Assembly (NCBI GenBank): GCA_022823725.1
Contig: JAJEHL010000026.1
Span: 372,001 to 436,000, forward strand
DNA: 64,000 nt
Source: Candidatus Latescibacterota bacterium
GTDB lineage: Bacteria; Latescibacterota; UBA2968
Reading direction: 5' to 3'
The stretch's first letter is position 1, and each line of letters opens with the position of its first letter. The notes below the pieces were generated by a model. The model saw nothing but the letters and a program-made list of their open reading frames with translations, searched no databases and was not told the DNA's origin. This document shows, one piece after another, positions 1-64,000 of this stretch. The translations under genes and the position numbers were made by a program.

Positions 1-1204
1 GGCTTCTGCCATTTGTGCCGCGAATATAGGAATTTGTCGCGCGCACATTGGTCCAGTCATTGCCCAGGCCGCCAGCCCATTTGGACAATTTGGCATTGTC
101 GGATACCATTTTGAAAATGTGTTCCAGATCATCCTGCGCGGTTGACAGATAACACGAGGACAATTGCGGGTGCAGGGTGCCAGCATTGAACAGGGTGGGG
201 GTGGCAGAGACAAATCGGAAGGAAGAGAGCACTTCATAAAATTGAATGGCGCGCGCTTCTTTGTCGTCTTCGTCCCAGGCGAGACCCATGGCCACGCGCA
301 TCCAGAAAAACTGCGGGGTTTCAATGCGGCGCTCATTGACGTGGAGCAAATAGCGATCAAAAATTGTTTGTACGCCCAGGTACTCAAAGTCTTCATCGCG
401 CTCGGGTTTTAATGCCGCGGATAGACGCTCCAGATCATAAATGCGCAATTTGGGATCTAAGCGGTCATTTTCAATGCCCGTTTCAATAAATTTTGCAAAT
501 CCCTGCCGACATGCAGTGTCTCTGTCTTCAAGCGCGGGCTTGAAGCCCAGGGCGTGGCGATAGATCACGTTGAGGAGCAAGCGCATTGCGACTTTGCTAT
601 AGGCGGGTTCTTTTTCCACGCGGCTGCGCGCTGCCAATATCATGGCGCGTTCTATATCATCGGGTTTGATGTCGTCGTAGAGGGAGCGATATATTTCATT
701 GAGCAGGGCCTGGGGATCTACTTCGTCATCGCAAACGGCAAATACCTCGGTGCGAATGCGGTTGGCATCTAAAGGTTCGCGCTTGCCGTCGGCGGTTTGC
801 ACGCGGAGTTTGGGCGCGTTGGGGTCTTGGGGTTCTTCCTGGCCGCTGAGTACGCGGGCTTTTTTGTGGTCTTCTCGATAGACGATGTAGCGTCGGGCAA
901 CCGCAAAATGGCCTGCACGCATCAAATGGATTTCAACTTTATCCTGAATGCGTTCGACATCCACACTGTCATCCGGCTCGTGCAATTCCCCTTCGATTTC
1001 AGCTATAACATCGTCGGTGAGTTCCGACACATCGGTTTTTATTTTGGGCGGCAATGAATGGTCATTAGACAGCCTCAACTCGGCTCTGAATGCCGCCTCA
1101 ATCGCGCGTTCAATGCGCGCGCGGTCAAAATCGACGATCCGACCATCGCGTTTGCGTACCGCAAAACCAACTGCTTCCAGTAAAGTGTCAACTATTTCGG
1201 CCAT
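1..1204 (-). CDS. nrdA: Ribonucleoside-diphosphate reductase alpha subunit, 5' part
   Basis: Class I ribonucleotide reductase large subunit, which makes deoxyribonucleotides from NDPs. The open frame runs leftward out of the window, so only about 401 N-terminal codons are present. Reading the minus strand shows two consecutive ATP-cone-like segments (VRKRDGRIVDFDRARIERAI near the start, then VQTADGKREPLDANRI), followed by the barrel entry with SATPTLFNAGTLHPQLSSCY and LSKWAGGLGNDWTN, typical of NrdA/NrdE. The start ATG at 1204-1202 is chosen because GGGAGG lies five bases upstream; another ATG at 1208 is out of frame. Two ATP cones suggest dATP control of overall activity. No beta subunit is visible here, so class Ia versus another class I type is not proven. 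A likely promoter with an NrdR-like box lies about 320 bp upstream. Confidence 0.9.
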   Translation of the reverse strand, partial: MAEIVDTLLEAVGFAVRKRDGRIVDFDRARIERAIEAAFRAELRLSNDHSLPPKIKTDVSELTDDVIAEIEGELHEPDDSVDVERIQDKVEIHLMRAGHFAVARRYIVYREDHKKARVLSGQEEPQDPNAPKLRVQTADGKREPLDANRIRTEVFAVCDDEVDPQALLNEIYRSLYDDIKPDDIERAMILAARSRVEKEPAYSKVAMRLLLNVIYRHALGFKPALEDRDTACRQGFAKFIETGIENDRLDPKLRIYDLERLSAALKPERDEDFEYLGVQTIFDRYLLHVNERRIETPQFFWMRVAMGLAWDEDDKEARAIQFYEVLSSFRFVSATPTLFNAGTLHPQLSSCYLSTAQDDLEHIFKMVSDNAKLSKWAGGLGNDWTNVRATNSYIRGTNGRS

Positions 1205-1520
1205 GCATGCCTCCCAAATGCGAGCCGAGAACCAATAAGAGCCTGCTCCCGCGCGTGCTAAAAGAAAAAATAAACCCATAACCGCTGCACAAAAACCACA
1301 ACGGGGAGGGTTGAAAAGATAATCTTGGGGATGTGTTTTTAAGACAACAAATCGGGAAAACATAAGGTTGGAAATCCCAATCGCAGAGACGGGGAGAGAC
1401 TGCGAACAATGGATTTGTTTTCCCGAAAATAGTAATAACTTACGCAGTTGTAATGATTTGTTTGAGTTTGCAAAAAATAGTTAAAGGAGGAGAGCAAAAA
1501 TTTTTCACTAACAACTGCAA

Positions 1521-1553
1521 GCACAATATATGGTGGTCTAAAAAAAAAGTCAA
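1521..1553 (-). promoter_or_regulatory. Promoter with NrdR-like box for the reductase gene
   Basis: On the minus strand a -35 TTGACT (1553-1548) is followed by a 17-base spacer and a -10 TATATT (1530-1525). The 16-mer GCACAATATATGGTGG (1521-1536, plus strand) overlaps the -10 and resembles the NrdR consensus ACACTATATATAGTGT. NrdR normally binds two boxes; I see only one convincing copy. The leader to nrdA would be about 310 nt. Position, spacing and downstream gene agree; binding is inferred. Confidence 0.5.
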
Positions 1554-1791
1554 TACCAAATGTGCGTAAATTGTAACTTTACCGGCATTGCGTCGTGCGT
1601 GCGTCCAATTGTCTGTATATGCGAGATTTAGAGCAAAAATCAGGGGATAGGGACCGGGGAGTTGGAGGCTGGGGATACAGGTTTTGTGACGAAAAAAAGG
1701 GAAAATTTTACGATTTATTGGCGTATTGTTTTTTTTCTAAAAAAATCCTTTGACGCGGTGGGTAAAATTCTGAATATTCTGGGCGTTGAGA

Positions 1792-1857
1792 GGGACGGCA
1801 CGGGGCCTGCCCCGCAGTGATTACCGTATAGAATCATTGCCTATACGGGACCGTCCC
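1792..1857. repeat. Nested intergenic palindrome
   Basis: Outer arms GGGACGG (1792-1798) and CCGTCCC (1851-1857) enclose two hairpins: GGGGC-ct-GCCCC (1802-1813) and CCGTATAG with CTATACGG (1824-1831 and 1841-1848). The inner CCGTATA..TACGG hairpin resembles those at 11679-11736 and 42861-42890. It lies about 50 bp before the DUF2961 start and could fold in that gene's leader. Confidence 0.6.
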
Positions 1858-1909
1858 CTACGATGATATTGTTAATCTGTTGGCCGTTGATTGCTAATAA
1901 GGAGAAGAT

Positions 1910-3073
1910 ATGGATGCTCATTTACTCGCTTCACTTACACAGACCAAAAAGGCGAGGACACTGCGGGAATCGTCATGGGATGTTGGTGGACGCAATGGCG
2001 ATGCATGGATTATTGAGGGCGGCGAGACGCGCGTGTTGGCCGATCTCAAGGGACCGGGGTGTATTACGCATATCTGGATGACGCAGAGCGGGGAGGGTGC
2101 TTTTCGCAATGTGATTTTGAAGATGTTTTGGGATGATGAAGACGATCCGAGTGTCGAGGTGCCGTTGGGAGATTTCTTTTGTTTGGGGCACGGTATTTCT
2201 GCGTCTTTTCAATCGCTGCCTTTTTCGGCGTCTGCCAATGCACAGCGCGAGAATCAGTTTGTGCCCAATGCTGCGCTGAATTGCTATTTGCTTATGCCGT
2301 TTAATCGTTCTGCGCGCGTTGAGGTGACGAATGAGGGCGACGAGTCTTATCGGCAGTATTTTTATGTGGATTACGAGTTGTACGACGATCCCTGGGGAGA
2401 AGATACGGCGTATTTTCACGCGCAATTTCACAGGGAAAATCCCTGCGACGGTTGGGGGCACGAGATTCGCGTCAATACGCCAGAGGCGAATATTGTCAAT
2501 GTTGAGCGGCAGGCGTGGGATGGCAATTATGTAATTTTGGAGGCGGCAGGCGTTGGACATTATATTGGGTGCAATTTGTCGGTGACGAATTTTCAGGGGA
2601 CGTGGTGGGGCGAGGGCGATGATATGATCTGGGTGGATGGGTACAAGTGGCCGCCGGAGTTGCACGGTACAGGTAGCGAAGATTATCTCAATCAGGCGTG
2701 GGGGATGCAGGATAATGCGTTTTTGATGAATGGGTCGTCGATTTACGAGCGGAATACGGGTGGATATCAGACGTCTTATGTGTTTCATTTGACCAATCCC
2801 GTGCGGTTTGAAAAGGAGATTAAGGTGACGATTGAGCACGGGCACGGCAATCATCTGGCGAATGAGATGGCGTCTGTGGCTTACTGGTATCAAAAAGAAC
2901 CGCATCGCAAGTTTGGGATTCTGGATGTGGCACAGCGACAACCCGTAGAGAAGTCGCGCGAGGGTGAGTGGGTTCAGGATAGCGCGAATCAGACGCCGCA
3001 GCGCGAGGTGGAACTGAATGCGGAGATGAGAGAGAAGAAGCAACAGTGGGCGATGAGGCGTGAGGAGAGATAG
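1910..3073 (+). CDS. DUF2961 family protein
   Basis: 387-residue protein matching the DUF2961 family (a beta-rich, two-jelly-roll fold; some members have been reported as glycoside hydrolases). Recognisable stretches are GPGCITHIWMT near residue 55, the EVPLGDFFCLGHG segment, and WPPELHGTGSEDYLNQAWG, the hallmark family motif. No signal peptide is evident, so it is probably cytoplasmic. The start at 1910 follows AAGGAGA. It is followed four bases after its stop by the opine-dehydrogenase-like gene, so the two are probably co-transcribed and handle a common substrate, perhaps sugar-derived. The exact reaction cannot be read from sequence. Confidence 0.88.
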   Translation: MDAHLLASLTQTKKARTLRESSWDVGGRNGDAWIIEGGETRVLADLKGPGCITHIWMTQSGEGAFRNVILKMFWDDEDDPSVEVPLGDFFCLGHGISASFQSLPFSASANAQRENQFVPNAALNCYLLMPFNRSARVEVTNEGDESYRQYFYVDYELYDDPWGEDTAYFHAQFHRENPCDGWGHEIRVNTPEANIVNVERQAWDGNYVILEAAGVGHYIGCNLSVTNFQGTWWGEGDDMIWVDGYKWPPELHGTGSEDYLNQAWGMQDNAFLMNGSSIYERNTGGYQTSYVFHLTNPVRFEKEIKVTIEHGHGNHLANEMASVAYWYQKEPHRKFGILDVAQRQPVEKSREGEWVQDSANQTPQREVELNAEMREKKQQWAMRREER

Positions 3074-3077
3074 GACT

Positions 3078-4166
3078 ATGTCTGAACATATTACAATTTT
3101 GGGTGGAGGTAATACGGCGTTTGCTGCGGCTGCGAATCTGACGTTGAAGGGGTTTGGGGTTACGCTTTGCGAATTGCCGGAGTTTGAGGAGATGCTGGAT
3201 CCCGTGCGCGATAGTGGCGTAATTCATCTGGTGGGTGTTGAGGAGACGGGGGCGGCGAGGATTCACTCTTTGACGACGGATATTGAGGCGGCTTTGAATG
3301 CCTCGGATCTGATTCTGGTAATTGTGCCGGCGTATGCCCATAAGCCGTTTGCGCTGGCATGTGCGCCCTATTTGAGGCCGGAGCATACGGTTGTGCTGAT
3401 GCCGGGTACACTGGGTACGCTGGAATGGGCGACGCTGTTGAGAGAACGGGGTGTATCGGGTGTGACGCTTGCCGAGGTGGATACTGCGCCGTATGTGTGT
3501 CGGAAGACTGCGCCGGATACGGCGACGATTTGGGGTACTGTGAGCGGGTTGGGTTTGGGGGTTTTGCCGGCGACGGAGACCGAGCGGGTGCGTGATCGTT
3601 TGTCGCCTTTTTTTCCGGGCATTCAGGCATATCCGACGGTGATGGCGTGTGGTTTGTCTGCGATGAATCCGGTTGTGCATCCCGCGGGGGTGTTGATGAA
3701 TGCGGGGCGGATTGAGTATTCCCACGGAGAGTTCTATTTTTACGAGGAGGGGGTTTCTCCGTCTGTGGCGAAGACGATTATGGCTGTGGATGCAGAGCGC
3801 AGAGCTATTGCAAAGGCTTTGGGGTACGATCTGGTGGCGGCTGATGAGGCGTTTTATCGCGCGGGTTTTGGTCCGAAGGGCGATTTGTGGGCAGCGATTA
3901 ATGGCAGCCGGATGCTGACGCAACTCAAGGCGCCGGGGTCGCTTGAGAGCCGATGGCTCACAGAGGATATTCCTTACGGTCTTTCAGCCTGGCACGATGT
4001 GGGCGCGCAATACGGGGTGGATGCGCCTTTGATGCGGGGGCTGGTGGATATTGCATCTGTGGTGATGGGATTTAATGGGTGGACTTCAGGGCGCAGCGTG
4101 CGCGAGTTGGGGATTGCGGGGATGGGGTTGGAGGATTTGAATGTGTTTTTGGAGAATGGGTATTAG
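3078..4166 (+). CDS. NAD/NADP octopine/opine dehydrogenase family protein
   Basis: 362-residue oxidoreductase with an N-terminal Rossmann motif (ITILGGGNTAFAAAANL) and a C-terminal octopine-dehydrogenase-like helical domain with the conserved MNPVVHPAGVLMNAG segment, whose His probably takes part in catalysis. Family members reductively join or oxidatively split amino acid/keto-acid adducts using NAD(P)H; the substrate here is unknown. The ATG at 3078 is preferred over the upstream in-frame codon at 3060 because GAGGAGA precedes it and the Rossmann strand starts directly after. It forms an operon with the DUF2961 gene upstream and converges on the M16 gene 17 bp downstream. Confidence 0.85.
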   Translation: MSEHITILGGGNTAFAAAANLTLKGFGVTLCELPEFEEMLDPVRDSGVIHLVGVEETGAARIHSLTTDIEAALNASDLILVIVPAYAHKPFALACAPYLRPEHTVVLMPGTLGTLEWATLLRERGVSGVTLAEVDTAPYVCRKTAPDTATIWGTVSGLGLGVLPATETERVRDRLSPFFPGIQAYPTVMACGLSAMNPVVHPAGVLMNAGRIEYSHGEFYFYEEGVSPSVAKTIMAVDAERRAIAKALGYDLVAADEAFYRAGFGPKGDLWAAINGSRMLTQLKAPGSLESRWLTEDIPYGLSAWHDVGAQYGVDAPLMRGLVDIASVVMGFNGWTSGRSVRELGIAGMGLEDLNVFLENGY

Positions 4167-4183
4167 GAAGTGTGAAGTAACTT

Positions 4184-5521
4184 TCATTCAATCAGTTCTT
4201 TAACATTGTGAACGCGAATATCGACTTCGGGTAAATGGGTGTTCAGGATTTCGGTAATGCGATCCTTGGGTCCGACGAAGATCATGACCATATTCTGCGG
4301 CACAAAGAATTTTTCGAGAAAGGCGCGCACTTCATCATCGGTGACGGCATCAAATCCGCCTTTGCGGCGTGGTGAGTTGTAAATGGCGTTGCCTGCCTCG
4401 CGGTTGAGCCTCTGCTGTGGCGATCTGTCGTGGACAAAAGAGATATCGTTGGTTTCGCGATGTTCTGTGAGTGTTTCCCAAAAGCGAGGGTTGTCGGGCA
4501 GGTTTTGAATGAAGTCGGACATTTTTGTGATTAAGTCTTCGCTATTATGGAGTTGAGGATCGGCATAAATTTCGATATATCGGACATTTTGGTCGGATAG
4601 ATACCGGCAAGATGTCCCATAGACCAATTTCAATTCTTCTCTGAAATATTTATAGAGCAATCTGGACTCAGGATGTCGGCCAAGTGTGTCCGATATCAGG
4701 TTTGGAATATAATTTTCTTCATCTATGCGGCCACAGGGGATTATCCAAAGACAGAATACATTTTTTAAGTGTGAATAACCCTCAAAAATAAAAGCCGTGG
4801 GACCAGTTTTAGCATTTGTTGATGGGAAATTCAATGAATGTACAAAGCCGCCTGCCTGCCCGCGCCTCTTCCTTTCTTCTGTTAGGGGACGAAGTGCCTT
4901 CGCAATTTCAGTGGAATCGCGGTCTGAGATGACCTTAAAGAATACCACGTCTGTTTTCAGAAGCCGATCCGCGTATTGTCTGACGTCGTATAGCGAGAGA
5001 TCATTCAGCGTTTTTAATGAGCGCATTTTCAGGATGCCAAGGGTTTGTGACAGTGCCAGATTTTTTATCAGTGTATAGGTTGGGCGTTTGATCTCATTTT
5101 TGTAATCGGCACTTAGTTGTGCTTTTACATATTTCAGATCATACTCGGAAAACGCGAGGTTATATATCAGGTCGCGAATTATTTTTATTGCTTTGCCACT
5201 GTTCTCGGATAAGCCATTAATGGAGATGGTCTGGTATGCGGCGCTGGTCGTGATATTCAGATGGGTGCCCAGTGCTTCGAGTTGATCCAGATGCCCCTGT
5301 TTTTTCGCTGTTTCCCAAATCAAATCAAAGACCGTTCTTGCAAGGCCAATTTGCGAAGAGGGGTTCACACCGGTTCCCGCGCCGAGAAAGACGATCTCAA
5401 TTCTGGTGAGGGGGGCGCGTTTGTCAATGCGATAAAAGATGTGGTGATTGGGAATTTCGGCAAACGCAGATATGGGACCAAGTAGAACAAAGTTAAATAT
5501 CAGGATTAAAAATCTCATCAT
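4184..5521 (-). CDS. M16-family peptidase-like protein, non-catalytic partner
   Basis: 445-residue exported protein with a signal peptide (hydrophobic run about residues 3-20 ending ISAFAE) and an insulinase/M16 fold: about 215 residues of N-terminal domain plus a second domain starting near GPTAFIFEGYSHLKN. The zinc-binding HxxEH is absent; the equivalent segment reads GLARTVFDLIWET. In paired M16 systems one subunit is catalytic and the other lacks the metal site but shapes the chamber. The neighbouring upstream gene supplies a full HFLEH motif. The two reading frames overlap by 29 bp, so translation is probably coupled. The protein probably acts in the periplasm. Confidence 0.85.
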   Translation of the reverse strand: MMRFLILIFNFVLLGPISAFAEIPNHHIFYRIDKRAPLTRIEIVFLGAGTGVNPSSQIGLARTVFDLIWETAKKQGHLDQLEALGTHLNITTSAAYQTISINGLSENSGKAIKIIRDLIYNLAFSEYDLKYVKAQLSADYKNEIKRPTYTLIKNLALSQTLGILKMRSLKTLNDLSLYDVRQYADRLLKTDVVFFKVISDRDSTEIAKALRPLTEERKRRGQAGGFVHSLNFPSTNAKTGPTAFIFEGYSHLKNVFCLWIIPCGRIDEENYIPNLISDTLGRHPESRLLYKYFREELKLVYGTSCRYLSDQNVRYIEIYADPQLHNSEDLITKMSDFIQNLPDNPRFWETLTEHRETNDISFVHDRSPQQRLNREAGNAIYNSPRRKGGFDAVTDDEVRAFLEKFFVPQNMVMIFVGPKDRITEILNTHLPEVDIRVHNVKELIE

Positions 5522-7010
5522 CGAATATCGCCTTTTGAGAGGTGGAGAAAGTCATCTTGGCTTTTCTCCGCCATTTTTTTATTTTCCATACAAATAGTGC
5601 AACAATGCCGCCTAATAGTGTTAGCCAACCGACCAATACCAATCCTATACCTGCATATTGTCCAACGGTTCGGGGCTTTCGCGGAGGCGGTTCTTTCTTT
5701 TCTATCTCTGTCAGGGAGTGGGTGATTGAATTGTCATCTTTCAGATATTGATCGATGATGCGCGGAATGTCTTCTGCGCGGATGGATTTAAGGTCTTGTA
5801 TCACTTTTGGATATAGCAAGGGATCACTGGCGTGGGCGAATGCGCTGCCAAATGAAGTCGCCAGGCCCGATCGGTTGTAAAATGCGGAATACAGGGTGTT
5901 CAACTGCTGGTTTCGGGCGGCATTGAATTCTGCATCAGAAATGGTTTTCAGATTTACCAATGCCACATGGATCATGTCCTGGATCGTATTTCGGGATGTA
6001 TTATGGGGCAGTTCTGCATAGCAAGTCATCAAGCCGAATCCCTTATAGCTGCTCACTGAGACGCTGAAAGATTTTGCGAGCCGAGAATTGACCAGAGAAG
6101 CACCCAGAGAATTTGAGGGCTTTTCCAATAGACGTTCCACAATGAGCAGACCCGCATAGTCGCGATTGTCTAAATTGGGGGTGTACCAGGCCTTCCTGAA
6201 TATGGTGAGGCTGAGCGTGTTCGATGAGTTTTTTAATCTTTTTCCAAGCACATCACGGTCGGGAGATTGGGACGCGTACACTTTGACTGGCGTTAGATCA
6301 TTGCCATAAGCTTCGTCGAGTTTGGTCAGGACATGGTCAATATCCACATCGCCGATGACAACGATGAGTCTTTTTTGCTCGCGCAGGAAGTTTTCGTAGT
6401 AATTTTTCAATCCAATGGGTTCGAGTTGTTGGATGAATGTCTCCGTGCCAATGCCATCAAAATTTTTCTTTCCATAGATCAAACCATAAAAATGATTTGA
6501 AGAGCGGCGTGTTGCTTGTGTCTGTCTTTGGCTTCTTTCTGTCAGTACGATCTTTTTTTCTTTTTCGACGACTTCTTCATCAATTACTGTATCGTAATAT
6601 ATGTTGCGGTCTATCTCAACGGCGAGGTCCAATTTGTCCTTTGGAAATCTGAGTGTAAAGCGCGTGAAATGATAATATGTCGCAGCGTTACTTTGCCCGC
6701 CATTGTCGGCGATAATCTGGTTGAGTTCGCCCGGTTCATAGCTGCCCCTGCCTATCATAATATGCTCTAAAAAGTGGAGCCTCCCTTGTCTGCCTTCGGG
6801 TTCATCTGCGGAACCCGCGCAATAGAAGGTCTGGTATTCAAAGGACGGGGTGGTGCGATCGACGACGATGACGGCGTCGAGCAGGGGGTTGATGGTGTAG
6901 TGCCGTGCGACGAGTGTTTCAGATAATGTCGCTGTTCCGATAAGTTCGTAGGCTGTGCAGGTACACGGCAAGAGGCATGCAAGAATAATAATGTGCGTGT
7001 AGTGCTTCAT
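5493..7010 (-). CDS. M16-family zinc metallopeptidase, catalytic
   Basis: Processing-type peptidase of the insulinase family, 505 residues. A signal peptide covers about residues 1-20. The zinc motif HFLEH lies at 79-83, and the third ligand is probably Glu158 in KKIVLTERS, 74 residues after the second His, which is the family's usual spacing. A hydrophobic segment near the C-terminus (IGLVLVGWLTLLGGIVALFV) followed by KIKKWRRK predicts a membrane anchor with the catalytic part in the periplasm. The start at 7010 is chosen because the signal peptide begins there; the frame is open for 25 codons further upstream without signal-peptide character. No strong ribosome site is seen. It pairs with the non-catalytic M16 protein downstream. 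Confidence 0.92.
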   Translation of the reverse strand: MKHYTHIIILACLLPCTCTAYELIGTATLSETLVARHYTINPLLDAVIVVDRTTPSFEYQTFYCAGSADEPEGRQGRLHFLEHIMIGRGSYEPGELNQIIADNGGQSNAATYYHFTRFTLRFPKDKLDLAVEIDRNIYYDTVIDEEVVEKEKKIVLTERSQRQTQATRRSSNHFYGLIYGKKNFDGIGTETFIQQLEPIGLKNYYENFLREQKRLIVVIGDVDIDHVLTKLDEAYGNDLTPVKVYASQSPDRDVLGKRLKNSSNTLSLTIFRKAWYTPNLDNRDYAGLLIVERLLEKPSNSLGASLVNSRLAKSFSVSVSSYKGFGLMTCYAELPHNTSRNTIQDMIHVALVNLKTISDAEFNAARNQQLNTLYSAFYNRSGLATSFGSAFAHASDPLLYPKVIQDLKSIRAEDIPRIIDQYLKDDNSITHSLTEIEKKEPPPRKPRTVGQYAGIGLVLVGWLTLLGGIVALFVWKIKKWRRKAKMTFSTSQKAIFDDEIFNPDI

Positions 7011-7044
7011 ATTGGATATTCGGGGTAAAGGCAGACGCGGTCGG

Positions 7045-7875
7045 TTAATCCACATCGTAAACACAACGAAAACCGATGGACCCACTGGTCGTGCGTGGGA
7101 AAAAGCGGCGTCTTATTGTTGCGCGCATATCCTGAGGGAGCGGCGACGTAGCACCTCCTCGCACCACCCGGTGAGTGCCCGTTTCAGGGCCTGAAGGATT
7201 TTTCTCAGGACTGGCGGCATAATAATTTTGATCGTACCAATCCCAGACCCACTCTGCCACATTGCCACCCATATCGCGCACACCATAAGGGCTGACATCA
7301 ACCTCATGTACACCCACAGCAGCCGTTGGCCCTTTCATACTCCAATCCACTAAAAGAGATGTGTCAAGGGGTTCATTGGACCAGGGAAAATGCTGCCCAC
7401 TTTCACCGCGTGCTGCTTTTTCCCATTCGGCCTCAGTGGGCAAGCGCCCGCCGATGCGTTCACAATATGCTTTTGCGCCATACCAGGAGACTTCCGTCAT
7501 CGGGTGATCGGATTTGGTCGAGTCGATTACAACGAGCCCATTTATAGTAAATCCGATTTGTATGTCGCGATCATCGAGGTCAACCAACGCGTTGCCTTCT
7601 GCATCTTCCAGTTTTTCAATGAGGCGCAGGTAGAACGCATACTGTTCATTGGTCACTTCGTATGTATCAATGCGATACGTCTCCAAAAACACCGTGTGGG
7701 ATGGTTGCTCGGCGTTGGACCAGGAATTGGACCCCATGACAAATGCACCGGCGGGAATGAGTACTGTTTTGTCGAGATCATAAGTTAGCCCTTGCTCATA
7801 AGGGTCATTTACACTGCCGATACCACAGCCGTAAAATGCGATTAGAATGAAAAATAAAAAACGCCGGTAGATCAT
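7045..7875 (-). CDS. Formylglycine-generating-enzyme-like (SUMF1) lipoprotein
   Basis: 276-residue protein with a lipoprotein signal ending in a lipobox (AFYGC, Cys about 17) and a full SUMF1 domain: IPAGAFVMGS, VSWYGAKAYCERIGGRLPTE, GGNVAEWVWDWYD and a C-terminal SIGFRC. True formylglycine synthases carry two copper-binding cysteines in a CxxxxC arrangement before the final arginines; here that region reads LPQDMRATIRRRFFP with no cysteine. It is therefore more likely a sugar- or peptide-binding/structural SUMF1 paralogue than the activator of the two sulfatases in this window. It lies 34 bp upstream of the M16 pair in the same direction, so an envelope operon is likely. Confidence 0.88.
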   Translation of the reverse strand: MIYRRFLFFILIAFYGCGIGSVNDPYEQGLTYDLDKTVLIPAGAFVMGSNSWSNAEQPSHTVFLETYRIDTYEVTNEQYAFYLRLIEKLEDAEGNALVDLDDRDIQIGFTINGLVVIDSTKSDHPMTEVSWYGAKAYCERIGGRLPTEAEWEKAARGESGQHFPWSNEPLDTSLLVDWSMKGPTAAVGVHEVDVSPYGVRDMGGNVAEWVWDWYDQNYYAASPEKNPSGPETGTHRVVRGGATSPLPQDMRATIRRRFFPRTTSGSIGFRCVYDVD

Positions 7876-7974
7876 AAGTCATCCTGCCTGTGCGTTATAA
7901 ATACACAAATCAGAAGTGTTGGACGATCCCCGGCGTTTCTAATGTAGAGCAGATTGCTGAATGCTGCAAGAGAA

Positions 7975-8553
7975 TTACAATTTCTCAATGTCTATGTTGC
8001 GGAACCAGATCTGGTTGCCGTGGTCTTGAAGACCGATGTACCCGGGTTCGGTCATTTCGCAGTATGGACGGTTGAATTTGTTGCGCGTGCCATCCGGGTT
8101 CTGGTTCGGCGTGGTCCAGTGGTTGAGGTCCATGTCGGTGATTTGCTCGCCGTTTAAGGTGACGCGGATGATGTTGTCCATGACATAGAGGATCATGTGA
8201 TTCCATTCGCCCGCGGGTTTGCAGGTGTTGTGCGTGGGGGCTTGCAAATCATAGACTGCGCCGCAGCATTTGGTGGTTGCGGGGTCGTGACCATGTGTAT
8301 CAAGAATTTGGATTTCAATGCCGGTTTGCACGGGGTTGTCCAGATCGGTCCAGCGGAAGAATACGCCACTGTTGGTTCTGGGGGGATGTTTGAATTCGAG
8401 CGAGAGTTCAAAGTTTTTGAACTGGTCTTCTGTGTAGTACAGGTATTTCCCTTGTTCTGCGGTGCAGAAAAGACAGCCGTGATCCACAATCCAGCCGTCG
8501 GGATTGCCGGTGGCTGCCCAGCCGTTGAGGGTTTTGCCGTCGAAGAGTTGCAT
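7975..8553 (-). CDS. DUF1080 (3-keto-disaccharide hydrolase-like) protein
   Basis: 192-residue single-domain protein of the DUF1080 jelly-roll family. It starts with LFDGKTLNGWAATGNPDGW and contains TNSGVFFRW, GIEIQILDTHG, PAGEWNHMILYV and PGYIGLQDHGNQIWFRNI, all family hallmarks. Members include 3-keto-disaccharide hydrolases and carbohydrate-binding proteins. No signal peptide is present, which is unusual for the family and suggests a cytoplasmic role. AAGGAGG precedes the start. It is the last gene of an operon after a Gfo/Idh/MocA oxidoreductase and a nitrilase-like enzyme; a keto-sugar pathway is plausible, since some Gfo/Idh/MocA enzymes make 3-keto sugars. That link is inference. Confidence 0.88.
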   Translation of the reverse strand: MQLFDGKTLNGWAATGNPDGWIVDHGCLFCTAEQGKYLYYTEDQFKNFELSLEFKHPPRTNSGVFFRWTDLDNPVQTGIEIQILDTHGHDPATTKCCGAVYDLQAPTHNTCKPAGEWNHMILYVMDNIIRVTLNGEQITDMDLNHWTTPNQNPDGTRNKFNRPYCEMTEPGYIGLQDHGNQIWFRNIDIEKL

Positions 8554-8565
8554 GTAGCCTCCTTG

Positions 8566-9513
8566 TTAATGTGTGATTGCGACGGGTTCTGTGAGACATT
8601 CGCCGCGCATGGCGCGCGATCGGTCGTAATAAGTCCACAGGTCTTCGAGTTCAAATTCCGCTTCTATGTCTTCTACGGATATATCTTCCATGAGAGATTC
8701 GAATACAAATGTGGCTTCGGGGCGCATGATGTGGATGCGGACCCCTGCGCCATAGGTGCTGTGTATGTCGCCGAGTTTGTTCTGGTTGAAGTCGAGGTGA
8801 TAGGCTTTGGTGTCTGCGTTGATTTCGGCAAACGCAAAGGGCGGGAGTTTGCCCTGTTCCACGAGGGGTTCACTATAGCCCTGCCACGCGAGGCGGTGGC
8901 CGCACATGTCGGTGATGGAGCTTTCCTGGGATTGGCTGACGACGAGAAAGACGCCGTAATCGCGTGCCCAGGCGGCGTGTCGCATGCCGCCGTTGAACAT
9001 GCTGGGGAAGAAGACCATGCGCGCACCCGAGCGGGCGAGCATCATGGCCACTTCGGGAAATTTAAGGTCAAAGCAGATGCACATGCCCACGCGACCGCAG
9101 TCTGTGGCGAAAGTGTTGGCCTGGGTGCCGGGCAGGGTGCCGCGTTCCATTTCGTTGACAGTGGGTTGCACTTTGTGGTAGCGGCCCATGACGTTTCCAT
9201 CTCGACCGATGAGGACGGCTGCATTGAAGGTCTGGTCTTCCCACCGCTCTTGCATGCCGACGATGACATGGGTGCCGATTTCCGCGGCTGCTTTGCCAAT
9301 GGCTTCGGTTGTGGGACCGGGTATGGGTTCGCCCATCCAGGCTTCGCTGTCCTGGGGACAGCCGAGTTCTCGCGCGACTTCGGTGAAGCACACAAAGTCG
9401 GGGCAGTACGGGGCTGTTTCTTCGAGGTGGCGCACCATGTGTTCTACGTTTTGTTCTACGTTTTTGTACCCACCTCTTGGGAATGAGATGCTGAGGAGTT
9501 TTACGGTTTTCAT
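8566..9513 (-). CDS. Carbon-nitrogen hydrolase (nitrilase superfamily)
   Basis: 315-residue amidohydrolase with the nitrilase Glu-Lys-Cys triad: Glu45 in VCFTEVAREL, Lys114 in RYHKVQPTVNE and Cys147 in CICFDLKFPE. Members hydrolyse amides or N-carbamoyl compounds. The start at 9513 has GAAAGGAGA upstream. It sits 26 bp after the oxidoreductase gene and 12 bp before the DUF1080 gene on the same strand, so it is probably part of a three-gene catabolic operon. The specific substrate is not evident. Confidence 0.9.
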   Translation of the reverse strand: MKTVKLLSISFPRGGYKNVEQNVEHMVRHLEETAPYCPDFVCFTEVARELGCPQDSEAWMGEPIPGPTTEAIGKAAAEIGTHVIVGMQERWEDQTFNAAVLIGRDGNVMGRYHKVQPTVNEMERGTLPGTQANTFATDCGRVGMCICFDLKFPEVAMMLARSGARMVFFPSMFNGGMRHAAWARDYGVFLVVSQSQESSITDMCGHRLAWQGYSEPLVEQGKLPPFAFAEINADTKAYHLDFNQNKLGDIHSTYGAGVRIHIMRPEATFVFESLMEDISVEDIEAEFELEDLWTYYDRSRAMRGECLTEPVAITH

Positions 9514-9539
9514 GGCTTTCTCCTTTCAAAAAAATGTAC

Positions 9540-10511
9540 CTATCGTTCACCGTAATAGGTGATTAGACACTGATCCATGACCCATGACGCACGGGCACCA
9601 CTTTCACCAGTGGATACGCATTGGCCTTCGCCGCGCAGTTCGTTGACGATGGTTTGTATCAGGGGTTGTTGGACGTGTGGGGGATTGGGCGCGGCGATGT
9701 GTTCTTCTGTGCCGTTGCGTTTGAGGATGATGTCGGTGTCTGCGAAGACGGGGGTTTGGATTTCGCCTTCGGATCCCGTAAATGTGATGCGGTTGTCGGC
9801 GTGGTCGGCGTGGAAGTTCCAGATGCCTGTGCCCAGGACACCACTTTCAAATTCAAATGCAGCGGTTGTTACGTCTTCGGCTTCGTACGTTCCGCCGGTG
9901 TTGAGTGCGTAGCCGCTGGCACGGGTGATGGGGCTGACGAGGAAGTCGAGGATGTCGATGCCGTGTGATGCGAGGTCGAGGAATTTGCCCGCGCCAGCGA
10001 TGGCTGGGTCGAATCGCCAGTTGTTGGGGTTTGTGTCGAGTTTGCCGTATTGGACGATGTGTACAGATGTGAGGGTTCCTATGGCGCCTTCGCGGAGGAG
10101 TTCGCGGACTTTTTTAAAGCGCGGGAGTTCACGGCGGTAATAGGCGACGTAGAGGGGGAGATTTTTGGCTTTGAAGGTTTTGACCATTTGTGCGCATTCG
10201 CGGTGGTTCATGGCCATGGGTTTTTCGACGTAACAGGGTTTGCCTGCTTCGGCAACGCGCAGGGCGTAGTCGCAGTGTGTGGAGGGCGGTGTGGCGATGT
10301 ACACGGCGTTGACGTCGGGGTGATGGATGACGTCGGCGGCGTTGTTGGTGGATTGGGGTACGCCGTGGCGTTTGGCGAAGTCCGCGGCTTTTTCACCGTC
10401 TCGACGCATGACGATGACGAGTTCTGAGTGGTCCGCTTTGTAAAAGCCCGGACCACTTTTGACTTCGCATACGTTACCACAACCGATGATGCCCCATTTT
10501 ACTGTTTGCAT
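9540..10511 (-). CDS. Gfo/Idh/MocA family oxidoreductase
   Basis: 323-residue NAD(P)-dependent sugar/inositol dehydrogenase-type enzyme. An N-terminal Rossmann motif (KWGIIGCGNVCEVKSG), the VYIATPPSTHCDYAL segment and the EKPMAMNHREC motif (catalytic Lys about 97) are all present. The C-terminal alpha/beta domain includes GKFLDLASHGIDILDFL with the conserved His. It is first in the operon with the nitrilase and DUF1080 genes. AAAGGACC precedes the start. The substrate is unknown; a sugar or cyclitol is likely from the family. Confidence 0.92.
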   Translation of the reverse strand: MQTVKWGIIGCGNVCEVKSGPGFYKADHSELVIVMRRDGEKAADFAKRHGVPQSTNNAADVIHHPDVNAVYIATPPSTHCDYALRVAEAGKPCYVEKPMAMNHRECAQMVKTFKAKNLPLYVAYYRRELPRFKKVRELLREGAIGTLTSVHIVQYGKLDTNPNNWRFDPAIAGAGKFLDLASHGIDILDFLVSPITRASGYALNTGGTYEAEDVTTAAFEFESGVLGTGIWNFHADHADNRITFTGSEGEIQTPVFADTDIILKRNGTEEHIAAPNPPHVQQPLIQTIVNELRGEGQCVSTGESGARASWVMDQCLITYYGER

Positions 10512-10528
10512 TAGAAGGTCCTTTCATT

Positions 10529-10565
10529 AAAATTCAGTCATTATCTCGATTCACAAGATTCTGTA
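10529..10565. repeat. Direct repeat, left copy (37 bp)
   Basis: Begins AAAATTCAGTC and ends TTCTGTA; 34 of 37 bases match 11100-11136. The right copy includes the last codons of the leftward membrane-protein gene (11105-11641). The left copy is therefore a detached duplicate of that gene's 3' end, about 570 bp away, on the other side of the VapBC remnant. Confidence 0.85.
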
Positions 10566-10582
10566 GGTTTGACAGAATTGGC

Positions 10583-10673
10583 TTGACAAGCAAGGGATGA
10601 TTCTTAACTATTTATTTTATAGACAGCGATTATGAGCGTCACATTGCCTCACAATGATTAAAAAGGAAATGTT
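10583..10673 (+). promoter_or_regulatory. Candidate promoter of the antitoxin-like gene
   Basis: TTGACA at 10583-10588 is a perfect -35; an AT-rich stretch (AACTATTTATTTTAT) follows after about 17 bases and could hold the -10. AAGGAAATG lies just before the ATG at 10674. Confidence 0.4.
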
Positions 10674-10895
10674 ATGGCTATTGTTCACATTGATCTGACA
10701 GATCGCGAAAATGATTGTCTTATGACAATTGCACGCGAGACTGGCAAGAGTCAGGATGAATTACTGCGCGATGCTGTTCATCTTATGATTTCGCAATTTC
10801 AGCAGTCAGACCGACGCGCCTTGCTTCAGAGTGCCCGCGGAATGTGGAAAGATCGCACAGATCTACCTTGGATGTCCACCAGGCAAAACTGGTGA
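10674..10895 (+). CDS. Ribbon-helix-helix-like antitoxin, probably orphan
   Basis: 73-residue protein with the N-terminal pattern VHIDLTDRENDCLMTIARET and then KSQDELLRDAVHLMI, as in short RHH-type antitoxins of VapBC modules (DNA-binding strand followed by two helices). The tail ARGMWKDRTDLP is also typical of such antitoxins, but the last residues (WMSTRQNW) look unrelated. In another frame the same DNA reads like the end of a PIN toxin (10865-10957), as if a deletion had joined antitoxin and toxin. AAGGAAATG precedes the start. Confidence 0.6.
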   Translation: MAIVHIDLTDRENDCLMTIARETGKSQDELLRDAVHLMISQFQQSDRRALLQSARGMWKDRTDLPWMSTRQNW

Positions 10896-10957
10896 CATTG
10901 AACCGAAGACACTTCCCCATGTTACAGGAGATCATTACACCTTATCAGAAGAAGTAG
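10865..10957 (+). pseudogene. Remnant of a VapC-like PIN toxin C-terminus
   Basis: Read from 10865 in frame, the DNA encodes about 30 residues including AKLVTLNRRHFPMLQEIITP and then a stop at 10955. The pattern T-x-N-x-x-HF followed by a short tail is how many PIN-domain toxins end. The catalytic acidic residues are missing, so it cannot be an active toxin. It overlaps the 3' end of the antitoxin-like frame, consistent with an internal deletion of a vapBC pair. Confidence 0.5.
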
Positions 10958-11063
10958 ATCATTGTGAAAATATGGATTAAACTATGAACCCGCAATCGGT
11001 GTACAACTGCGACCGCAGTTCATTCCAGAATGATTGTGGGTTCTGTTTTTTCTTTATCTGACA

Positions 11064-11095
11064 TAAAGATCCTCAATGGTATCAGGGTCTTTTTG
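11064..11095. terminator. Possible hairpin terminator
   Basis: Imperfect inverted repeat AAAGATCCT and AGGGTCTTTTT around a short loop, ending in a T run on the plus strand. It lies after the VapBC remnant and next to the end of the leftward membrane-protein gene. Confidence 0.4.
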
Positions 11096-11099
11096 TAAT

Positions 11100-11136
11100 A
11101 AAATTCAGTCCTTATCTCGATTCACAACGTTCTGTA
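11100..11136. repeat. Direct repeat, right copy (37 bp)
   Basis: Matches 10529-10565 with three mismatches. It covers the stop and last codons of the membrane-protein gene, so this is probably the original copy. Confidence 0.85.
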
Positions 11137-11641
11137 ATTTTGATGGGACGGAGCCACCTGCGAGCAAATAGATTCCCAGGCCCATATAGATTATAGCGGC
11201 GATGCCCTCTGACCAGAGATGTGAGGGCAGGTCACGGATCCAGAGATACCAGGGCATGGTTTTATTTTCAACAAAAAAAAGAAAGATAATTCCCTGCTTG
11301 ATTATTTTGGGCACACCTGTGAACACCATATACACCCCGATGAGTCGCATGCCCATTCTGTAAAGCACCTGGGGCCAGTTGTTGTCGGGTGAAATTTCAA
11401 TTTCCCGTTCAACAGGGTCTAATTTTTGTGCGATTGCGTCGGCGTATTTTATAAATACATAAGCGAAGATGAGATAGAGAAACGGTAGAGCAAAATATAT
11501 ATAAATCCCACTTGCCGGCGTATCGGCCTGGATCATTAAAAATCCCTGGGGTATTAATCCAAGCATACTTACTACATTTACCAGAAACATCAATCCAAAA
11601 ATTTTGCAGGCAACTTTAATGAGCGCGTGTGAATGGATCAT
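11105..11641 (-). CDS. Four-helix inner-membrane protein of unknown function
   Basis: 178-residue hydrophobic protein with about four membrane segments (around residues 8-30, 38-60, 92-125 and 145-165). I do not recognise a functional family. The start ATG at 11641 is chosen because CGGAGA lies six bases upstream; the frame stays open into the palindromic repeat at 11679-11736, which is unlikely to be coding. The gene is leftward and follows no obvious operon partner. Its last 30 bp are duplicated at 10529-10565. Confidence 0.6.
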   Translation of the reverse strand: MIHSHALIKVACKIFGLMFLVNVVSMLGLIPQGFLMIQADTPASGIYIYFALPFLYLIFAYVFIKYADAIAQKLDPVEREIEISPDNNWPQVLYRMGMRLIGVYMVFTGVPKIIKQGIIFLFFVENKTMPWYLWIRDLPSHLWSEGIAAIIYMGLGIYLLAGGSVPSKLQNVVNRDKD

Positions 11642-11678
11642 GGATCGTCTCCGATCTGTAGTTTTATGTGCGTGAGGC

Positions 11679-11736
11679 TGGATCGCGGCCCCGTATAAAG
11701 GCACTACGGGACATGCTTACACCCTGCCGCGATGAC
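11679..11736. repeat. Dispersed palindrome, long (58-nt) form
   Basis: Arms TGGATCGCGG and CCGCGATGAC enclose an inner hairpin CCCGTA..TACGGG followed by CATGCTTACACCC. It is the same length as the copy at 25575-25632 and has the same arms as the 31-nt forms at 28947-28977 and 52810-52840. Confidence 0.8.
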
Positions 11737-11811
11737 GATTGTCGTCTCTTTCTACTTCCCATTTCTCTTGTATTTTGCCTTTTATCTGTGTCTATCTGCG
11801 CCATCTGCGGA

Positions 11812-12843
11812 TCACACTTCTCCCGGTGTCGGCGCGTCTTCTCGTAGCAAGCCCTCGGATTTTAGTTCTGCCCAGAGGTCTGAGGGTATGGGGTGCTGGT
11901 AGTTTTTGATGTTTGCATGGATGTATTCGGGTTTGAGGGCGCCGGGGATGATGGCGGCGACGCTGGGGTGTGCGAGTGGGAACTGGATTGCTGCTGCGGG
12001 AAGTGGTACGTTGTGTGCATTGCATATTGTTTCTATTTTTCGGGTTTTTTCTATGATTTCTGAGGTTGCGGTGTCGTATGCATATAATGCGCCTTCAACG
12101 GGTCCTGTGGCGAGGATGCCCGAGGCGAATACGGAGCCGATGACGATGTCGGCACCGTGTTCGGCGCATTTTGGAAATTCTTCGTCCAATGGGTCCTGGT
12201 TGAGGAGGGTGTAGGGCATGGCGACGATGAAGAAGTCTATATCGAGCATGTCTAAAAATCGGGGGATGAGTCCCATCATGTTGAGGCCCACGCCAATGCC
12301 TTTGATTTGTCCGCTTGAGCGCAGTTCGTCCAGGGCGCGCCAGCCGCTTGTGTAGATTTGAGCGAGGGTGGCGGTTACCATGTCTTCGGAGGTGTGGAAG
12401 AAGTAATCGGGGTCGTGAATGAGGAGCAGATCTACGGCGTGTAAGCTGAGTCGCTGAAGGCTGTCTTCATAAGATCGCATGATGCCGTCATAGCTGTAGT
12501 CAAAGGCGTATTCAAAGGGCAAGCCGCCAATCCACATGTCTTTGTCAAATGTTTTGAGGTCGCGGGTGGCTTTTAATACGCGTCCGACTTTGGTGGAGAT
12601 GGCAAATTCTTCTCTGTTCTGTTGTCGCAGAAAATGGCCGAGGCGGTGTTCGCTTTTGCCATAGCCGTAATAGGGAGCTGTGTCGAAGTATCGGATGCCC
12701 GCATCCCAGGCGGCTTGCAAGGTGTCTTGCGCCTGTGTTTCGCTTACGAGTTCGAATAGATCACCTATGGGCGCGCCGCCCATGCCCATTTCGGTTACTT
12801 CGAGGCCCGTTCGTCCAATGGTTCGCGTTTTGATTGTGTTCAT
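11812..12843 (-). CDS. Aldo/keto reductase (D-threo-aldose 1-dehydrogenase-like)
   Basis: 343-residue NADP-dependent reductase or dehydrogenase with the AKR barrel. Catalytic residues are visible: Asp54 and Tyr59 in RYFDTAPYYGYGKSEHRLG, Lys85 in FAISTKVGRVL and His143 in LLIHDPDYFF. The pattern matches the L-fucose/D-threo-aldose 1-dehydrogenase branch. The ATG at 12843 (MNTIKTRTIGRTGLEV) is preferred over an upstream in-frame codon because AGGAGA sits before it and the upstream DNA is a hairpin repeat. It lies 45 bp after a sulfatase gene on the same strand, so both may act on sulfated sugars. Confidence 0.92.
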   Translation of the reverse strand: MNTIKTRTIGRTGLEVTEMGMGGAPIGDLFELVSETQAQDTLQAAWDAGIRYFDTAPYYGYGKSEHRLGHFLRQQNREEFAISTKVGRVLKATRDLKTFDKDMWIGGLPFEYAFDYSYDGIMRSYEDSLQRLSLHAVDLLLIHDPDYFFHTSEDMVTATLAQIYTSGWRALDELRSSGQIKGIGVGLNMMGLIPRFLDMLDIDFFIVAMPYTLLNQDPLDEEFPKCAEHGADIVIGSVFASGILATGPVEGALYAYDTATSEIIEKTRKIETICNAHNVPLPAAAIQFPLAHPSVAAIIPGALKPEYIHANIKNYQHPIPSDLWAELKSEGLLREDAPTPGEV

Positions 12844-12863
12844 GAGGTATTTCTCCTGGATGG

Positions 12864-12881
12864 GCGGGTTTCCCAACCCGC
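12864..12881. repeat. Short intergenic hairpin
   Basis: GCGGGTT-tccc-AACCCGC between the sulfatase stop and the aldo-keto reductase ribosome site. It could attenuate or stabilise the shared transcript. No T run follows, so it is not a classical terminator. Confidence 0.6.
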
Positions 12882-12888
12882 TCCTACG

Positions 12889-14310
12889 TTACACTGTGGG
12901 TAATGGCGCGTCGTCACCTGTTTCGCGTTGCCAGAGGCGAATTTTTGCCGCCATTTTGCGGATGCGATCTCTGTGTTCGGGGTCGTCGAATAGGTTGGTG
13001 AGTTCATGGGGGTCGCTGTTCAGGTCGAATAATTCGCATTGGTCGCCCGCGCACAGGTTGAGTTTCCATCGGTCGGCTGTTACGATTGAACGCCAGGGGA
13101 GGGTGGCGATTAAGTTGATCTGCGGTGAGCCGAGGTTGCGATCTCCCAGTCCGTTCCATTGAATAAAGACGTCGGTATCGTCAAGCGTTTCTCTGCCTTC
13201 GAGGACAGGCACGCGGCTGGTGCCTTGCAGGTGGTCGGGTACGGGTTGCCCCATGAGGTCTAATAAGGTGGGGACGAGATCAATATGGCTGATGTTGCCG
13301 GGGATCATTCGGTGTTTGCGCCCGAGATGGGGGATCCGCATGAGGAGCGGCACTTTGGCAGAGGGTTCGAAGAATGCGCGTTTTTCCAGCATGCCCTGGT
13401 CGCCTGCCATTTCGCCGTGGTCAGAGCTGAACACGACTACGGTGTTGTCGGCGTGGCCGGATTTTTCAAGGGCGTCCATCAGTCTGCCCAATGCCCGATC
13501 TACGAGTGTGACAGTGCCGTAGTATTCTGCGCGGAATTTTCGCAGTTTTGCTTCTGCGGTGTGTTGTTCTTCAGGGGTTGCATTGGGTTGTATATTGCGT
13601 TCTGCCCTCAGTCTGTTAAATAGCGATGCGCCCTCAGGATAGCGCGTGAATGCGGGACCTACGGGCACTTTGTTGGGGTCGTGTATATGTTTCATCGGTC
13701 CGGAGACAGGCGGGTGTGGCTCGGGGCAGTGGACTTGTAGCATAAAGGGTTTGTCGCGTTCTGCCATCAGAAAGCGGGCGGCTTCGTCGCATAGAAAGGA
13801 TACCATGGACAGGTGTTCGGGCAGGTTTGCGCGCAGTTGTCCGGAGAATACGCGGTGTCCAGCTTGTGTTGTTTTGTCTGGTTCGATTCCGTTTTCCACC
13901 AAAAACTGGTGATACGGTGTGTCCGGGTGATCAATGACCCAGGGCAGTTCGAAGACGGGTAGCCATTCGTCAAATCCGTGTTGTCGCGTTGTTTCTTTGC
14001 CCAGATGCCATTTACCGTAGTAGGCTTTGTGGTAGTCGTCTGACGTCATTTCTGCGATGGATTTGATTGCCGGGTTGAGTAAGATGTTGTTTTTGGTCAT
14101 TCCGGCAGCGTGTGGATACAGTCCTGTTACCAGAGTGGCGCGCGATGGCGTGCAGACGGGTTGCGTGCAATAGGGGTTTTCGAAGACAAAGCTCTCATTG
14201 GCGAGGGCGTTCGTGTTCTGTGCCTGGATCCAGTCGTTGCCATAACACGCCATGGTGTCGGAGCGTTGTTGATCGGTCATGAATACCAGGATGTTGGGTT
14301 GGCGCTGCAT
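12889..14310 (-). CDS. Formylglycine-dependent sulfatase
   Basis: 473-residue type I sulfatase that hydrolyses sulfate esters. The N-terminal metal motif NILVFMTDQQRSDT and the formylglycine signature Cys53-T-P-S-R (PVCTPSRATLVTG) are present; Cys53 must be oxidised by a formylglycine synthase. A second metal/substrate block VVVFSSDHGEMAGD lies near residue 305. There is no signal peptide at the chosen start (14310, after AAAGG), so it looks cytoplasmic, which is atypical for the family. It is followed by an aldo-keto reductase gene. Confidence 0.93.
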   Translation of the reverse strand: MQRQPNILVFMTDQQRSDTMACYGNDWIQAQNTNALANESFVFENPYCTQPVCTPSRATLVTGLYPHAAGMTKNNILLNPAIKSIAEMTSDDYHKAYYGKWHLGKETTRQHGFDEWLPVFELPWVIDHPDTPYHQFLVENGIEPDKTTQAGHRVFSGQLRANLPEHLSMVSFLCDEAARFLMAERDKPFMLQVHCPEPHPPVSGPMKHIHDPNKVPVGPAFTRYPEGASLFNRLRAERNIQPNATPEEQHTAEAKLRKFRAEYYGTVTLVDRALGRLMDALEKSGHADNTVVVFSSDHGEMAGDQGMLEKRAFFEPSAKVPLLMRIPHLGRKHRMIPGNISHIDLVPTLLDLMGQPVPDHLQGTSRVPVLEGRETLDDTDVFIQWNGLGDRNLGSPQINLIATLPWRSIVTADRWKLNLCAGDQCELFDLNSDPHELTNLFDDPEHRDRIRKMAAKIRLWQRETGDDAPLPTV

Positions 14311-14420
14311 GTGAGCCTTTCTATTTTGACTTTTATGGGAGGCAGGAACAATCAAGGGGCAATATCTGTCAAATTGGGTGAAAAACAAGTTGAAAATCAC
14401 ATTGCGAAGGAGGAAATCCT

Positions 14421-15722
14421 ATGGTTGGTCGAATAGTTCGTATGGTTTGTGTTGTCGCTCTTGTTCCACTATGTGCTGATGCAGATAATTGGCCGCAGTG
14501 GCGCGGTCCGCAGCAAGATGGGGTGAGTACGGCCAAAAATTTGCCTGCGTCCTGGAGTCTTGAAGAGAATATTATCTGGAAGGCTGAGTTGCCTTCGTGG
14601 AGCGGGAGTACGCCCATTATCTGGGATGATCGCATTTTTCTGACGTCACCATCGCCTGCACAGAGGCCAGAGGAACAGCAACCGGGCGGACCGGAGATTT
14701 TTATTTTGTGTTTGTCGAGAAAAGATGGCAGTGAACTCTGGCGGTATAAGTTGGATGAGGGCAATGTGCTGCGGCGCAAGCACAATACTACGTCGCCGTC
14801 GCCTGTTACGGATGGCGCGCATGTGTGGGTGGTTACGGGCAATGGGGTTGTGACGTGTTTGGATGTGGCGGGAAAAGCGGTCTGGTCGCGCGATCTCCAA
14901 AAGGATTACGGCAGATTTGGTCTGCTTTTTGGGTATGCGTCTTCGCCGATTTTGTACGATGGGAAGCTCATTCTTCAGGTGCTTCACGGGATGCGTACGG
15001 ATGATCCTTCGTATGTCGTGGCACTGGACGCCGGGAGTGGGAAGGAAGTTTGGCGTAAGGAGCGGCCGACAGATGCTATTCGGGAGTCTCCGGATTCTTA
15101 TACGACGCCTACGCTTTTGGAGCGCGATGGCGAGACTCAGATTGTTATTACGGGTGGGGATTGTGTGACGGGTCACGATCCGGATACGGGGCGCGAGGTC
15201 TGGCGGGCAAATGGGTTGAATCCCGGCCGGAGGGGCAATTATCGGATTGTTGCGTCTCCTGTGGTGGTTGGGGATATGATTTATGCACCGACCCGGCAGC
15301 GGCCCTTGCTGGCGTTGGCTGCTGGTGGTACGGGCGATGTTTCCGATAATGTGGTGTGGAAATGGGAGGGTGCTGCTGCGCCAGATGTGCCTACGCCGAC
15401 GAGTGATGGGAAGTATTTTTATATGGTTGATGATCGCGGGCGGGCAATGTGTCTGGACGCGAAGACCGGGGCTGTGGTGTGGGGTCCTGAGCGGACGGCA
15501 CAGGGGATTGTGAGTGCGTCCCCCCATCTGGCGGATGGGAAGTTGTTTTTGCTGAATGAAGATGCCGTGACGACTGTTTTGGCCGCTGGTCCCAAATTTG
15601 AGGTTTTGGGCACGAATGAACTGGATGGTACGTACACACTGTCATCACCCGTGTCCTCAGGGTCACAGCTTTTTATTCGGACGGCGACGCATTTGTATTG
15701 TATTGGGTACGGTGAGGAGTAA
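14421..15722 (+). CDS. Exported PQQ-like beta-propeller protein
   Basis: 433-residue protein with a signal peptide (about residues 1-22, ending CADADNW) and a PQQ/quinoprotein-type propeller beginning NWPQWRGPQQDGVS. Repeated blade motifs such as DGSELWRYKL, AGKAVWSRDL, SGKEVWRKE and TGREVWRANG are spaced about 50 residues apart. This WPQWRGP family is common in planctomycetes and related phyla; most members have no defined enzyme activity and no PQQ site. GAAGGAGG precedes the start. A strong terminator follows at 15744. Confidence 0.88.
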   Translation: MVGRIVRMVCVVALVPLCADADNWPQWRGPQQDGVSTAKNLPASWSLEENIIWKAELPSWSGSTPIIWDDRIFLTSPSPAQRPEEQQPGGPEIFILCLSRKDGSELWRYKLDEGNVLRRKHNTTSPSPVTDGAHVWVVTGNGVVTCLDVAGKAVWSRDLQKDYGRFGLLFGYASSPILYDGKLILQVLHGMRTDDPSYVVALDAGSGKEVWRKERPTDAIRESPDSYTTPTLLERDGETQIVITGGDCVTGHDPDTGREVWRANGLNPGRRGNYRIVASPVVVGDMIYAPTRQRPLLALAAGGTGDVSDNVVWKWEGAAAPDVPTPTSDGKYFYMVDDRGRAMCLDAKTGAVVWGPERTAQGIVSASPHLADGKLFLLNEDAVTTVLAAGPKFEVLGTNELDGTYTLSSPVSSGSQLFIRTATHLYCIGYGEE

Positions 15723-15743
15723 ACGGGATCTGTCCAGAAAGAG

Positions 15744-15777
15744 AACGCCCCAGCATCGTTGTGCCGGGGCGTTTTTC
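15744..15777 (+). terminator. Rho-independent terminator
   Basis: Stem CGCCCC..GGGGCG with an inner GCA..TGC pairing, followed by TTTTTC. It lies just after the beta-propeller gene and before the deaminase gene. Confidence 0.85.
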
Positions 15778-15793
15778 ACGCCAGGTATGTCCA

Positions 15794-16240
15794 ATGTCTG
15801 AATATTCTCAAATTGAGTTGGAAAACTTCATGGCCGCCGCGCTCGTGGAGGGCAGAAAAGCACTTCCCGGGTGTTTGCCCAATCCGCCGGTTGGATGTGT
15901 GCTGGTGCGAGAGGGAAAAATTATCGCCCGGGGATATAGTAATCCACCGGGACAATTTCACGCAGAGGCGATGGCGCTCGCACAAGTGGCGGGTTCACTG
16001 GAGGATGTTACGGCATTTGTCACTTTGGAGCCGTGTTCTTTTTACGGGCGTACGCCTTCGTGTGCTCAGGCACTTGTTAAAAGAAAAATCCGAGACGTCT
16101 TTGTCGCCCTCATTGACCCGCATCCCAAAAATCGCGGGCGCGGTATTCAAATCCTCAAAGACGCAGATATTCCCGTGCAGGTCGGTCTGTTAGAGGAAAA
16201 GGCTGAGAAAGATTTGCGTCTTTATTTGTGTAAAAGTTAA
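15794..16240 (+). CDS. RibD-type deaminase, single domain
   Basis: 148-residue zinc deaminase like the N-terminal half of RibD (pyrimidine deaminase of riboflavin synthesis). The zinc and proton-shuttle residues are visible: His56 and Glu58 in QFHAEAMAL, and Cys81 and Cys90 in LEPCSFYGRTPSC. The substrate loop PNPPVGCVLV is conserved. The C-terminal reductase domain of full RibD is absent: the protein stops after RLYLCKS. It is either a split RibD whose reductase lies elsewhere or a deaminase with another substrate. The ATG at 15794 is chosen from homology; an upstream in-frame start at 15761 would begin inside the terminator. Confidence 0.85.
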   Translation: MSEYSQIELENFMAAALVEGRKALPGCLPNPPVGCVLVREGKIIARGYSNPPGQFHAEAMALAQVAGSLEDVTAFVTLEPCSFYGRTPSCAQALVKRKIRDVFVALIDPHPKNRGRGIQILKDADIPVQVGLLEEKAEKDLRLYLCKS

Positions 16241-16256
16241 TCCATAAGGAGACACT

Positions 16257-17084
16257 ATGAACGACTGGATGGATATTTACGAAGAACGAAACTACGGCAC
16301 CATGCCCTATCGCCTGCTCAGGCCCATTGATATTGCAGACCATTCCGATAAAGCATATCCCCTTATTTTCAGCTTGCACGGTGCAGGAGGCAAGGGCACA
16401 GATAATATTAAAAACCTGCGCCACTGGAACGAATCACCACTGGCAGATGAAACACACCGCCGCAAATATCCCTGTTTCGTCCTCGCCCCACAAACGCCCC
16501 TGCGCTGGCTGATGCCCAATACCATGCCCGAGATCACACAGGAATATATCGACTCGCTCTCCGGCATCTGGCAAACGCGCGTTAAGCGATTGCTGGCTCG
16601 AGGTGACGATCTTTCAAAGGGCGACCTGGGCAGAGCCTTTGATCTGCTCGATACAATATGCGATGAGTTTCCAATTGATCAGGATCGCATCTACGTCCTG
16701 GGGCATTCAATGGGTGGTTTTGGTACATGGAACGCCGTTTGCGCACAACCCGACCGTTTCGCCGCCGCGATTCCCTCTGCTGGCGGATGCGAACCGTGGA
16801 ATGATGTCAGCCGCATTGTCAAAATTCCCATCTGGACATTTCACGGCGATGCCGATGCAACTGTGCCCGTTGACTTGACCCAGGATGCCTTTCGCCAGTT
16901 AGACGCGCTGAATGCCAATACCAAATACACGGAATTAAAAGACGTGGGACACAATGCCAGTGCCTACGGGTTCGCGTACACCGGTGATGACCCGCAACGC
17001 GGATTTATCACGCATTTTGCCAGCGACCAATGCGACAAGACTGCAAATGTGTGGGACTGGCTATTTGCACAAAGACGTGGGTAA
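16257..17084 (+). CDS. Alpha/beta hydrolase (esterase/polyhydroxyalkanoate depolymerase-like)
   Basis: 275-residue serine hydrolase. The nucleophile is Ser151 in VLGHSMGGFG, the oxyanion segment is SLHGAGGKG near residue 40, a likely acid is Asp198 or Asp200 in FHGDADATVP, and the likely His is His232 in DVGHNAS. There is no signal peptide, so it is cytoplasmic. The pattern matches prolyl-oligopeptidase-like or feruloyl-esterase-like families; the substrate is unknown. AAGGAGA precedes the start, 16 bp after the deaminase stop. It converges tail-to-tail with glgC, two bases apart. Confidence 0.87.
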   Translation: MNDWMDIYEERNYGTMPYRLLRPIDIADHSDKAYPLIFSLHGAGGKGTDNIKNLRHWNESPLADETHRRKYPCFVLAPQTPLRWLMPNTMPEITQEYIDSLSGIWQTRVKRLLARGDDLSKGDLGRAFDLLDTICDEFPIDQDRIYVLGHSMGGFGTWNAVCAQPDRFAAAIPSAGGCEPWNDVSRIVKIPIWTFHGDADATVPVDLTQDAFRQLDALNANTKYTELKDVGHNASAYGFAYTGDDPQRGFITHFASDQCDKTANVWDWLFAQRRG

Positions 17085-17086
17085 TT

Positions 17087-18352
17087 TTAAATCACCGTAC
17101 CTGAAGGAATGACGGCGTCTTTGGTGATGACGACGATGCCGTCGCGGATGGCGTAGGCGTCGCGTTCTGCTTCGCGGATGTTTTTTGCGTTTTGTATGGT
17201 GACGTTTTCCCCGATGCGCGCGTTTTTGTCGATGATTGCGTTGTTAATTACGCATCCCGGACCGATGCCGACGTTTGGAATGCCTTTTTGTTTGTTGCGT
17301 TTTTTGTCTTCGGGAGTTTCGTAAAAGTCAGCGCCCATCATGACGGTGTTGGTGAGTTTGACGCGGGGACCAACAATGCTGCGTATGCCGATGACGGTGT
17401 GTTCAATTTCTGCGTCTTGTATGTCGGAGCCGTCGCCGATTTTGCATTGTTTGAGGTGGCATCCATCCAATTTGGCCGCGGCGAGGTAGCGCGGGTGCGT
17501 GTAGATGGGGGCACCGGGTTGATAAAAGGTAAATGGAGGTGATGGGGTTGTGAGTGCGAGGTTGGCTTCGTAGAATGCGCGGATGGTGCCGATGTCTTCC
17601 CAATATCCTTCGAATCGGTGGGCATAGACGTTGTGGCTGTGGATGGCAGCGGGGATGATGTGTTTGCCAAAGTCGTCGCCGGTGTTTTCTGCGAGGAGTG
17701 TTCTCAGTTTGTCTTTTTCAAAGACGTATATGCCCATTGAGGCCATGTACGCTTCGTCGGGATTGCTGCCGGGTGCGGGATCGAGTTTGAGGTCATCCAG
17801 TTCGGCGTCGGTTTGTGGTTTTTCTACGAAGTCGATGATGCGCCCGGTGTCATCTATTTTGAGGATACCGAGGTCGGGCGCGATTTCTCGGGTGACGGGT
17901 TTGACGGCGATGGTGAGGTCTGCGCCTTTTTCGCGGTGTTCGGCGACAAAGTCCCGGTAGTTCATGCGGTAGAGGTGGTCGCCGGAGAGGATGAGGTATT
18001 GGTCCATCTGGTAGGACAGAAAGTGGTGGAGGTGCTGGCGAACAGCGTCGGCTGTGCCCTGATACCAGTCGAGGCGGTCCTGGGTTTGTTCGGCGGCGAG
18101 GATTTCGACAAAGCCGTTTGAAAAGGCGTCGAAGCGATAGGTTTGGGCGATGTGTCGGTTGAGAGAGGCGGAGTTAAATTGGGTGAGGGCGTAGATGCGT
18201 GTGAGTCCCGAGTGCAGGCAGTTGCTGATGGGTATGTCGATGAGGCGATATTTGCCGCCGATAGGGACTGCGGGTTTGGAGCGGTATTTGGTGAGGGGAT
18301 AGAGGCGCGACCCTGCTCCGCCGCCTAATATGATGCCGATAACGGATTCCAC
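17087..18352 (-). CDS. glgC: Glucose-1-phosphate adenylyltransferase
   Basis: 421-residue ADP-glucose pyrophosphorylase, the committed step of glycogen synthesis (glucose-1-phosphate + ATP to ADP-glucose). The N-terminal [20 protein letters not shown] nucleotide-binding loop, [30 protein letters not shown] and [19 protein letters not shown] are diagnostic. The C-terminal left-handed beta-helix carries hexapeptide-type repeats ([21 protein letters not shown]). The start is a GTG at 18352 with AAGGAGG upstream. No other glycogen genes are adjacent. Confidence 0.95.
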
Positions 18353-18455
18353 GGAAAACCTCCTTGTTTTGTGGGAGAGAGTACTATAACATGATAAATA
18401 TAAGTGTGCAGGTCAAATTGGTCGGTAGATTCAGTGGAAGAAAGGAGAAATAACT

Positions 18456-19259
18456 ATGGATCTCGAAGTCGGTATTGCCGGATGGGTGCTCAGTGGTGAA
18501 ATTTTGCGAGAGGAGTCGCTGACTTTGCTCGAGTTTCCCGAGGTGTGTGCCTCACATGGTGTGGAGACGGTGGAGTTGTGTTCGCGGTTTTTTGAGTCTC
18601 AGGATGCGAGGTATTTGAATGAGCTTCGGAATCGGTTGGCGGATCATGGACTTTCGGTGCGCAATATCGCGGTGGATATGGGCAATATTGCAGGTGCTAA
18701 TGAGGCTGTGCGGCGCACGGATCTGGAGGCGTTGAAGCAGTGGTTTTACACGGCGTCGGCTGTGGGATCCGAGGCGATACGGATTAATACGGGACACGCG
18801 GATGACGATGGGGCGATGGGCCGAGTGATTGAGGGGTATCGGGAACTGGTGGCTGTGGGCGAGCAGGCGGGGGTGAAATTGCTGGTGGAGAATCACGGGG
18901 GGGTGTCGTCGTCTTCTGAGAATTTGCAGCGGATTCTGGATGGCGTGGATTCCGATTGGTTTGGCACCTGTCCAGATACGGCGAATTTTCCCGATGGCGA
19001 TTGGGAGGCGGGGATGCGCGTGCTGGCACCGCGCGCGTTTTCGTGTCATGTGAAGGTATTTAATTACAGCGATGATGGCGTGCAGGCGTGGGAGCGGGAT
19101 GGCAAAGCTATGGGGTATGATTTGAAGACGTGTTTGGAAATTTTAAATGCGGCGGATTACGCTGGTCCGCTGTGTGTAGAGAAGGGTGCGTCGGATACGA
19201 CAGAGGCGAGTATCCGTGATACGCTGAGTTATTTGAAGGAGTTGCAGACGACGGTCTAA
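18456..19259 (+). CDS. Sugar phosphate isomerase/epimerase-like TIM barrel
   Basis: 267-residue protein of the xylose-isomerase-like (AP endonuclease 2) family. Metal-ligand positions are suggested by Glu in KLLVENHGGVSSS, Asp in WFGTCPDTANFP, His in FSCHVKVFNY and Glu in PLCVEKGA. These enzymes isomerise or epimerise sugars or cyclitols; the substrate is unknown. GAAAGGAGA precedes the start. It is a single gene, divergent from glgC, with its own terminator. Confidence 0.87.
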   Translation: MDLEVGIAGWVLSGEILREESLTLLEFPEVCASHGVETVELCSRFFESQDARYLNELRNRLADHGLSVRNIAVDMGNIAGANEAVRRTDLEALKQWFYTASAVGSEAIRINTGHADDDGAMGRVIEGYRELVAVGEQAGVKLLVENHGGVSSSSENLQRILDGVDSDWFGTCPDTANFPDGDWEAGMRVLAPRAFSCHVKVFNYSDDGVQAWERDGKAMGYDLKTCLEILNAADYAGPLCVEKGASDTTEASIRDTLSYLKELQTTV

Positions 19260-19285
19260 GAGCAGTTTTACATCTTGAAGTATAA

Positions 19286-19320
19286 AGCGCGTCCATTACA
19301 AAATGGGCGCGTTTTGTTTT
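19286..19320 (+). terminator. Rho-independent terminator
   Basis: CGCGTCCAT-tacaaa-ATGGGCGCG hairpin followed by TTTTGTTTT, about 30 bp after the isomerase-like gene. Confidence 0.85.
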
Positions 19321-19448
19321 ACAGACCTTAACAAAGTCTTACAATTTTCGTACAGAAAATAGGGAACGGGAGGACCAATGTGCGAATCTAAAAAATGTCA
19401 GAAGGGAGGATTATTTTAAAACTGTCCCTGGGAGGGGAAGGAGAGGTC

Positions 19449-21902
19449 ATGAAGCGAATTGTGCGGTTGTTTTTATGCGTCGTATGCGTTGCCATCAGTA
19501 CACAGGCGTATGGCCAGGGTGCGGTGCGGGGTACGGTGCGCGATGCATCCAATGGCGAGACGTTGCCCAATGCCAATGTGGTGGTCGATAGTTTGCACAT
19601 TGGTGTGGCGACGGATAAGGCCGGTTATTTTGTTATTGGGAATCTGTCGCCGGGTTTGCACAGGGTTTCGGCGAGTTATATAGGTTACGCGAGCCAGTCT
19701 GTTCAGGTCGTGGTTATACAGGGTGAGACTGCGCGGATCGTGATTGAGTTGGAGCCTGCGGAATTGATGGGTGAAGAGATCGAGGCCATAGGCGAGCGCG
19801 TGGCGCCGACTGAGGTGACGCCGGTGAGTGCGTTTGGTACGCGGGTGACGGAACTGGCGCGTATTCCGACGGTGGGGCAGCCAGATTTGATGCGCGGTAT
19901 TCAGTTGCTTCCGGGCGTGCAGGCTGCGAGTGAAAATTCCGCGGGTTTGTATGTGCGTGGGGGTACGCCGGGACAAAATTTGATTCTGTTGGATGATGTG
20001 GTGGTCTATAATCCGAATCATTTGTTTGGATTTTTTAGCACGTTTAATCCCGATGCCTTGAAGGATGTCACGCTGATTAAGGGGACGTTTCCCGCGCGGT
20101 ATGGCGACCGCCTATCGAGTGTGCTGGATATTACAAATTTGGATGGCAACAGGAAGTCTTTTGATGCGCGGGCGTCTATGGATTTGATCAGTGCGGGGTT
20201 GACGGTTGGCGGGCCAGTGGGCGATCGCGGTTCGTGGATGTTTTCGGGGCGGCGCACGTATCAAGAGGTTTTAAATTCGCCGCTGTTTGATCATATCGTG
20301 GATGAAATGTTCAGTACGCGCATTGGCACCATTGGCACGAGTCCAGTTACTGGCGGTGGGCCGGGGGGATTGGGAGGTGGCGGCTTTGGGCGACGACAAG
20401 GAGGGGGACGCTTTGGGCAGGCGCGGTTCAATTTTCAGCAGCAGACGAGCGATTTTGGGCAGGATTATGGGTTTTACGATACGAATTTCAAGCTCAATCT
20501 GGATGTGTCTGACAATGACCGGGTTTCGGTGAGTGGATACATGGGCAATGATGCGCTGAATTTGTCGCTGCCATCTTTTCGAGAGCAGACGCGCGATCAG
20601 CTCATGGATTGGGGCAATCGGATTGCGCGGTTCAAGTGGTTGCATCTATACACGGATAATTTGATCGGCAATGTGCAGGTTTCGGCGAGTCGATACATAT
20701 CCAATTTTGATGTTGCGACCAATCAAAACGAGGCTGCCAATAGCGGGCAGGCCGGGGAAGGTGGAGCTGGCCAGCGTGGTTTTGGATTGAATCGCAATAA
20801 TGAGTTGAATGATTTGACAGCAAAGTTGACGTTTGATCTCTATTCGGGTCCTTTTCACACGACCCGCGTGGGTGCCCAGTTTACATCGTATGACGCTTTT
20901 TACAAGCAGGGCGTGGGAGATTCGAGCCGGTCAGAGATTAATACGGCGTCTCTTTATCAGACGGGTTTTGTCGAGCATACGATGCGCTGGGGGCGTCTGG
21001 AGTTGACGCCTGGGGTGCGCGTGAGCCATTTCCAGAGTGGCAATTATACCCGCTGGTCTCCGCGGGTGGCGGGTTTGTTTCAACTGGATGATAGGATCGC
21101 GTTTAAGGGCGGTTGGGGTATTTATCACCAGTTTGTCAATTTGATTTCGATTGAGGCCAATACTTATACGACGGATATGTGGCTGCCGGTGGATGAGACT
21201 CTGACGCCTGGCAAAGCTGTTCACAATGCGTTTGGCCTTATGTTGACGCCTGGCGAAAGCTGGCAGGTTGATCTGGAGTTTTATCACAAGGATATGGATG
21301 ATCTGGTGGAGTTTCAGTCGCAGGTTCGTCTGAGCGATTCGACGCCGCTGTCTGATTTGTTCGCCACTGGTTCGGGAAAATCTTATGGTGGGGAGTTTTT
21401 GCTTCGCAAGACTGAGGGGCGTTTGAAGGGTTGGATTGGATATACGTTGAGTAAGACCGAACACACTTTTGCCGCTTTGAATCAGGGGAATCCGTTTCCG
21501 CCGAAGTACGACCGGCGCCACGATGTTTCTGTTGTGACGGATTATTATCTGGGCAGGGGCTGGAATTTGAATGCCAATTGGGTTTATGGCACGGGGCAGG
21601 CATATACGCTTCCCGAGGCGCGCTATGAGGTGCAGCAGCCAACGGGGCAGACTATTCCCTATGTCCATGTGTCGGAGAAGAATGCCTATCGGTTGCCGGC
21701 GTATCACCGTATGGACCTGGGTATTACGCGCGATTTCAGGTGGGGTCGTGTTGGGGGGCAGCTGGTGTTCAGTGTGTTCAATGTCTATAATCGGCGCAAT
21801 GTGTGGTATCGCTCGTTTGATGCGACTGAGCCGGAGATTCAGGTGCAGGATGTGCTTCTTCAGCCGATTTTGCCGAGTATTGGTTTTCGTTTTAATATGT
21901 GA
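19449..21902 (+). CDS. TonB-dependent receptor with carboxypeptidase-like N-domain
   Basis: 817-residue outer-membrane receptor. A signal peptide (about residues 1-22, STQAYGQG) leads into a CarboxypepD_reg-like domain (AVRGTVRDASNGETLPNANV), then a plug domain (GLYVRGGTPGQNLILLDDV, ARYGDRLSSVLDI) and a beta-barrel. The C-terminus ends in SIGFRFNM, an outer-membrane barrel signature. An unusual glycine-rich loop sits near residues 295-330. The start at 19449 follows GGAGAGG and matches the signal peptide. It is followed by a DUF4249 lipoprotein, the pairing seen in Bacteroidota-type uptake loci. Its substrate is unknown. Confidence 0.92.
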   Translation: MKRIVRLFLCVVCVAISTQAYGQGAVRGTVRDASNGETLPNANVVVDSLHIGVATDKAGYFVIGNLSPGLHRVSASYIGYASQSVQVVVIQGETARIVIELEPAELMGEEIEAIGERVAPTEVTPVSAFGTRVTELARIPTVGQPDLMRGIQLLPGVQAASENSAGLYVRGGTPGQNLILLDDVVVYNPNHLFGFFSTFNPDALKDVTLIKGTFPARYGDRLSSVLDITNLDGNRKSFDARASMDLISAGLTVGGPVGDRGSWMFSGRRTYQEVLNSPLFDHIVDEMFSTRIGTIGTSPVTGGGPGGLGGGGFGRRQGGGRFGQARFNFQQQTSDFGQDYGFYDTNFKLNLDVSDNDRVSVSGYMGNDALNLSLPSFREQTRDQLMDWGNRIARFKWLHLYTDNLIGNVQVSASRYISNFDVATNQNEAANSGQAGEGGAGQRGFGLNRNNELNDLTAKLTFDLYSGPFHTTRVGAQFTSYDAFYKQGVGDSSRSEINTASLYQTGFVEHTMRWGRLELTPGVRVSHFQSGNYTRWSPRVAGLFQLDDRIAFKGGWGIYHQFVNLISIEANTYTTDMWLPVDETLTPGKAVHNAFGLMLTPGESWQVDLEFYHKDMDDLVEFQSQVRLSDSTPLSDLFATGSGKSYGGEFLLRKTEGRLKGWIGYTLSKTEHTFAALNQGNPFPPKYDRRHDVSVVTDYYLGRGWNLNANWVYGTGQAYTLPEARYEVQQPTGQTIPYVHVSEKNAYRLPAYHRMDLGITRDFRWGRVGGQLVFSVFNVYNRRNVWYRSFDATEPEIQVQDVLLQPILPSIGFRFNM

Positions 21903-21916
21903 GAGAGGAATTTGGG

Positions 21917-22747
21917 ATGAGAAAAATACAATGGATATTTTGTTTTGTTCTCTGTCTTAGTGCAGGAGGGTGTAGCACAGCACCGACTGAGTCGTTGGGG
22001 GAATTTCGAGAGACGGTTTATGTCGAGGGTTATTTGCGGGCGGGGAGTCCCGTGTCCGATTTGTTTGTGGGTACTACAATGCCTCTTTCCAGTGTGTATG
22101 ATCGGGAGGCAAGTGCGCTGTCGGATGCGCTGGTGACGATTGAGGTGGATGGGGTGTCTTACGAGTTATCACCTGTGGTGGATAGGCCGGGTTATTACGC
22201 GCAGCCGGATCTGATTATTGAGTCGGGTAAGACATATCACTTGTCTGTTACGACGGGGTTGGGTACAGCGATCGCGCAGACGACTGTGCCGGTTGCACCG
22301 CATGTTTCGGGTGCCTCTTCGTTGCTGATTGGCGGCGATGCGTATCGGGTCACATGGGAGGGGGAGACAAAGGGTGGGTATGTTACGACGCGCAAGTCTG
22401 TGGAACTGTTGGAGCAAGTTCCGCTGGCGACTCAGTTTGGAAGATTTGGTGGGGGTTTTGGCGGTGCAGTAGATACCACGGGGTTGGGCGCTCTGCGGGA
22501 TAGTATTGCTCAGGCGGATCAATGGCGTTTTTTGCAGGGACGCTCGTTGTCCTTAAATCCAAGACAGTTTTCGTATTATGGTACATATTCATTTCTGGTC
22601 TATGCGCTGGATGAAAATTACGGCGATTATTTGATTTCGAGCGCGCAAGATGAAGCCGCCCTGGATGAGCCGCAGTTCCATGTGAAGGGGGGGATTGGAG
22701 TGTTCGCTTCTATGGCTGCGGATTCTGTGGTTTTTCGGGTGGAGTGA
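21917..22747 (+). CDS. DUF4249-like lipoprotein
   Basis: 276-residue lipoprotein; the signal peptide ends in the lipobox LSAGGC (Cys about 19). The following domain (VYVEGYLRAGSPVSDLFVG, DALVTIEVDGVSYEL, GKTYHLSVTTGLGTAIAQT) matches the DUF4249 pattern, a beta-sandwich partner encoded next to TonB-dependent receptors. It lies 14 bp after the receptor gene, so the two are co-transcribed and it is probably a surface partner of the receptor. A bidirectional terminator follows. Confidence 0.85.
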   Translation: MRKIQWIFCFVLCLSAGGCSTAPTESLGEFRETVYVEGYLRAGSPVSDLFVGTTMPLSSVYDREASALSDALVTIEVDGVSYELSPVVDRPGYYAQPDLIIESGKTYHLSVTTGLGTAIAQTTVPVAPHVSGASSLLIGGDAYRVTWEGETKGGYVTTRKSVELLEQVPLATQFGRFGGGFGGAVDTTGLGALRDSIAQADQWRFLQGRSLSLNPRQFSYYGTYSFLVYALDENYGDYLISSAQDEAALDEPQFHVKGGIGVFASMAADSVVFRVE

Positions 22748-22762
22748 TCCAGCTTCCCCAAT

Positions 22763-22794
22763 GCAAAAGCCGCTCGTTTGAGCGGCTTTTTTTG
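22763..22794. terminator. Bidirectional terminator
   Basis: AAAGCCGCTC-gttt-GAGCGGCTTTTTTT between the convergent DUF4249 and slipin genes. Confidence 0.9.
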
Positions 22795-22807
22795 TTCCTG
22801 ATGGTGT

Positions 22808-23719
22808 TTAAGCCGTCTCTTCGGTCGGTTCGGGTGTTTCGTTTGTGTTGTTCTCAGCAAGGGCAGTTAGTCCACCAATAGCCCCCAGGTTCATCGATTC
22901 CAGGGCAGAACTCGGTACGATTACCAGAGAGCCTTTTTCTTTGAGGCCTTCAAAGAGCATGTTCATACCGCGCAGTTGCAGGGCGACGGGGTTATTGTGA
23001 TAGTTTTCGCTGGCCTGGGAGAATTTTTCTGAGATTTCGGTTTCGGCTGTGCCCAGGATGATCCGGGCCTGGCGTTCTCTTTCTGCCTGGGCTTGCTTGC
23101 TCATGGCGTCTGCGAGGTCGGGTGGTATAACGATGTCTTTGATGCCTACAGTCTGACAGGTTATGCCCCAGGAACTGGTCGTTTCGTCGAGAGTCTGTTG
23201 CAGGGCTTCGGCGATTTTTTCTCGATTTTGCAGGAGATCTGCCAATTCGTGTTTGCCGATGATGTCGCGCAGTCCGGTCCGGGAGACGAGTGAGACGGCG
23301 TATTCATATTCCTGAACTTCGAGGGCGGCTTTTTCAGCATCCCAAACGGTCCAATAGACGACGGCATCGACATTGACCGGGACAGTGTCTTTTGTCAGGG
23401 TAGAGTCGGCTCTAATGTCAGTAACACGGACTCTCTGGTCGATATATTTATCGACCCGGTCGATGATGGGAATGATGAGAAACCAGCCTGGGCCTTTTAA
23501 TCCAATAAATTTTCCCATACGCAAGACCACGGCCTTTTCCCACTGGTCAGAGATTTTCAATGTGGCGGCGATGAATAGCGTAGCAGCCAGTCCGATCAGG
23601 GCGATGGTTAGAGAGATCAGTTCCGAATAGAATAGGATTGCGTTTGCCAGCGTGAGGATGATGAAAATGAAGATCGAGACGAGATTGACATGCTTGTTCA
23701 GAGGAATTTTATCGTTCAT
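22808..23719 (-). CDS. SPFH/Band 7 (slipin/stomatin-like) membrane protein
   Basis: 303-residue protein with two N-terminal membrane segments (about residues 10-30 and 35-53) and a Band 7 domain (VVLRMGKFIGLKGPGWFLII, VNVDAVVYWTVWDAEKAALE, ARIILGTAETEIS). Slipins oligomerise in the inner membrane and organise membrane domains, often with an NfeD-like protein, which is absent here. It overlaps the upstream GntR regulator by 11 bp, with its ribosome site AAGGAG inside that gene, so translation is coupled and the pair is probably autoregulated. Confidence 0.92.
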   Translation of the reverse strand: MNDKIPLNKHVNLVSIFIFIILTLANAILFYSELISLTIALIGLAATLFIAATLKISDQWEKAVVLRMGKFIGLKGPGWFLIIPIIDRVDKYIDQRVRVTDIRADSTLTKDTVPVNVDAVVYWTVWDAEKAALEVQEYEYAVSLVSRTGLRDIIGKHELADLLQNREKIAEALQQTLDETTSSWGITCQTVGIKDIVIPPDLADAMSKQAQAERERQARIILGTAETEISEKFSQASENYHNNPVALQLRGMNMLFEGLKEKGSLVIVPSSALESMNLGAIGGLTALAENNTNETPEPTEETA

Positions 23720-24092
23720 GATCTGCTCCTTGTCGTTGTTGTAGTTCTTTGATCAAGTCTTCAAGATTGAATCCGTAGGCTGCAGCAATGCTCTGGAATT
23801 CATTGCATATACCCGTCAGTTTTTTTTCTTTTTCGTTGTCGGGTATCTCTACTTTTACCGGAGCGATAAACGTTCCTGAACCCTGCTGGGTCTCCAGAAT
23901 GTTTTTAATTTCCAGTTCCCGATAGGCTTTGCTGATGGTGTTGAGATTGACCTTGAGTTCTACGGCCAGAGCGCGAACGGTGGGCAATTGGTCTCCTACT
24001 TTCAATTTGCCAGCAGCAATGCCATAACGGATCTGGTCAATGATCTGGCGATAGAAAGGGATACCGCTTTTGGGGTCTAATTCAAAATTCAT
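23709..24092 (-). CDS. GntR-family regulator, YtrA type
   Basis: 127-residue repressor: winged helix (IPFYRQIIDQIRYGIAAGKL, DQLPTVRALAVELKVNLNTI, RELEIKNILETQQGSGTFI) followed by a short helical tail of about 45 residues, the small-effector-domain YtrA subfamily. Such regulators usually repress their own operon. The start is set at the ATG at 24092 because the family begins MxFxLDPxSGIPFY; a GTG six codons upstream is possible. The operator palindrome at 24135-24168 lies 43 bp upstream. Confidence 0.9.
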   Translation of the reverse strand: MNFELDPKSGIPFYRQIIDQIRYGIAAGKLKVGDQLPTVRALAVELKVNLNTISKAYRELEIKNILETQQGSGTFIAPVKVEIPDNEKEKKLTGICNEFQSIAAAYGFNLEDLIKELQQRQGADHER

Positions 24093-24134
24093 CTTGGGAT
24101 TATACCTCACGTTTTAGAATACGCTTGTCACATC

Positions 24135-24181
24135 GTCTTATTGTCATAGTAAAATATGACAATAAGACAAATAGATGTCAA
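24135..24181 (-). promoter_or_regulatory. GntR operator palindrome and promoter
   Basis: Perfect 14-bp inverted repeat GTCTTATTGTCATA / TATGACAATAAGAC with a 6-bp centre (24135-24168). On the minus strand a -35 TTGACA (24181-24176) and a -10-like CATATT 17 bases later overlap it, so a bound repressor would block the promoter of the GntR-slipin operon. Confidence 0.8.
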
Positions 24182-24225
24182 GGGGAATTTCTATTTTGAA
24201 GTATTTCGGATAGGATGATCCAGCG

Positions 24226-25524
24226 TCAGGCGTCTGTTTCCGTTGGCATTTTTTCGTGCGCCATGCGGATGCCTTTTTGTTCGTCAACGGTGCGCAAGAG
24301 GAGTCCGCCTATGATGAAGAACAAGCCCACAGTTGCCATGCCAGCGCGCTGGGATCCAAAGGCTTGTGTGATGACGCCCATGAGGAGGGGTCCGAGAAAT
24401 GCCGTGGCTTTTCCCGAGAAGGCGTAGAAGCCGTAGAATTCGGTTTCTTTATTTTGGGGGACAAAACGTCCCATGAGTGACCGGCTGGCCGATTGGTTGG
24501 GACCGGCGAATAAGCCGACGAGAATGCCCGCGATCCAGAACCAGATTTTTTCCTGGGGTACGACGGCGATGATGGCTGCGATGACGAATCCGACGAGGGT
24601 GATCTGGATGGTGAGTTTGCCGCCGAGACGGTCGTCCAGGTACCCAAAACACCATGCGCCGGTGCCGGCTGCGATGTTGACGATGATGCCGAAGAAGAGG
24701 ACTTCTTCAAATGTGAATCCGAATGTGCCTGCCGCGTAAATGCCGCCGAAAGCAAAGACGGTGATCAGGCCGTCGTTATAGACCAGGCGCGCGAGCAGGA
24801 GTTTGAAGATTTCCCGGTAGCGCTGGAGTTCGCGGAAGGTTTGCAGGATGCGCCGGTAGGATGCAGCCAAACTCAGTTTGCCGTTGGTTTGTCGCGCAGG
24901 GGGAGCGGGTAAATAGAATAGTGCTGGGAGGCTGAAGATCGCAAACCAGATTGCGACGCCGATGTTTGTCGCCCGGATGTGTTCATGGGTTTCTTTGGTG
25001 AGGCCAAACCACGGGGTTTCTGCGGATACAAATCCGACCATGAGGACGGCCATTGAGAGCAGGCCCCCGAAATATCCCACGCCCCATGCCTGTCCCGATA
25101 TGCGTCCGATGCGTTCGGGTGGGGCAATGTCGGGCAAGAAGGCATTGTAAAATACGATGCCCATTTCAAAGCAGATGCAGGCGGTGATGTAGAGGCTCAG
25201 TGCATAGATGGCTTGCCCTTGTTGCGGGAAATAGAGCAGTGCGGTGAAGATGACGGCGAGGAAGGTAAAAAATAGTAAAAAGCGTTTGCGATATCCGCCC
25301 TGGTCAGATAGCGCGCCGAGGGGTGGGGATAGCAGGGCGACGACGAGCATGATGATGCCCACGCCGCGAGACCATAAAGCCGTGCCGATGATTTCATTTT
25401 CAGCGATGACTTTGGTAAAGAACGCCGCGTAGATAAATGTGGTGACGTTGTTGGCAAAGGACGAGTTTGCAAAGTCATACATCATCCACGAGATGATGGT
25501 TTTTCGGTTTTTTGAGTTGGGCAT
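24226..25524 (-). CDS. MFS transporter, UMF1/Atg22-like
   Basis: 432-residue, roughly 12-helix transporter. It begins with ISWMMYDFANSSFANNVTTF, the hallmark of the Atg22-like/UMF1 family, and has GALSDQGGYRKRFLLFF in the loop between helices 2 and 3. FVPQNKETEFYGFYAFSGKA in the second half is also family-typical. In fungi Atg22 exports amino acids from the vacuole; the bacterial substrate is unknown. The start is set at 25524, where the coding signal begins; 16 further open codons upstream look non-coding. Confidence 0.9.
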   Translation of the reverse strand: MPNSKNRKTIISWMMYDFANSSFANNVTTFIYAAFFTKVIAENEIIGTALWSRGVGIIMLVVALLSPPLGALSDQGGYRKRFLLFFTFLAVIFTALLYFPQQGQAIYALSLYITACICFEMGIVFYNAFLPDIAPPERIGRISGQAWGVGYFGGLLSMAVLMVGFVSAETPWFGLTKETHEHIRATNIGVAIWFAIFSLPALFYLPAPPARQTNGKLSLAASYRRILQTFRELQRYREIFKLLLARLVYNDGLITVFAFGGIYAAGTFGFTFEEVLFFGIIVNIAAGTGAWCFGYLDDRLGGKLTIQITLVGFVIAAIIAVVPQEKIWFWIAGILVGLFAGPNQSASRSLMGRFVPQNKETEFYGFYAFSGKATAFLGPLLMGVITQAFGSQRAGMATVGLFFIIGGLLLRTVDEQKGIRMAHEKMPTETDA

Positions 25525-25574
25525 AGGTGAGGTTGGGTGAAAGGTGAAGAGTGAAGTGAGAGATGATAGCATTC

Positions 25575-25632
25575 GTCATTGCGGCATGGTCCCCTGCTTA
25601 AAGCATGCAGGGGCATGCTTAGCCGCAATCCA
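25575..25632. repeat. Dispersed palindrome, long (58-nt) form
   Basis: Arms GTCATTGCGGC and GCCGCAATCCA with an inner hairpin CCCCTGC..GCAGGGGC followed by ATGCTTA. Compensating C-to-T/G-to-A changes in both arms relative to the other copies keep the pairing intact. Confidence 0.85.
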
Positions 25633-25648
25633 GAAGGTTTTTCCTATT

Positions 25649-28600
25649 TCAAGCTGCATTGTCGTAATATGGTGATGGCAATTTAGGGTAGGCGCGGTAG
25701 ATGTGGCGGAAGACGTCTTCGGTTTTTGTTTTTATGTCCTTTTCTGTGTATTTGTGAGGGAGGCCGGTTTCGTCGCTGAAGAGAAAGTCATAGATGGATG
25801 TCCGCACGGCGTCCCGGGTCGCTTCTTTTTCACCCCATTGGTGGACGCGCAGTTTGCTGTCTTTTAGTTTTTTGAGCAGGCTGACGGCCACTTTTTTGAT
25901 TTGTGCGATTTCGCCCGCGTTCAGGTTGGATTTTTTTAACAGGTCGAAGATTGCGAGAGATTCTTCGTCAAGTCCTTCACGAACAGCCCGGTTTTCTTCT
26001 TCATCCAGTTCCTGCACCAATTTGAGCAATGCCTCGAAGGTGCGCTCTATTGTTATCTGGTCTTTTTCGCGGTTGTACGTTGCGACGATTTCTTCGTAGT
26101 AGTGCTGGAAGTCCGTGCGTAATGGGTTTTGCTTCAGTAGGCGTTGCAGTTTTTGTTCTACTGCTTGTCTGAGGTTCTGTACGGTGGTGTTTTTTTCCTG
26201 GATACGCGCGAATTCTCGCTTCAGACGCTCAAAGTCTATCTGGCTGATGTCGTAGGGGTGCCGACCTTCAGCCGCAGAACTCATTTTTGGTTCAATGGCC
26301 TCATCTACTACTCCCTGTAACTGTCTTATGATTTCTGAGATGTCGGCCTGAACACGGTCTTGCTGAAGGCTTTTGTACACGATGTCAATGGCGTCGCGGT
26401 CTTTGCGATAGGTGTTGATGTTTGGCACGTTGACACAGGCTTTGTACTTTTTGAATACTTCGCGGCACATGACTTCGAAGCGTTTGCGGGTTTCGTCGTT
26501 TTCGTTGACGGCTTCTTTGCAGGCTACGATAGCCGCGTTGCGGAGGAAGCCCGTTTTATTGATGATGTCGTCCAGTGGTGCGTTGCGTTTGTCGAGGAAC
26601 TCTCGTACCAGGGCGATGGCTTCGGCGAGGTCTGATAGGAGTTCTTCTTCGGGTTTTGCAGGGTCGGTCGGTGCGCTATCTCCGTCTGGTTGCGTGCCGG
26701 CGAAGGTTGCGAGTGCCTGGCGCAGGTGTACGAGGACGCCGCAGTAATCTACGATCAGGCCGTTGTTTTTGTTTTCGTTCACGCGGTTGGCGCGGGCAAT
26801 GGCCTGCATGAGGGTGTGTGCTTTGAGTGGTTTGTCGAGGTAGAGTGTTGACAGGCACGGGACATCGAAACCCGTTAGCCACATGGCGCAGACAATGGCG
26901 ATGCGGAATGGGTGTTCCTCGTCTTTGAAGGCTTCGTCCAGTTCCATGCGTTGTTTGTTGCGGTACTGCGGTTTGTTTCTCATGGTTTCGGGTAAGTCTA
27001 TGCCTTCTTTGATGAGTTTGCGGTGCGGGATGATGTCCAGTTCCCATTTGTTGAATTTTTCGATTTCGCCCTGTTCTTCGCTGATTACTACGGCTGCACG
27101 GGTCTCGCGCATCCATTCGATCTTCCGCTGCAGATCTGTTTTCTCCTCTTCGTCCGTTATTCGCGATAGCCTTGTTTCCAGTTTCCCGATGTGTTCATGC
27201 CAGTAGAATTCAATCAATCTGTGCATTCGCACGCAGGTTATTTTGTCGATGCAGATCAGCATGGCTTTGCCAGTTTCCCAGGCGGCTGAGTAGTGTCGCG
27301 TGAAGTCTCGCGCCAGTTGGTCGAGGCGTTTGCCTGCGGTGATGATGTGGTAGGCGCGTTTGAGTTCTCGTTCGAGGTGCTGTTCTTCGTCGATGTCGCT
27401 GATTTCGGCTTCTTCCAATTTTTCGGCGATGCGTTCGTTCAAATCATCAACGGCTACGCCCAGTTTGTCACCGCGTGCGTCGTAGTAGAGAGGTAGCGTG
27501 GCTTTGTCTTCTACTGCCCGCTGGAAGTCGTAGGTGGAGACATAGTCGCCGAAGACGCGGCGTGTGATCTGGTCGTCTTTGAACAGGGGTGTGCCTGTGA
27601 AGCCCATGTAGGAAGCGTTAGGCAGGGCGGCGCGCAGATTATCTGCTAACTTGCCGTATTGGGTGCGGTGCGCTTCGTCGGTGATGACGATGATGTCGTC
27701 GCGCTGGGTGTAGCCTTTTTTGGGATCTATGTCCTCCTGGTTGAATTTCTGGATGAGGGAGAAGATGTGCGATTTGTGTTCGGTCAATAGCTGGTTCAGG
27801 TGTGACCCGTCTGCTGCGCGGCAGGGGTCTCGGTCGTGATCTACGACGCCGCAGCCGGCGAAGGTTTTGTAGATTTGTGTGTCGAGGTCCGTGCGGTCTG
27901 TGAGGATGAGGAAGGTGTAGTTGCCAGCGAGTTTGCGATGTACTTTGCGGGTGAAGAGTACCATTGAGTAGCTTTTGCCGGATCCCTGTGTGTGCCAGAA
28001 GACGCCCAGTTTGCCCTGGCGTACTTTGCGGTCACGCACGGCTGCAATTGCGCGGTTTACGCCGAGGAACTGGTGGTTGCGCGCGAGGATTTTCTTTGTT
28101 TCGCCCGATGTGTCGTCGAAGATGATGAAGTTTTCTATGATGTCCATGAAGTCACGTTTGTTGCAGACGCCTTTGAGGAGGGTTTCCATATCGACGACGC
28201 CGGGTTCTTCTTCGGATAGGCGTTTCCATTCGTGAAAATGGTCCCATTCGCTGGTGATAGAGCCGAGTTTTGCTTTTTCGCCGTTGCCAAACATGACGAT
28301 GGCGTTGTGGTGGAAGATATGGGGGATGGTGTCGCGGTAGTCCGAGTAGTTGCCGTTGTACGCGGCTTTGAGGTCCCGGTGGATGTTTTTGCATTCGATG
28401 AAGAGGAGGGGCAGGCCGTTGACGAAGCCGATGATGTCTGCCCGTCTGCGGTAGAGGTCGCCTTTTATCCACAATTCGCGCACGCAGAGGAAGTGGTTGT
28501 TTTCCGGTGTGTCAAAATCGAAGATTCGGAGGCGTTCCCGCACCCGCTCGCCGTTGGCGTTGTGAAATGTGACGGGTACGCCGTCGCGGATGAAATTGTA

Positions 28601-28888
28601 CTTTTCGCGGTTGGTGGCGACGATGCTTTGCGAAGCGGTGGTGGATGTGATTTGCCGGATGGCGTCGTTGTAGGCGTCTTCGGGCAGGTCGGGATTCAGC
28701 GTTCGCAGGGCGGTGAGCAGATGGTGCGTGAGTACGACTTCGCGATCAGAGGTGCGGCCGAGCAGGCCATCCGGTCCGAAGTCCTCGCTGTTGTAGGCAT
28801 AGACGGATTCCCAGCCGAGTTGCTGTTCGAGGTACTCGGCTGTGGTCTGTTGAACGAGGGTGTCTTCGGTGTAGGGGGTTGGGTTCAT
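25649..28888 (-). CDS. hsdR: Type I restriction enzyme R subunit
   Basis: 1079-residue motor and nuclease subunit of a type I restriction-modification system. The N-terminal PD-(D/E)xK nuclease shows Asp151 (RRADIIGF) and E165-x-K167 (LLFIECKN). The SF2 helicase follows: Walker A QGSGKS at 301-306, DEAH at 404-407 and the motif III segment YMGFTGTPLF. The C-terminal region is helical. I chose the ATG at 28888 (MNPTPYTEDT); the frame extends 21 codons to 28951 through a Ser/Gln-rich hexamer-like repeat. Neither start has a clear ribosome site. The matching hsdM and hsdS lie 10-16 kb upstream, and an insertion element sits directly upstream of this gene. Confidence 0.93.
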   Translation of the reverse strand: MNPTPYTEDTLVQQTTAEYLEQQLGWESVYAYNSEDFGPDGLLGRTSDREVVLTHHLLTALRTLNPDLPEDAYNDAIRQITSTTASQSIVATNREKYNFIRDGVPVTFHNANGERVRERLRIFDFDTPENNHFLCVRELWIKGDLYRRRADIIGFVNGLPLLFIECKNIHRDLKAAYNGNYSDYRDTIPHIFHHNAIVMFGNGEKAKLGSITSEWDHFHEWKRLSEEEPGVVDMETLLKGVCNKRDFMDIIENFIIFDDTSGETKKILARNHQFLGVNRAIAAVRDRKVRQGKLGVFWHTQGSGKSYSMVLFTRKVHRKLAGNYTFLILTDRTDLDTQIYKTFAGCGVVDHDRDPCRAADGSHLNQLLTEHKSHIFSLIQKFNQEDIDPKKGYTQRDDIIVITDEAHRTQYGKLADNLRAALPNASYMGFTGTPLFKDDQITRRVFGDYVSTYDFQRAVEDKATLPLYYDARGDKLGVAVDDLNERIAEKLEEAEISDIDEEQHLERELKRAYHIITAGKRLDQLARDFTRHYSAAWETGKAMLICIDKITCVRMHRLIEFYWHEHIGKLETRLSRITDEEEKTDLQRKIEWMRETRAAVVISEEQGEIEKFNKWELDIIPHRKLIKEGIDLPETMRNKPQYRNKQRMELDEAFKDEEHPFRIAIVCAMWLTGFDVPCLSTLYLDKPLKAHTLMQAIARANRVNENKNNGLIVDYCGVLVHLRQALATFAGTQPDGDSAPTDPAKPEEELLSDLAEAIALVREFLDKRNAPLDDIINKTGFLRNAAIVACKEAVNENDETRKRFEVMCREVFKKYKACVNVPNINTYRKDRDAIDIVYKSLQQDRVQADISEIIRQLQGVVDEAIEPKMSSAAEGRHPYDISQIDFERLKREFARIQEKNTTVQNLRQAVEQKLQRLLKQNPLRTDFQHYYEEIVATYNREKDQITIERTFEALLKLVQELDEEENRAVREGLDEESLAIFDLLKKSNLNAGEIAQIKKVAVSLLKKLKDSKLRVHQWGEKEATRDAVRTSIYDFLFSDETGLPHKYTEKDIKTKTEDVFRHIYRAYPKLPSPYYDNAA

Positions 28889-28946
28889 TTTGCGACTCTG
28901 GCTCTCACTCTGGCCCTGACTCTGGCTCTCACTCTGACTCTGGCCT
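28889..28946. repeat. CT-rich hexamer-like repeat at the hsdR start
   Basis: Plus-strand units of the form CTCTGG/CTCTCA/CTGACT repeat about nine times. On the minus strand this reads in frame as Ser/Gln/Glu repeats before the hsdR ATG. Copy-number change by six bases would keep frame. Confidence 0.7.
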
Positions 28947-28977
28947 GTCATCGCGGCAGGGTGTTAGCCGCGATCCA
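28947..28977. repeat. Dispersed palindrome, short (31-nt) form
   Basis: GTCATCGCGGC and GCCGCGATCCA arms around AGGGTGTTA. It differs from the copy at 52810-52840 only in the loop. Confidence 0.85.
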
Positions 28978-29034
28978 GTGTTTTTTGCTTTTGACTTTCA
29001 TCCTGCTCATCCTTTCATCTTGCCCATCCTGATG

Positions 29035-29058
29035 AACTGGTCTGGAAATCGACCAGTT
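29035..29058. repeat. Perfect 8-bp hairpin outside the insertion element
   Basis: AACTGGTC-tggaaatc-GACCAGTT, between the hsdR leader and the left subterminal repeat of the IS element. No T run follows. Confidence 0.6.
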
Positions 29059-29100
29059 GTACAGGTATAAGAAAGTCAAGAGATAAAAGTGCCAAATTCG

Positions 29101-29278
29101 TGAGCGAGCAGGTATTCCTGCCAGATATGTCTCAGGGCTTTACACAGGTATATCATTCAGGGTCAGTGCCCTTAAATTGCTTCATTCAAGCTCCTGAGAA
29201 GGCAGGCGAACAGGTCACCGCTTCAGGGTCAAAGCCCGTATGTACAACTTCGTTCTATCCTGCTCATCCCAGGAGCTT
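29101..29278 (-). ncRNA. Candidate bridge RNA region of the IS element
   Basis: Non-coding 3' end after the transposase. Visible pairings: GCAGG-tatt-CCTGC (29108-29121), TCTCAGG with CCTGAGA (29130-29136/29193-29199) and AAGCTCCTG with CAGGAGCTT (29188-29196/29270-29278); the last two compete. Two internal copies of TTCAGGGTCA-nn-GCCC (about 29157 and 29222) could lie in two similar loops, as expected if donor and target guides share a core. The RNA is inferred from family knowledge; no transcript evidence exists here. Confidence 0.5.
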
Positions 29279-30545
29279 AAGCTGCTTTTTTTATTTGAGA
29301 TACGGTTTTTTCCTTTTTGGTGTTGCAGTCTATGTTGAAAGTTTCTTGTTTATAGACGAGCGCAAACAGGATGCGTAAGAGTTTAGAGCAAAGGGCAATA
29401 ATGGCTTTTTGTGTGGGTTTTCCCGCCCCTTTGAATCGGTGATAGGCCTGATGGAAGATGGGATTATGGAAGATGAGGGGCAAGACGGCTGTATAGAGGA
29501 TGCGTCTAAGTCTTGCCCGTCCCCTTTTGGTGATTCTTCTCTTGCCCTTTTTATGTCCTGAAGAGATTTCAAAGAGGTTTAAGCCAGCCAGTTTGATGAG
29601 TTGTTCAGGTGCCTCATAAGCCTCAAAGGGGCCTGTTTCGCCGAGGATGGATGCCACACTGATCGGTCCCAGTCCAGGGATTGAGCACATATATCCAGCT
29701 TGAGGTATATGTTGTAGATGTTCATTCATTTGGGTTTCGATTTCTTGCAGTTGGGTTTTAAGCAGATCGAGTAAGCAGAGGGTTTGCATCAGTTCGAGGC
29801 AGACACTGGCTCTGGCCTGGGTCACGCCAATGGAGGTGTGAGCCGCTTCAAAGACAGCCTGTGCTTTGGCTTTGGAGAGGCGACGGTTTGATGCCTTTTG
29901 GATCAGTGTGGTAAGTTCATCAATGCCAAGGGCTTGTATCTGCAAAGGCGTAGGTGCTACGTTGAGGAGTTCTCGCGCGGTTTTGCCTGTTATATCGCTG
30001 AAGAGGGTCACAAACTCAGGAAAGAGGACATCCAGGATACGATGCAGCACGTTTTTAGCCTGTGTGATTTGATCTTTCTTGTGATAACGCATCGCTGTCA
30101 AGGCACGCAAATCGGCATAGACCCCTTCAGGCAGATAGGCACTATGAGACTTGCCCTGGCGTATCATATCAGCGATGACACCCGCATCCTTGTCGTCTGT
30201 TTTTAAGGGACTGTTGTCCCCCATCTCTTTCGACCAGCGCACATGGGAAGGCTGAATCAGGACGAAGGGTTGTTTATGAGCACGCAGAAAGTAAGCCAAC
30301 GGCAGCCAATAATGTCCAGTAGGTTCCATACCAATGAGGGCTGCCACACACCGATGGTGCTTTTCAACCTGTCGGATTTTGTCCAGCAATGACATAAAGG
30401 ACATCCCTTCATTGTAGAGTTTGAATGCGGCGATCTGCCTGCCTTCTAACATCATCTTGACGAAGTGAACCGATTTACCGATATCAATGCCAACGATCAA
30501 GGTGTTGGGTTCTACATACGCGATTTGCTTGTGATGCTTGGCCAT
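29277..30545 (-). CDS. IS110-family transposase (DEDD recombinase)
   Basis: 422-residue recombinase. The RuvC-like domain shows Asp21 (IVGIDIGKSVHF), Glu74 (IGMEPTGHYW) and Asp117/Asp120 (KTDDKDAGVIADMI); the C-terminal transposase-20 domain has YMCSIPGLGPISVASILGE. In this family a bridge RNA pairs donor and target DNA, and a serine in the second domain makes the covalent link. The frame is full length with no stop or shift, so the element may be active. GAGGAGGC precedes the start. Confidence 0.95.
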   Translation of the reverse strand: MAKHHKQIAYVEPNTLIVGIDIGKSVHFVKMMLEGRQIAAFKLYNEGMSFMSLLDKIRQVEKHHRCVAALIGMEPTGHYWLPLAYFLRAHKQPFVLIQPSHVRWSKEMGDNSPLKTDDKDAGVIADMIRQGKSHSAYLPEGVYADLRALTAMRYHKKDQITQAKNVLHRILDVLFPEFVTLFSDITGKTARELLNVAPTPLQIQALGIDELTTLIQKASNRRLSKAKAQAVFEAAHTSIGVTQARASVCLELMQTLCLLDLLKTQLQEIETQMNEHLQHIPQAGYMCSIPGLGPISVASILGETGPFEAYEAPEQLIKLAGLNLFEISSGHKKGKRRITKRGRARLRRILYTAVLPLIFHNPIFHQAYHRFKGAGKPTQKAIIALCSKLLRILFALVYKQETFNIDCNTKKEKTVSQIKKAA

Positions 30546-30681
30546 GGTTGCCTCCTCGAAGAATATAATTTATGATTTTTTGCCTCTTCGAATTTGGCAA
30601 CTATGGCCTGTTTACTCAACTTTTTTCTTTAACCTTTATTATAGCAATCACCGCTTTAGACGGTGTTTGTTGTCATTGCGG

Positions 30682-31434
30682 TCAATCAACCAGAGGTTGA
30701 AAATCCTCGCTCTCCATCGGTTCATATCCGTCCCACTGACCACGCATTTCAATCAAAACGCGCTGTGTCATCGGAGACGGTGGGGGGTTGACCCGCACCA
30801 CATGCGCCGTGTACTCTCCAGGCGATTCGGTCATTGCTCTCGCCATCTCGGAAACGATATAACGCGGGGTCCAGCCAATCATGTGGTAATCCGTTGTCTG
30901 GAGTTGCACAGCCAGACCAGTCACTGGATTGGTCAGTTCCAGCGTGACATAAAGTTCTTCTCCCGGCTTCAGCGCATTCAGTCTTTCTTGCGCGGGGAGG
31001 CTTGTGTGTCGCCAGCCATGCAGGAAAAACCGGCAGACAAAACTTCCATCGTTGGCTTTTACCAGTTTGGGAAAGACCTCGTAATCGTCGGTTACTCGAT
31101 AGCCACCGCTTACCGATAGCATATCGAAAGGGTCGGCACTTTCAGGCAGGTCGAGTCGCTGAATATGATCGGCGAAGTCCGGTCTGTTCGGCTTCATAAC
31201 CCGATTTTGGAACAGGTAAAATAGTTCTGAAGATCGGTAATCTCTATGCAGTTGGGGAAAGCTCGGGAGGGGAGGATAATTCAAATCCTGCTGTGCCCGC
31301 ATAGCTCCGCCCGTATAGCGGAAGCGATAAAGCGACGGTCCGATATCCAATCTGCCCAACGGAAACCAGGGGCGGCCCTCCCCTCTTTTGTACTGCCACG
31401 CTAGGAATAAAGTCTTTTGTATCTTCTGTGTCAT
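30682..31434 (-). CDS. HIRAN-like domain protein, last gene of the ABC-3C operon
   Basis: 250-residue protein. The N-terminal half (FPLGRLDIGPSLYRFRYTG, LPSFPQLHRDYRSSELF, LFQNRV) resembles HipA-type N-terminal beta domains. The C-terminal half (LKPGEELYVTLELTNPVTGL, then IGWTPRYIVSEMARAM) matches the HIRAN pattern, a domain that recognises DNA ends or stalled forks in HLTF-type proteins. Its start ATG overlaps the stop of the DUF2326 ATPase by four bases (ATGA), so it is translated with the ABC-3C genes. Inference: it supplies DNA-lesion or phage-DNA recognition to that system. An IS element follows about 80 bp after its stop. Confidence 0.7.
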   Translation of the reverse strand: MTQKIQKTLFLAWQYKRGEGRPWFPLGRLDIGPSLYRFRYTGGAMRAQQDLNYPPLPSFPQLHRDYRSSELFYLFQNRVMKPNRPDFADHIQRLDLPESADPFDMLSVSGGYRVTDDYEVFPKLVKANDGSFVCRFFLHGWRHTSLPAQERLNALKPGEELYVTLELTNPVTGLAVQLQTTDYHMIGWTPRYIVSEMARAMTESPGEYTAHVVRVNPPPSPMTQRVLIEMRGQWDGYEPMESEDFQPLVD

Positions 31435-33191
31435 TTGGGTGGTCGATCAAAATAAAAACCCAACAGACTTTTAGAGGGATCTTCGTCGGTGAGGGTCAGC
31501 CGAACATGCTTATCGAAGTTAAAGCCATCGCTAAAGTCATCTCGCGGAACCATATCTGAATTTAGGGTGCAAATGTACTGTGCATTATTTGCACTTGACA
31601 CCTTGCTCGCATGCTCAAGTGCAAGTGCTCGTTGCCTGGAGTCAACACCGTCATAAAGGCCACTGTCATGAATCAAGAAATTGAGTCTATTATTCTGTTT
31701 TGACATGATTTGTAATAGCATCAAATCGAAGCAGAAAATTTTCATCTTTTCAATGCCTTCGCTACCACTCTTGTCTATCTCGACATCGTACTTGAACCCT
31801 GTTTCATCAATATTAATCACCAGGTGCCCGGCTGCCTCGTAAAGTGCTTGAGAATTGTCATTGAAGAGACGCAGTGGAACGCTCCAAATATCTCTGCGTT
31901 CTTCGTGATCTTGCTCAGCAATCTTAGTCAGTTCCGCTTTCGCTATATTTATGTTGCGTTTCCGCGAGGTTCTATCTCTTATTTCTTCGAGCCAGGTACG
32001 TTTCTGTTCTAAATTGCCACGTATTTCAATGATGCGTTCTTGGAGTTTAGCCAGTTCTTGCATTGCTCCGTGCGTTTCAAGGATTCTAAGCAAACCAGCC
32101 CTCTCATCAGTATGTCGTCTGATTTCATCGTTTTGAAGTCTGATTTTACGTTCTATGCGCCTGATTTCTGTTTCGAGAAAGGCTCGCCTATTCTCGATAA
32201 TTTTCGAATGAAATTCTTTGGCTTCGGTAAGAGTACGGCGAACTAAGTCGGGAAAAATTACACCGCTTTCTTCGTAGATATTGTCAATGGCTGTGTTAGA
32301 AGGCGGTGTCTCTGCTTCGACTGACTCTTTGTATCGTGACAATCGCCTTTGATCAACAATGTTCTCATTGTTCAAATTGTGAATGGTTTTGGTGATCCTA
32401 TCGGCTTCGTTCTGAATTGTTTCGTACTGCGGGTGTACTTTGAATCCTTCTAAGGCATCTGATTCACGTTTGAATTGATTTTCTAATTGAACGCATTCCG
32501 CCTCTAACTCGCCAACTGAACCCCTTGCGCCTTCCATAGCTCCCGACTTAATCGCTTGATCGATTGCCCTAATGCCCCTTTCCTGATCTTTCAGTTCTTG
32601 ACATTTAGACGCATTCTCCCAATTCATTCCAAGCAGAAACGCGATGTGAAGTTGCCTGTCCCATGTCGTTTGGTAACGGGTATGACTGAAGGGGTCTATG
32701 TAAGCGTCTGTACGGCGTCTTATGAAATATGAAATCAGACTACGGAAAGAAGGCTTGTACTTGGTATTATAGCTAGAGTGCAAGTCAAATAAAGCCTCCC
32801 CAAAGAGTGCCCGCCAGCGGTCTAAATTGGACCTCCTTCCTCTGAAGAGACCGTCGTGATCAGATTCTTCAACCCAGCCAGCCGTTGGGCCTTCTATATA
32901 CAGCCGGTTCGGACTTTTAATAGCGCGCGTCACTTTCACAGGGTTGCCCGCAAGTGTAATTTCCAATGTAAATTCCCAATCTTGCAATGGCTCTATAGAG
33001 AGGCCCTGCCCCTTGCGAACGTTGGCACCCAAACAAAAGTCAATAATGTCAATTAGAGTGGATTTACCCAGACCATTTCGTGTGTCCTTTTGAGTAGATT
33101 CCTCAGTGCGGTCTGCTAAAACGACATTCAGTCCCGGTTTAAATTCCACTGTATGAAATGAAAGTTTATTGGCAGTAATGCGATGGATCAT
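31431..33191 (-). CDS. ABC-3C system ATPase (DUF2326, SMC/RecN-like)
   Basis: 586-residue ABC-type ATPase split by a long coiled coil. Walker A NGLGKST lies at residues 39-45 after the N-terminal strand FKPGLNVVLADRTEES. The coiled coil spans about residues 205-430 (EIRRIERKIRLQNDEIRRH and others). The C-terminal half contains IEKMKIFCFDLMLLQIM and LNFLIHDSGLYDGVDSRQ, the Walker B region of DUF2326. In three-component ABC systems this ATPase is thought to sense DNA and activate an effector. It overlaps the middle-component gene upstream and the HIRAN-like gene downstream by ATGA. Confidence 0.9.
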   Translation of the reverse strand: MIHRITANKLSFHTVEFKPGLNVVLADRTEESTQKDTRNGLGKSTLIDIIDFCLGANVRKGQGLSIEPLQDWEFTLEITLAGNPVKVTRAIKSPNRLYIEGPTAGWVEESDHDGLFRGRRSNLDRWRALFGEALFDLHSSYNTKYKPSFRSLISYFIRRRTDAYIDPFSHTRYQTTWDRQLHIAFLLGMNWENASKCQELKDQERGIRAIDQAIKSGAMEGARGSVGELEAECVQLENQFKRESDALEGFKVHPQYETIQNEADRITKTIHNLNNENIVDQRRLSRYKESVEAETPPSNTAIDNIYEESGVIFPDLVRRTLTEAKEFHSKIIENRRAFLETEIRRIERKIRLQNDEIRRHTDERAGLLRILETHGAMQELAKLQERIIEIRGNLEQKRTWLEEIRDRTSRKRNINIAKAELTKIAEQDHEERRDIWSVPLRLFNDNSQALYEAAGHLVINIDETGFKYDVEIDKSGSEGIEKMKIFCFDLMLLQIMSKQNNRLNFLIHDSGLYDGVDSRQRALALEHASKVSSANNAQYICTLNSDMVPRDDFSDGFNFDKHVRLTLTDEDPSKSLLGFYFDRPPK

Positions 33192-33415
33192 TGCTTCACC
33201 CTCACAATCAGACCGTTTTCCAGGCTTACAGCACCGATGACGTGAAGCATGTCAAGTGCCAGCACAAACCGTTCGAAGGTACCTATGGCGTCTTCCTCGC
33301 GGACAGTTTCCCACAGTCTGGTCACCGTCTGTGGCTGATCAATCTCTTTGAGCACGATGGCACCAACACCGATTAGAGCCTGGTCTTGGGAAATATGTTT
33401 TGATGGCAGGATCAT
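33188..33415 (-). CDS. ABC-3C middle component (MC6-like)
   Basis: 75-residue small protein: MILPSKHISQDQALIGVGAI, then QTVTRLWETVRE and FERFVLALDMLHVIGAVSL. This is the pattern of the small middle component (type 6) of ABC three-component conflict systems, a winged-helix-like linker between ATPase and effector. It overlaps both neighbours by four bases, so the three proteins should be made in fixed ratio. Confidence 0.82.
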   Translation of the reverse strand: MILPSKHISQDQALIGVGAIVLKEIDQPQTVTRLWETVREEDAIGTFERFVLALDMLHVIGAVSLENGLIVRVKQ

Positions 33416-34185
33416 CTCTCAAATACCTCGCAGGTCTCAAACAGGTAAACCAGTACCGCTAATCCGGCAGACTTTTTAACCTGATCCTCAAAGCCCTGTT
33501 GTGCAAATTGACACATCAAAACGAAAAGATCGTCTCCCGTATGCCCTTTTTGCTTAAGCCGATAGTACTCTTGCAGAAATCCTGACTTCAGACGTTCTGG
33601 AAAACCTTGATCCATCTGCGCTCTACTTTCAATAAACGCTCGAACCTCATGCGAAACACTGAGGCCCATTATGATGATTCTTCGAGAGCCGTTTCTTAAT
33701 GCGTTCTTATTTAGCTTGTCTTCGAGTGCAATCACCGAGAAGTCTTTGTCAGGCTGTTGTGGATTAACTTGCGTGATCCATTGAGTGGCTTCTTCCAATT
33801 CAGGGAATCCAACATCTACGAACGCATCGGCTATTGCATCACGGACCGTTTGCTCGTGTTCCCTTTTGACCTTGCGAAGGCGTTCTACAGGATAGTCCAT
33901 TTCTCCATGTGGAATAGCATCGATCTTTTCGTGACATGTTGGACATATATAAATCAGGTTATTGTAGTCGTTCCGCTCTTTCTCTGTCATCTTCGGATCG
34001 TAGCGAGCAGACCGCTGTTCCCGTGTTCCACCGCCGTGTTCCCCGGCGATATGTGCAGCCACTCCCACTCTGATAGGATTGCCTCTTTCACTATCTGGCG
34101 ACAAACTCTGTCCACAATCGGGTAAAGCGCATCTGTTTCCGCTTCGGAGAGCCAAGCGGATTTTAGTTGGGTAGGATACGCTCAA
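33412..34185 (-). CDS. HNH nuclease-like effector with ABC-3C C-terminal domain
   Basis: 257-residue protein, probably the effector of the ABC three-component cassette. The N-terminal HNH/zinc fold shows CALPDCGQSLSPD, then VAAHIAGEHGGG and YNNLIYICPTCHEKID (Cys pair, His, Asn and the CxxCH). The C-terminal half (ERLKSGFLQEYYRLKQKGHT, LMCQFAQQGFEDQVKKSAGL) fits an ABC-3C CTD that contacts the middle component. The start appears to be TTG at 34185, with GGAGAGGGGG upstream, overlapping the stop of the small HsdS-like gene. Likely role: cleavage of invading DNA or of the host genome when the ATPase fires. Confidence 0.82.
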   Translation of the reverse strand: MSVSYPTKIRLALRSGNRCALPDCGQSLSPDSERGNPIRVGVAAHIAGEHGGGTREQRSARYDPKMTEKERNDYNNLIYICPTCHEKIDAIPHGEMDYPVERLRKVKREHEQTVRDAIADAFVDVGFPELEEATQWITQVNPQQPDKDFSVIALEDKLNKNALRNGSRRIIIMGLSVSHEVRAFIESRAQMDQGFPERLKSGFLQEYYRLKQKGHTGDDLFVLMCQFAQQGFEDQVKKSAGLAVLVYLFETCEVFER

Positions 34186-34373
34186 GCCGCCCCCTCTCCA
34201 CTAATCAACCGCGTTAGGATCAGGTCACGAGTCTGGATAAGTTGTTCATTTGACCGATAGAGTTTCTCAATTTGAAGATCAATCGGAATGACCTGCTCCA
34301 TAAATATATCAGCGATCCTGTCATATACCTGCAAAAGCGTAACTCCGTGAAAGTCTTTTTCTAATTGTGACAA
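34182..34373 (-). CDS. Small protein like the HsdS C-terminal helix
   Basis: 63-residue protein: PIDLQIEKLYRSNEQLIQ and TRDLILTRLISGEGAA match the last about 45 residues of type I specificity subunits, the conserved helix that binds HsdM (compare the full HsdS here, ending SRNLLLPRLMNGEISV). It could be a decayed hsdS end. However, it has its own TTG start with AGGAG seven bases upstream and a TTGA overlap with the HNH gene, so it looks translated. It may dock the ABC-3C operon products to the modification complex; that is speculation. Confidence 0.65.
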   Translation of the reverse strand: MSQLEKDFHGVTLLQVYDRIADIFMEQVIPIDLQIEKLYRSNEQLIQTRDLILTRLISGEGAA

Positions 34374-34713
34374 AAAATTGCTCCTGAATCTACGGTATCT
34401 TCTTTAAAGAAGTAATTTTTTTAAAAATAAAAAAGAAAATTCTGCTGAGCAATGCGTGACCTAATGGCTGCAAGACTGCTGCAATGTTAATCCTTCCAAC
34501 TGGATCCCGGATAGCCTCGCCAGAAATAAGGTCTTTGTGCTCATTGAAAAATCTTCCATAGTTCGTTTATCAGGTGTGGACAAGAGACAGTTTGTACTGA
34601 AAACTTCACGGCTGCCATCATATATTGACGCCCAAAAAGTTACTATTTGAGATAAATTGAACAAGAGCTTCTTCAGAGTAAGAGTTAAGATTCCAGATGC
34701 CTTGCCGCCTTGG
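34374..34713. other. 340-bp gap between the RES gene and the HsdS-like fragment
   Basis: AT-rich in its left part. I see a 14-base perfect palindrome CTTCTTTAAAGAAG (34399-34412) just upstream of the small HsdS-like gene. A 60-codon open stretch on the plus strand (about 34462-34650) lacks a start and resembles nothing I recognise. Confidence 0.5.
34399..34412. promoter_or_regulatory. Possible operator of the ABC-3C operon
   Basis: Perfect palindrome CTTCTTTAAAGAAG 26 bases before the TTG start of the first gene, in an AT-rich stretch that could hold a promoter. No regulator gene is adjacent. Confidence 0.4.
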
Positions 34714-35817
34714 TCAGAGCTTTGTCCACTCACCGTCAGTCGATACCTGAGATGGCCCAAAGTGAAAGTTATATTCTACTCGACTCATGATCAGTCTATT
34801 GATGCATTGTACGGAAAGAACTCCTTGCTCTATTGGTCGCCCGAAGATAGCCAAGTTAGGGATACTCTTTGCCTGCTCGTACTTCTGATATTGGGGGATC
34901 TGTCGATGTGAGATACCATACGTGGTCTCGAAAGGCATGACACCAAGTCGGAGAAGGCTAAAGTACGAAGGGTAGATGATTCCGTCGAATCCTGCGATGC
35001 ACGCGGCAGTGGCGATAGCACGGGTAATTTCATACGAGTGCTTTCCCGCCAAGAAAAGCATGTGAATTGCCATATCAAGACTCTCAAATTCTGTCCCCTG
35101 TTCATCCTTTAATAAGGCGGAGAGGTCAAGAAGGCGTAGTGAAGTAGAAGTATTCGGAGTCAGAGTGGCCACATAGAGCTCATCTTCTGCTGTTACGCGA
35201 CACTCGTGTACACAAATCTGTAGATCGGGTGATGCGTATAGCACAGGGAGATCGGACGAATCGAAACGCCCTTTGCCAACAGTAGAATCGGGAGGGCTGT
35301 CGTACTGCAAAGGCTCGGCAGGGTTACTCGGTTTGTTGCGAATTCGATAAAAATGGTAATCTGATCCAATAGTCCTTGTTGGGAAATCGTGCAAAATGCG
35401 ATCAACAACATTCTTTTGGGTGTGCCGATTCTGAAGTTCCTTCAATGGCTCAACCTCGCCAATCATCCACAATCTTGGACCATAAAGAAAGAAGCCTATG
35501 CCGAGAAGACGTTCAAATACTTTAATGTCAGATGCAAGCTCTGGCGATACATCAATAGATGTTTTCTGGTGTTCGTTGAATTGTATCTGTGGCGCAGCTC
35601 CATACTCGCAACTATGCAGTGAACCCCAGACAAAGAAACGATGCGCTAATGCTATGAGAGCATCGTTGGTAAGTTTTCTACTGTCTGTTGTACCACAGTT
35701 TGGGCACGCACTTGTTTCTTCCAGTCCAATTTGCTCGGCATTCAGGCGCAGACCATGATCAGCGAAGCAGGCAGAGCAAGCAATTGGTGGAGAAGTCGAT
35801 TTTTGTGTTATTTCCAT
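34714..35817 (-). CDS. RES-domain NAD+ phosphorylase-like toxin with N-terminal zinc ribbon
   Basis: 367-residue protein. The N-terminus holds a zinc-ribbon-like part (Cys14/Cys17 in ACSACF, Cys38/Cys41 in ACPNCG) and a helical HEPN/RES-type N-domain. The C-terminal RES domain shows its namesake residues: Arg in HFYRIRNKPS, Glu in LQICVHECRV and Ser in GIIYPSYFS. Related toxins degrade NAD+ and arrest growth. The usual partner, an Xre-type antitoxin, is not adjacent, so it may be controlled within the island (VapC gene 42 bp upstream on the same strand) or triggered by infection. Confidence 0.8.
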   Translation of the reverse strand: MEITQKSTSPPIACSACFADHGLRLNAEQIGLEETSACPNCGTTDSRKLTNDALIALAHRFFVWGSLHSCEYGAAPQIQFNEHQKTSIDVSPELASDIKVFERLLGIGFFLYGPRLWMIGEVEPLKELQNRHTQKNVVDRILHDFPTRTIGSDYHFYRIRNKPSNPAEPLQYDSPPDSTVGKGRFDSSDLPVLYASPDLQICVHECRVTAEDELYVATLTPNTSTSLRLLDLSALLKDEQGTEFESLDMAIHMLFLAGKHSYEITRAIATAACIAGFDGIIYPSYFSLLRLGVMPFETTYGISHRQIPQYQKYEQAKSIPNLAIFGRPIEQGVLSVQCINRLIMSRVEYNFHFGPSQVSTDGEWTKL

Positions 35818-35859
35818 TATTCAATAGCGACAAGAGACTATGCGGCTTGAAGTTCGCCC

Positions 35860-36249
35860 TTAAATTTGGTAAGCGAGATTTAGTTCAGTAGCCACATCCA
35901 TAAGCGGTCCATCAAGTGACCAGAGTTCGGTTGATCGAGTCAATTCTGTGGCGGCTAATAAATGAGAATCAATATAACCAATACCACGCCCCATCAGTTG
36001 TTTTTGCTCAATGAAGGAAAGTACGTGGTCATCAGTAGCAACCGATGCTTTGGGCAAGTTCTTGAGGTCTGTCAAAACCGTTTTGCGCTCCTTCAAATTG
36101 CCGCAGGCGAGTTCCCCAATGACCATAGGATGCGCCAGTACCAGGTTTTGATTTAACAGAGTAACCAAATGATCGCTGAATTGTTTATTAAAGTTTCGGT
36201 CTTTGGGATTGAGATGATTAATCCAGATTGGGGTATCAGCTAAAATCAT
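35860..36249 (-). CDS. vapC: VapC-type PIN-domain ribonuclease toxin
   Basis: 129-residue PIN nuclease. Likely metal-binding acids: Asp5 (MILADTPIWI), Glu46 (VIGELACGN), Asp94 (GIGYIDSHLLAA) and Asp113 (WSLDGP). All four are kept, so it should be active. A normal vapB gene is missing; the preceding gene, which overlaps it by ATGA, is a 1085-residue protein whose last 30 residues look like a VapB tail. The toxin would then be neutralised by that tail. Confidence 0.88.
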   Translation of the reverse strand: MILADTPIWINHLNPKDRNFNKQFSDHLVTLLNQNLVLAHPMVIGELACGNLKERKTVLTDLKNLPKASVATDDHVLSFIEQKQLMGRGIGYIDSHLLAATELTRSTELWSLDGPLMDVATELNLAYQI

Positions 36250-39200
36250 TCGGGACCACTCCGACGGCGCGGGACAGATTGTAGTTGTGGCTCGCTTCCG
36301 CCGAGATTTGCCAACCGTCGGGCACTTTCGCGTTCAATATACTCAGCATCGTATATTTCCGCTTCTCGTTCATATCCGTCTACTAATTTCCGAAGTGTAA
36401 CAGCAAAGCGGTGATAGTCCGCATTTTCAACGTCTTCGGCTTTTTGTTTGTATTTCTCGGCTCGCTCTCGCTCTGGTTCTCCCGTTGGGCCAAATGAGCG
36501 TCCTTGAGAGTTGTAAATTCCAATCCGGAAACCGTCTCGCATTTTCTTCGCGTCCTTCGCATTGAGCGCGGATGCGACTGTTCGATGTATCCACAACCCT
36601 TTAGGATCGGGTGGCGCGTGAGTGAGAACTTTGCCTATATGCAGAAGAGCGACTTCAAGATGTCCGGATTCATCACACGCTTCTTTTGTTCTGTTAAGCC
36701 ACTCCGTAAATTGTTCTGGTAAAAATTGACCGTCCGATTGTGTACCTGGAGGAGCCTTCCATTTATCAAGAAGTTTGTATGCGTTTTCAGCAATGGCTTT
36801 CTCCTGTTCGCTAAATTCTTTTGCGGGTTCCGTTTCCTTTTTTGAACGATAGATATGGCGTATCACTTTGCAGAAAAAATTCGGGTCAGAAGCCAAGCCG
36901 TTTTCCAATGCTTTCGGTGATGCGTCACGATGATAATATCCATTCAGCAAATTCAGGTAAGTCCATTCAATTTGACAAAGATCATCAGGGTCGGTGTCGG
37001 GGTCGTCCTGTAAAGCCTTTATGATTTCAATGATGTTATGTGCATCCATTTCCTGGGGAGATTCTGGAGAAGAAATGGCATCCATAAGAGCTTTTACACT
37101 TCGGGTTTTGTCCAATGGCTGATTACTATGTGTCATTTTACTCAAACAGGCGATAGCAGCATGGGGTCTGTCATACGCAATCAATTTGTCAATGGCAAAG
37201 CCGAGGTCGCTATCTGTTTGGTAGGGATTTGCACTGGTTTTGGTCCAGTATTCCTTTTCGGACTTGCCGAGCCATGTTGTCACTCGGCCCCAAGATTCTT
37301 CAGTAAAGGGCAAGTAGGATAGGAACTGACCTATTTGTGCGACTGACCAGTTTGAGGTGTTAAAGCCATCAACCCATTCCCATCCGTTGACGTCTTGGCG
37401 ACAACTGACATAAGCACTTGTAAATAGCGCGAGTTTGGTTTTCTCTGTTTCCAGCAATGCAGGAAGGATGCGTTTGTCGGTTTCTGCCTGGGCAATAATA
37501 CCCAAAGATTGACCAACAAACCAGGGTGCCTCAACGCTTTCAGCGAATTTAAGTATCATATCCATCCCACCAACCATAATTTCTTTTATCGCTTGCTGGC
37601 GACGTTGTTCGAGTTTTTGACGGTGTTGTTCGAGTTTTTGCTCTTGCTGCGGGTCTCCCCAAGTTCCTTCATAGAGAGCCAAATCATTGTGGCTAAACAG
37701 TATGCGATGAAGATTAAATGGATTTTGAGGAGCGAGTTTTTCGGCAACATCCTTAATCTTAGAAACGCGCTCGTGTATCGCAGTCAACTCTGTTAATTTG
37801 GTCCAAAGTCTTAGACGGTGGTCCTCAGGTTTCCCACATATCTCTTCCGATGACAGGTGATCAAGGAGTTTGTCAATAGAAGGCTCTGATAAGTTATTGA
37901 GGTTGCCTACCAACTCGGTTAATTTATCAATGTCATCGCTTGCCATCGAAACCGCCATTTCAGCATAAGAGTCAACTTGCTCCTGATATTCCTCTTCAGA
38001 CACACGCACGCTCCCATTATCAGGAACGGTATCCCGCCATACAGGTTTGCGAGTTTCAAGGGACATCTGATGCTGATTTGGCAAAAGGCTGATCAATAGG
38101 TTCCATGCCACATCCGGGACCTCATTTATCAGCCTTTTTACGGCAACTTCCCGCTTCTCTATTTTCCGCTTCTCTATGGGGGCGATATTCTGCGGATGAC
38201 AGGGGAGAATAATTTCTGCCAGTGAATTGGCGGGACGGTTCAAAGAATGCCCTCCAGGATCACGCGCCGCCAGATTACCGAGAATTACGCACACGCGGAC
38301 GAGATGATCAGCATCCCAGGCAAGGGTTTCCAATGCCCAGAGTAGGCCAGTCATATAATTGTTGCCAGTGACAGGATCACCTTCCTGAGAGAAAAGCTCC
38401 TCAACTGGGCAAGGAGATTGGTCCAACGCATTTTCTACCGCGTCCAAAAATTCATTCGGAGCGGCTTCTGCCAGTACAGGGAGATGATCATTAAGACTAC
38501 CCCACAATACCCAATCCGCATTCTCGAAAATTTCTCGAACAGCAAGATCGGCAGTATCTTTTGGCTTATGTAGTGAACAGTACGTCAAAGCATCGGGATT
38601 GGTGCCGAGAAGTGCCAGCGTTTCAGCCAGTCCTTTCCGAAAACCGCTTGAGTATTTTGGTATCTTGCGATAGATATTGGCGGCAAAGCGTTTATCAGGA
38701 GGTAAGTCAAACTGAGGATCGCGCTCAGACAATACAGTGACTGCACACTGTTTCAGGACTTCCAGCGTGTCATCAAAAATACGTCCGCCTAATGCCTGCC
38801 ACATTCCTTTTCGATCAATGACCTGCCATCTTCCATTCATAAATGTCACAGGGCTTATAGCTTGTTGTAACATCTCCCTCAGTTTGGGAATCCACTTTGC
38901 GTAATCTTCACCATTGGTAAATTGACACACAATTTGTAGATCAGCTTCGTTTAGCTCATTCCACGCACCAAGAAGGTTGGCAATCGCCAGTTCAGAAGCG
39001 TATTCGTGTTGATTCCAGTCTGAATTGGTTTGATGCTCGTCAGAAGACTGCAACCGCATCGTCTCAATTTCTCTCAAACTGAGCGCACCGAGGGACTCAC
39101 CATTGCGTCCATACCAATGTCCTTTCCAGGCAGTTGGAATGCCTTGCAGGGCAGGCGGAATTTTGAATATTACAACGCGGCCACTTGGGTGTTCGAGCAC

Positions 39201-39503
39201 ATAAATGTCATCGAATGTGAGGTTGCCGGTTGTATGATTGGCAATTTCCTGTTTCAAGCTGTCAAGATCCGCTGGATTTTCGCGGAACTGACTGCCGCAA
39301 ACCGAACGATCATCTTTTACACCGAATATCAACCAGCCACACGCTTGCTTGTTCAAGTTGGCTTCATTGGATAGTGCAGAGAAATACTTGCCTAACTTAT
39401 TGAAGTCATACTGATTTTTAGCTTCCTTGAACTCGAGCCATTCAGTCTCGTGCGGAAGTTCACACAGACGGTCGAGCAACTGACGAAGTTCAGATTTGTT
39501 CAT
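36246..39503 (-). CDS. Large AlbA_2-domain protein ending in a VapB-like tail
   Basis: 1085-residue protein. Residues 1-150 form a Schlafen-type AlbA_2 domain (ETEWLEFKEAKNQYDF, ACGWLIFGVKDDRSVCG, GRVVIFKIPPALQG). The remaining 900 residues are mostly helical, repeat-like and unrecognised, without an obvious Walker motif; HEAT/TPR-like packing is plausible. Residues 1056-1085 (IERESARRLANLGGSEP, then VPRRRSGPE) match the C-terminal toxin-binding tail of VapB antitoxins, followed at once by vapC. Its ATG overlaps the hsdS stop by four bases, so it is expressed with the restriction system. Likely a phage-defence factor, by context. Confidence 0.75.
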   Translation of the reverse strand: MNKSELRQLLDRLCELPHETEWLEFKEAKNQYDFNKLGKYFSALSNEANLNKQACGWLIFGVKDDRSVCGSQFRENPADLDSLKQEIANHTTGNLTFDDIYVLEHPSGRVVIFKIPPALQGIPTAWKGHWYGRNGESLGALSLREIETMRLQSSDEHQTNSDWNQHEYASELAIANLLGAWNELNEADLQIVCQFTNGEDYAKWIPKLREMLQQAISPVTFMNGRWQVIDRKGMWQALGGRIFDDTLEVLKQCAVTVLSERDPQFDLPPDKRFAANIYRKIPKYSSGFRKGLAETLALLGTNPDALTYCSLHKPKDTADLAVREIFENADWVLWGSLNDHLPVLAEAAPNEFLDAVENALDQSPCPVEELFSQEGDPVTGNNYMTGLLWALETLAWDADHLVRVCVILGNLAARDPGGHSLNRPANSLAEIILPCHPQNIAPIEKRKIEKREVAVKRLINEVPDVAWNLLISLLPNQHQMSLETRKPVWRDTVPDNGSVRVSEEEYQEQVDSYAEMAVSMASDDIDKLTELVGNLNNLSEPSIDKLLDHLSSEEICGKPEDHRLRLWTKLTELTAIHERVSKIKDVAEKLAPQNPFNLHRILFSHNDLALYEGTWGDPQQEQKLEQHRQKLEQRRQQAIKEIMVGGMDMILKFAESVEAPWFVGQSLGIIAQAETDKRILPALLETEKTKLALFTSAYVSCRQDVNGWEWVDGFNTSNWSVAQIGQFLSYLPFTEESWGRVTTWLGKSEKEYWTKTSANPYQTDSDLGFAIDKLIAYDRPHAAIACLSKMTHSNQPLDKTRSVKALMDAISSPESPQEMDAHNIIEIIKALQDDPDTDPDDLCQIEWTYLNLLNGYYHRDASPKALENGLASDPNFFCKVIRHIYRSKKETEPAKEFSEQEKAIAENAYKLLDKWKAPPGTQSDGQFLPEQFTEWLNRTKEACDESGHLEVALLHIGKVLTHAPPDPKGLWIHRTVASALNAKDAKKMRDGFRIGIYNSQGRSFGPTGEPERERAEKYKQKAEDVENADYHRFAVTLRKLVDGYEREAEIYDAEYIERESARRLANLGGSEPQLQSVPRRRSGPE

Positions 39504-40696
39504 ACTGAAATCTCCCCATTCATCAACCGCGGAAGGAGCAGGTTTCGGGAATGTGCGAGCTTTCGGTTATGCAACGCCAGAGTTCGCAGTTGATTACAAA
39601 TTGGATTCATTGTTTCGTTAAAAAAGTCCAAAAGTGACATGGAAGGAACTTTGAACTCCGACTTCAAGAGAAATTTCCAATCGGCTCGTGGCATCTTTGA
39701 GCCTTCACGAACCGTCTTCGATGCCAAAGCTACGAACTCATTACTTGCGAGCAGCGATAAAACGTAGAAATACAGACGATCTTCGGCTGGACGAATCACT
39801 ATGGCATCTGACGACGTAATGCCGTCCACAAGGGTAAAACCGACCTTATGAAAATAAGGTCGAATTTTTCCGAACAGAATATCGCCCTTTGAAAATCTGA
39901 ATTTGTTGCTGTCAACTTCAGCGGCCTTTCCCCAACTGTCCAATGTAATCGAATGCCTTGGGATATGCTCAAGGCCAATATATGGAACATCAGGGGACAG
40001 AGCTTTTGGATGGATTGATTTGCGGATATCTGTGCAAAGAGCTGATAGCGGCTTCGTCACCCACTCTTCCGGTACGCCATCGGTTATGGTGACGTGTTCA
40101 TGCTTGGGGAAGCGGAGGCGGACGAACCACTCCTTGTAGAGTAGCTGCGCCGACTGTTCCAGCAATTGAATCCGTCGCCGGTTGTTTTCGATCAGGTCGT
40201 CGTAGGTGGAGAGGATGGAAGCGATACGGATTTGAACATGTCTTTCGGGAATAGGTAGCTTAAATGACGAAAGAGTCTTTGCATTTGCGTTTGGTTGAGC
40301 CGAGCCGCTTATGTGCGAGAGAACGAAGCGTTTATAGACATCTGATTCGACAACCCGGCCAACATAGCCAGGGTCTGCCTTATCAGGGTCAACACGAACT
40401 CTCACAAGATATGACGCAAACACAGATGTTTCATCATTATTTCGAATTAGCTTGGCATATCCCACTGTTGCTCCGGTACGGGCTATAACGAGATCACCCG
40501 GCGCAAGAGAGAATTTGACGAAGTTTTTTTCATCAATCTCGCAATACGGAACGGTGTTCCAGTCAATCTGAGGCGGTACGATATCTGTGATGCGGAGAAA
40601 CTTTGGCCCGATTTCTGTGTCAGACGCTGAGGCAGTGTATCCGTATCGAACTGATTCGGCAATATCCGCAAGAGACATCAGAGGCGCATTTCTCAT
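39500..40696 (-). CDS. hsdS: Type I restriction system specificity subunit
   Basis: 398-residue HsdS, which sets the DNA target. It has two target-recognition domains (about residues 5-150 and 205-350), a central conserved helix (IRIASILSTYDDLIENNRRR, QLLYKEWFVRLRFP) and a C-terminal conserved helix (LHNRKLAHSRNLLLPRLMNG). Length is normal for the family. AGGAG lies upstream of the ATG at 40696. The stop overlaps the following AlbA_2 gene by ATGA. hsdM is 2.5 kb upstream, separated by two unrelated genes. Confidence 0.94.
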   Translation of the reverse strand: MRNAPLMSLADIAESVRYGYTASASDTEIGPKFLRITDIVPPQIDWNTVPYCEIDEKNFVKFSLAPGDLVIARTGATVGYAKLIRNNDETSVFASYLVRVRVDPDKADPGYVGRVVESDVYKRFVLSHISGSAQPNANAKTLSSFKLPIPERHVQIRIASILSTYDDLIENNRRRIQLLEQSAQLLYKEWFVRLRFPKHEHVTITDGVPEEWVTKPLSALCTDIRKSIHPKALSPDVPYIGLEHIPRHSITLDSWGKAAEVDSNKFRFSKGDILFGKIRPYFHKVGFTLVDGITSSDAIVIRPAEDRLYFYVLSLLASNEFVALASKTVREGSKMPRADWKFLLKSEFKVPSMSLLDFFNETMNPICNQLRTLALHNRKLAHSRNLLLPRLMNGEISV

Positions 40697-40828
40697 ATTC
40701 CCAACTCCTAAAAATCTCTCTTAATCGTCACCGATTAGGCTTTGTTACACGGATGACTAACCGGCGGCTTCGATTTTACAGATTCACTGAATTGAAGGGT
40801 TCTTCTATATCCATTTTTCGCTGTGGTT

Positions 40829-41896
40829 CTATTTAAAATAGGTCGTATAGCGCCTCGATACCCATCCAACAAACTCCTCTCCTTCAATTTCGACTTTTAC
40901 AAATATCCAGGAGCGGTTCGATTTATCCAGGACCTCTAAAAGCTGTCCCAGTGGCAGCGTAGTAATAATGTCAGATTTCATACTTGGATCTTTTCTGAGA
41001 TGAACATCTGCGCCAGTTACGACACGATAACCTTTCAATAGATTCTTATTTATTCCAGGGATTGGTTTTCTTGTGTAAGATTTAATTTCTGCTGGAGTTT
41101 CCTTTTCTTGCAAACTTATTTGTACTTTTTGAGCCTGTTGCCACATAATGCCAGTTAACAAACCAAGAATAATTGGAAGAAAATATTTGTGGTAGATATA
41201 CGAAAGCAATAACTGTGCTCTCTTTGAAAGACTGTTGTAATCGCTATTTTCTGCAAGTTCTTTCTGTATTTCTGCCTGAATACTCTGGTCGATATCTTGA
41301 TCTTCTGGAAGATCAAACTGGTCTATTCCAAGCGAATCTAATTCACTAAAAACGCTTTCTCTCACGACTGAATTGAATGGTAAATTTGAAAATTCCCGCA
41401 TAGCCTGCATCACCGGAGACTCATGGATAGCCGATAAAGCAGGATTTAAAAATTCATTCATCCTTGCTGTTTCTTGGACAGTGAATAAAAAGGGCTTTAA
41501 CGCGTTCTCTACCCTTGCTGTAGATTCTTGAATCGCCGATATAGCAGGATTTATCATTTGATTCATTCTGTCTATTTCTTGGAGGGTAGCCGATATAGCA
41601 GGGTTTACCATTTGATTTATTCTGTCTATTTCTTGGAGGGTAGCCGATATAGCAGGATTTACCATTTGATTTATTCTGTCTATTTCTTGGAGGGTAGCCG
41701 ATATAGCAGGGTTTACCATTTGATTTATTCTGTCTATTTCTTGGAGGGTAGCCGATATAGCAGGGTTTACCATTTGATTTATTCTGTCTATTTCTTCGTA
41801 GGCGGCCGGTATAGCGGGATTTACCATTTGATTCATTCTGTCTATTTCTTGGAGGGTAGCCAATACAGAAGGACTTAAAAATTCATTGCCTGACAT
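40829..41896 (-). CDS. Membrane SH3-domain protein with 18-residue tandem repeats
   Basis: 355-residue protein of unknown function. Residues about 10-120 consist of six near-identical 18-residue repeats (consensus ATLQEIDRINQMVNPAIS), then two or three degenerate ones. A middle acidic segment (DQFDLPEDQDIDQS) is followed by a membrane helix (FLPIILGLLTGIMW) near residue 240. A C-terminal bacterial SH3 domain follows (YRVVTGADVHLRKDPSMKSD, LEVLDKSNRSWIFVKV). The repeat DNA is nearly identical, implying recent expansion. It sits between hsdS and a zeta-type toxin on the same strand. The repeat helices could oligomerise or bind phage proteins at the membrane; this is inference. Confidence 0.7.
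   Translation of the reverse strand: MSGNEFLSPSVLATLQEIDRMNQMVNPAIPAAYEEIDRINQMVNPAISATLQEIDRINQMVNPAISATLQEIDRINQMVNPAISATLQEIDRINQMVNPAISATLQEIDRMNQMINPAISAIQESTARVENALKPFLFTVQETARMNEFLNPALSAIHESPVMQAMREFSNLPFNSVVRESVFSELDSLGIDQFDLPEDQDIDQSIQAEIQKELAENSDYNSLSKRAQLLLSYIYHKYFLPIILGLLTGIMWQQAQKVQISLQEKETPAEIKSYTRKPIPGINKNLLKGYRVVTGADVHLRKDPSMKSDIITTLPLGQLLEVLDKSNRSWIFVKVEIEGEEFVGWVSRRYTTYFK
41545..41880. repeat. 54-bp tandem repeats inside a gene
   Basis: Period exactly 54 bp: units start at 41576, 41630, 41684 and 41738 with only one or two differences, then diverged units at 41792 and 41846. The multiple of three means copy-number change keeps frame. Confidence 0.9.
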
Positions 41897-42039
41897 GACG
41901 ATTCCTTTGGAGAAGTTATTGAATACAAATAGAAGAATCTAAAAAAAACACTCTCATTGCGCGGGACTTGACCAGTGCATATTGTGTGAGTAAAGACTCC
42001 CTTCGCATTCAGTTTCATGGTTGTTGCTCGTTATGAATA

Positions 42040-42073
42040 AATGTAGCGAATCATGCGAAATTGTGCCACCTTT
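42040..42073. repeat. Dispersed 34-nt intergenic repeat, copy 1
   Basis: Begins AATGTAG and contains GAATCATGCGAAAT and GCCACCTTT; 30 of 34 bases match 52896-52929. Both copies flank toxin-like genes (zeta, Fic) at island positions. Confidence 0.7.
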
Positions 42074-42103
42074 GCACATTGAGATGGGTAGATATACTCT
42101 ACC

Positions 42104-42760
42104 TTAAATGTCGTTGTACATCTCTGGGTCCGGGTCAATTTCCACGACTTTGCCATCGCGCATGACCACAACTTTAGTGCCGGTCTGGTGCGCGATTTTG
42201 TGTGCGCGTTTGGCGGCTCGTATAAGCGCGGCTGTCACGCCTTCTTCATTTGTTAGCTCTTTTTGCGTGGGCATCGTGCCGCTGTTATTATGCCAAAACC
42301 AATCGTCAACGCAATGTCTGTAAATGTTCTGAAAGTTCCGCAAGCCCGCGTTGAAACGACGGCGTATAACGGCTTCTGGAACATCATGCCCGCCCTGACT
42401 TACACGCGATTTTACGCGCGTGATCGCTTCTTCTGGTGTTGCAAGAGACAGAAATATGAGCTTTACTGTGTAACCATCAGCACGCCATTGGCGGATCCTT
42501 CTCATATAACCCCGACCAGATAGCGTTGTTTCAATGGCGAAGTTCCTGCCTGCACGGGCGTGGTTGTCAATTTCTTCCAGCATCAGCCGCCCGGCGCGAA
42601 TGGCCGCGTCAGCAGGGCGAAAGGGAGATAGCCCCGCTGCTATCAGGTCGGCATTGACGAAAATAGGGCAATCCGCTTCGTTGGGCAAATACTCCCGCCC
42701 AAAGGTTGTTTTGCCCGCTCCGTTTGGTCCCGCGATGATAATGATTTTCTTAGTCTTCAT
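42104..42760 (-). CDS. Zeta-toxin-like P-loop kinase
   Basis: 218-residue P-loop protein: Walker A GPNGAGKTT at 11-19, then FVNADLIAAGLSPF (substrate-side Asp38), AIETTLSGRGYMRRI and LIFLSLATPEEAITRV. This matches the zeta-type family, which phosphorylates UDP-sugars, or related small kinases of toxin modules. A short open frame encoding only 33 residues overlaps its start and could be the remains of the antitoxin. It ends in a segment reading TKVVVMRDGKVVEIDPDP, common in chromosomal zeta-like genes. Confidence 0.82.
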   Translation of the reverse strand: MKTKKIIIIAGPNGAGKTTFGREYLPNEADCPIFVNADLIAAGLSPFRPADAAIRAGRLMLEEIDNHARAGRNFAIETTLSGRGYMRRIRQWRADGYTVKLIFLSLATPEEAITRVKSRVSQGGHDVPEAVIRRRFNAGLRNFQNIYRHCVDDWFWHNNSGTMPTQKELTNEEGVTAALIRAAKRAHKIAHQTGTKVVVMRDGKVVEIDPDPEMYNDI

Positions 42761-42851
42761 GCATCTCCCCGGTGCCCTTTAGCTCTTGCTCTATCTCTCC
42801 AACGGTTAGCAGCGATTCGATCAATGGAAATTGTGCAGCAAGTTGCTGCAC
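42750..42851 (-). pseudogene. Short antitoxin-like frame before the zeta-like gene
   Basis: From a GTG at 42851 the minus strand encodes 33 residues including QLAAQFPLIESLLTVGEIEQ, with its stop overlapping the zeta-like start. A stop codon lies just upstream in frame. The length and position suggest the C-terminal remnant of a longer antitoxin cut off by repeat DNA; it might still be made. Confidence 0.45.
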
Positions 42852-42857
42852 AATTTC
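42827..42857. repeat. Perfect 31-nt palindrome
   Basis: GAAATTGTGCAGCAA-g-TTGCTGCACAATTTC: arms of 15 bases, no mismatch, one central base. It overlaps the 5' end of the antitoxin-like frame and could be its operator or a strong RNA hairpin. Confidence 0.85.
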
Positions 42858-42860
42858 ACA

Positions 42861-42890
42861 CCCCGTATAAAAGCATTACGGGGTAGGCTT
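42861..42890. repeat. Inner-type hairpin of the dispersed palindrome family
   Basis: CCCCGTA..TACGGGG followed by TAGGCTT, matching the inner module of the 58-nt element at 11679-11736 but without the outer arms. Confidence 0.65.
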
Positions 42891-43158
42891 TCACCCTTCA
42901 AAACATCGTCGGGATGGCGCGTCAAGCAAGTGATACCAGATAATTTATGCAAGTACCTCTTGCACAATTTGGTGGTCGTCTCCTGCGACAGCACGCTTCA
43001 CACATTCGCGGCAGGGATGCCGCTCCAATGGCGGAAATTTCACCCTTTACCCTTCGAAACATCGTCGGGATGGTGCATCAAGTAGTGATACCTGGAGATT
43101 TGTGCTACGGTGCGTTGCACAATTTGGCGGTCATCCCATGCGGCAGCACACTTCCTAC
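42888..43158. repeat. Imperfect tandem duplication, period about 155 bp
   Basis: Two copies (about 42888-43003 and 43045-43158) share ACATCGTCGGGATGG, GTGATACC, GCACAATTTGG and CAGCAC in the same order. Neither has a long intact frame in both copies. The 406-bp gap between hsdM and the zeta-like gene consists of this duplication plus the palindromes above. Confidence 0.7.
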
Positions 43159-43166
43159 TTCACACT

Positions 43167-45254
43167 TCAAAGCAGTGCTTCAAAATTTCGCTTGATCGTG
43201 GCTGCCAATGATACGGCCTCAACGTTGAGTTCTTCTATTTCGTCGTGGATTTCGCGCAGGGTCTCTGCAAAGTTGAAATTTTCGTCTTCTTCTTCAGGTG
43301 CAACGCCGACGTAGCGGCCAGGGGTGAGGCTCCAGTCGTTGGCTTCGATTTCGGCGCGATCTACCAGTTTGACCAGTCCTTCTACGTCGCATAGTTTCGC
43401 TTCGGGGAATCGCTCGGTGAGCCAGCGTGCCTGCTGGTAGAAGTAGTTTACTTGTTTGAGTTGTTCGACAGCGATCTGTCGCGTCTCGTCTGCGATTCTA
43501 CGGGCGCGGGTGATGTCGGTTCTGTTATTGGTTGTGCTCGAGGTCTCGCAGATGTCTGTTATGCGGATGGCGAGTTTGTAGAGGCTGTCCGTGCGTTCGG
43601 ATAGGTCGCGACTAATTTCGGTCAGGGGGGCGAATTCTGCCACCTGTTTGTTCAGGTCGGTGCTGATATTGGGTGCGGTTTCTATGATGGCGGTGCGGAA
43701 TTGCTCAATATCCTCGGTGAACGCTGTTCGCGCTTTGTCGTATTCGTCGAGGGTTTCGGTATGCTGTCCGTTTTTCGGCAGGGTTTTCAAGGATGGTGCG
43801 AGCAGGTCGTGCAACCGGGTGAGTGCGTTGACGAAGTCGGGCAGGGGATGGATGGTTTTGCCATCTTTGATCTCGAAGCACGCACGGCTTTCTTCTAAAA
43901 TGCGCTGCAGGTAGTTGGACACCAGGCCTCGGAATCGCTCGGTTTCGCCGCGATAGAGGTGGATAATGGCGAGGATGTTTTTTTCGTGTTCGGGGCTGAA
44001 GTCGTATATTTTGCGCGTGACCTGGCGATAGATGTTGCGGGCGTCGATCATCAGTACTTTGTCGCGGTGTGTTTCGGGTCTGGCGCGGTTGAGAAACCAC
44101 AATTCGCAGGGGACGGTGCGGGTGTAGAAAAAGTTGGAGCGAATGGCGATCATGGCTTCTACGTCGCCGGTTTCCACCAGTTTTCGGCGCACTTCGGCTT
44201 CGCTGCCGCCAGCACTCGATGCCTGGGAGGACATGACAAAGCCTGCGCGGCCCGTTTCGTTGAGGTAGCCGTAGAAGTAGCTGATCCAGACGTAGTTGCC
44301 GTTGCTGACTTTGTTGTTTTGATTCACGCCGGGCAGGCCGAAGGGCAGACGTGGGTCGGTTTTGACTTTGTCGGCGTCGATTTCATCGACATTGAAGGGT
44401 GGATTGGCCATTACGTAGTCGGCTTTGCCGAGTAATTCGTGTGGGTCCTCATAGTAGGTGATGGCCTGGCGGATGTCGCCTTCAAGGCCATGTACTGCGA
44501 GGTTCATTCTGGCAAGGCGGATGGTGGTGGCGTTTTTTTCTATGCCACGGAAGGTGAGTTGTTCGGTGGGATGCTGGCCGTGTTCCTCTACAGTACGCGC
44601 ACTTTGCACGAACATGCCACCGGAACCGCAGGCGGGGTCGAGTACTGTGCCGCTGTCTGGTTCGAGCACATGGGCGATCAGGGAGACGAGTGAGACGGGG
44701 GTGAAGAATTCGCCGTCGTCGTGGGCTTTATCGTCGGCGAATTGCGTGAGAAAGTATTCGTAGATGCGTCCGAAGACATCGCCAGAGACCTGTTTCAGTT
44801 CGTCGGGGTTGAGCGTGCGGAGGAGTTGGCCGAGTACGTCGTTGTCCAGTTCCTGGTATTCGCTTTTGGGCAATGCACCCCGCAGGCTTTCGTAGTCGGC
44901 TTCGATGGATTCCATTGCTGTGATGACGGCTTTGGCGCGGTCTTCGCTGTCGGGCAGGGCGACGAGGTGGTCGAATTGCGCGTTGGGCCGGAGGTAGATG
45001 GCGTTTTTCTGGGAGAAGTCCTCTTTGGTGAGTGCCCGTTTTTTACCGCCGCGGGTGGGCAGGCCAGCTTCAATGACGTCTTTCACAGACAGGTAGCGGC
45101 TATACGCATAGCGCAGGAATACCAGGCCCATGACCGGGAGAAAGTATTCGTTGCTGGCATAAGTGGAGTTGGCACGCAGGTTATCGGCTGCTCCCCAGAG
45201 GCGTTTTTCAATGACTTCAATGTGTTCGAGTTGTGGCAAGGGCCTTTTCCTCAT
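43167..45254 (-). CDS. hsdM: Type I restriction system DNA adenine methyltransferase
   Basis: 695-residue N6-adenine methyltransferase subunit. The N-terminal HsdM_N bundle (EKRLWGAADNLRANSTYASN) is followed by the SAM site DPACGSGG at 206-213 and catalytic NPPF at 284-287. About 150 extra C-terminal residues form helices. It methylates host DNA and, with HsdR, cuts unmodified DNA. Its ATG overlaps the stop of the amino-acid symporter gene by four bases (ATGA), an unusual fusion of a defence operon to a transporter transcript. Confidence 0.95.
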   Translation of the reverse strand: MRKRPLPQLEHIEVIEKRLWGAADNLRANSTYASNEYFLPVMGLVFLRYAYSRYLSVKDVIEAGLPTRGGKKRALTKEDFSQKNAIYLRPNAQFDHLVALPDSEDRAKAVITAMESIEADYESLRGALPKSEYQELDNDVLGQLLRTLNPDELKQVSGDVFGRIYEYFLTQFADDKAHDDGEFFTPVSLVSLIAHVLEPDSGTVLDPACGSGGMFVQSARTVEEHGQHPTEQLTFRGIEKNATTIRLARMNLAVHGLEGDIRQAITYYEDPHELLGKADYVMANPPFNVDEIDADKVKTDPRLPFGLPGVNQNNKVSNGNYVWISYFYGYLNETGRAGFVMSSQASSAGGSEAEVRRKLVETGDVEAMIAIRSNFFYTRTVPCELWFLNRARPETHRDKVLMIDARNIYRQVTRKIYDFSPEHEKNILAIIHLYRGETERFRGLVSNYLQRILEESRACFEIKDGKTIHPLPDFVNALTRLHDLLAPSLKTLPKNGQHTETLDEYDKARTAFTEDIEQFRTAIIETAPNISTDLNKQVAEFAPLTEISRDLSERTDSLYKLAIRITDICETSSTTNNRTDITRARRIADETRQIAVEQLKQVNYFYQQARWLTERFPEAKLCDVEGLVKLVDRAEIEANDWSLTPGRYVGVAPEEEDENFNFAETLREIHDEIEELNVEAVSLAATIKRNFEALL

Positions 45255-46714
45255 ATAAATTTTTTAATTTCTCCGCTTTTCAGGCGTGCAAAATACGAAT
45301 CCATTTCATGCTTGACGATGGGGGCCAGGAAATACAGTCCCAAAATATTCGGCACACAAATCAAAAACACCAGCGCGTCGGAAATATCCAGCAGGGGCCC
45401 TAATTGTACCATGCATCCCAAAACGATACAGAGGCAGAAAATGATTTTGTACACGTTTTGCCTGTGTGTGCTTTCACCAAACAAATAGGTCCAACCTTTT
45501 AATCCGTAATAGGACCAGGAAATCATCGTGGAAAAGGCGAACAGCACAGCGGCAAAAGCCAGCGGAATGGGAAACCACGAAAATTGCCGCTCAAAGGCCA
45601 CAGACGTCATGGCCACGCCCGTTGCGCCGCCAGCAAAATCGGGTGCAACAACCTGCGTTGTGGCAATGACCAGAGCGGTGATCGTGCAGATGACGATGGT
45701 ATCAATAAAAGGCTCCAACAACGACACAATCCCTTCTGTGATAGGCTCGTTCGTCTTGACCGACGAGTGGGCGATGGCGGCCGATCCAATACCGGCTTCA
45801 TTGGAGAACACCGCGCGTTGGAAGCCGATAATCATCGTTCCCACCACGCCGCCAGCGACACCTTCGCCGGTGAATGCGCCCCCAAAGATGTTGCCGATGG
45901 CGACGGGCAGTGCCGAGGCGTTGAGCAGAATTGTGATAAGAGCAAAAAAGCAGTACAGGACCGCCATAGAGGGGACGACTTTTTCTGTAACCCTGGCGAT
46001 AGACTTAATTCCTCCGATAATCACGGCAAAGACCACTGCGCCCAAAATAATACCGACCAGCCAGCCCAATCCGTCCAGCATTCCGCCGGTCATGTGGTTG
46101 AGTTGCACATACGCCTGATTGGATTGAAACATGTTGCCTATGCCCAGTGCGCCTATTGAAATCCCCATCGCGTAAAAGCCGCCGATCAGTTTGCCAAAGC
46201 TGTCCATGCCGCGGGCTGCAAATCCTTTTCTGAGGTAGTACATCGGGCCGCCCGACACTGAATGGTCCGGGTTTTCATTGCGGTATTTGACGCCCAGCGT
46301 GCATTCAATGAACTTCGTGGACATGCCCAAGAAGCCCGCCACAATCAGCCAAAATGTCGCCCCTGGTCCGCCAACGGTTACCGCCACTGCGACGCCACCG
46401 ATGTTGCCGATGCCGACAGTTCCCGCCACTGCTGTGGCCAGTGCCTGAAGGTGGGAGACTTCGCCTTTGCTGTTGGGGTCAGTGTAATCGCCGCGCACCA
46501 GTTGGAGGGCATGCTTGAAGCCGCGGATACCAATGAAGCCGGTGTAAAAAGTAAAAAATACTGCGCCAGCGACAAGCCACACCACCACCAATGGCAACTC
46601 CGCGTCGGCCACGGAAATTTTAAAAAAGACAAACTGACCGATCACCTCCGCAATTGGCGCGGTAGCATTGTTAATGGTCTCGTCAATTCCCAATTCCTTC
46701 ATAGCCGAATACAC
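45251..46714 (-). CDS. Sodium:alanine/glycine symporter, AGCS family
   Basis: 487-residue, roughly 11-helix amino-acid carrier. Diagnostic stretches are VAGTVGIGNIGGVAVAVTVG, GGPMYYLRKGF and VFSNEAGIGSAAIAHSSVKT. It takes up small neutral amino acids with Na+. The start may be GTG at 46714 or ATG four codons later; neither has a strong ribosome site. It lies between the restriction system and the PLD/AlbA/SIR2 operon, all leftward, and overlaps hsdM. It looks like host DNA trapped between two defence modules. Confidence 0.92.
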   Translation of the reverse strand: MYSAMKELGIDETINNATAPIAEVIGQFVFFKISVADAELPLVVVWLVAGAVFFTFYTGFIGIRGFKHALQLVRGDYTDPNSKGEVSHLQALATAVAGTVGIGNIGGVAVAVTVGGPGATFWLIVAGFLGMSTKFIECTLGVKYRNENPDHSVSGGPMYYLRKGFAARGMDSFGKLIGGFYAMGISIGALGIGNMFQSNQAYVQLNHMTGGMLDGLGWLVGIILGAVVFAVIIGGIKSIARVTEKVVPSMAVLYCFFALITILLNASALPVAIGNIFGGAFTGEGVAGGVVGTMIIGFQRAVFSNEAGIGSAAIAHSSVKTNEPITEGIVSLLEPFIDTIVICTITALVIATTQVVAPDFAGGATGVAMTSVAFERQFSWFPIPLAFAAVLFAFSTMISWSYYGLKGWTYLFGESTHRQNVYKIIFCLCIVLGCMVQLGPLLDISDALVFLICVPNILGLYFLAPIVKHEMDSYFARLKSGEIKKFI

Positions 46715-46766
46715 AGTCGAAGTGAAGGTCCTTTTTTGTTTTAAGTTTGCAACGCTTACTGCGATG

Positions 46767-48833
46767 TCAGGGGCGATAACTGAGCAAACTCTTTATTTTA
46801 TTTAATTTGCCAGGCGGGTAGAGAGTATGGCCTATAAATTTCTGCAAGCTGGTTTTATTCAAAATTGTTGTGTCGCCGTGGCTGGCGTCCTGGTCAATTA
46901 GTGTAGAGGGAACATCCTCCCAGTTGAATGCACGCCTGCCAAAGGCATCGCGTGGCTCCCAGACGATGACTTTCTCGCCGTCAATTGTCCATCCTTTTGA
47001 TGCCTCGCCTTCTTTTTTCACATAGGACGCCGGGCGCAATAGACTTTCGAGGGCTGCTTTAACTCTGTCGTATCGCTTTTCCGCATAGTTTTGCCAGGTT
47101 ACTTTGCGACACCATTCGGGCGGTGTTTTGCCTGTTCCGTCCGATATAATGTCGCTTATAACCTGAGATGAAATCGCCAGCCAATCATCTGGAAGGTGTC
47201 CGGGGTCCATGCGTTCCATAATTTCAGATAGGTATCGTTTATAGAGATGTCCCGTGAGATTGCGACGCATCTTCTGTACATCGCCTTGTAAACGCTGCCG
47301 GGTTTCCTCTTCGTGAGAGGGCAGTGCAGTTGTGGTGTATATCATCAGGCTGCGCTTGACGATTTCGTCGGGAAATGATTGGGGTTCGGCATTCATTGCG
47401 AGTATGAAGCTCGGATATTCAGAAGCAGGGGGTTGTAATTCCTCTTTGATCATATCCTTGCCGTACTGATTGAAGGCGCGTTGTCCTATATCATCAAACA
47501 CAACGGGAAACCGCTTGTACGACGCTTGCAATCCGCGAAGTCGGGATGTGGTGAAACTCCGTTTATCTACTGTGTTGGCAGAACCGAACATGGATGTCAT
47601 GAGCGTGTCAATCAGGCTGGTTTTGCCGCAGTTGGATTTTCCAAAGACGATGCCAAAAGAAGGAAAGCGGACCACATCGCTGTCTTGCACCAGGGCAAGT
47701 GACCGCATGTCGCACATGAAGGGAGAGAAATACAGCCACGCCATCAAGGTGAAGTAATCCCGTTGCAGCCGTTTTACATCTCCCTCAAAGGCGGCGTAGT
47801 TTTCGAAGTATTCCAGGAGCAGACGCGCATCTGTTTTTACCGAATCATCGTCCCATTCCAGCGGGAATATCTCGCCCGATAGGGTGGCATGGCGCGTGGT
47901 TCTGTCGATATGGAAGTTGCGCGTATCGACTTCTTCGGCGGACTTGACGAGGACCACGCGATTGATCTGGCGTTTGATGTTCTGGGTGATGCGTTGCTTG
48001 CCATTGCGTATGGGAGGCATGACCGATGATAGCGCGGGACCAAGAGAGGCAAGTACTTTCTCCACGCGCTCTACTTGAGCCGGAAAGGAGGTTTCGACTT
48101 CATCCGGCGCAGGTGGTTCAATTATGAGTGTGGTCGGTCCGTTGTTCATAGATGGGGTTTCCTGGATCTCTATTTCTGCTCGCGTTATTTTCTCATCGGG
48201 TAGCTCGATTTCGTCTGATGCGGAGTCTCGGATGGTGTTGAACATATTATTGTAGTGTTCATAGGCGTTCTCATCATTGTCGAACATGACCAGTGTCTCT
48301 GGTTGGTCGCCGGAAAATGCGCGTTCCGAGAGGTTGGCGGATCCGATTATTACTCGTTTTCGGCCATCCGAATTGGATAGCAGGTAGAGCTTTGCGTGGG
48401 CTATGGATTTTCTCAAGACTCTGAAGTGGGCTTGTCCCGCGTGTACTTTTTCGAGAATTTGTATGTGCCGTTCGTCTTTGAGGCCCATGATTGCGGCGCG
48501 GGTATTGCCGACTACTGTCTTCTGAAACGCGATAATGTCTTTCATGTCGCGGATAATACCTTCATAGCCGAACACGCATTCGAAGGTCGTGAAAGCGTAT
48601 TTATCGAGCATTCTAACGATGGCATCCACGCTTACTGAATAGGTCAATACCCGCAAGGTGTCAAAGCCATCGAATACGTCCCAGTCAAATTTCTTTTCTG
48701 AGTTGAATTTCGCGCTGACCACACGAAGGCCACTTCTGTCATCTATTCCAAATGACATCTGGCTCTCGCTGGAATCGCCGAATGTCATGCCTTGCTGAGT
48801 ATCCATTTTTCGTGTCTCCGTTGAAGCATACAT
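46767..48833 (-). CDS. Phospholipase-D-like nuclease fused to SF3-like P-loop ATPase
   Basis: 688-residue two-domain protein. The N-terminal PLD-like domain has one HKD-type motif: His146-x-Lys148 (SIAHAKLYLL), then Asn167 and Glu170 (IIGSANLSERAF), suggesting a dimeric phosphodiesterase or nuclease. A linker with an acidic stretch leads to a P-loop domain: Walker A GKSNCGKTS at 398-406, Walker B VVFDD at 444-448, sensor Asn481 (FILAMNAEP) and a likely arginine finger in IVKRSLMIY. The C-terminus is winged-helix-like. The ATG at 48833 overlaps the stop of the AlbA/HATPase gene (TGATG); an ATG at 48806 with GGAGA upstream is an alternative. Probably a DNA-targeting defence effector. Confidence 0.78.
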   Translation of the reverse strand: MYASTETRKMDTQQGMTFGDSSESQMSFGIDDRSGLRVVSAKFNSEKKFDWDVFDGFDTLRVLTYSVSVDAIVRMLDKYAFTTFECVFGYEGIIRDMKDIIAFQKTVVGNTRAAIMGLKDERHIQILEKVHAGQAHFRVLRKSIAHAKLYLLSNSDGRKRVIIGSANLSERAFSGDQPETLVMFDNDENAYEHYNNMFNTIRDSASDEIELPDEKITRAEIEIQETPSMNNGPTTLIIEPPAPDEVETSFPAQVERVEKVLASLGPALSSVMPPIRNGKQRITQNIKRQINRVVLVKSAEEVDTRNFHIDRTTRHATLSGEIFPLEWDDDSVKTDARLLLEYFENYAAFEGDVKRLQRDYFTLMAWLYFSPFMCDMRSLALVQDSDVVRFPSFGIVFGKSNCGKTSLIDTLMTSMFGSANTVDKRSFTTSRLRGLQASYKRFPVVFDDIGQRAFNQYGKDMIKEELQPPASEYPSFILAMNAEPQSFPDEIVKRSLMIYTTTALPSHEEETRQRLQGDVQKMRRNLTGHLYKRYLSEIMERMDPGHLPDDWLAISSQVISDIISDGTGKTPPEWCRKVTWQNYAEKRYDRVKAALESLLRPASYVKKEGEASKGWTIDGEKVIVWEPRDAFGRRAFNWEDVPSTLIDQDASHGDTTILNKTSLQKFIGHTLYPPGKLNKIKSLLSYRP

Positions 48834-50296
48834 CAATCTGCCAATTCAGTCAGGATTTTTCGCCCTTTGGCTGTCAATCGGTACTTCTGTTTGCTACTGG
48901 TCGGTTTGTCGGGAACGGTCATTTCCAGCCATCCATCGTCAAGAAGGGGTTGCAGGTAGTTGGAACGGAAAGTTTTCCAGTGTTTCAGTTCCAAAATACC
49001 CATAATTTCTTTCGTTGCTCTTGGTTCTCTACAATACAGGACAACTTGTGCGATGACTTGTGCGGTGACTTGTGCGGTCAGATCTTTTGTTTTTTTAGTT
49101 AGTATTTTTAAATCATTGTTATCATTTGGTTTTTCGTTAAAAGACTTATTTGTTTTGACTTGTGCGGTGACTTGCTCCTCTACTTGTGCGGACGGTCTTG
49201 GGAATGTCGTGACTACCCAATTATCCGAGACCTCAATCACAGGTTCCTCTACCCCGTAGTCGCGGCACTCCTGTCGGATGCGTCGGATGCCGCTACCGAT
49301 CTGTTCTACCATTCCCATGCGGTGGAACATGCCGAACAGGAGTGGATTCCGCGGTACGCTTCTGATTCCCAAATCTTCTTCCCGCATTCCCGCTGGCAAC
49401 CCGCCCGGTGTGACGATTTCCAGCCGATCATAGAATATGTGTACCTGCACTTTAGCGGTGGATCGATAGTCTCGATGCGCGATGGCGTTGACCATTGCCT
49501 CGCGGAGTGCATCCTCTGGTAGTTCGAGCCGTTCGTCACGCCCGCGAGCATGGGGAATCAGTGCCGTGTTCAGTTTTGCCTGCATGTAGGCGATACAGTC
49601 ATCGTAGATGGAGCATATATCGCCTGTGAAGTTCTTGAGGTCGATGATATGCGTATTGGTTACGCCCCGAAGAACCGCGCAGGTTACGCCGGCTGTCAAG
49701 GTGTAGCGCGTGATGTCTTCTGCTAATAGCCACGCGCCAGCATGGGTCATGATCCCATTCTCAAGCAGGTGCAGGTTCTCCAATGCCACGATTGGGTCCA
49801 TGCCTTCGGGGATATGCGCCCGCGCTGCAAACCGCGCCCATGCTTCCGGTGTCAGGTCTCTATCTATTTTGAAGTTATGGCATGGTGTTTTGTCGAATCG
49901 AATGAGTCCTTCCTTGAAAAAGAATTCGCGGATTTCGTCGCGTGACATCTGCTGCGAACTCGCGCCTTCGCGGATGTAATACTTGCCGCCAAAGGCGTAG
50001 GGCTTGCCATGTTGCTCTGGTATTGTGATGCAGAGTACGCCATTGACGGAGGCCATTTCTACTGCTATTGGTGGATCCGCTGATCGCGCGATGGACTGGA
50101 CCTGAGACTTCAGCTTGTTGTGGTTCGCAACGCCAACGATTTCGCCGTCGTCTGTTACGCCGATCAAAATGACGCCGCCGGTCGCGTTCGCAAAGGCACA
50201 GATTTCACGGCCCAGGTTAGAGGACATAGAGCGCTTGAACTCTGTGGTAAAGCCTTCGCCGAGGGCGGTTATGTTGGAGAGTGTTTTTTTGTTCAT
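48833..50296 (-). CDS. AlbA_2/HATPase-type transcriptional regulator-like protein
   Basis: 487-residue protein of the COG2865 type: AlbA_2 domain (EGFTTEFKRSMSSNLGREIC, GGVILIGVTDDGEIVGV), a HATPase_c_4 region (LPEDALREAMVNAIAHRDYR, EIVTPGGLPAGMREEDL, IGSGIRRIRQECRDYG), a hydrophilic linker with AQVTAQV repeats, and a winged-helix tail (ELKHWKTFRSNYLQPLLDDG, KQKYRLTAKGRKIL). Family members occur in defence islands and as regulators. The start at 50296 (MNKKTLSNITALGEG) is set by homology; the longer frame to 50647 lies inside the SIR2 gene. It follows SIR2 by 31 bp. Confidence 0.85.
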   Translation of the reverse strand: MNKKTLSNITALGEGFTTEFKRSMSSNLGREICAFANATGGVILIGVTDDGEIVGVANHNKLKSQVQSIARSADPPIAVEMASVNGVLCITIPEQHGKPYAFGGKYYIREGASSQQMSRDEIREFFFKEGLIRFDKTPCHNFKIDRDLTPEAWARFAARAHIPEGMDPIVALENLHLLENGIMTHAGAWLLAEDITRYTLTAGVTCAVLRGVTNTHIIDLKNFTGDICSIYDDCIAYMQAKLNTALIPHARGRDERLELPEDALREAMVNAIAHRDYRSTAKVQVHIFYDRLEIVTPGGLPAGMREEDLGIRSVPRNPLLFGMFHRMGMVEQIGSGIRRIRQECRDYGVEEPVIEVSDNWVVTTFPRPSAQVEEQVTAQVKTNKSFNEKPNDNNDLKILTKKTKDLTAQVTAQVIAQVVLYCREPRATKEIMGILELKHWKTFRSNYLQPLLDDGWLEMTVPDKPTSSKQKYRLTAKGRKILTELAD

Positions 50297-50327
50297 ATCT
50301 GGGAAATCTGATTTCACACCTTTCCGT

Positions 50328-51854
50328 TCACACTTCAGATATCTGCCTGGCAAGTTCAGCCACTTGATCATATTCCGGATGTTGCCCAATTTTTTTGACT
50401 GTTTCCAGCAAGCCCTCAAGAGGCCATCCTGGTGATCGAATCCCATCCTGTAACAGGCTCTCAACCTTACTCTTGCTTTCGGGATAATCACCATAAAAAC
50501 AAGCGTAGCGGTAAAACCATAATTCCATTTCAAGTTCCTTGTTATATGCCTCAATATGCTGAAATGCTTTATTGATAAAATTTTTCGCTCGCTCAAAATG
50601 TCTTTGTAGTAACAAAAACAGTGCGTAATTGTTGTTGATGGATGCATTATCTGGATCTATCGCAAGGGCTTTCTGGTAATACTTCTCTGCTTGTACGTAA
50701 TCTTTTTTAGTTTTTTGAAGGAAATTGGCGTAATTATTCATCAATTCAGGGCTATCTGGGCATTTCTCCAGTCCCTCTTTATAAACAGATTCTATCTTTT
50801 CAGGGTCGGTTTCTATTATTGCCCAAAGTCCATAGGTCAACCAATTAGGTTCCTCAAGATTTCCTAGTTTGAGTATTTTGTCCAACGCATCGGGTAACAA
50901 ATCCGATCCCTCATTGATCTTATAGTAAATCTCTTGCATCTGCTCTACATATCTCTTCACGCGCTCGTCAGCGATTTGCTTAATTCTTTCATGTAGCAAA
51001 CCTATCCCTATTTTTTCACTAAGCAATACCATTAATTCATCAAAATCCGTAATAGGTATGAAACAGCCTTGTTTATCAATAACTAATTCTTCAATTTTTC
51101 CTTTTGGATGTTCTTTCCCAGTAAAACACCAATATATACCCTTGTGCTTGTACAAAACTCTTTTTAAAACATCCATAAAACCGCCATCGTTCCCGCCATA
51201 GCCAATCACAATCGGGATATAAGATTCGAAAATATCCTGTAAACCACGTTCCAGTTTTTCATCAATATACCCTGTTTCATCCTCTGTGTTTTGAGGCGAA
51301 AAAAAGAGGTCATGATGAACCTTAATAACCTGTGGTCGTTGTAGCTGGATGTTGATAAAACCGGCCAAATTCGAATGTCCGATTACCAACGGCTTTTTTG
51401 CTGTATAAATGAAAAGAGCATCTTCGGTCAAGCTATCAAAATTGGTCGTGATAACAATGTCGTGCTTTCCCTGTGCCAGAATCTCTGCCAGGAGTGAATA
51501 ACCACAGCTTGGTTCTGCTTCCTCCATAATCTTCTCAAAAAAATCATAGCCTCCCTGATGATCTACCTCAAAGCGTTTGGCAAAAATTTGGGGATAAAAA
51601 CTGGCGGGATCCTCTTTACAAATGCTCTCCTTTTCAAGCCATGATTTAAATTGATTTTTGTCCAAGTCTTCTTCAATCTCATTGAGCCATTGAGATGCTA
51701 ATTCTGCGCCGGTGTCAATGCCGGAGCTTTTGGATGCGCCGGCCCCTAAAATAAAGCAAAACTTTCGATTCCGTTGTTCTTCGAAATAGCGAAGGAATTG
51801 TTTTAATGTAATTATTCTCGGCTTTGATTGATCATTTTGTTGATTCTGTTTCAT
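50328..51854 (-). CDS. SIR2-like NADase with TPR domain
   Basis: 508-residue protein. The SIR2 domain shows FCFILGAGASKSSGID (GAGAS at 37-41), VITTNFDSLTEDA (Asn138, Asp140) and the catalytic-position His in VIKVHHDLFF (180/181). The C-terminal third has tetratricopeptide repeats (PELMNNYANFLQKTKKDYVQ, AEKYYQKALAIDPDNASINN). Bacterial SIR2 defence proteins hydrolyse NAD+ when phage is sensed, killing the cell before release. It is the first gene of an operon with the AlbA/HATPase and PLD-ATPase genes; those could be the sensor parts. Confidence 0.88.
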   Translation of the reverse strand: MKQNQQNDQSKPRIITLKQFLRYFEEQRNRKFCFILGAGASKSSGIDTGAELASQWLNEIEEDLDKNQFKSWLEKESICKEDPASFYPQIFAKRFEVDHQGGYDFFEKIMEEAEPSCGYSLLAEILAQGKHDIVITTNFDSLTEDALFIYTAKKPLVIGHSNLAGFINIQLQRPQVIKVHHDLFFSPQNTEDETGYIDEKLERGLQDIFESYIPIVIGYGGNDGGFMDVLKRVLYKHKGIYWCFTGKEHPKGKIEELVIDKQGCFIPITDFDELMVLLSEKIGIGLLHERIKQIADERVKRYVEQMQEIYYKINEGSDLLPDALDKILKLGNLEEPNWLTYGLWAIIETDPEKIESVYKEGLEKCPDSPELMNNYANFLQKTKKDYVQAEKYYQKALAIDPDNASINNNYALFLLLQRHFERAKNFINKAFQHIEAYNKELEMELWFYRYACFYGDYPESKSKVESLLQDGIRSPGWPLEGLLETVKKIGQHPEYDQVAELARQISEV

Positions 51855-51944
51855 ACTAAAATCTCTTCACTCTCCAACCGAATCTGCTGGTCATGTTTCT
51901 TGCGCCAGTGGTGCGAGTTTTTTAGAAGATAAACTATCAGCCCC

Positions 51945-52070
51945 TCAGTGCATCTCCCTCCCGCGTGCGGTGAGGCGATATTTTTGGTTTCTTGCGGTAG
52001 GTGATTCGGGGCGTGTCATTTCCACGAGTCCTGCGGACAGTGCCGGGCGAATGTAGTTGTTGCGGTCAGA
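51945..52070 (-). pseudogene. Out-of-frame winged-helix tail of the Fic gene
   Basis: A frame shifted against the Fic gene encodes RNNYIRPALSAGLVEMTRP and then QKYRLTARGREMH with a stop at 51945. This matches the C-terminal winged helix of many Fic proteins and the tail of the AlbA/HATPase protein here (SNYLQPLLDDG, QKYRLTAKGRK). About 40 residues that should precede it are missing, so a deletion with frame change has cut off the domain. Confidence 0.7.
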
Positions 52071-52792
52071 ATAATTTCCAGCATGAACGCAATAAATGGC
52101 GTACTCTCGCCCTCTGATGAACTCTTTCTGATGGCTTTGTAGTAGTCACCTTGTCGGGCGTGGACCAGGCTTTCTACGGGGATGTGGGCGAACAGGGGTT
52201 TCCAGCGGGTCAGGATCAGGGTCTGCCAGAGCCGACCCATCCGTCCGTTTCCGTCCTCAAAGGGATGAATGAATTCAAATTCGTAATGGAAGACCGAACT
52301 GGCGATTAGCGGGTGCTCATCGGTGCTGCTCAGCCATGCCAGCAAGTTTGCCATGAGTTGCGGCACGCGCATAGGAGGCGGGCCAATGTGATGGACTTCA
52401 CCGCCGCCCATAACGCCAATGTCTTTGCGGCGATATTGTCCGGGTGCATCCAATAGTCCGATCATCAGGATTTCGTGGGCGCGCAACAGGTCGGCTTCGC
52501 TGGCGGGGTTCCACTGCGGGTATTGATCGTAGGCTTTGATGGCGTTGCGGGCTTCCTGTATGTCTCTGGGTGGCGCGATAACGGGCTTGCCGTCGAGGAT
52601 TGTGGAGACTTGTTCTTCGCTGAGGATATTGCCTTCAATGGCGAGGGATCCGCGAATCGTGAGGATGCGATTGATTCGTCTCAGGCGCAAGTCCTGCGAG
52701 ATGCCCGTCGCGCGGCCAATCGCTTCACCGATTTCTTCGATGCGAAAGAGAATGTCCGGCGTGATTGTGTATGGTGGTTTTTCGATTTTCAT
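52016..52792 (-). CDS. Fic-domain AMP transferase, C-terminally truncated
   Basis: 258-residue Fic protein. The catalytic motif HPFEDGNGRMGR lies at 176-187, with His176 and both arginines kept. The inhibitory motif SLAIEGN at 49-55 marks a class II enzyme restrained by its own N-terminal helix. Family members transfer AMP to target proteins. After LEIILTATTTF the frame runs into unrelated residues (ARHCPQDSWK), because the usual DNA-binding winged helix is shifted out of frame downstream. The catalytic core should still fold; DNA binding and autoregulation are probably lost. Confidence 0.88.
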   Translation of the reverse strand: MKIEKPPYTITPDILFRIEEIGEAIGRATGISQDLRLRRINRILTIRGSLAIEGNILSEEQVSTILDGKPVIAPPRDIQEARNAIKAYDQYPQWNPASEADLLRAHEILMIGLLDAPGQYRRKDIGVMGGGEVHHIGPPPMRVPQLMANLLAWLSSTDEHPLIASSVFHYEFEFIHPFEDGNGRMGRLWQTLILTRWKPLFAHIPVESLVHARQGDYYKAIRKSSSEGESTPFIAFMLEIILTATTTFARHCPQDSWK

Positions 52793-52809
52793 TGTTTATC
52801 TATAATTAC

Positions 52810-52840
52810 TGGATCGCGGCTTTAAGCCTGCCGCGATGAC
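52810..52840. repeat. Dispersed palindrome, short (31-nt) form
   Basis: TGGATCGCGGC and GCCGCGATGAC-type arms around TTTAAGCCT; same element as 28947-28977 in opposite orientation. Confidence 0.85.
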
Positions 52841-52895
52841 GGTGGTCCTTTACTCAGGGTAATCGATATTGCACAGCGGGTATCTTCGATAATTT

Positions 52896-52929
52896 AATGT
52901 ACTGAATCATGCGAAATCGCGCCACCTTT
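52896..52929. repeat. Dispersed 34-nt intergenic repeat, copy 2
   Basis: Matches 42040-42073 at 30 of 34 bases, same orientation on the plus strand. Confidence 0.7.
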
Positions 52930-52990
52930 CATGTAGCAGTCAGCCCGCACATTCCAGCCCCTCTTTTTTATCTGCGTTCATCTGCGTCAT

Positions 52991-53016
52991 CCCTGCTTAC
53001 ACCCACAGGGACATGC
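52991..53016. repeat. 26-nt hairpin insert in a shared sequence
   Basis: CCCTG..CAGGG followed by ACATGC. The flanks (TTTTATCTG..ATCTGCG.CAT before and CTGCGGATCACACTTCTC after) match 11779-11821, where the hairpin is absent. Confidence 0.7.
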
Positions 53017-53109
53017 CTGCGGATCACACTTCTCACTTTCCTTCGTGCTGGCAATCGCGTATGTTGGGGATGAGATCGCACAATTTTACAAGATGCAAAG
53101 GAGCGTTTT

Positions 53110-54006
53110 ATGGAATGGAATTTTGAACAGGTGGCTGGTCCGTTTGGTTTTACCGAGGGGCCGGTGTGGGTGGGTGATGTGCTGTTGTTTACAGATATGC
53201 CGGGGGATCGCGCGATGCGCTACGATCCCGATACGGGTGTTTGCGACGAGTGGCGCACGGGTACGAACCGGGCGAATGGTCTGACTACGGATGCACAGGG
53301 TCGGGTCTATGGCGCAGAGGGGACATTCAATCCTGTGGGTGACGGATTTGTGGATGGTCCCGGGCGTCGCATTGCGCGGTATGAGAGCGATGGTTCGACG
53401 ACTGTGATTTCCGACAATTTTGAGGGCAATCGTTTTAACAGCCCCAATGATCTCGTTGTGGATGCAAAGGGCCGCGTCTGGTTCACGGATCCGAGATATG
53501 GCGATGATAAATCATGTATGGATATCGGTCATGAGTCGGTGTATCGGGCAGATCCCCAGGCCGATGGGACTTACACGACGGTGCGCGCAACTTTTGATAC
53601 GACAAAGCCCAACGGTCTGATTGTTACGCCGGATATGAAGACCCTGTATGTGGCGCAGAGCGATTATCTTCCTGAGACGCCTCGGGAATTGCGCGCTTAT
53701 CCCATTGGGGAAGATGGGTCGCTGGGTGCTTGTGAAGTGCTACACGATTTTGGTGCCCATCGGGGTATAGATGGTATGAGGCTGGATGAGGATCTCAATA
53801 TTGTCGCGAGTGCGGGTTGGCCAGATAGCGGTCCCGGTCCGATGATCTACGTTTTTGCGCCCGACGGACAGGTGCTCGAAGCACATCCTTTTCCCATTAA
53901 TCCGACCAATTGCGCGTTTGGCGATGAAGATTTGCAGTCGCTTTATGTCACGGCTATAGATGGGTATTTGTACCGCGCGCGTACACATCGAAGGGGATTG
54001 GGATAG
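53110..54006 (+). CDS. SMP-30/gluconolactonase-like hydrolase
   Basis: 298-residue six-bladed propeller lactonase. Metal and substrate positions fit the family: Glu in FGFTEGPVWVGD, Asn in NRFNSPNDLVVDAKGRVWFT, Asn in TKPNGLIVTPD and Asp in GIDGMRLDED. These calcium/zinc enzymes open sugar lactones such as gluconolactone. There is no signal peptide. AAAGGAGC precedes the start. It converges on the 2-hydroxyacid dehydrogenase gene three bases after its stop. Confidence 0.9.
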   Translation: MEWNFEQVAGPFGFTEGPVWVGDVLLFTDMPGDRAMRYDPDTGVCDEWRTGTNRANGLTTDAQGRVYGAEGTFNPVGDGFVDGPGRRIARYESDGSTTVISDNFEGNRFNSPNDLVVDAKGRVWFTDPRYGDDKSCMDIGHESVYRADPQADGTYTTVRATFDTTKPNGLIVTPDMKTLYVAQSDYLPETPRELRAYPIGEDGSLGACEVLHDFGAHRGIDGMRLDEDLNIVASAGWPDSGPGPMIYVFAPDGQVLEAHPFPINPTNCAFGDEDLQSLYVTAIDGYLYRARTHRRGLG

Positions 54007-54009
54007 TTC

Positions 54010-54975
54010 TCAGTACCACTTTGACTTATCCACGACATTGGTCAGTTCTTCGCCTGCGAGGAAGCGTCGGGCGTTGTCGATGAGTATTTCGTAGCGGCGG
54101 GCATTTATGTTGCCGGCGTCTCGTACGGCAATGTGGGGGGTCATCAGTACGTTGGGCAGGCTCCATAGCTTGTGGTCGGATGGCAGCGGTTCTTGTTCGA
54201 ATACGTCGAGTCCAGCGCCGGCTATTGTGCCGGATTCGATGGCGTTGGCGAGGTCGTCTATTTTGCACACTTTGCCGCGGCCGATGTTGATGAAGTACGC
54301 CGAGGATTTCATCAGGGCGAAGCGTCGCGCGTCGAACATGCCTTCGGTTTCGGGTGTGTGTGGGACGGTGGTGATCACAAAGTCCGCGAGTGGCAGGCAT
54401 GCGTCAATTTCGTCCGGGTTGTGGAATTCGACGTAGGGCAGTTCGTATTCGGGGCGCGGTTCGATGCCGATGACGGTCATGCCCAGTTCATTGCACAGGC
54501 GGGCTGTCTCGTGTCCGATGCCGCCGACGCCGTTGATGAGGGCGGTTGCGTCAGCGATGTCTATGTAAGGGGATTTGCGCGCGTTTTTGTCCCATACTCT
54601 GCGCCGCTGTGCGTCCATGTACCAGGGTAGCCCGCGCGCCAATGCGAGCAGGAACATCAGGATGTGGTGGGAGATGTGGTCGAAGTATATGCCGCGCGGG
54701 TTTGTGATGGTCAGCGGGTGTTCGGTCAGTTCTTTGTAGTAGTATCCGAAGAAGGGACCGGCATCTGGATTGTGCAGCCAGGCGAGTTTTTCGGCGACGG
54801 CGAGCGCGTCGGGCGGTATCCAGCCGAATGCGACGTCGGCATCGCGTATTGCCTCTATGGCTTCTTCGTCGGTTTCGGGCGATAGGACGTCGTATTCGGG
54901 GAGTTCGTCCGATAGGCGGGTGGCGAATGCACGCTTGAGGTCATCCTGCGGTGGCATGAATACAAATTTTGGCAT
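54010..54975 (-). CDS. D-2-hydroxyacid dehydrogenase family protein
   Basis: 321-residue NAD-dependent dehydrogenase. The Rossmann motif GVGGIG lies at 149-154; catalytic residues are Arg233 (NIGRGKVC), Glu262 (DVFEQEPLP) and His281 (MTPHIAVRD). These enzymes reduce 2-keto acids to D-2-hydroxy acids; the substrate is unknown. The ATG at 54975 is chosen because GGAGGATT precedes it; the frame continues 26 codons into the ThuA gene. It follows ThuA with a one-base gap, so the two are co-translated. Confidence 0.92.
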   Translation of the reverse strand: MPKFVFMPPQDDLKRAFATRLSDELPEYDVLSPETDEEAIEAIRDADVAFGWIPPDALAVAEKLAWLHNPDAGPFFGYYYKELTEHPLTITNPRGIYFDHISHHILMFLLALARGLPWYMDAQRRRVWDKNARKSPYIDIADATALINGVGGIGHETARLCNELGMTVIGIEPRPEYELPYVEFHNPDEIDACLPLADFVITTVPHTPETEGMFDARRFALMKSSAYFINIGRGKVCKIDDLANAIESGTIAGAGLDVFEQEPLPSDHKLWSLPNVLMTPHIAVRDAGNINARRYEILIDNARRFLAGEELTNVVDKSKWY

Positions 54976-54976
54976 T

Positions 54977-55642
54977 CTAATCCTCCAATCTTCCAGCCCA
55001 TTTGATACATCCCGTGATGTGTGCGTGGAACCAGTCTTCGTGCCACAGGGCATCGGGGTGGCCCAGGGCGGTGTACATGACGCGGCCTTTGCCGTATTCG
55101 TGGCACCAGCCCATGGCGTAGTCGTTATCTTCGCGGTTGCCTTTTTCCAGATCCACGGTTTCGTTGTCGATCCGCATTAAGACATGGGTCTTGTTGCGGT
55201 CGTAATTTTTAAAGGTGTAGATTTCATCTGTTACCCGAAAATAGTCGCCCAGCATTTTTGTTGCGGGGTGGTTGGTGTCTTCGACAATGATCCCTACTTC
55301 GTGGTGCCACGGGTGGCCGTTGAACCATCCGCCGAGCATTTCGCCGTATTCGGGCCAGTCATAGCAGGTGTCGGTTGCGTTGTGTATGCCGAGGAATGAT
55401 TTGCCGTTGCGGACGAAGTCTAGGATCGCGGTTTTTTGTTCGTCGGTAAAAGGCAGGTTCCCGGTTGTCGCAAATGCGAGGATGTCAAATTTTTTCAGGT
55501 TCTCAGCGGAGATGCGGTCCAACCGATGCGTGGTTAAAACGCGCCAGCCATTCTCTTTCCCGATTGCTTTCAGAGCTACTTCTGCGTCGGGCAAATAGCT
55601 GTGTTCAAATCCCGCTGAATGCCGCAGGAATAAGATGTTCAT
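54977..55642 (-). CDS. ThuA-like protein (trehalose utilisation family)
   Basis: 221-residue class I glutamine-amidotransferase-like fold of the ThuA family: VLTTHRLDRIS, FDILAFATTGNLPFTDEQK, FLGIHNATDTCYDWPEYGEM, GGWFNGHPWHHEV and GKGRVMYTALGHPDALW. Family members act in disaccharide catabolism, some on keto-trehalose-type intermediates. The neighbouring 2-hydroxyacid dehydrogenase and PhyH genes are on the same strand. Confidence 0.92.
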   Translation of the reverse strand: MNILFLRHSAGFEHSYLPDAEVALKAIGKENGWRVLTTHRLDRISAENLKKFDILAFATTGNLPFTDEQKTAILDFVRNGKSFLGIHNATDTCYDWPEYGEMLGGWFNGHPWHHEVGIIVEDTNHPATKMLGDYFRVTDEIYTFKNYDRNKTHVLMRIDNETVDLEKGNREDNDYAMGWCHEYGKGRVMYTALGHPDALWHEDWFHAHITGCIKWAGRLED

Positions 55643-55657
55643 GTTTTTCCTTTCTGT

Positions 55658-56416
55658 TTAATAAAGACTCAACAAGCCCTCGGCGCCGAGGACGCGGCGT
55701 TTTTCGTATTCTTCAGAGATCCATCGCGCATTTGACGGCAAGCCGGGATTGCGATAGGCATATACCACGCACCATCGCGTATCACTGTCCGACTGTCGCG
55801 GGTTTACGCCGTGTGCGGCAAATGTCCACATGGCGATTACGGTTCCAGGCGGCATAGAGAGCGCGTGTATCTGGAGGGGTTCACCCGTCATGGGGTGGTT
55901 TTTTCCGCTGATCCACTGTTCTTGCAATGCTTTATCTGAGTTAATACGCCCGATTTTTTCGCGGAACAGATGGCTGCCGGGTACGACTTTTAACCCGCCG
56001 TCGTCGGGTTCAAATCCGTTGACGTAAAAGAAGATGCGAACAAATCCCAGGCTGGGGTCTTCTTCTCCATATCCATGCGTGTGCCAGTGTGTTCCGCGAT
56101 TGCCTCCGGGGCGATTCAGGCTGACGCAGTGATCATACCGAATATTTTCGCCCAGAATATCTCGCGCCAGTCTGAGCATTTGGGGATGGCCGATTAAGCT
56201 TTCGAGATACCAGTCAAATTCGGCTGCGAACCGATTGGGTTCATGTCCTTCTTTTGCCTGCGGTCTGAGGGATTCAATATAGGACAGGGATTCTGTCAAT
56301 TTTTCCTGTGCATCGTCTTTCAGCAGTTCCGGAAAGGCAATATGACCTTCACGGTCCATTTCTTCCCGTTCGGATTCGCCGAATGTGAAATCGTGAAAGA
56401 TGGGATCTCTTTCCAT
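55658..56416 (-). CDS. Phytanoyl-CoA dioxygenase-like (PhyH) protein
   Basis: 252-residue Fe(II)/2-oxoglutarate-type double-stranded beta-helix protein. PhyH markers are NRGTHWHTHGYGEED, FFYVNGFEPDDGGLKVVPGS and FAAHGVNPRQSDSDTRWCVV (distal His and 2-oxoglutarate-binding Arg). The first metal site reads HTHG rather than the usual HxD, so metal binding may differ. It hydroxylates an unknown small molecule, if active. It is 15 bp from the ThuA gene and 16 bp from a second PhyH gene, suggesting one operon. Confidence 0.85.
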   Translation of the reverse strand: MERDPIFHDFTFGESEREEMDREGHIAFPELLKDDAQEKLTESLSYIESLRPQAKEGHEPNRFAAEFDWYLESLIGHPQMLRLARDILGENIRYDHCVSLNRPGGNRGTHWHTHGYGEEDPSLGFVRIFFYVNGFEPDDGGLKVVPGSHLFREKIGRINSDKALQEQWISGKNHPMTGEPLQIHALSMPPGTVIAMWTFAAHGVNPRQSDSDTRWCVVYAYRNPGLPSNARWISEEYEKRRVLGAEGLLSLY

Positions 56417-56432
56417 AATCCGATCCTCGTTG

Positions 56433-57278
56433 TTATGCTATGGCTTCTTCGCCCAGGTGTTCAGATAGCCATCCGCGCAAGGGCACATCTTCGTCAGTTG
56501 GAGATGTGAATCCATACCCGCCGGTTGGCGCGTTGCCGAATAATTGTTTGCGAATGGGATCCAATCGGTCCCACCAGTGATCCATCGTTACATCGTCGCG
56601 GGGACGGAACCAGCGGTAGCTATATCCGTAAAAGAGTGCCCGACGCGCTTCTGTCCAGTAATTTGCGCTTACCGAGTGCCAGAGCCTGCGGTCAAAAAAC
56701 ACGGCTGTTCCCGGCTTGACGAGTACGGGTATTGCATCTTTGGGTTCAGTTGTGCGGTCGCCGTTGGGAAAGTCGTAATTGTTGGTCAAATGACTGCCCG
56801 GTATAATGTAAAAGTTGCCCCGGCCATCTTCGCTGCAGTCCGTTAAAAAGTAGGCCACCTTGATTGAAATGCGGGGTCGGGGATCTGTTTCTAATTCCTG
56901 ATTGAGCAGGGCACTGTCTTGATGCCAGCGCAGATTCTTTCCACCACTTTCGTTTGATACCGGGGGGGTGACGTTGAGGTGCGAGTGATAGATTTGCAAG
57001 TTCCAGCTCAGAATATCCCACACTTTTGCGATGGTCCTGGGCCAATCTACCAGTTCGACAAATTCCCAGTCGAGGCCGATGAAGTCTCTGACGCTCAAAC
57101 GACCGAGTTTATCCACGCCTTGTTTGGGACGCATTTCGGCATCTACGCGATCAACCACGGCGCACAGGCGCGCGGCGTGATCGGGGTCGAGTGCATTTTC
57201 GACAATTAAATACCCATCGCGTTCAAATTGCAACCGCTCTTCTTCCGTCAGGCTATGCGCCAGACATGAAACGTCCAT
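56433..57278 (-). CDS. Phytanoyl-CoA dioxygenase (PhyH) family protein
   Basis: 281-residue Fe(II)/2-oxoglutarate dioxygenase. The metal motif HxD is in NLRWHQDSALL; the distal His and the 2-oxoglutarate Arg are in FFDRRLWHSVSANYWTEARR. GNFYIIPGSHLTNNYD is a typical family strand. The ATG at 57278 follows AAAGGAGA; the longer frame runs into the sulfatase gene. It lies downstream of a sulfatase on the same strand, so sulfated or modified organic acids or sugars may be the pathway substrate. Confidence 0.9.
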   Translation of the reverse strand: MDVSCLAHSLTEEERLQFERDGYLIVENALDPDHAARLCAVVDRVDAEMRPKQGVDKLGRLSVRDFIGLDWEFVELVDWPRTIAKVWDILSWNLQIYHSHLNVTPPVSNESGGKNLRWHQDSALLNQELETDPRPRISIKVAYFLTDCSEDGRGNFYIIPGSHLTNNYDFPNGDRTTEPKDAIPVLVKPGTAVFFDRRLWHSVSANYWTEARRALFYGYSYRWFRPRDDVTMDHWWDRLDPIRKQLFGNAPTGGYGFTSPTDEDVPLRGWLSEHLGEEAIA

Positions 57279-57300
57279 GGTCGTCTCCTTTCCGCTTGTT

Positions 57301-58695
57301 TTAAAACGCTTCCCAAAATGTTTTTCCCCATTCGCTTTTTGCATCGTCCCAGTCGTCGCGCCATTGGAACAGGGCTTCTCGCAGGTCAGCGATTTTGCCA
57401 GCGTGCGCCTGGTCGTCTGCGAGATTGTGCAGTTCCAATGGGTCGTTTTTTAGGTCGAATAGCTGCGTTGTGCGATGTCCATTTACTGCGTATTCAATGA
57501 GTTTATATCGATTGTCTTTTACCATGCGCTGCCATTCGCGATACGCAGAGAACAGGGTGTCGCGCACCTGTTCATCGCCGTTGTTGAGTGCGGATAACAG
57601 GCTGGTTCCCTCTACAGAGTCTGGCGTGTTGGTGCCGATCAAGTCGCACAGGGTTGGGAAAATATCGTGCAGATATACATAGGCGGATCGTTTTTGATCC
57701 GCGGGTACGCCTGGTCCGGAAAATATCAGGGGTACGCGCACGCTGTGTTCGTACATGTTCTGTTTGCCAAAAAGCCCGTGCTGTCCCACGGCGAGTCCAT
57801 TATCTCCGGCAAAGACGACGATGGTGTTATCCGCCATTCCGCGCGCGCTTATTGTGTCGAGTACGCGCCCCATCTGCGCGTCTAAATGGGTGATCATGGC
57901 GTAGTATTCGGCAATGTGTTGCCGCACTTTGTAGGGGTCGCGGGGAAAATCTTCGAGGACTTCATCGCGGACTTTCAGGTCGCCATTGTCAAATGGATGT
58001 CCGCCCATGAAGTTCTCGGGGAGCGGAATGTCTTCAGGGTCGTACATGTCCAGATATTTTTGTGGCATTGTGCGCGGGTCGTGGGGCGCCATGAATGAGA
58101 TGTACATGAAGAAGGGATCGTCGGTGTCGTATTTTTCCAGCCAGTCAATCGCGCCTTCGGCAAATAATTCGCTGGAGTGTTTGCCCGCGGTTACGTGGTC
58201 GCCTTTTCGAATTTTTAAGGCGTTCGATTGGTTGGGGTTCGGGCATTGCAGGAGTACGGCGTCGTATTTGCCGGTTGGGTCATGATTAAATGCGGGTACG
58301 TTCCAGTGGTCGTCCATGCCGCCGAAAAAGATCTCGGCACCGTCTGAAAAGCTGCGCGCAAAAGACGCGGGTCCATTGTGCCATTTGCCCGAGCCCCAGG
58401 TGCGATAGCCATTGGCTTGCAGATGTTCTCCCAGCATTACATGGTCATTGGGAATGCTCTGGCCAGCACCGTCGAGGTGAAAGAGCGTGCGTCCCGTGTG
58501 CAACATGGCGCGGCTGGGCATGCATATCGCACCCGATGTTCCGCCGGGTATGTGCGCGTGTGTAAATGTCGTGCCTTGTGCCACGAGGCGATCCAGTACG
58601 GGTGTTTGCACATCTGTATTGCCCAGCGCGCGAATGGTGTCAAATCGTTGGTCATCGGTAAAAAAGAAGAGGATGTTGGGTTTTTGTTTGCTCAT
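57301..58695 (-). CDS. Formylglycine-dependent sulfatase
   Basis: 464-residue type I sulfatase. The N-terminal metal block NILFFFTDDQRFDT, formylglycine motif Cys58-M-P-S-R (GAICMPSRAMLHTGRT), GYRTWGSGKWHNG and TIVVFAGDNGLAVGQHG are all present. No signal peptide. AAGGAGA lies before the ATG at 58695. It heads the leftward cluster sulfatase-PhyH-PhyH-ThuA-dehydrogenase and diverges from the lactonase gene. Confidence 0.93.
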   Translation of the reverse strand: MSKQKPNILFFFTDDQRFDTIRALGNTDVQTPVLDRLVAQGTTFTHAHIPGGTSGAICMPSRAMLHTGRTLFHLDGAGQSIPNDHVMLGEHLQANGYRTWGSGKWHNGPASFARSFSDGAEIFFGGMDDHWNVPAFNHDPTGKYDAVLLQCPNPNQSNALKIRKGDHVTAGKHSSELFAEGAIDWLEKYDTDDPFFMYISFMAPHDPRTMPQKYLDMYDPEDIPLPENFMGGHPFDNGDLKVRDEVLEDFPRDPYKVRQHIAEYYAMITHLDAQMGRVLDTISARGMADNTIVVFAGDNGLAVGQHGLFGKQNMYEHSVRVPLIFSGPGVPADQKRSAYVYLHDIFPTLCDLIGTNTPDSVEGTSLLSALNNGDEQVRDTLFSAYREWQRMVKDNRYKLIEYAVNGHRTTQLFDLKNDPLELHNLADDQAHAGKIADLREALFQWRDDWDDAKSEWGKTFWEAF

Positions 58696-58858
58696 ATTTT
58701 TCTCCTTAAAGGCGGTGTGAGAGGATTTCAACCGAGCAATAAACGCTTCTCTTGACACAATGTCAAGCCTGCAAAATGGTGTCTCCCTTTCTACTTTCTA
58801 TTCGTCTGATCGAATGCTATATTGTGGCAATAATCACCACTTTTTCGGGAGTATGGCC

Positions 58859-59953
58859 ATGAAAACGATTTTTTTTCTCGTCTTTGTCATGTTAACGGGC
58901 AGTTTGTTTGCCCAACAATCCAACAGAAAGGAACCGAGTATGAAGTATCACATGTACGTCGCTGTATCTAAAGACAAGAAACTTTTGCGCTATGATATGG
59001 ATCCCGATACCGGCGACCTCACGCTTATTGAAGAAGTTCCCGCTAAAGGCGGCATTGGTCCCCTTTGTACCGATCTGCAACAAAAATATCTCTATGCGGC
59101 GTTGCGACAGTCTAAAGAAATCGTCACCTATAGCATTGATCCCGAAACTGGCGCGCTCGGGCATGTTGCCACTGCGCCTTTTGATGGTGGCTCCTGTTAT
59201 ATCAGTACGGACAAAACCGGGCGGTATCTTTTTTCTGCGTATTACGGCGAGGGCGCGGTCGCCATCAATGCGATTGACAAAAATGGAGCTGTGCTCGCGC
59301 CACATCGCCAGTGGATTCCTACGGATGAACACGCGCATTGCTTTTTTCCCGATCCTTCCAATCGTTTTTTGTTTGTGCCGCATACGATGCCGGTCAATGC
59401 CATTTATCAGTTTACTTTTGATGAAACCACAGGTGAGTTGGCGCCCAATGAGGTCGTGAAAGTCGATGCGGTTCATGGCGAAGGTCCGCGGCATTACGAG
59501 TTTCATCCGACTTTAGATGTGGTTTATGTTGCGAATGAAAATGGGTCCAGTGTTACGGTGTACGATTTTAATCCGGATAATGGAACGCTTGCGCCCCGCC
59601 AGACTCTTTCAACGCTGCCAGAGGGGTTTACAGAGCGCAATACCTGCGCCCAAATCCACATTCATCCTTCGGGTAAATTCCTCTATATATCCAATCGCGG
59701 GCACAATAGCATCGCGGGCTATGCTGTGCAGGACGACGGCTCTCTCGAATCACTGGGGCAAACGCCTACGGAACCCATACCCCGTCCTTTCAATCTCGAT
59801 CCCGAAGGCAATTTTCTCTTTGCAGCGGGTCAACAGTCAGACAAGATGGCCGGGTATCGCATCAATACAGAGACGGGTGAGCTCACGCCTCTCAAGGTCT
59901 ATCATGTGGGTGAGCAACCGATGTGGATTATGATTCTCAAACTGGGGAAATAA
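58859..59953 (+). CDS. Exported seven-bladed propeller lactonase
   Basis: 364-residue protein with a signal peptide (about residues 1-18, ending LFAQQ) and a lactonase-type propeller as in 6-phosphogluconolactonase Pgl: LRYDMDPDTGDLTLIEEV, YSIDPETGALG, EHAHCFFPDPSNRFLFVP, GEGPRHYEFHPTLDVVYVAN and FNLDPEGNFLFAAGQQSD. The conserved His, Arg and Glu of the cavity are present. A periplasmic location makes a sugar lactone or muconolactone-type substrate more likely than 6-phosphogluconolactone. The start at 58859 follows GGGAGT. Confidence 0.9.
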   Translation: MKTIFFLVFVMLTGSLFAQQSNRKEPSMKYHMYVAVSKDKKLLRYDMDPDTGDLTLIEEVPAKGGIGPLCTDLQQKYLYAALRQSKEIVTYSIDPETGALGHVATAPFDGGSCYISTDKTGRYLFSAYYGEGAVAINAIDKNGAVLAPHRQWIPTDEHAHCFFPDPSNRFLFVPHTMPVNAIYQFTFDETTGELAPNEVVKVDAVHGEGPRHYEFHPTLDVVYVANENGSSVTVYDFNPDNGTLAPRQTLSTLPEGFTERNTCAQIHIHPSGKFLYISNRGHNSIAGYAVQDDGSLESLGQTPTEPIPRPFNLDPEGNFLFAAGQQSDKMAGYRINTETGELTPLKVYHVGEQPMWIMILKLGK

Positions 59954-59991
59954 TAGGGGCGGGGGACAGATTTACAAAGTCCGAGGCTGTT

Positions 59992-61374
59992 ATGGAATCG
60001 AGAGCCTTCAATAAAATTCTCATTGTTGATGATGACCGCGATGTTTTGTTGGCCGCGCAACTCTTTCTCAAGCAGTATGCCGAACGCGTTGATACCGAGG
60101 CCGATCCCAACCGCATCCCCGGTCTGCTGCAAAATGATACGTATGACGTGATTTTGCTCGATATGAATTTTGCACAGGACGCCACATCGGGTAAGGAGGG
60201 GTTTCACTGGCTGAGTCGCATTCTCGAGATCGATTCTTCGGCGGTGGTCATTCTCATTACGGCTTATGGCGGTGTTGAAACGGCTGTGCAGGCGATCAAA
60301 GAGGGTGCGACGGATTTTGTGCTCAAGCCGTGGCAAAATGAAAAGTTGCTCGCGACGCTTTCTTCTGCTGTGCGGTTGCGGCGGTCGCGGCTCGAAGTCA
60401 ATCAGTTGCGCGCCGAACAAGAACAGCTTCGCGCCGATCTCGACGGTCAATTTCCCGATATGGTGGGTACATCGCGCGCCATGAGCGAGGTGTTTGATAC
60501 CATTCAAAAAGTGGGTGCTACAGACGCTAATGTGTTGATCCTTGGAGAGAATGGAACCGGGAAAGATGCTGTTGCCCGCGCCCTGCACCGTCGATCTCGG
60601 CGTGCGGCGGAGGCGTTTATTCGCGTTGATCTCGGTGCTGTTTCAGAGAGCCTTTTTGAAAGCGAGCTTTTTGGGCATAAAAAAGGTGCTTTTACTGATG
60701 CGAGAGAAGACCGCGCAGGGCGTTTTGAAATTGCGTCGGGTGGCACGCTTTTTTTAGATGAAATTGGCAATCTTTCGCTGCCGCTCCAGGCCAAGTTGCT
60801 GACGGCACTTGAAAACCGCACGGTTATTCGCCTGGGTACCAACCGACCCATTGATATTGATGTGCGTTTGATCTGCGCGACCAATATGCCCATTCACGAT
60901 ATGGTGGCCCGCAATGATTTTCGGCAAGATCTTCTGTATCGCGTCAATACTGTTGAACTCCATCTGCCGCCTCTGCGCGACCGCCTCGACGATATTCCCC
61001 TGCTGGTAGAGGTGTTTCTCGAGACGTACGGTCAGAAGTACAATAAACCGGGTATTGCCATTCAGGCAGCAGCACTTGACCATCTCGTGAATTACACATG
61101 GCCGGGCAATATCCGCGAATTGCAGCACGCGATTGAACGGGCTGTGATTATGAACGAAAATGGCATTTTGCAACCGCTGGACTTTCCGCTCAGCGTTTCC
61201 GAACCCGCCGCAGGTGACGATATTCATTTTGACGACTTTAATCTCGAATATGTGGAGAAAACTGTTATCCGCAAAGCGATTGAGAAGCACCGCGGCAATA
61301 TCAGTCACGCAGCGCGTGAACTCGGTCTCACGCGTAGCGCGCTTTATCGCAGGCTTGAAAAGCATGGCTTATAA
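59992..61374 (+). CDS. Sigma-54-dependent response regulator
   Basis: 460-residue NtrC-type activator. The receiver domain has acidic pocket residues DDD at 13-15, phospho-acceptor Asp57 (VILLDMNFAQD) and Lys112 (VLKPWQN). The AAA+ domain has Walker A GENGTGKD at 185-192, the sigma-54 contact loop GAFTDA at 232-237 (canonical GAFTGA) and FLDEIGNLSLP. The C-terminal Fis-like helix-turn-helix is GNISHAARELGLTRSALYRR. It activates sigma-54 promoters after phosphorylation by the kinase encoded next, whose start lies inside its last codons. Start chosen at 59992 with GAGG upstream. Confidence 0.95.
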   Translation: MESRAFNKILIVDDDRDVLLAAQLFLKQYAERVDTEADPNRIPGLLQNDTYDVILLDMNFAQDATSGKEGFHWLSRILEIDSSAVVILITAYGGVETAVQAIKEGATDFVLKPWQNEKLLATLSSAVRLRRSRLEVNQLRAEQEQLRADLDGQFPDMVGTSRAMSEVFDTIQKVGATDANVLILGENGTGKDAVARALHRRSRRAAEAFIRVDLGAVSESLFESELFGHKKGAFTDAREDRAGRFEIASGGTLFLDEIGNLSLPLQAKLLTALENRTVIRLGTNRPIDIDVRLICATNMPIHDMVARNDFRQDLLYRVNTVELHLPPLRDRLDDIPLLVEVFLETYGQKYNKPGIAIQAAALDHLVNYTWPGNIRELQHAIERAVIMNENGILQPLDFPLSVSEPAAGDDIHFDDFNLEYVEKTVIRKAIEKHRGNISHAARELGLTRSALYRRLEKHGL

Positions 61375-62707
61375 ACACTTTCGCCTGATATGTATTTTGC
61401 GCGTGGCTCTTCTGTGCGTTACCACCTGTCTTTTCTTTTATTGTCTTTTTTTTTCCGAATACTACGCCACGCTTGCTATTATTGGTGCGTGTGTACTCTA
61501 CCAGACGTGGGCACTCATACACTATGTGGAGCGCACGCAGCGCGATCTCACGCGGTTTTTGCAGGCGATTCGCTATGAGGATTTTGCCCAGTCTTTCACG
61601 GGTGCCGGGTTGGGGTCGGCGTACAACAATCTCAAGGATGCGTTTAACGAGGTGCTCGAGGCTTTTCGCAAGACGCGCGCAGAGAGAGAAGAAAATTTTC
61701 AGTATCTCCAGACCGTTGTCCAGCATGTGGGCATTGGTCTGATTTGCTATACGCCCGAAGGTCGTATTGAACTGATGAATACGGCAGCGCAGCGGTTGCT
61801 TCGCAAGCCCCATATGCGCGATGTGCGCGAGTTGGAGACGGTTAGCAAGGCGTTTTCAGAGGCGCTGCTCAAACTTCGCTCGGGCGATAAGACGCTGGTC
61901 AAAATTCAGGACGAAGACGAACTGCTCCAGATTATTGTCTATGCTACTGAACTGCGGATGCGGGGCGAGTCTTTTATTCTGGCGTCTGTTCAAAATATCC
62001 AGAGCGAACTCGAAGAGCAGGAGATGGAGGCGTGGCAAAAGCTGATTCGCGTGTTGACCCATGAGATCATGAATTCGATCACGCCGATTTCTTCTCTGGC
62101 TTCCACCGTGCGCGATCTTTTGCCCGATTCTGCACACGCTTCATCGCTCGATCCCGATACGTTGCCCGATGTACACACTGCTCTGGAAACAATTCAGTCG
62201 CGTAGCGAAGGGTTGCTCCATTTTGTCGAGGCGTATCGCCAACTCACGCATATATCGCGTCCGGATTTTCAGATTTTTCAGATTTCTGAGCTTTTTGCCC
62301 GCGTTGTTTTTCTGATGCAGACCGAATGCGACAAGAATAATATCGCCCTGCATACGGCGATTGATCCGAGGACGCTCGAACTGACGGCTGATCCCGATCT
62401 CATCGAACAGGTGTTGATCAATTTGATGCGAAATGCCGTGGAAGCTCTTGCGGGCCGTTCCAATGCCCGCATGGATCTCTCGGCGCAACTCGATGGGCGA
62501 GGCCGCGTTGTTATCCGTGTGCAAGACAATGGGCCGGGGATTTTAGAGGATGTGCAAGAGCGGATCTTTATTCCTTTTTTCACGACCAAACGCGATGGCT
62601 CGGGTATTGGTCTCGCACTTTCTCGGCAGATCATGCGCGTCCATCGCGGTACGATAAGTGTTCAGTCTAAACCGGAAGAAGAGACTGTGTTTACGTTGAG
62701 GTTTTGA
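61364..62707 (+). CDS. Sensor histidine kinase (NtrY-like)
   Basis: 447-residue membrane kinase: two adjacent membrane segments (about residues 7-30 and 33-52), a PAS-like segment (HVGIGLICYTPEGRIELMNT), then the H-box with His233 (VLTHEIMNSITPI), N-box LINLMRNAVEAL, DNGPGI and GSGIGLALSRQIM. It should phosphorylate the regulator encoded directly upstream, with which it overlaps by 11 bp. The short loop between the membrane helices leaves almost no periplasmic sensor, so the signal is probably cytoplasmic or within the membrane. Confidence 0.94.
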   Translation: MAYKHFRLICILRVALLCVTTCLFFYCLFFSEYYATLAIIGACVLYQTWALIHYVERTQRDLTRFLQAIRYEDFAQSFTGAGLGSAYNNLKDAFNEVLEAFRKTRAEREENFQYLQTVVQHVGIGLICYTPEGRIELMNTAAQRLLRKPHMRDVRELETVSKAFSEALLKLRSGDKTLVKIQDEDELLQIIVYATELRMRGESFILASVQNIQSELEEQEMEAWQKLIRVLTHEIMNSITPISSLASTVRDLLPDSAHASSLDPDTLPDVHTALETIQSRSEGLLHFVEAYRQLTHISRPDFQIFQISELFARVVFLMQTECDKNNIALHTAIDPRTLELTADPDLIEQVLINLMRNAVEALAGRSNARMDLSAQLDGRGRVVIRVQDNGPGILEDVQERIFIPFFTTKRDGSGIGLALSRQIMRVHRGTISVQSKPEEETVFTLRF

Positions 62708-62712
62708 GTTTT

Positions 62713-64000
62713 ATGATCATTCACGCCCAACCGCGCATTGCGCCTTCTCCGATTGATAACAAGCGCGTTGACCGCAATCCCCCGCCACTGCTCTGGCCCG
62801 CTGAGAAGGGCGAGGATGTGCGATATGCGGTTCGTTTGTCTCAAGATTCTGGTTTTCCAGAGTGCGGTACTGTCGCGGAAGAGGATTTTCCCTGGGCGAT
62901 GTTCAATCCGCATCAAATACTCGCGTCCGGGATATGGTATTGGCAATACGGTACGTCAATTGAGGGTGGTGCCTATCGCTGGTCTGATAGATATGATTTT
63001 GAAATCAGTGGTTCGGTGCGGTGCATGGAGACGCCGCCAGCAATGGATGTGATCGCGGCTTGTCCGAAGACGCATCCGCGCCTCTGGGTGTTGCCAGGTG
63101 GCGGTGCGGATCTCAAACGCCATAGCAAGCGGTTCACGTCGCATGCGGATCAGTTTCTCGATGCGCCGCTGAAAGACGACGCGATGCCGCCGGATAAAGG
63201 GGAGGACGAGTATCAGGTTTTCAAATTTCACAGGTGGGGTAGCAAAGCGCTTGCGGGTAGTATGGCTTCGGCAGTGCAGTGGCTTATTCCGGCTTATTTG
63301 CTTTCGGGTGATGAATGCTATGCCCGGGAAGCGATACGCCGGGGGCTTCACGTTGCGAATTGGGATGCGGATGGGTACACCAATCCCGTTATTAGCGATT
63401 TTGCCGATGGGTCTTGTATGCGCGTTATGGCGGGTGTTTACGATTCTTGTTTTGACTTGCTTACGGATTCTCAGCGCGAATGTCTTCGCGCGGCAATGGT
63501 TGTGCGGGCAGAGCGATTTTTTGGGGAGGAGACCAATAAGATCGAGACGCTGGTTTTTCGCAGCCATTTCTGGCAACACCTGCTCATACAATTTTCCGAA
63601 GTCGCTTTTGCTCTTTTGCACGCGTATCCCGATGCGGCACAGTGGGTGCGCTTCGTGTACGAATTGTGGATTGCCCGCTTTCCCCTTATGGGAGGTGCTG
63701 ATGGGGGCTGGGCAAATGGCAATTCTTATTTTGGTACGAATGTCGAAACTCTGCTCGTTCTTCCTTCGCGTATTGGAGAACTCAGTGGTGTTGATCTTTT
63801 TCAGGATGCGTGGTATAAAAATAGTGCCAGTTTTTTGCTCTATACATGGCCGCCCCATTCGCGTTCGGACGGGTTTGGCGATGGTACGGAACTGAAGGCG
63901 CGTCCGACGGGTAATCATCTCGATTTTGTCGAGGATATGGCTGTCCGGTTCGACGATCCTTATGCTGCGTGGTATGTGCAGCAGTGGCGGGAAGAGGCAG
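62713..64000 (+). CDS. Heparinase II/III-like (DUF4962-type) protein, 5' part
   Basis: Open frame of at least 429 residues leaving the window at the right edge. The N-terminus begins IIHAQPRIAPSP and has an FN3-like DUF4962 segment (LLWPAEKGEDVRYAVRLSQD, GIWYWQYGTSIEGG). An alpha-toroid follows (CMRVMAGVYDSCFDLL, SHFWQHLLIQFSEVAFALL, LMGGADGGWANGNSYFGTN), as in heparinase II/III-type polysaccharide lyases. No signal peptide is visible. It starts five bases after the histidine kinase stop. Probably degrades an acidic polysaccharide, fitting the sulfatases nearby. Confidence 0.85.
   Translation, partial: MIIHAQPRIAPSPIDNKRVDRNPPPLLWPAEKGEDVRYAVRLSQDSGFPECGTVAEEDFPWAMFNPHQILASGIWYWQYGTSIEGGAYRWSDRYDFEISGSVRCMETPPAMDVIAACPKTHPRLWVLPGGGADLKRHSKRFTSHADQFLDAPLKDDAMPPDKGEDEYQVFKFHRWGSKALAGSMASAVQWLIPAYLLSGDECYAREAIRRGLHVANWDADGYTNPVISDFADGSCMRVMAGVYDSCFDLLTDSQRECLRAAMVVRAERFFGEETNKIETLVFRSHFWQHLLIQFSEVAFALLHAYPDAAQWVRFVYELWIARFPLMGGADGGWANGNSYFGTNVETLLVLPSRIGELSGVDLFQDAWYKNSASFLLYTWPPHSRSDGFGDGTELKARPTGNHLDFVEDMAVRFDDPYAAWYVQQWREEA

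What the first reader, a model, noticed from the sequence alone, without database searches (positions are those of the whole stretch)
29090..30599. IS110/IS1111-type element with subterminal repeats and a structured 3' non-coding end
Seen: 11-bp perfect subterminal inverted repeats, an intact DEDD transposase, about 180 nt of non-coding DNA after the gene with three stems, two of which compete, and two copies of TTCAGGGTCA-nn-GCCC. Known: IS110-family recombinases use bridge RNAs; IS1111-type elements carry them downstream of the gene. Inference: this region encodes the bridge RNA, and the repeated motif marks the two guide loops.
Basis: partly seen in the sequence, partly recalled or inferred. 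Interest (0 to 1): 0.7.

Follow-up and report, generated by a model that had tools for sequence, protein, structure and literature searches.

The report
RNA-guided jumping gene targeting REP repeats
This is a well-preserved jumping gene of the IS110 superfamily whose tail encodes a two-loop guide RNA: one loop matches the repeated DNA it sits in, the other matches its own ends, and a sister copy in the same genome has changed guide letters that fit its different landing site.

Summary
Empty copies of a REP-like hairpin repeat place the element at 29064-30650 (1587 bp, core CA), not 29090-30599. The 11-bp inverted repeat is real but internal; a better subterminal repeat is TATAAGAAAG/CTTTATTATA (9 of 10) next to the ends. 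The 213-nt region after the transposase gene forms two hairpin-tipped loops, and the repeated motif is the tip of each. The first loop carries guides matching both flanks of the target; the second carries guides matching the element's own two ends. A second full copy in this genome (82% identical) sits in a different repeat, GATGGACA|CAGATGAA, and its guides have changed to fit. The two-loop layout recurs in 20 of 61 distant Bacillota relatives, with covarying stems; in 19 of 19 examined, one target guide matches the copy's own flank. Joining the ends would create a TTGACT-17-TATAAT promoter. New member of a known kind: bridge RNA/seekRNA elements. The anatomy and guide order are IS1111-like, but the transposase (422 aa) is not IS1111 by length or sequence. 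RNA expression was not observed.

The parts
29064..30650 (-). Whole element (1587 bp, one CA core copy counted, gene on - strand)
   Evidence: Empty REP sites against occupied sites; shared outer ends in the other copies
29030..29063 (+). Left part of the host REP-like hairpin repeat (target, RE-side flank), ending in the CA core 29062-29063
   Evidence: Empty copies in this and congeneric genomes
30649..30661 (+). CA core (30649-30650) and right part of the target, CACCGCTTTAGAC (LE-side flank)
   Evidence: Same comparison
29277..30545 (-). Transposase/recombinase gene, 422 aa, DEDD and Ser-Gly motifs intact
29064..29276 (-). RE: non-coding region encoding the bridge RNA
   Evidence: Guide matches and conserved structure
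29241..29249 (-). Target loop, 5' guide (RNA AGUUGUACA, same letters as the left flank; core included)
   Evidence: Inverted pair I10 with 29055-29063; swap test
29216..29226 (-). Target loop, 3' guide (complement of CACCGCTTCAG; core included)
29226..29237 (-). Tip hairpin of the target loop, GGG-CTTTGA-CCC
   Evidence: Motif; conserved class RRR-CNNNGA-YYY in relatives
29202..29211 (-). Stem P1 3' strand; partner at 29252-29263
   Evidence: Fold; equivalent stem covaries in relatives
29160..29171 (-). Tip hairpin of the donor loop, GGG-CACTGA-CCC
   Evidence: Motif; relatives
29176..29181 (-). Donor loop, 5' guide AGCAAU (matches LE end at 30642-30647)
   Evidence: Read directly; only 6 nt, weak alone
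29144..29152 (-). Donor loop, 3' guide (matches ACAGGTATA at 29061-29069, RE end plus core)
   Evidence: p 0.013 against shuffled guides
29188..29199 (-). Shared strand of the two competing stems; pairs with 29267-29278 or with 29131-29140
29066..29075 (+). Better candidate subterminal repeat, left arm TATAAGAAAG; right arm CTTTATTATA at 30634-30643, 9 of 10
   Evidence: Read directly from the ends
29074..29079 (-). -35 box TTGACT of the predicted circle-junction promoter; -10 box TATAAT at 30638-30643, spacing 17
   Evidence: Joined ends; no such pair anywhere in the linear window
29090..29100 (+).

Best explanation
An IS110-superfamily element of 1587 bp that moves by RNA-guided recombination. 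Its 3' non-coding region encodes a bridge RNA (seekRNA). In the first loop one arm pairs with the target half on the RE side and the other with the half on the LE side, on opposite DNA strands, both including the CA core. In the second loop the arms pair with the two element ends as joined in its circular form. Joining the ends would also build a sigma-70-type promoter that transcribes the transposase gene and the bridge RNA together. The window copy is programmed for a genus-wide REP-like hairpin. A sister lineage in the same genome is programmed for a different repeat through changed bases in the target guides. Shown by sequence: ends, target, guide matches, co-change of guide and target, conserved and covarying stems in relatives. 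Inferred: that the RNA is made, binds the transposase and directs recombination.
For: Empty and occupied REP sites fix the ends. Target guides match both flanks up to and including the core (9 and 8 contiguous). Each of two sibling copies' guides fit their own target type better than the other's (18 against 11-14; 15-16 against 12-14). Two tip hairpins recur 66-69 nt apart in 20 of 61 relatives plus the window (0.28 expected). Stems 97.7% paired with 7 pairs changed on both sides, no shuffle as high. In 19 of 19 relatives the 3' target guide matches the LE-side flank at a near-constant place, variant guides meeting variant flanks. Junction promoter. Published precedents PMC11208160, PMC11187229.
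Against: No RNA or activity data. The donor 5' guide match is only 6 nt and, like several guide matches in relatives, is not above chance on its own. The sister copies' targets carry mismatches to their guides. The most stable predicted fold closes the target loop with the upstream strand instead of opening both loops.
Confidence: 0.92

Rival explanations
1. Only the target loop acts: a 70-100-nt seekRNA finds the target, and the second loop is a remnant or processing signal while the ends are recognised by protein.
For: IS1111 transposases co-purify mainly with target-loop RNAs of 70-100 nt, which suffice for movement (PMC11187229). The strongest predicted fold seals about that stretch, 29188-29278.
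Against: The second loop matches the element ends here, one arm by 8-9 nt, and its stem and tip hairpin are conserved in relatives. Both views can hold if the long RNA is processed.
Confidence: 0.2
2. The element ends at the 11-bp repeats as first proposed, and the outer 26 and 51 bp belong to another small repeat into which it inserted.
For: The 11-bp repeat is perfect and lies near both ends.
Against: No copy of the outer sequence without the element was found in the genome or genus. All copies carry both outer segments. Empty REP sites join exactly at the outer ends. The repeat is only 9 of 11 in the sister copy.
Confidence: 0.03
3. The 3' structure is a terminator or mRNA-protecting element, and the guide matches are coincidence.
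For: The region is strongly structured, which alone would not need guides.
Against: Guide and target changed together in a sibling copy, and the same rule holds in 19 relatives.
Confidence: 0.02

Closest known systems
IS1111 family with seekRNA (ISEc11, ISPa11, IS4321; PMC11187229)
   Same: RNA region after the gene; guide complementary to the top strand comes first; short asymmetric end extensions; junction promoter; REP targets known (ISPa11); natural retargeting known (ISEc11/ISXne4)
   Different: Transposase 422 aa against 330-350 and not close to IS4321; subterminal repeat 10 bp with one mismatch and overlapping the -10 box
IS621 / IS110 group bridge RNA (PMC11208160, PMC11208158)
   Same: Two hairpin-tipped loops, target loop first and donor loop second; core included in the target guides; DEDD and Ser domains
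   Different: RNA lies after the gene, not before it; order of top- and bottom-strand guides reversed; longer transposase; core CA/TG instead of CT
Unnamed IS110-like elements of Bacillota (L080, L145 and others)
   Same: Same 3' layout, tip hairpins 66-69 nt apart, same guide rule, about 420-aa transposase
   Different: About 36-40% protein identity; different target and ends; the upstream competing strand was not seen there

Membership tests
IS110 superfamily (broad) | DEDD (RuvC-like) N-terminal domain and PF02371 C-terminal domain with Ser-Gly motif | tested here: met
   PF01548 104.7 bits, PF02371 77.6 bits; NF033542 231.9 bits over cut-off 140; S329-G330 invariant
IS110 superfamily (broad) | Non-coding RNA region with two guide loops matching target and donor | tested here: met
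   donor 5' guide weak alone
IS110 superfamily (broad) | Circular intermediate, and RNA bound to the transposase | not testable with these tools
   Only the predicted junction promoter
IS1111 family (strict) | Long non-coding region downstream of the gene | tested here: met
   213 nt after the gene, 105 nt before it (ends; gene)
IS1111 family (strict) | Top-strand guide precedes bottom-strand guide | tested here: met
   compared with PMC11187229
IS1111 family (strict) | Subterminal inverted repeats of 11-13 bp with 7 (or 6) and 3 bp extensions | tested here: inconclusive
   10 bp, 9 of 10, extensions 6+3 or 7+2 depending on the core assignment; overlaps the -10 box
IS1111 family (strict) | Transposase of 330-350 aa related over its full length to IS1111 transposases | tested here: not met
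   422 aa; IS4321 27.8 bits, C-terminal part only, against IS621 35.9 bits
IS110 family (strict, IS621-like) | RNA region upstream of the gene, bottom-strand guide first | tested here: not met
   RNA region lies downstream and the guide order is reversed

The most novel reading that the evidence does not exclude
The competing stems are a working switch: strand 29188-29199 pairs either upstream, sealing an about 90-nt target-only guide RNA, or downstream, closing the donor stem of the two-loop bridge form. The upstream partner overlaps the stop codon, so translation of the transposase could tip the choice.
Probability: 0.12. Interest if true: 0.7.

Novelty: new member of a known kind. Interest (0 to 1): 0.42.

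Why it matters
It extends bridge-RNA logic to a little-described branch (about 420-aa transposase, RNA after the gene) and offers a natural experiment: two sibling lineages in one genome whose target guides changed to fit two different host repeats while the donor guides stayed nearly the same. The guide rule reads out targets of the Bacillota relatives from sequence alone, so it can be checked widely.

Tried and rejected
The first genome-contig scan with the single protein found no relative. A search for the REP hairpin with a 7-nt loop found nothing because the loop is 8 nt (my error). Rfam has no matching family. The donor-end motif has no match in viral contigs. The orthologous locus in G002 (L063) lacks both the element and the REP, so it is not an exact empty site. 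RNAalifold on an alignment including the window sequences was uninformative because the first stem misaligns, so structure was counted on 19 relatives only. The counted structure was written by me after looking at one of those sequences, which favours it on percentage paired; the both-sides changes are the stronger part. Rejected: ends at the 11-bp repeat; a nested host repeat around a shorter element; strict IS1111 membership.

Full report
Observation. The transposase gene is on the minus strand at 29277-30545 (422 aa), with both IS110-superfamily domains and the catalytic residues in register with IS621. The motif pair is far beyond chance (0 in 100 shuffles). The 11-bp repeat is not striking: two further perfect 11-bp inverted pairs lie in the same 1.67 kb, and the sister copy has it at 9 of 11.

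Ends. The genome holds a second full copy (C37, 82% identical) and, at contig ends, three left and three right ends of further copies. A REP-like hairpin repeat, in consensus GAACTGGTC-n8-GACCAGTTGTACAYCGCTTCAGAC, occurs without the element in this genome, and sites within 3 mismatches of its 3' part occur in 10 of 11 genomes of the genus with no match to the control pattern. Comparing empty with occupied sites gives GTTGTACA[GGTATAAG...GCAATCA]CCGCTTTAGAC: core CA, element 29064-30650. A congener (G007) carries the same outer ends in REP-like sites, broken at contig ends. The C37-type copies sit in GATGGACA|CAGATGAA, and 33 exact or one-mismatch sites of this type occur in the genome (control 0). 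The orthologous locus in G002 lacks both REP and element.

Guides. In the RNA strand, stem P1 (29252-29263 with 29202-29211) encloses two arms around the first tip hairpin. The 5' arm carries AGTTGTACA, the same letters as the left flank up to and including the core, so it can pair with the opposite DNA strand. The 3' arm is complementary to CACCGCTT-AG of the right flank. Scored against both target types, each copy's guides fit their own better: for the window 18 of 21 plus one G-U pair against 11-14, for C37 15-16 against 12-14. The second tip hairpin is flanked by AGCAAT and TATACCTG, matching the LE end and the RE end plus core. The longer match exceeds shuffled guides (p 0.013); the 6-nt one does not on its own and is read from its position. 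The donor guides are nearly unchanged between the two copies.

Family. A profile scan returned 80 loci at 32-40% identity, almost all Bacillota. Of 61 non-redundant relatives, 20 carry two hairpins of the form RRR-CNNNGA-YYY with a following TG, 67-69 nt apart (66 in the window); with the window this is 21 of 63 against 0.28 expected from shuffles. In 19 aligned relatives the two guide stems and two tips are 97.7% paired with 7 pairs changed on both sides; no shuffle reached either value, and slid controls fall to 31-50% paired. In all 19 the 3' target guide matches the LE-side flank at a near-constant place, and variant guides (GGGAAGCAT, AGCAGCAT, CGAGGAGCAT) meet equally variant flanks. The 5' target guide and the donor guides match at the expected place in some relatives, but individually are often no better than shuffled guides.

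Promoter and repeats. Joining the ends gives TTGACT-17 bp-TATAAT; no such pair exists in the linear window. The candidate subterminal repeat TATAAGAAAG/CTTTATTATA lies at IS1111-like distances but overlaps the -10 box, so a separate role is unsure.

Comparison. Anatomy and guide order follow IS1111 as described in PMC11187229: RNA after the gene, top-strand guide first. IS4321 of plasmid R751, fetched as a yardstick, shows the same order by eye (AAAACGGAA complementary to its right flank TTCCGTTTT comes first). The transposase does not follow: 422 aa against 330-350, and no closer to IS4321 (27.8 bits) than to IS621 (35.9 bits). I therefore file it in the broad IS110 superfamily with IS1111-like anatomy. 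Natural retargeting between relatives is already known (ISEc11/ISXne4, PMC11187229), and REP repeats are known targets of IS elements (PMC1525189, PMC11187229), so the kind is known; the two-target pair inside one genome is a clean new example.

Open points. RNA was not observed. The shared strand of the competing stems is identical in both local copies, but I saw no upstream partner in the relatives. Free folding favours the upstream partner by 5-10 kcal/mol, which would yield a target-only RNA of the size seen for IS1111 seekRNAs. Whether this is a switch is untested.

Noticed in passing
25649-28951 and 30682-33191: The element sits between a type I restriction R-subunit gene and a pair matching candidate anti-phage families PDC-M03B (weak HIRAN hit) and PDC-M68B (DUF2326), so the neighbourhood looks like a defence island.
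   Followed up: partly
28889-28951: The 5' end of the R-subunit gene is a short tandem repeat coding SQSESQSQGQSESQS.
   Followed up: no
28990-29063 and L009-L020: Intergenic repeats of the type CATCCTGATCATCC and the REP-like hairpin CTGGTC-n8-GACCAG are spread across the genus; one orthologous locus (L063) lacks the hairpin, so the REP itself comes or goes.
   Followed up: partly
L003-L008: Three left ends and three right ends of further copies stop about 130 bp inside the element at contig ends, as expected for collapsed near-identical repeats; their guide loops are not assembled.
   Followed up: partly
L080-L148 (Bacillota relatives): Their flanks suggest a palindromic target of the type CTTATTgaACTAAcGGGGCA...TTAGTTgAATAAG, read by eye. 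Intrinsic-terminator-like hairpins lie just upstream in 13 of 56 copies against 2.3 expected, but several of these copies come from one genome.
   Followed up: partly
29090-29100 / 30589-30599: The internal 11-bp inverted repeat would lie on both sides of the junction promoter in the circle, and its RNA copies could pair the 5' and 3' ends of the transcript. Role unknown; 9 of 11 in the sister copy.
   Followed up: no
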